This document shows positions 1 to 13,758 of a stretch of DNA of 13,758 nt, one piece after another. Every line of letters begins with the position of its first letter. Position 1 is the first letter of the stretch. The position numbers were made by a program, and so were the translations under genes. The DNA comes from Rubrobacter sp. (GTDB lineage: Bacteria > Actinomycetota > Rubrobacteria > Rubrobacterales > Rubrobacteraceae): assembly GCA_016781635.1 (NCBI GenBank), contig JADDPY010000516.1, forward strand, positions 1-13,758, given 5' to 3'. The notes below the pieces were generated by a model. That model was not told where the DNA came from. It did no database searches and was given only the letters and a program-made list of their open reading frames with translations.

Positions 1-783
1 AGGCGGCTGGCGCGGTTCGGGTACGCGGCGAAAGGGGTCGTGTACATCGTGATGGGGGTCCTGGCGGTGCTGGCAGCCGCGGGGCTCGGGGGGAGCACGA
101 CGGATCAGGGCGGCGTCTTCAGAGCCATTGCGAGCGTGCCGTTGGGGCGCGTGCTGCTCGGCCTGGTCGCCGTGGGGCTCCTGGGGTACGTGATCTGGCG
201 GGCGTTGCAGGCCGTGGCGGACCCTGACGGGGAGGGCACGGACCTCAGGGCCGTCGCCAAGCGCCTGGGCTACGCCGGCAGCGCCCTATTGCACGCAGGC
301 CTCGCCTTTAGCGCGGCGAGGCTCGTGCTAGGAGGCGGGGGCGGGGGAGGGTCCGCCTCCGAGAGCTGGACGGCGGCGCTTCTGGCCTGGCCTTTCGGGT
401 GGACCCTCGTTGCGGCCGTCGGGGCGGGGGTGGTCGGCGGGGGGTTGTACCAGATCTACGAGGCTTACCACGCCGAGTTCAGGAAGTACCTCAAGCTGGG
501 CGAGATGGGCGAGAAGACGGACGATTGGATCGAGCAGGGTGGCCGGTTCGGCGTCGCGGCTCGCGGGGTGGTCTTCTGCATCGTCGGCGGTTTTCTGGTC
601 CTGGCGGCGCTCCAGTCGGACGCGCAGGAGGTCCGGGGCCTCGGCGGGGCTCTCGCGGCGGTCCTTCAGCAACCCTTCGGGCCTTACCTCCTGGGGCTCG
701 TGGCCTTCGGGCTGGTTGCCTACGGGCTGCTCATGGTCGCCGTCGCCCGCTACCGGCGCATCGCCCCGAGCCGGGCACTCTGA
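1..783 (+). CDS. DUF1206 family integral membrane protein, 5' end outside the window
   Basis: The reading frame is open from base 1 and ends in TGA at 781-783, so the start lies upstream; a GTG at 40 is in frame but falls inside the first conserved segment and is not the true start. The translation shows the DUF1206 pattern of three related units, each opening with a G-Y/V-A-A-x-G-x-V-type motif and followed by paired hydrophobic helices: RLARFGYAAKGVVYIVMG at the window edge, a second unit near KRLGYAGSALLHAGLAF (about bases 268-320) and a third near RFGVAARGVVFCIVGGF (about 544-600). A glycine/serine-rich loop (bases ~331-360) joins the second unit to the next helix. About six membrane segments are expected. 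The biochemical role of DUF1206 is unknown. The next gene starts 87 bases downstream on the same strand. Confidence 0.85.
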   Translation, partial: RRLARFGYAAKGVVYIVMGVLAVLAAAGLGGSTTDQGGVFRAIASVPLGRVLLGLVAVGLLGYVIWRALQAVADPDGEGTDLRAVAKRLGYAGSALLHAGLAFSAARLVLGGGGGGGSASESWTAALLAWPFGWTLVAAVGAGVVGGGLYQIYEAYHAEFRKYLKLGEMGEKTDDWIEQGGRFGVAARGVVFCIVGGFLVLAALQSDAQEVRGLGGALAAVLQQPFGPYLLGLVAFGLVAYGLLMVAVARYRRIAPSRAL

Positions 784-802
784 CCTGCGCCCCGTCTCTT
801 AT

Positions 803-816
803 GTGTCGCGCGACAC
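803..816. promoter_or_regulatory. Perfect 14-bp palindrome between DUF1206 and the reductase gene
   Basis: GTGTCGCGCGACAC reads the same on both strands, with no spacer. It lies 19 bases after the DUF1206 stop and 54 bases before the reductase start. A gapless palindrome cannot form a good terminator loop, so an operator for a dimeric regulator is more likely than a terminator. No nearby regulator gene points to a specific protein; the role is inferred from position and symmetry only. Confidence 0.35.
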
Positions 817-854
817 CGTCACGGGGGCGAGGAAGGTTAGGGGACAAACCCCAG

Positions 855-860
855 TAGTAT
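855..860 (+). promoter_or_regulatory. Possible -10 element upstream of the flavoprotein gene
   Basis: TAGTAT lies 10 bases before the ATG at 871. No good -35 hexamer is found at 16-18 bases spacing. No Shine-Dalgarno sequence precedes the ATG, so a leaderless or nearly leaderless transcript would fit. The same hexamer forms the -10 box of the much better promoter at 13540-13568. Confidence 0.25.
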
Positions 861-870
861 ACGGCATCTC

Positions 871-1784
871 ATGTATGACATCATGATTATAGGCGGCGGT
901 GAGGCGGGGCTTTCGGCGGCGATTTGCGCGGCGCTGATGAACCGCACGGTGGCGGTTGTGGATCGGGGTATCGAGGCTTCACGGGACCAGTGGGCCCGCA
1001 ATTACCTCAACTATCCCGGTTTCCCCGATGGGATCTCGGCCGAAGCGCTGCGGGAGCTCGGGGACAAGCAGGCCGCGTTGTACGGGATGGAACGCATCTG
1101 GGACGAGGTGGCGGCCCTCCGGAGTACGGAGGACGGTTTCGTCGCGGAGGGGCGTGACGGCCTCTATCGGGCGAGAGCTACCATATTGGCCCCCGGGGTC
1201 ATGGATGGTAGGCCCGAGGTCGAGAACTCCGCGGACTTCGAGGGTTACGATGTCCATTACTGCCTGCTCTGCGACGGCTACGAGATGCAGGGGACCCGGG
1301 TCGCCGTTATAGGGAACACCGACTCCGCCGTCCCGAAGCCGGCATTATGATCCACGATTTCGGGTGCGAGGCGGTGATCTGCCTGGACGGCAAGGAGCCC
1401 GAGTTCAGTGAGGATAGCGAGCGCCAGATCAGCGAACACTCGATCGACATCCGGCAGGAGAGGATCTCACGCTTCGTCGGCGAGCCGCGCACTCAAGGCG
1501 GGCTCGAGGGCCTGGAGTTCGAGACCGGGGAGTTTCTGCCCGCTTCGCACGCCCTCGCCGCCCTCGGGACCAAGGTCAACACGGAGCTTGCCGAGGACCT
1601 CGGTGTCGAGCTGGATGGCGGCTTTGTCGCGGTGGATTCACGGGCCGCCACCAACATCCCGCTGGTGTACGCGGCGGGCGACATAACCGGGGGCTTCAAC
1701 CAGGCTATCGTGGCCGCCGGACAGGGTGCCGTCGCCGCGATCGCAGCCTGCACGGACCTCAGGAGCAGCCGCCAACTCGCCTGA
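871..1784 (+). pseudogene. Thioredoxin-reductase-like FAD/NAD(P) oxidoreductase, split by a -1 frameshift
   Basis: Two overlapping frames together make one ~304-residue protein of the thioredoxin reductase family. The first frame (871-1350) has the FAD-binding GGGEAG at residues 8-13, the redox motif C131-L-L-C134-DGY and the start of the second nucleotide-binding fold (VAVIGNTDSA, ~144-153). It then runs into VPKPAL and TGA. The second frame (from ATG at 1347) continues directly and ends with the typical FAD-contact motif YAAGDITGGFNQAIVAAGQG. Reading one base back near 1333-1336 joins them as DSAVP-EAGIMIHDFG; restoring one G (CCGGAAG instead of CCGAAG) repairs the frame. Stop and start overlap as ATGA, so translational coupling into two chains is possible. 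The usual GGGDSA is GNTDSA and no HRRxxxR motif follows, so NADPH binding may be weak or changed. Alternatives are a true pseudogene, a consensus error or a split gene. Confidence 0.8.
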
Positions 1785-1874
1785 TACGGAATCCGGGAAG
1801 GGTTTTTTAGGGGAGAATCGCCCCAGCCCACGCCAGGCGCGAAGCGCCCAGCCGTATCCGGTACGAACCCCGTT
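1785..1874. terminator. Convergent intergenic region with hairpin candidates
   Basis: This 90-base gap separates two genes that face each other. It holds GGCGC-GAA-GCGCC (1836-1848), a compact GC hairpin usable from either strand, plus an outer inverted pair GATACGG (1783-1789) and CCGTATC (1852-1858). GGGG-N7-CCCC lies at 1810-1824, and a run of six T at 1803-1808 is not directly preceded by a strong stem. Bidirectional termination is the natural reading of the position, but no element is a textbook intrinsic terminator. Confidence 0.35.
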
Positions 1875-3488
1875 CTACCCGCGGGTGTGGCGGGCGACGA
1901 TCTCCATGGCGTCGAGGTCGGGGTCGAGTTGGCGGGTGATGCCGTCGAGGAGGCCGATGGCGCGCCCGACGAGGAGCAGCTTGGGCGGGATGTCGCCTAT
2001 CCCCGAGCCGAAGCTCCTTCCCAACTGCCCGAGGTCCATGCTGTCCGTAGCATCTTCGTCGCCGTCCCCCAGGTGCTCCTCGCCGCCGAGCAAAACACCG
2101 ACGAGCCCGAGGAGGGCGTCGAGGTCCGCCCCCTCCTCGATGGGTAGGCCGGCCTCTCTGAGCGCACCGCTCATGGACTCGAAATCTCCCTCGGAGATCG
2201 CACGCACCATCTTCTCCAGAGGGTCGACGAGCTCGGGCTCCAGCCCGAGGGTGAGGCCGTGGTCGAGCAGGACCAGGCGCGGCCCCTCCGGGCCGGGCTG
2301 CACGAGGAGGTTGCCGGGATGGGGGTCGGCGTGGAGGTAGTGGCGTCCGTAGAGCTGGTCCGCGTAGACGTCGTTCAAGAGCTCGGCCACCGCACGAGGG
2401 TCGATGCCCGCCGACACGAGCGCCTCACGGTCCGTAATTTTGTGTCCCTCGACGAGGTCCATCACGAGCAGGCGCCCGGTAGTCAACTCGTCGACGACGC
2501 CGGGGATGACCACGTCGTCCCGATCCTTCAGGGCCTCCTTCAGGCCGCGTATCGCCCCGGCCTCGCGGACGAAATCCAGCTCCATCGGGAGCGTCCAGCG
2601 GAGGTAGTCCGCGATGGGCTGGAGCCGTATGCCGGGCTCCAGGGCGTTGAGCCCGGCGAAGACCGTTTCTAGCGCCCCGAGGTCGGCCTCCACGAGTTCC
2701 GCTATGCCCGGGTACTGCACCTTCAGGGCGACCGGCCGGCCGTCTCGCAGGTAGGCCCGGTGGACCTGGGCTATGGAGGCGGCTGCGATCGGCCTGGGCT
2801 CGACCGCTCGAAAGACCTCCCTGAGGTCCCGGCCGAGCTCGCGTTCCAGCGCACGGTGTATCACCGACCACGGGCGGGGGGGGACGCGGTCCTGGAGCGC
2901 GGAGAGCTTCTCGATGTAGGGCGCGGGGAGGAGATCCGGGCGGGATGAGGCGAACTGGGCGGCCTTTATGAGCGTTCCCCCGAGCTCAGACGCCGCGTCC
3001 AAGACGCGCGCGGCGCCCCGCCGGTGTTGGAGATCCGAATCCTCCTTCGCGACGCTGCCCGGGCGCGCGTTCTCCCGCCGGCGGAGCGCGGAGTAGCCCA
3101 GGTACAGGTCAGCGGCGACCGCCCCGATCACCAGCGTGCGCGACAACCCCGCGTAGCCGGCGAATCCGGGCGACGCCAGGGCGAAGCCGCGCCCGAGGCG
3201 CTCCCCGGTCATGAGCCCGGCCTCCGTCCACAGAAACGCCCCCGAACGCGCCAGGTCCCCGGCCCGGGCTAGAAACGCCCGGTCGGAGATCCCCACGGAT
3301 GCGTCGCGCACGGCCCGCGCCTCCTCGCCCGAATGCCGTGCCGCCCTCGAAAATGCCCCTTCCCTGCCCGGCGCTCCCCCCAAGTTGCGGGAAAGACCTT
3401 TCAGCCGGCCGTTCGCGGCCAGCGAAGCATCGAGCGAGGCACGGGTCAGGTCCGCGGCGGCTGACGTAGCGTAGGATCTCGGCCTCAT
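1875..3488 (-). CDS. ABC1/AarF/UbiB family atypical kinase-like protein
   Basis: The 537-residue product has the UbiB-family marks in order: a hydrophobic stretch near residues 105-130, the KxGQ-region helix (GGTLIKAAQFASSRPDLLP, KAAQ at ~175-178), the alanine-rich loop AAAS (~235-238) that replaces the P-loop, the VALKV lysine (~256), ELDFVREA, the catalytic-loop motif HADPHPGN (~386-393) and LDHG (~408-411) in the DFG position. The KAAQ form of the usual KxGQ is unusual. In other bacteria and in mitochondria such proteins support isoprenoid quinone synthesis through ATPase-like activity; here the substrate is unknown. The ATG at 3488 is chosen because GAAGGAG lies about 8 bases upstream; a GTG at 3527 is in frame but lacks such a site. 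A ~90-residue N-terminal segment rich in Ala, Arg and Ser precedes the membrane stretch. It follows the methyltransferase gene on the same strand with a 133-base gap. Confidence 0.88.
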   Translation of the reverse strand: MRPRSYATSAAADLTRASLDASLAANGRLKGLSRNLGGAPGREGAFSRAARHSGEEARAVRDASVGISDRAFLARAGDLARSGAFLWTEAGLMTGERLGRGFALASPGFAGYAGLSRTLVIGAVAADLYLGYSALRRRENARPGSVAKEDSDLQHRRGAARVLDAASELGGTLIKAAQFASSRPDLLPAPYIEKLSALQDRVPPRPWSVIHRALERELGRDLREVFRAVEPRPIAAASIAQVHRAYLRDGRPVALKVQYPGIAELVEADLGALETVFAGLNALEPGIRLQPIADYLRWTLPMELDFVREAGAIRGLKEALKDRDDVVIPGVVDELTTGRLLVMDLVEGHKITDREALVSAGIDPRAVAELLNDVYADQLYGRHYLHADPHPGNLLVQPGPEGPRLVLLDHGLTLGLEPELVDPLEKMVRAISEGDFESMSGALREAGLPIEEGADLDALLGLVGVLLGGEEHLGDGDEDATDSMDLGQLGRSFGSGIGDIPPKLLLVGRAIGLLDGITRQLDPDLDAMEIVARHTRG

Positions 3489-3621
3489 CTCTCGTACTCC
3501 TTCAAGAAGCGTCATTGTGTCGCTCACGGCTCATAGATGTTCTTCCCGCCGAGCATGCCGAGAAACATGGGGCACGACGCTCAGGCTCGATGACCGGTCC
3601 ACGCCTCCCCTCCGAGACGCG

Positions 3622-4491
3622 CTACGCCGGGGGTTTCTCCCCCGACGCGACGACGACCTCGCCGCTCATCTCGACCGCTCCCCCGTCAAAAAGCTCGGCG
3701 ATGGTCTCCACAACGTCTTTTTTCACTGCTTGTTTGCGCTCCTCGGGGAGTGACGCGAGTATCGAGACCAGCGGGCCCGCCATAGCCGTAAGGCCATACC
3801 AGTAAGACTCCGCGTTCTTCGCCTTCACGACCGGCGTTTCGAAGGCAGAGGCTTCTACCCCCGAGAAACCGGCGGCTTCGAGGACGGCGCCCAGAGCCTC
3901 CGGCGTCGGGAGGGCGAAGAGGCCGGGTGCGTCGGGATCTTCTGGCGGGAGGTCCGCGTGTTTTGCTATGGCCTCCATCGGCAGGGAGAAGTTCGGGTTG
4001 TGTTTGGGGCGTCCCCAGGTCGAGACGGCGATACGCCCGCCGGGGACGAGGGCGACGAGTAGCTCCCGCAGGGCCGCCACGGGGTCGGGCACGAACATGA
4101 GGCCGAGGCGGCAGGTCGCGGCGTCGAAGCTCTCGGGAGAGACGCCGAGTTCGAGCTCGCTCGGGATCGTGCGGAACCCGGTGTTGCCCACCCTGCGCTC
4201 CGCCGCCCAAGCCTGCGCCGCCCGGACCATCTCCGGGGAGAGGTCGAGGCCGAGAACGAAGCCTTCGGGGCCGACGCGTTCGGCGATCTCGAAGGCCGGG
4301 TCCCCCACGCCGCAGGCAAGGTCGAGGACGCGGTCGCCGGGGCGCAGGCGCAAGGCATCGACCATGCTCTCCGTGATGGAGCTCGTCGGGGCGCTCATCT
4401 TCTCCCGGTGGCGCTTCCATCCGCCAGCGACGGTGTTCCAGTCGGCGCGCTGGCGCTCTCGTACCTCTCGCGCCCGGTCCGATCCCTCCAA
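3622..4491 (-). CDS. Class I SAM-dependent methyltransferase, UbiE-like
   Basis: The 289-residue product has motif I VLDLACGVGD at about residues 55-64 and the acidic post-I strand GLDLSPEM at about 81-88. These are the SAM-binding marks of a class I Rossmann methyltransferase. A later FVPDPVAALRELLVALVPGG segment resembles the UbiE/COQ5 group (Methyltransf_11). The start is the TTG at 4491: AAAGGAGG sits 6 bases upstream, and the protein then begins about 14 residues before the conserved RADWNTVAGGW. Upstream ATG codons (e.g. at 4659) add an Ala/Ser-rich stretch that does not look conserved. The next gene on the strand is the UbiB-like gene. UbiE-type methylation and UbiB proteins both serve quinone synthesis in other organisms, so a shared role is plausible but the substrate cannot be read from sequence. 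Confidence 0.87.
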   Translation of the reverse strand: MEGSDRAREVRERQRADWNTVAGGWKRHREKMSAPTSSITESMVDALRLRPGDRVLDLACGVGDPAFEIAERVGPEGFVLGLDLSPEMVRAAQAWAAERRVGNTGFRTIPSELELGVSPESFDAATCRLGLMFVPDPVAALRELLVALVPGGRIAVSTWGRPKHNPNFSLPMEAIAKHADLPPEDPDAPGLFALPTPEALGAVLEAAGFSGVEASAFETPVVKAKNAESYWYGLTAMAGPLVSILASLPEERKQAVKKDVVETIAELFDGGAVEMSGEVVVASGEKPPA

Positions 4492-4497
4492 AAACCG

Positions 4498-4505
4498 CCT
4501 CCTTT
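4498..4505 (-). promoter_or_regulatory. Strong Shine-Dalgarno site that fixes a TTG start for the methyltransferase
   Basis: On the minus strand the sequence reads AAAGGAGG, then six bases, then TTG (4491-4489). No comparable site precedes any ATG further upstream in this frame. A possible -10 box TAGACT (4520-4525, minus strand) lies a little further up, with no clear -35 partner. Confidence 0.65.
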
Positions 4506-5022
4506 CGGATACCCGGTCCAGTCTAGCAGCGTGGGACACGGCGCCGCCGATGGAAGCGACTGACGCGGACACCTCGGGGGCAGGAAGCCGACGGAGCGTG
4601 GCGGATGACAGTTTATCCGTCGGTAACATGGTGTGTACGATGGCCAGCAGCGACAGCATGTACGACCCGACCGACGCTCTCTTCTACGCAGCCAAAGGCG
4701 GGCTTCTATACGCGAAGTACACCCAGGGCGCCGAGTAGAAGGGCGACGCGAAACCCGCCGACTGTGCAGCAGCCCGGGTTACTGCTCCGATAACCTAGGC
4801 GCTATTCGAGATCATGCCCCTGGGGCCGGAGCGGTACGTACCGGCATTCTTTGTGCTCTGAGGAAACGGAGCACGAGATAGATGGCGTGACCGTGCGCCT
4901 GTCAACACGTGGTTTGCCGTAGCGGAGCTCCGGTAGGCAAAAGCGCCGGCACCCGTTGGAGATGTAGACTGCTCCCGCAAACCTGCCTCGGGAGGCTCCG
5001 GGGGTGGTACAGGGGGTGTTCT
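4506..5022. other. Divergent intergenic region with one possible small ORF
   Basis: About 515 bases separate the divergent methyltransferase and aminotransferase-like genes, and no known gene is recognised here. A plus-strand frame at 4628-4738 (also ATG at 4640) encodes 32-36 residues ending DPTDALFYAAKGGLLYAKYTQGAE. Its composition looks more protein-like than its surroundings, but it has no Shine-Dalgarno site and no recognised family. TAGACT on the plus strand near 4965 could serve as a -10 box for the downstream gene, but no -35 is evident. Frames longer than this in the region have basic, Arg/Pro-rich shadow composition. Confidence 0.3.
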
Positions 5023-6260
5023 TTGGTTCTGGGCAAGAAAGCCTTCGACGTCGAAGAAGTACGTGAGCAGTTTCCGGCGCTCGGGCGGAGGTACAACGGC
5101 CGTCATGTCGCGTACTTCGACGGGCCGGGAGGCTCGCAGGTGGTGCGGGGGCGATCGAGGCGGTCGCGGGTTACATGACGCGCGGCGGGGCGAACTTGCA
5201 CGGCGCCTTCGTGACGAGCCGGGAGACGGAGGAGATCGTCGCCGGCGCCCGCCGCGCTTCGGGCGCGTTCCTCGGCGCCGACCCCGACGAAGTAGCCTTC
5301 GGCCACAACATGACCACCCTCACCCTCGCGGTCTCCCGCGCCCTCTCGAAGGGCTGGGACGAGAGCAGCGAGGTCGTGGTCACGGAGATCGACCACCGCG
5401 CCAACGTCGACCCGTGGGTCCTCGCCGCCACCGACAGGGGCGCCGCCGTCCGCTGGCTCCCCGTGGACGCCGCAACCCTCACCCTCGACCTCACAAACCT
5501 CGACGAGCTCATAAACGAGCGCACCAGACTCGTCGCCGTTAGTCTCGCCTCGAACGCCGTCGGCACCGTCAACGACGTAGCCAGAATCTCCGAACGCGCA
5601 CGCGAGGTCGGGGCAATCGTAGCGGTGGACGCCGTCCACGCCGCCGCGCACATACCCCTCGACCGCGACGCTCTGGGCGCCGACGTCCTGACCTGCTCGG
5701 CCTACAAGTTCTTCGGCCCGCACGTGGGAATAACGGCCATTCGGCGCGACGTCTTCGAAGCGATGGAGCCTTACAAGCTTGCCCCGGGCCCGGGCCGCAT
5801 CCCGGACAAGCTAGAAACCGGCACCCAGAACCATGAGGGCCTCGCCGGCGTGGAGGCGGCGATCTCCTTCGTCGCCACCCTCGGCAGCGGCGCGACCCTG
5901 CGTGAGAAGCTGGTGAGCGGGATGCAGGAGATCGAATCTTACGAGGCTGATCTGGCGAACTCCGCGCGCGTGAGGCTCCGGGAGATGTCCGGGGTAACCC
6001 TCTACGCCGCCCCGGACGGGGTACGCAAAACGCCGACGCTCGCGTTCCGGCTGGAGGGACGTAGCCCCGTGGAGGTCTGCGAGCACATGTCCGAGCGCGG
6101 CATCTTCGTCGCTGGCGGCGACTTCTACGCCACGACCCTCGCCGATAAGCTCGGGATCAACGAGACCGGCGGTTTCGTGCGCGCCGGTCTCGCCCCCTAC
6201 ACCACCGCCGAGGAGGTCGACGCCTTCCTCGCCGCCCTGGAGGGGCTGGCGGGCCGTTAG
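5023..6260 (+). pseudogene. Cysteine desulfurase-like class V aminotransferase, split by a -1 frameshift in a G run
   Basis: The first ~43 codons (from the TTG at 5023, after AGGGGGTG) encode the conserved N-terminus ending VAYFDGPGGSQVVR, then run out of frame to a stop at 5178. The rest continues one base back as GAIEAVAGYMTRGGANLHG and stays open to 6260. Joined, the protein is ~412 residues, normal for the 'cysteine desulfurase-like' (VC1184-type) branch of fold-type I PLP enzymes. Visible marks are the cofactor aspartate in VDAVHAAAH and the Schiff-base lysine in TCSAYKFFGPH (K178 counted from the ATG at 5175). GTQNHEGLAG is a signature of this branch. The break falls at five G (5147-5151), where six would keep the frame. 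There is no cysteine in the C-terminal GGDFYA loop where desulfurases carry their persulfide cysteine, so desulfurase activity is doubtful. An ATG at 5175 would give only a chain lacking the N-terminus. Confidence 0.82.
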
Positions 6261-6276
6261 GTTCCCAGCTTGAGCC

Positions 6277-7926
6277 TCAGCGCGCCGGTTCGGCCGTGCG
6301 TGCCGCATCCTCCGGCTCCGCGGCCCCCTCGTGTTCGAAGACTACCTCGCCCCCGATCATGGTCAGGGCGGGGGAGAGGGAGAGGAGAGCCTCCGGGGGC
6401 GTGGAGAGGATCGTGCCGTCCAGGACGACGAGGTCGGCGAGCTTTCCGGGCTCCAGGCTACCCTTGATCCCCTCCTCGAAGGAGGCGTAGGCGCCGTTGA
6501 GGGTGAAGGTCCTGATGGCGTGCAGGAGGCTCGTCCCCTGCACGCCGCCTACTACCGTGCCGGAGCTCGTCTCGCGGGTCACGGCGCAATAGATGCCCCG
6601 CATGGGGTTCGGGACGGTGACGGGGGCGTCGGAGCCCGAGGCGGCGGTTATGCCCTCCTCCGCGTAGCTCGCGAGGGGGAACATATGCTCGACGCGCTCG
6701 CCGTAGTTCTTTACGTATCCCTCGCCGAACTCGTAGAAGAAAGCCGGGTTTGGGATGGGGACGATGCCGAGGCTCTTTATCCTCCGCATCAGGTCTGGCG
6801 GGGCCATGCCGGCGTGCTCGATACGGTGGCGGTGGTCCTCGCGGGGTTGCTCGGCGAGGGCCTTCTCGATGCAGTTCGCGACCATCTCCACGGCCCGGTC
6901 GCCGATGGCGTGCGCCGTGATCTGGAAACCTTCACGGTGCGCAGATCCCAGTATCTCGTCTATCTCTCCCTGCGAGTAGTAGAGGATGCCGGAGTCGGTC
7001 GGGTCGCTGGTGTAGGGCTCGCGGGTGGCGCAGGTCGGGCCGGAGCTCGCGCCGTCCGTGAACACCTTGGCCGGCCCGATCCTGAACCTCTCGTCCCCCA
7101 TGCCCGTCATCACCCCGCCCCGAATAGCCCCCTCCACGAACTTCTCGGACTCGTTCAACGAGCAGACCATCGCATAGATGCGCACCTTCACCCGTCCGCT
7201 TCTCACGGACTGGTACATCGCCCGCATCTGAGAAGGACCGTAGCCGCCGGCCTCGTGGATGCTCGTGATCCCGAGCCGAACGAAGTCGTCGTTCGCCAGC
7301 CCCATAGCTTCGGCCATCTCCTCCGGCGAGTACGCCGCCTCCTGGAATGCCGTCATGTGCGCGGTTTCCTTGAGCAGACCGTTCGGCTCGCCGTTCTCGT
7401 CCCGTCCGATGCTCCCGCCCTCTGGGTCGGGGGTGTCGCGGGTGATGCCGAGGATCTCGAGCGCCCGCGAGTTCACGACCGAGATGTGCCCGCACGTGCG
7501 CCCGGCGAAGACGGGATGATCCTCGGAGACGCGGTCGAGCTCCCGGCGGGTCGGGTGGCGGCCCTCGGCGAGCTTGCCGTTGTTGTAGCCCCAGCCCCGG
7601 ACCCACTCTCCTTCGGGCGTCTCCGCCGCCCTTAGCGAGAGTTTCTCCAGGATCTCCCCGACGCTCCCGACGCCGTTCTTGCAGTCCACCCCGAGCTTGT
7701 TCGCACCGTACATGAGCATATGGAGGTGCGAGTCGATGAAGCCGGGGAGGAGGGAGCGGCCACGCAGGTCCACCACCCTCGTCCCGGGTCCGCGCAGGCG
7801 CAGAATCTCCTCCGTCGAGCCTACGGCCAGGATCCTGCCCCCGCCGATCGCGATTGCCTCCACGATGTCGTCGTTCGGATTGACCGTAACTACCTCTCCG
7901 CCAACGAACAGGTGATCCGCGACCAT
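6277..7926 (-). CDS. YtcJ-type amidohydrolase (metal-dependent hydrolase)
   Basis: The 549-residue product belongs to the amidohydrolase superfamily, YtcJ/N-substituted formamide deformylase-like branch (Amidohydro_3). It shows the N-terminal strand LFVGGEVVTV, the metal-binding PGFIDSHLHM (HLH at ~67-69), KVFTDGASSG (~287-296), TAHAIGDRA (His ~339), HRHRIEHAG (~365-373), the aspartate of ASGSDAPV (~433) and the terminal GKLADLVVLDG. These match the family's metal and catalytic positions. The start is the ATG at 7926, preceded closely by AGGGAGGA; an ATG at 7977 in the same frame lacks a ribosome site. It is the last gene of the row with psuG and psuK (76-base gap), so it may hydrolyse an amide or cyclic imide linked to nucleobase breakdown, but members of this branch are poorly assigned and the substrate is unknown. 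Its stop is only 16 bases from that of the convergent upstream gene. Confidence 0.87.
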   Translation of the reverse strand: MVADHLFVGGEVVTVNPNDDIVEAIAIGGGRILAVGSTEEILRLRGPGTRVVDLRGRSLLPGFIDSHLHMLMYGANKLGVDCKNGVGSVGEILEKLSLRAAETPEGEWVRGWGYNNGKLAEGRHPTRRELDRVSEDHPVFAGRTCGHISVVNSRALEILGITRDTPDPEGGSIGRDENGEPNGLLKETAHMTAFQEAAYSPEEMAEAMGLANDDFVRLGITSIHEAGGYGPSQMRAMYQSVRSGRVKVRIYAMVCSLNESEKFVEGAIRGGVMTGMGDERFRIGPAKVFTDGASSGPTCATREPYTSDPTDSGILYYSQGEIDEILGSAHREGFQITAHAIGDRAVEMVANCIEKALAEQPREDHRHRIEHAGMAPPDLMRRIKSLGIVPIPNPAFFYEFGEGYVKNYGERVEHMFPLASYAEEGITAASGSDAPVTVPNPMRGIYCAVTRETSSGTVVGGVQGTSLLHAIRTFTLNGAYASFEEGIKGSLEPGKLADLVVLDGTILSTPPEALLSLSPALTMIGGEVVFEHEGAAEPEDAARTAEPAR

Positions 7927-8002
7927 GCGTCCTCCCTTCGGGTGCACTTGCAACCCCTCGTCCTTGCCCTGCCCCATGCTACCCGCGGGACGAAAGCCCC
8001 GC

Positions 8003-8896
8003 TCAACCCGTCGGACGGCCGCCTACCCTTCCTACCACCCGTGCCGCAAGCTCCACCCCCCCACGCAAAGCCTCCTCCGGGCCCTCCCCCCGGAGCCAGG
8101 CCTTCAGAAACCCCGCGCACGCGGCGTCGCCCGCCCCCGTGGTATCTATCGCTCGCGCCGGAGAAGCAGGAAGACGAAACCGCTCGCCCCCGGTCTTCCC
8201 GTACATTGCACCCTCTGCTCCAAGCTTCAGAACGACTTCGCCGTAATAGTCGAGCAGGGCTTGGACGATCCGGTCCTCGTCCGGTGTCCCCGCGAGCAGG
8301 GTGCCTTCGTCGCGGTTGGGGAAGGCGAGGTCGACCCCGCGCGTCCACTCGAGAAACTCCTCCGATCCCAGAGCTTCGAGGAGCGTGGTGGAGGATGGGT
8401 CTACGGAGATCGTCATCCCATGCTCGCGCGCCAGGTCGAGAGCGGCGAAGGCGGTCTCCCTGCGGGTGCCGCCGGAGAAGAGGTAGCCCGAGAGGTGGAG
8501 GTGCCCGCCGGGGCCGAAGAGGTCCTCGGGTAGATCATCGGGGCACAGGTTCTCGCCAGCGCCCCGGTCCGTGATCAAAGTTCGCTCCCCATCCCCGTCC
8601 ACGAGCGCGACCACCTTTCCGGTGTCGAGCTCCCGATCCCTCGCCAGACGGACGACGACGCCATCATCCCCGAGCTCCTCGTCGAGCATCTTCCCCAGAG
8701 GATCGTCCCCGACGCGGGCGACGAAAGCCGTCTCGATGCCGAGGCGGGAGAGCCAGGACGCGGTGTTCGCCCCCGAGCCGCCGGGCTGGGCATGCACCGG
8801 GGCGAAGACATCGGTGCCGAAGGCGAGGGGGCCGCCGAACCGCGCGATCACGTCGTAGATCAAGTCCCCGACTACTACCACCCGGGGCGAGCTCAT
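8003..8896 (-). CDS. psuK: PfkB-family carbohydrate kinase, probable pseudouridine kinase
   Basis: The 297-residue product is a complete ribokinase/PfkB-fold sugar kinase: N-terminal VVVVGDLIYDV, the di-glycine motif HAQPGGSGANTA (~35-45) and the C-terminal signature DTTGAGDAACAGFL, whose D257 is the catalytic base. The ATP-side segment VVLKLGAEGAMY is also typical. The family phosphorylates many sugars and nucleosides. The pseudouridine assignment rests on the psuG gene just upstream (12-base gap, same strand), as in known psuK-psuG pairs; the kinase would turn pseudouridine into the 5'-phosphate that PsuG cleaves. The Shine-Dalgarno site before the ATG at 8896 is weak, so translation may be coupled to psuG. 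Confidence 0.85.
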   Translation of the reverse strand: MSSPRVVVVGDLIYDVIARFGGPLAFGTDVFAPVHAQPGGSGANTASWLSRLGIETAFVARVGDDPLGKMLDEELGDDGVVVRLARDRELDTGKVVALVDGDGERTLITDRGAGENLCPDDLPEDLFGPGGHLHLSGYLFSGGTRRETAFAALDLAREHGMTISVDPSSTTLLEALGSEEFLEWTRGVDLAFPNRDEGTLLAGTPDEDRIVQALLDYYGEVVLKLGAEGAMYGKTGGERFRLPASPARAIDTTGAGDAACAGFLKAWLRGEGPEEALRGGVELAARVVGRVGGRPTG

Positions 8897-8908
8897 CGAG
8901 CCCGGCCC

Positions 8909-9823
8909 CTATTCGCCTTCGAGCGCCGCCAGGGCAGCCGCTATGCGGGCGGCGAGGCGAGCGTTGTTCAAGATAATCCTCTTGTTGACCTCCAGGCTCT
9001 CCCCGCCGGTCTCCTCGCGGAACCGCGCGAGCAGAAACGGCGTGACATCCTTGCCCCGCACGCCATCGCGCCGGAGCCCCTCGAGCCCGGAGCGGAGCGC
9101 CTTCTTGTGTAGGGCCGGGTCGAGCTGCTGGCTCTCCGGAAGGGGATTCGCGATCACCATCCCACCCGTCTCCAGATCCCCCAGGGCCCGAACGGCGTGT
9201 GCGGCCTCACCCTCGCCTTCGACGGACCAGTCGAGCGGGCAACCGGAGTCCGTCAGGTAGAAGCCCGGGAACCGCAGGGTGCGAAATCCCGCCACCGGCA
9301 CGCCGAGCGTCTCCAGAAGCTCCAGCGTCGCCGGCACGTCGAGGATGGACTTCACCCCCGCCGAGACCACGGCTACCGGCGTCCGGGCGAGCTCGGCGAG
9401 GTCCGCCGAGACGTCCCACGAGTCGCGCGCGCCGCGATGTACCCCGCCGAGGCCCCCGGTAGCGAAGAGCCTCACGCCGGCCCGTGCGGCCAGGGACGCC
9501 GTCGCGGCGACCGTCGTTGCCCCATGGCTCCCTTTCGCCACCGCGAACGGCAGGTCGCGCGTCGAGAGCTTGAGAATATCGTCCTCGTTCGCCAGGAGCT
9601 CCAGGTCTCCCTCACCGAGGCCGACCTTGGGTATGCCCCCGATCACGCCGACCGTCGCGGGGACGGCGCCTTCCTCGCGGACGATGGCCTCGGCTTCGAG
9701 GGCGAGGGCGAGGTTGTCCGGTCGCGGCAGGCCGTGCGAGATCAGGGTGGACTCCAGCGCCACCACCGCTCCGTTACCCTCCAGCGCCTCCGCGACCTCG
9801 TCCCGAACCTCCAGGCCGCTCAA
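8909..9823 (-). CDS. psuG: Pseudouridine-5'-phosphate glycosidase
   Basis: The 304-residue product has near full-family length. It cleaves the C-glycosidic bond of pseudouridine 5'-phosphate to give uracil and ribose 5-phosphate, using a ring-opened Lys adduct and a divalent metal. Family landmarks are present: [11 protein letters not shown] (Glu24), [37 protein letters not shown], the metal-site region DVSADL (~137-142), [10 protein letters not shown] with the catalytic lysine K158, and [17 protein letters not shown] with the conserved asparagine N280. The start is TTG at 9823, with GGAG just upstream and the N-terminus at the expected distance from VALESTLI. It begins 7 bases after the stop of the small Sm-like gene, so the two are almost certainly co-transcribed. 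Confidence 0.94.
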
Positions 9824-9830
9824 CCCGCTC

Positions 9831-10106
9831 CTACCCCTGGGAGTTGCGGGCGATCTGGATTTTCACGCGCTCGACGCTCGACCAGGGCAGAAACTCGTAC
9901 CCGCCCGGGTCCCCGCTAGGGTCGCGGACGTCGAGCAGTATCCCCGCCGCATCTCTGTCGCAGACGTAGCCCGAGACGTCGGAACCGCTTCTGATGGTCA
10001 ACGAGACGAAGCCGCCGCGCTCGAACGCCTGCCCCATCTCCGGGCTTCCGGGACGTAACCCCTGCGACCCGCCCCTGGAGCTTTCCTTGAACGTCTCCCT
10101 GTCCAA
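9831..10106 (-). CDS. Small hypothetical protein with an Sm-like (LSm) pattern
   Basis: The 91-residue product has a polar N-terminal tail (1-30) followed by a compact beta-rich segment: [20 protein letters not shown], then AGILLDVRD, then [13 protein letters not shown]. The order hydrophobic strand, G-x-x-V-x-G-x-V, gap, G-I-x-L-x-V and F-x-P-W-x-x-V is what short Sm-fold proteins show, where such sequences form a five-strand barrel. This is a pattern match, not a family identification. The start is TTG at 10106, with GAGGAGAGG a few bases upstream. It is the first gene before psuG (7-base gap), so it would be expressed with the pseudouridine genes. If it binds RNA or nucleotides that link would make sense, but nothing proves it. 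Confidence 0.75.
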
Positions 10107-10154
10107 CGTACCTCTCCTCTACCATCATCCCCGGCACCGCCCGGAGCCTCTGCA

Positions 10155-10160
10155 ATACTA
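10155..10160 (-). promoter_or_regulatory. Possible -10 element for the psu operon
   Basis: On the minus strand TAGTAT lies about 48 bases before the TTG at 10106, a normal distance for a promoter. The bases at the -35 distance (10178-10183, minus strand AATTTT) are AT-rich but do not resemble TTGACA. No better candidate is seen between the gene and the inverted repeat at 10203. Confidence 0.3.
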
Positions 10161-10202
10161 CCCCGTGGACGGGTAGGAAAATTAATCAGCCCAACATTCC
10201 CT

Positions 10203-10246
10203 CCAGAACAGGCGCAGCCCGTTGCAGCGGGCTGCGCCTGTTCTGG
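10203..10246. repeat. Perfect inverted repeat, 19-bp arms and 6-base loop
   Basis: Arm 10203-10221 (CCAGAACAGGCGCAGCCCG) is the exact reverse complement of 10228-10246, with TTGCAG between. The stem is very stable and flawless. No T run follows on either strand, so it is not a standard intrinsic terminator. It lies 36 bases before the transposase-like start and ~96 bases upstream of the psu operon. It may be the subterminal hairpin of an insertion sequence, a terminator for the pxp-like operon arriving from the right, or a REP-like element. Confidence 0.85.
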
Positions 10247-10282
10247 CTTGGCCCCCAATTCCGCTCCCGAGGAGGCGCCATC

Positions 10283-10474
10283 GTGATGGGGAAGAAAGAC
10301 CTTGTCTTTGACCCGCCGCCCCGCGGCGTCCCGCTGGAGCAGCTAGCCCTCAAGGACAGCTTCCACCACTACTTCGAAGAGCGGCTGGATCCTTCTTTCG
10401 TTAGGGACTCGGTCAGGCCACTGTACACCAGGGGCGTCAGGCTCTTCGGGGAGAGGAGCGTTACGCTACGTCCG
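10283..10474 (+). pseudogene. Transposase N-terminal remnant
   Basis: A GTG at 10283 followed at once by ATG at 10286 is preceded by GAGGAGG (10269-10275), so the translation start is intact. About 60 codons follow: MGKKDLVFDPPP, GVPLEQLALKDSFHHYFEERLD, PSFVRDSVRPLY. This order (short lead, L-x-x-L-x-x-x-D-x-F, D-x-S-F-V-R-x-x-V-R-x-x-Y) is the N-terminal signature I associate with IS4/IS1182-type DDE transposases of the Rubrobacter kind. The next expected part (GRPSIDPVVFFK-like) is absent, and from about 10475 the frame only reads antisense through the biotin-carrier gene. No catalytic DDE region and no right-hand IS end is present. Family assignment is by recollection of pattern and needs a search. 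Confidence 0.5.
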
Positions 10475-10476
10475 CC

Positions 10477-10713
10477 CTACTCCAGCTCGACGAGGTCCTG
10501 CCCGGCACCCACGGGGTCTTCGTCCTCGATGAGAAACCTGGATACGGTGCCCGCTCCTTCGGCCTTGATCTCATGGAAAGACTTCATTACCTCGATAATC
10601 CCTATGGTGTCGCCGGAGGAGACCTCGTCGCCCTCGTTCACGAACGGGGCGCTCTCCGGGTCCGGGCGCCGGTAGAAGGTGCCCGGCATCGGGCTTTTTA
10701 TGGTTTCGGCCAT
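10477..10713 (-). CDS. Stand-alone biotinyl carrier protein (BCCP-type biotinyl/lipoyl domain)
   Basis: The 78-residue product is just the biotinyl domain of an AccB-type carrier. SPMPGTFYRRPDPESAPFV matches the AccB thumb region, followed by EGDEVSSGDTIGIIEVMKSFHEI with the biotinylation lysine K44 in an E-V-M-K context, and GTVSRFLIEDEDPVGAGQDLVELE to close the barrel. The residue after MK is Ser where Met or Leu is usual. The N-terminal linker of full-length AccB is absent. GAAGGAG lies 9 bases before the ATG at 10713, and the gene starts 21 bases after the LamB/YcsF gene, as the last of four. It would carry a carboxyl group between a biotin carboxylase and the carboxyltransferase-like proteins upstream. 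No biotin carboxylase gene is in the window. Confidence 0.9.
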   Translation of the reverse strand: MAETIKSPMPGTFYRRPDPESAPFVNEGDEVSSGDTIGIIEVMKSFHEIKAEGAGTVSRFLIEDEDPVGAGQDLVELE

Positions 10714-10734
10714 CTGTTTACGCTCCTTCAGAAA

Positions 10735-11508
10735 TCAAGAGATCTTCTGTTCGGCTCGCCCCACGCGGTGGATCTCGACGCCGTTCTGCTCGAGCTTCCG
10801 CACTATTGCTTCGGCCAGCCTCGCGGCGCCGGGGGTATCGCTGTGGACGCACACGGAGTCCGCTGCTATCTCTATGTCGTTGCCGTCCACGGTCCTCACC
10901 CTGCCCTCGGCGATGCCCCTGAGGACCCTCTCGGCGACCTCTTCCGGGTCCGCCTCCCCGGTGACCTTGCGGGTGAAGACGATCTGCCCCTCGTCGTTGT
11001 ACTCGCGGTCCGCGAAAAACTCGGTCACCACCGGCTGGTCCATCTCCCTCGCTACCCTGTAGGTCGCGGAGGAGCGCATGCAGTACAGGACGAGCCCCGG
11101 GTCGACCCTCTGGATCGTCTCGATCATGGCGCGCGAGAGTTTTTCGTCGCGTGCGGCGACCATGTAGAGGGAGGCGTGCGGCTTTACGTGCTGGACCTCC
11201 ATGCCGTGGAGCCGCGCGAACTCCCTCAACGCCCCGAGCTGGTAGAGTAGCTCGTCCTGGATCTCCTCCGGTGAAACGTTTAGCTCCCGGCGTCCGAAGC
11301 CGACGAGGTCCCGGTAGCCGTTGTGGACGCCCACGGCCACGCCGTGCTCCTTCGCGAGCGCCACGGTCTTGCGCATCGTGGTCGGGTCGCCCGCATGGAA
11401 GCCGCCCGCCACGTTCGCCGAGCTTATGTACCGCATAAGATCCTCGTCCGCTCCGAAGCTATACGGCCCGAAGCTCTCTCCCATGTCGCAATTGAAGTCT
11501 ATCCGCAT
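10735..11508 (-). CDS. pxpA: LamB/YcsF family protein, 5-oxoprolinase subunit A-like
   Basis: The 257-residue product is a full-length LamB/YcsF protein. It has DFNCDMGESFG at residues 4-14, SANVAGGFHAGDP (~30-42), VGVHNGYRDLVGFGRREL (~59-76), HVKPHASLYM (107-116), FADREY (165-170) and VHSDTPGA (221-228), the conserved polar and metal-like sites of the family. In Escherichia coli and Bacillus, PxpA works with PxpB and PxpC to open 5-oxoproline to glutamate using ATP. GGAGGAG lies 5 bases before the ATG at 11508. The gene sits between the pxpC-like gene (125-base gap) and the biotin carrier (21 bases). Because the partner genes here look biotin-linked, the substrate could be 5-oxoproline or another lactam or amide. 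Confidence 0.92.
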   Translation of the reverse strand: MRIDFNCDMGESFGPYSFGADEDLMRYISSANVAGGFHAGDPTTMRKTVALAKEHGVAVGVHNGYRDLVGFGRRELNVSPEEIQDELLYQLGALREFARLHGMEVQHVKPHASLYMVAARDEKLSRAMIETIQRVDPGLVLYCMRSSATYRVAREMDQPVVTEFFADREYNDEGQIVFTRKVTGEADPEEVAERVLRGIAEGRVRTVDGNDIEIAADSVCVHSDTPGAARLAEAIVRKLEQNGVEIHRVGRAEQKIS

Positions 11509-11633
11509 TACTTCTCCTCCTGGAGCAACAGTCGCCTGCTCGGTCCCCTAAACACGCACCGGCCGATCCCGACCGGTGAGAGGGATGGTTCTCCTGCCGG
11601 GGTTGCCGCCCGCTGGCCGTCCGAGAGCATCGC
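11509..11633. other. Intergenic gap in the pxp-like operon with an inverted repeat
   Basis: CACCGG-N10-CCGGTG at 11557-11578 forms a 6-bp stem with a 10-base spacer; inner bases add little. On the minus strand it is followed by CGTGTTTA, too short a T run for a convincing terminator. It might act as an attenuator, an RNA-processing site or an operator. No promoter with both boxes is visible, so transcription probably reads through. Confidence 0.3.
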
Positions 11634-12608
11634 TTATAGCAAGGCCTGCCGGATCTCCGCCATCTGCCGGCGCCTCGCCTCGCGGGCCTCCAGAGCCTCG
11701 GCGAGCTCCACGCGGCGAAACCGGGTCTTGTCGTTCGTCTTCGTCTGGGCGAGCGCGTCGCGGTCGACGCTTATGACGGTCCCGATGGTCGCGTAGCCGC
11801 CGCCGGTGACCGCGTCGTTCACGAGGACGATGGGCTCGACCCCGCCCGGGACCTGGATGGAGCCCACGGGGTAGCCGAAGTCCACCACGTTCGCGGGATC
11901 CGCCCCCGCGCCCGCCGGCTGCTCCCTCTCGACGAACCCGAGCTCGCCGCCCTTGTAACGGTAGCCGACCCGGTCCGCGTCCGGCGTCACCGTCCACGTG
12001 GTGCCCAGGAACGTCCGCATGCTCTCCTCCGTGAGACGATAGCTCGCCAGCCCGATAATGACCCTCAGCTCCGTCTCGTCGGAGAAGGTCGGGATCTGCT
12101 CCCGCGCTACCGCCATCCCGACCCGGACGGAGCGGTCGCCGGCCTCGCCGATCTTCAGATGGTCGCCCTCCTTGAGCGCGCGTCCCTCGTGGCCGCCCAG
12201 GCCTATGAGGGTGTACGTCGAGCGGCTGTGGATAAAGATGGGCACGTCTATTCCGCCGGCCACCGCGAGGTAGGATCTAGCGCCGTTTCTGAGGTAGTCG
12301 AACGAGAGGACGTCGCCCTCTTCCACCCAGAGAGCCTCCCAGGTCGGAACTTCTTCGCCGTTTATCTTCGGCGGCAGATCCGCGCCGGTTATGGCGATGA
12401 CCGCGCCCTCGGTGAACTCGAGCTCCGGGCCGAAGTAGGTGATCTCCAGCCCCGCCGCCCCGTCCTCGTTGCCGACGAGGTAGTTCCCGATTTGGTAGGA
12501 GAAGACGTCCATCGCCCCGGAGGGCGGCATCCCGATGTCGTACTCGCCGAAGCGGCCGGTATCCTGAACGGTAGTGAGGAGGCCCGGCTTCCTGACCTTA
12601 ATCGCCAT
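11634..12608 (-). CDS. pxpC: Biotin-dependent carboxyltransferase family protein (KipA/PxpC/AHS2)
   Basis: The 324-residue product has the AHS2 (allophanate hydrolase subunit 2, CT_A_B) pattern: LLTTVQDTGRFGEYDIGMPPSGAMD (10-34), LVGNEDGAAGLEITYFGPELEF (44-65), YLAVAGGIDVP (113-123) and VLVNDAVTGGGYATIGTVISVDRDALAQ (261-288). Length is normal. In E. coli the homologue PxpC pairs with PxpB for ATP-dependent activation of 5-oxoproline; in urea carboxylase the same fold forms half of the carboxyltransferase. The ATG at 12608 lies inside the 3' end of the upstream gene (11-base overlap), so the two are translated together and likely form one complex. The gene symbol follows the family name and does not assert oxoprolinase activity. 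Confidence 0.9.
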   Translation of the reverse strand: MAIKVRKPGLLTTVQDTGRFGEYDIGMPPSGAMDVFSYQIGNYLVGNEDGAAGLEITYFGPELEFTEGAVIAITGADLPPKINGEEVPTWEALWVEEGDVLSFDYLRNGARSYLAVAGGIDVPIFIHSRSTYTLIGLGGHEGRALKEGDHLKIGEAGDRSVRVGMAVAREQIPTFSDETELRVIIGLASYRLTEESMRTFLGTTWTVTPDADRVGYRYKGGELGFVEREQPAGAGADPANVVDFGYPVGSIQVPGGVEPIVLVNDAVTGGGYATIGTVISVDRDALAQTKTNDKTRFRRVELAEALEAREARRRQMAEIRQALL

Positions 12609-13503
12609 ACAGCACCCCCAGGATCTCTTTGTTGTACCCGTGCGGGTCGTCGAGCGAGCGGTCGGGGCGGAAGGTGAACGGGCGGGTGCGGTACCGGAAA
12701 GAGCCGTCCTGGACCCGGCCCCGGATCTCGTCGAACTCCTCCCGCTCTATGCCGCGGTAGTTGAAGATGTCGCCGGGCTTGGGGAAGACTATCGAGTGCT
12801 CGAAGTCGGGGAGCCTCTGTTCGACGTCGAGGACGGGGGCGGGGGCGAGGCCGTAGAGCTGGTAACCGCCCGCCCCCTGCACCGAGTAGATCACCGCGAA
12901 CCCGCCGCCGAATCCGAAGGCCCTTTCCGGGGTGTAGGTGCGCGGCCTCACGTACTTCGGGACCTCGACCTGCTCCTCGGGCGGGACGAGCTGGTAGCAC
13001 CACGGCAGCCCCGGCACGAACCCGATCATGGTCACGAGCCACGGCGAGCCCAGGAGCGCGGCAACGAAGTCCTCCGTCGAGGAATAGCCGTTGATGCGCG
13101 CCGAGTACTCGAGGTCGGTCGCCTCCGGGTCCTGGTGGCGGTCGCGGAAGCGCATCAGGGCCTCATGGGTCCATGGATCGCTCATCATCACGGGGACGTC
13201 CACGACGCGCGTCTCGAGCTCGAAGCCCTCGATGTCGCCGACCTCCTCGTCTATCTCCTTGAGACGCCCTATAAGCTTGTCCGGATGCAAGACATCCGGG
13301 TCGAGGCGGACCATGTACGAGGCGTTGGACGGGCAGATGTCCATGATGCCGGGGATGTTCTCTTCCTTGAGCTTGTTCGTGATCGCCATCGCCCGGAAGT
13401 TGACGCCCAGGCTCATCGCCTCGGCAAGCTCCACGAAGACGAACTCATCCCCGCCGTAGGTGTACCGTGCCTGAGGCAACCCGGTCTCCACGCCTCCACT
13501 CAT
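12598..13503 (-). CDS. KipI/AHS1-type carboxyltransferase subunit, urea-carboxylase-like
   Basis: The 301-residue product is an AHS1 (allophanate hydrolase subunit 1) protein, longer than the usual 215-240 residues of PxpB/KipI. It shows ARYTYGGDEFVFVELAE (12-28), YSARINGYSSTEDF (133-146), PWLVTMIGFVPGLPW (154-168), KYVRPRTYTPERAFGFGGG (183-201), AVIYSVQGAGGYQLYG (203-218) and a C-terminal extension with FPKPGDIFNYRGIEREEFDEIRGR (240-263). The RINGxxSxxD, KYxxxRTxTPExAxGxGG and GxGGYQxxG elements and the D-x-F/I-x-Y-x-x-I-type tail are those of the carboxyltransferase part of urea carboxylase, not of the short PxpB, which ends soon after its GGWQxxG motif. GFVPGLPW is shared with PxpB. First gene of a four-gene operon; AAGGGGAA precedes the ATG at 13503 and it overlaps the next gene by 11 bases. 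Confidence 0.88.
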   Translation of the reverse strand: MSGGVETGLPQARYTYGGDEFVFVELAEAMSLGVNFRAMAITNKLKEENIPGIMDICPSNASYMVRLDPDVLHPDKLIGRLKEIDEEVGDIEGFELETRVVDVPVMMSDPWTHEALMRFRDRHQDPEATDLEYSARINGYSSTEDFVAALLGSPWLVTMIGFVPGLPWCYQLVPPEEQVEVPKYVRPRTYTPERAFGFGGGFAVIYSVQGAGGYQLYGLAPAPVLDVEQRLPDFEHSIVFPKPGDIFNYRGIEREEFDEIRGRVQDGSFRYRTRPFTFRPDRSLDDPHGYNKEILGVLYGD

Positions 13504-13539
13504 ATTTCCCCTTTACCGTCGCCCCGTGTAGCGCCCGGA

Positions 13540-13568
13540 ATACTACAAGCGCCGAAAAACACGGTCAA
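13540..13568 (-). promoter_or_regulatory. Sigma70-type promoter of the pxp-like/biotin operon
   Basis: On the minus strand TTGACC (13568-13563) and TAGTAT (13545-13540) are separated by exactly 17 bases. Transcription would begin near 13533, giving a leader of about 30 bases with the Shine-Dalgarno site and then the ATG at 13503. This is the best promoter in the window. Housekeeping-type boxes without an obvious operator suggest basal expression. Confidence 0.65.
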
Positions 13569-13758
13569 CGAACTGCTCGCCCGCGTCTGAGGCACCCCCT
13601 CGCCGAATCCCATGCTGCCAACGCTGGTGCGCCGCACCGTGAGATCTACGGCTCGAAAGGCACTCGCGAAGCCAGAAGATGCTTCACCTCGGCGCTTTGG
13701 TCCGCGTCGACCCTCTACTTGGCGACAGGAGGGGTGCTTTCGTACTTCGTCTCGCGCC
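13569..13758. other. Window-edge region, possible 3' end of a minus-strand gene
   Basis: No complete gene is visible. On the minus strand one frame enters from the window edge and reads RETKYESTPPVAK before TAG at 13717-13715, which could be the C-terminus of a gene lying beyond the window; 44 bases are too few to tell. Small inverted repeats occur: GGTGC-GCC-GCACC (13626-13638) and GAAGC-N8-GCTTC (13668-13685). They could terminate that upstream gene before the promoter at 13540-13568. Plus-strand frames starting near 13680 run off the end with no support. Confidence 0.25.

Follow-up and report, generated by a model that had tools for sequence, protein, structure and literature searches.

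Results

The locus holds AHS1, AHS2, LamB/YcsF and biotin carrier genes

The window, meaning the whole stretch of DNA that was analysed, is the entire 13,758-nt contig C13 of a 707-contig Rubrobacter MAG. Open reading frames and Pfam matches placed four genes on its minus strand, as the first-pass annotation had described. An AHS1-type carboxyltransferase subunit of the long form (12598..13503; 301 aa) matched CT_C_D at 110.3 bits, and an AHS2-type carboxyltransferase subunit (11634..12608; 324 aa) matched CT_A_B at 298.1 bits. The two genes overlap by 11 nt (12598-12608), which agrees with the coupling proposed earlier. Next in the operon is a PxpA-like LamB/YcsF hydrolase (10735..11508; 257 aa; LamB_YcsF, 311.3 bits) with solved relatives, which passed the PxpA subfamily cut-off (NF003814; 322.1 bits, cut-off 226). 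The last gene encodes a 78-aa biotin carboxyl carrier protein with an EVMKSF motif (10477..10713; Biotin_lipoyl, 65.2 bits; NF005457, 117.4 bits, cut-off 87, passed). The Met-Lys of this motif was present in 21 of 21 aligned carriers, the window's own included. The MAG has two matches to the BPL_LplA_LipB family, and a ligase of this family may be present. An AlphaFold model from nine closely similar rows had a mean pLDDT of 42.6.

A strong hairpin lies 3' of the carrier gene (10203..10246; 22-nt arms, 95% complementary; −44.5 kcal/mol, z −5.84) and is probably the end of the operon. Downstream of it are PsuG-like and PfkB genes (8003-9823). We rejected a functional tie to these genes: the relatives' loci searched with both gave no matches, and the hairpin separates them from the operon.

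A dedicated biotin carboxylase is very probably encoded just past the contig end

The first-pass annotation had described the operon as having no biotin carboxylase (BC). This did not hold up. Contig C13 stops 255 nt upstream of AHS1 (13504..13758), and in most relatives a divergent BC, often with BioY, lies just beyond this stretch. We attribute the apparent lack of a BC to this contig edge. Another contig of the MAG, C505, starts inside an orthologous BC and continues in the gene order found beside the BC in Rubrobacter marinus (BC-MFS-SDR-SDR). Identity to the locus BC of the relatives was 73% for the C505 BC and 46-61% for the four other BCs of the MAG. From this synteny, a dedicated BC very probably adjoins AHS1 in this genome.

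This BC belongs to the AccC type (NF006367). At 13 of 14 active-site positions (E. coli AccC numbering), the C505 BC and all 18 locus BCs were identical to AccC; H236 varies. R. marinus AHS1, AHS2 and BC matched in pieces.

The gene arrangement recurs in relatives and in other lineages

Those related Rubrobacteraceae loci that extend far enough repeat the order AHS1-AHS2-LamB-BCCP, so the carrier is found at the same locus in relatives, which passes one of the refutation tests proposed earlier. A survey of gene neighbourhoods showed BC adjoining AHS1 in most relatives. Loci L072, L110 and L050 have no adjacent BC. Long AHS1 and the locus-type BC were both present in 18 of 36 Rubrobacteraceae genomes and both absent in the other 18. 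The locus-type BC was recognised at no less than 71% identity (next best BC, 59%), and it occurred in 18/18 genomes with long AHS1 and 0/18 without. All AHS1-family matches in the 36 genomes were of the long type (at least 72% identity), and none was of the PxpB type.

In Actinomycetota, Proteobacteria and haloarchaea alike, BC and carrier turn up repeatedly next to these genes; the arrangement is not peculiar to this genome. The 19 long loci from outside Rubrobacter are a non-random sample: 17 were chosen among the matches listed from a plasmid collection, and the other two are all that a 396-genome survey of the phylum yielded beyond the family. In these locus counts, "near" means anywhere within the fetched stretch (for example, LamB of L072 is 6.6 kb away).

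AHS1 and AHS2 form a third clade

We placed AHS1 in a tree with PxpB and urea carboxylase sequences, a test set beforehand. AHS1 fell inside neither group and belonged to a third clade common to haloarchaea and Proteobacteria, which rules out membership of PxpB or of urea carboxylase. The AHS2 tree likewise gave a third clade outside the Pxp group. Three short PxpB-type rows (L059, L061 and L064) were left out of the AHS1 tree, and L062 is in neither tree.

Profile scores fell outside the named families as well. AHS1 scored 104.7 bits against TIGR02712 (urea carboxylase) and 56.2 bits against TIGR00370 (PxpB), under both cut-offs (1303.85 and 145.55). AHS2 scored 242.4 bits against TIGR02712, whose cut-off of 1303.85 is for the whole protein, and failed NF045499 (PxpC) with 207.7 bits against a cut-off of 500. 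In single-sequence PDB searches, PxpB/PxpC-type chains came slightly above urea carboxylase for both AHS1 (55.2 and 50.0 bits) and AHS2 (153.4 and 144.6 bits).

Lysine 183 of AHS1 matches the residue proposed as general base in urea carboxylase

The AHS1 translation contains the urea-carboxylase style motifs noted earlier (RINGYSSTEDF and GAGGYQLYG among them), and long AHS1 and AHS2 have insertions in common with urea carboxylase. Lys183 of AHS1 aligned with Lys1605 of K. lactis urea amidolyase (KlUA), which has been proposed to act as general base in urea carboxylase. This position was Lys in 39 of 39 long-clade rows (38 distinct, L053 and L070 being identical) and in 18 of 19 urea carboxylases, versus Arg in 67 of 67 PxpB-type rows. 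The count took 20 of 22 Rubrobacteraceae loci; AHS1 of L058 and L100 is truncated and gave no row.

Eight actinobacterial loci with BC and carrier nearby (L094-L098 and L114-L116) have a PxpB-type AHS1 and Arg at this position, and one urea carboxylase also has Arg. Lys therefore does not strictly mark biotin chemistry. The same eight loci show that a neighbouring BC is not by itself proof of carboxyltransferase chemistry. With these exceptions, the alignment suggests Lys versus Arg at this position as a sequence rule for carboxyltransferase chemistry.

Discussion

The locus as a probable part of a dissected carboxylase

We consider it likely, from the gene content and sequence comparisons, that the locus belongs to a dissected, urea-carboxylase-like system of five subunits and codes for four of them. 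This system would N-carboxylate an amide for hydrolysis by the LamB/YcsF protein. The divergent BC beyond the contig end would use ATP and bicarbonate to form carboxylated biotin on the 78-aa carrier. AHS1 and AHS2 would act in complex as a joint carboxyltransferase, with Lys183 as putative general base by analogy with Lys1605, and would pass the carboxyl group to the amide nitrogen of the substrate. The N-carboxy amide, now activated, would be hydrolysed by LamB/YcsF to a carbamate, which would lose CO2. The substrate is probably a cyclic amide, either a lactam or a cyclic ureide. The first-pass annotation had also seen a dissected biotin-dependent carboxylase working with LamB/YcsF; the trees, the lysine, the biotinyl-lysine motif and the recurring gene set support that part of its reading, and the lack of a BC of its own is the part that fell.

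Known systems resemble this locus in part. Urea carboxylase (TIGR02712; K. lactis urea amidolyase, PDB 3VA7 and 5I8I) shares the BC, both carboxyltransferase halves, the carrier, the general-base lysine and the AHS1 and AHS2 insertions. However, it is a single chain, whereas the genes here are separate and form a separate clade. The E. coli PxpABC 5-oxoprolinase shares the LamB/YcsF hydrolase and separate AHS1 and AHS2 proteins; its genes, now pxpA, pxpB and pxpC, were formerly ybgL, ybgJ and ybgK. It was reportedly described by Niehaus in 2017, and it is assumed to phosphorylate 5-oxoproline. The locus here differs in its added biotin carrier and BC, its long AHS1, which has Lys where PxpB-type proteins have Arg, and AHS1 and AHS2 scores far under the PxpB and PxpC cut-offs.

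AHS1, AHS2, carrier and BC also come together where pxp genes are linked to accB-accC, as in a six-gene operon described for S. aureus (PMC11315280) and in the eight actinobacterial loci. Caprolactamase CapAB and the ATP-dependent hydantoinases likewise open cyclic amides at the expense of ATP, and a carboxylated intermediate is among the mechanisms discussed for them (PMC8453981); their proteins are unrelated to those here and include no biotin carrier. E. coli AccB and AccC are homologous to the carrier and BC here, but the carboxyltransferase of acetyl-CoA carboxylase belongs to another superfamily, which makes the database name acetyl-CoA carboxylase doubtful for this locus.

Alternative readings

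The alternative that survives best, although we think it unlikely, is that the same five parts form a biotin-dependent 5-oxoprolinase in which 5-oxoproline is N-carboxylated and not phosphorylated. The LamB protein passes the PxpA subfamily cut-off, and because AHS1 in the 36 Rubrobacteraceae genomes is all of the long type and never of the PxpB type, the long system could be the 5-oxoprolinase of these genomes. Against this, neighbour genes point to other cyclic amides, and 28 of 41 genomes searched (Rubrobacteraceae, own genome counted) have proteins of the Hydantoinase_B family, to which other oxoprolinases belong.

It is improbable that the locus encodes an ordinary phosphorylating lactamase of the PxpABC type, free of biotin chemistry, with carrier and BC as mere neighbours. 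The PxpA-like hydrolase, the top-scoring PDB chains and the eight loci that combine BC and carrier with Arg are consistent with it. The positions of AHS1 and AHS2 outside the Pxp groups, the Lys/Arg split and the recurrence of BC and carrier across three major lineages argue against it.

Urea itself is a quite unlikely substrate. The lysine and insertions are of the urea-carboxylase type, but AHS1 forms its own clade and its neighbours differ from those expected for urea uptake. The three urea carboxylase loci examined on plasmids have UAAP1/UAAP2, and two of the three have allophanate hydrolase and two a urea ABC transporter. None of these was annotated in the annotated long-type loci examined, where the partner is LamB/YcsF and not allophanate hydrolase.

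We give still less credence to carboxylation of carbon instead of nitrogen, with an associated hydrolase. Most biotin carboxylases treated in PMC3199775 use acyl-CoA or pyruvate carbon, and the BC here is AccC-like; however, the carboxyltransferase is of the urea carboxylase superfamily, not the CoA or pyruvate type, and LamB/YcsF comes from an amide-opening family. Least credible is the earlier proposal that the system has no BC and is served by that of the cell's acetyl-CoA carboxylase, which we reject: the window holds no BC and R. taiwanensis (L050) has its locus-type BC on another contig, but the relatives' layout, the co-occurrence and the C505 synteny speak for a dedicated enzyme.

Implications

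The substrates that a 2011 family review lists for biotin-dependent carboxylases are acyl-CoAs, pyruvate and urea, and split AHS1/AHS2 genes appear in its account without functional data (PMC3199775). Our search of the open-licence literature found no functional study of these genes, and databases name them acetyl-CoA carboxylase and 5-oxoprolinase. One clade of split AHS1/AHS2 genes is now linked to a BC and carrier of its own, and it has the proposed catalytic lysine of urea carboxylase. This puts both database labels in doubt for these genes and narrows the question to one defined five-protein set.

More tentatively, Actinomycetota, Proteobacteria and haloarchaea might possess a further ATP-spending route to open stable cyclic amides, in which a dissected urea carboxylase relative would perform biotin-borne N-carboxylation and LamB/YcsF would open the ring. 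In several lineages, the lactam for this route might come from a molybdenum hydroxylase acting on an N-heterocycle or cyclic imine. If true, the list in PMC3199775 would be extended by one biotin-enzyme activity, concealed so far behind the names acetyl-CoA carboxylase and 5-oxoprolinase.

Gene layout and a probable biotin carboxylase beyond the contig end

We observed the four minus-strand ORFs that the first-pass annotation had placed at 10477..13503, with the families it had named. Pfam assigned them to CT_C_D (AHS1, 12598-13503), CT_A_B (AHS2, 11634-12608), LamB_YcsF (LamB/YcsF, 10735-11508) and Biotin_lipoyl (the biotin carrier, BCCP, 10477-10713). The AHS1 and AHS2 reading frames share 11 nt, and gaps of 125 nt and 21 nt separate AHS2 from LamB/YcsF and LamB/YcsF from BCCP. 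A strong hairpin 3' of the carrier gene (10203-10246; −44.5 kcal/mol, z −5.84, with arms of 22 nt) probably marks the end of the operon. Elsewhere in the window are tandem PsuG-like (Indigoidine_A) and PfkB-family genes (8003-9823), possibly for pseudouridine breakdown, and a cysteine-desulfurase-like gene (5175-6260; TIGR01976, 379.4 bits against a cut-off of 352.35). By eye, a pair of plus-strand ORFs that overlap each other (871-1350 and 1347-1784) resemble the halves of a single thioredoxin-reductase-like flavoprotein.

The claim that the set has no biotin carboxylase (BC) very probably does not hold. The window is a complete contig (C13, 13,758 nt) of a MAG with 707 contigs (77.7% complete), and it stops 255 nt upstream of AHS1. 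Just upstream of AHS1, most relatives divergently encode a BC of ~445 aa (Pfam Biotin_carb_N, CPSase_L_D2, Biotin_carb_C). The biotin transporter gene BioY lies between the two in 11 of the 16 Rubrobacteraceae genomes having BC beside AHS1.

The MAG contains five Biotin_carb_C matches. One of them is on contig C505, which opens within a BC that shares 73% identity with the BC at the relatives' locus; for the remaining four the identity is 46-61%. Past this BC, C505 carries an MFS transporter gene and then two SDR genes. R. marinus has this arrangement next to its chromosomal BC and AHS1 (L042; 78, 90 and 73% identity). G009, a genome of the same genus, has it as well, on contig C218; that contig starts 205 nt before BC and has an additional ~2.3 kb between BC and MFS. 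Against this synteny, G001, also of the same genus, has BC near the start of its corresponding contig (C351) and lacks the MFS/SDR neighbours within 12 kb; they were found in none of the other Rubrobacteraceae loci searched (1e-30). In L042 (6673-10059), BC, AHS1 and AHS2 were each matched in 2-3 overlapping pieces, probably reflecting sequencing indels or decay. The C505 BC is identical to AccC at 13 of 14 positions checked, as are 18/18 locus BCs, H236 being the variable one. Met-Lys is retained in all 21 aligned carriers.

Co-occurrence of BC and long AHS1

We compared locus-type BC (at least 71% identity; all other listed BCs at most 59%) with window-type, or long, AHS1 across 36 Rubrobacteraceae genomes (G000-G035). 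Both were present in 18, neither in 18, and one alone in none (Fisher P = 2e-10, which overstates the evidence because adjacent genes are inherited together). Data were partial for two positives: AHS1 is a contig-end fragment in G001, and BC is in three pieces (68-80%) in G002. Excluding these left 16 genomes with both and 18 with neither; restricting the set to genomes with completeness of 90% or more and contamination of 5% or less (22 genomes) gave 12 and 10. Two long AHS1 matches each were seen in G014 (L047, L048) and G325 (contigs C170, C199).

Long AHS1 forms a third clade

The AHS1 tree (56 rows) resolved three groups: 9 rows are PxpB-type, the 5-oxoprolinase kind (100/96), 13 are urea carboxylases (100/99), and the remaining 34 form a third clade (100/98). 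The third clade comprises 15 Rubrobacteraceae, 8 haloarchaea, 9 Alpha-/Betaproteobacteria and 2 other actinobacteria. The AHS2 tree gave the same groups (third clade 34 rows, 100/99; urea carboxylase 13, 100/99; Pxp side 12, 100/98); both trees are unrooted and so do not tell which of the other two groups is nearer to the third clade. The haloarchaeal long AHS1 (L071-L073, L107, L109-L112) cluster with Rubrobacteraceae (91/86, AHS1 tree), which suggests transfer between domains. All eight are on megaplasmids or secondary replicons.

Family models scored the window AHS1 higher as urea carboxylase (104.7 bits) than as PxpB (56.2 bits), and AHS2 likewise by a slight margin (242.4 against 207.7 bits, Pxp side). 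Single-sequence scores against fetched loci separated AHS1 (urea carboxylases 67-116 bits, PxpB types 17-58) and did not discriminate for AHS2 (109-179 and 87-182 bits). The PDB search reversed the family-model order by a small margin, for AHS1 ('allophanate hydrolase subunit 1' chain 9YX5, 55.2 bits; urea carboxylase 3VA7, 50.0) and AHS2 (YbgK, 153.4; urea carboxylase, 144.6). Insertions at about residues 110-128 and 228-246 are common to urea carboxylase and long AHS1 and AHS2, whereas PxpB/PxpC lack them.

A study of K. lactis urea amidolyase names Lys1605 as the most likely carboxyltransferase general base and reports severe inhibition by K1605A (PMC5770610). AHS1 Lys183 aligned opposite this residue (phmmer). 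Across 125 rows, the position was Lys in 39/39 long-clade rows (38 distinct), Lys in 18/19 urea carboxylases (Arg in L091), and Arg in 67/67 PxpB-type rows (65 actinobacterial loci, E. coli and one Falsirhodobacter plasmid). A simple Lys/Arg rule is weakened by eight PxpB-type loci (L094-L098, L114-L116) that have BC and carrier in the fetched stretch yet carry Arg, and by two more with BC (L061, L064). The eight belong to one actinobacterial family (f20), a second kind of biotin-linked AHS1/AHS2 arrangement.

Gene set and neighbours across taxa

Within the fetched stretches, AHS2 was present in all 39 long-AHS1 rows, LamB in 36, the carrier in 35 and BC in 34. No BC was seen in the window or in L043, where the contigs end, in L050, whose locus-type BC is on another contig (L175), or in haloarchaeal L072 and L110. 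The carrier was absent from L046, L052 and L084 (contig ends) and L111. LamB was lacking in L110 and, at contig ends, lacking in L084 and incomplete in L046. All nine proteobacterial loci have a divergent LysR, then LamB-carrier-BC-AHS1-AHS2; haloarchaeal gene order is variable. Among 60 plasmid records, evenly stepped from 487 matching ones, 11 had at least 45% identity to AHS1 (next best 29.8%).

A molybdopterin-dependent large subunit follows BCCP in 13 of 15 Rubrobacteraceae genomes with enough fetched sequence, counting G033, where only the first 105 residues were in reach (54% identity). Its top scores were to CO-dehydrogenase and glyceraldehyde-dehydrogenase models, under their cut-offs. 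An amidase (G017) or a BioY-like gene (G001) lies in the interval. The exceptions were G019 and the window MAG, whose nearest homologue is on contig C16 (59-66%); on L175 the subunit is ~2.3 kb from BC. Diaphorobacter and Sulfitobacter have three-subunit versions after transporter genes. An allantoin permease is annotated in the Phyllobacterium locus (no Pfam match at 1e-5), and a gene table for Pectobacterium likewise lists one next to genes with these annotations (PMC10991766). Other neighbours were TorT-like and ABC transporter genes (four long-AHS1 loci), class III aminotransferase and amidase (three haloarchaea), SSADH and carbonic anhydrase (Rhizobium), and HyuA/HyuB (Methylobacterium). 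Together, these weak clues favour an N-heterocycle, cyclic ureide or lactam substrate, singling out none.

Open-licence PMC papers, the scope of our search, yielded no functional test of the long-AHS1 gene set, nor any mention of a third clade, of a Lys/Arg split or of these genes as a carboxylase. Split AHS1/AHS2 genes were noted in 2011 without functional data (PMC3199775), PxpB and PxpC are assumed to act in phosphorylation (PMC13274462), and lactam activation is discussed for caprolactamase (PMC8453981). Other papers describe a six-gene S. aureus operon with pxpB, pxpC, pxpA, accB and accC as a regulatory target (PMC11315280), and read an extra accBC and the pxpBC genes of Lactiplantibacillus pentosus as separate functions (PMC12427679); BC beside pxp genes is thus already in print, as annotation.

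The proposal of a dissected urea-carboxylase-like enzyme was right in spirit, although its most striking point, a missing BC, fell away. The long-AHS1 gene set is taxonomically wide, spanning Rubrobacteraceae, other actinobacteria, haloarchaea and Alpha-/Betaproteobacteria, and its genes predict a variant of a urea-carboxylase-like enzyme.
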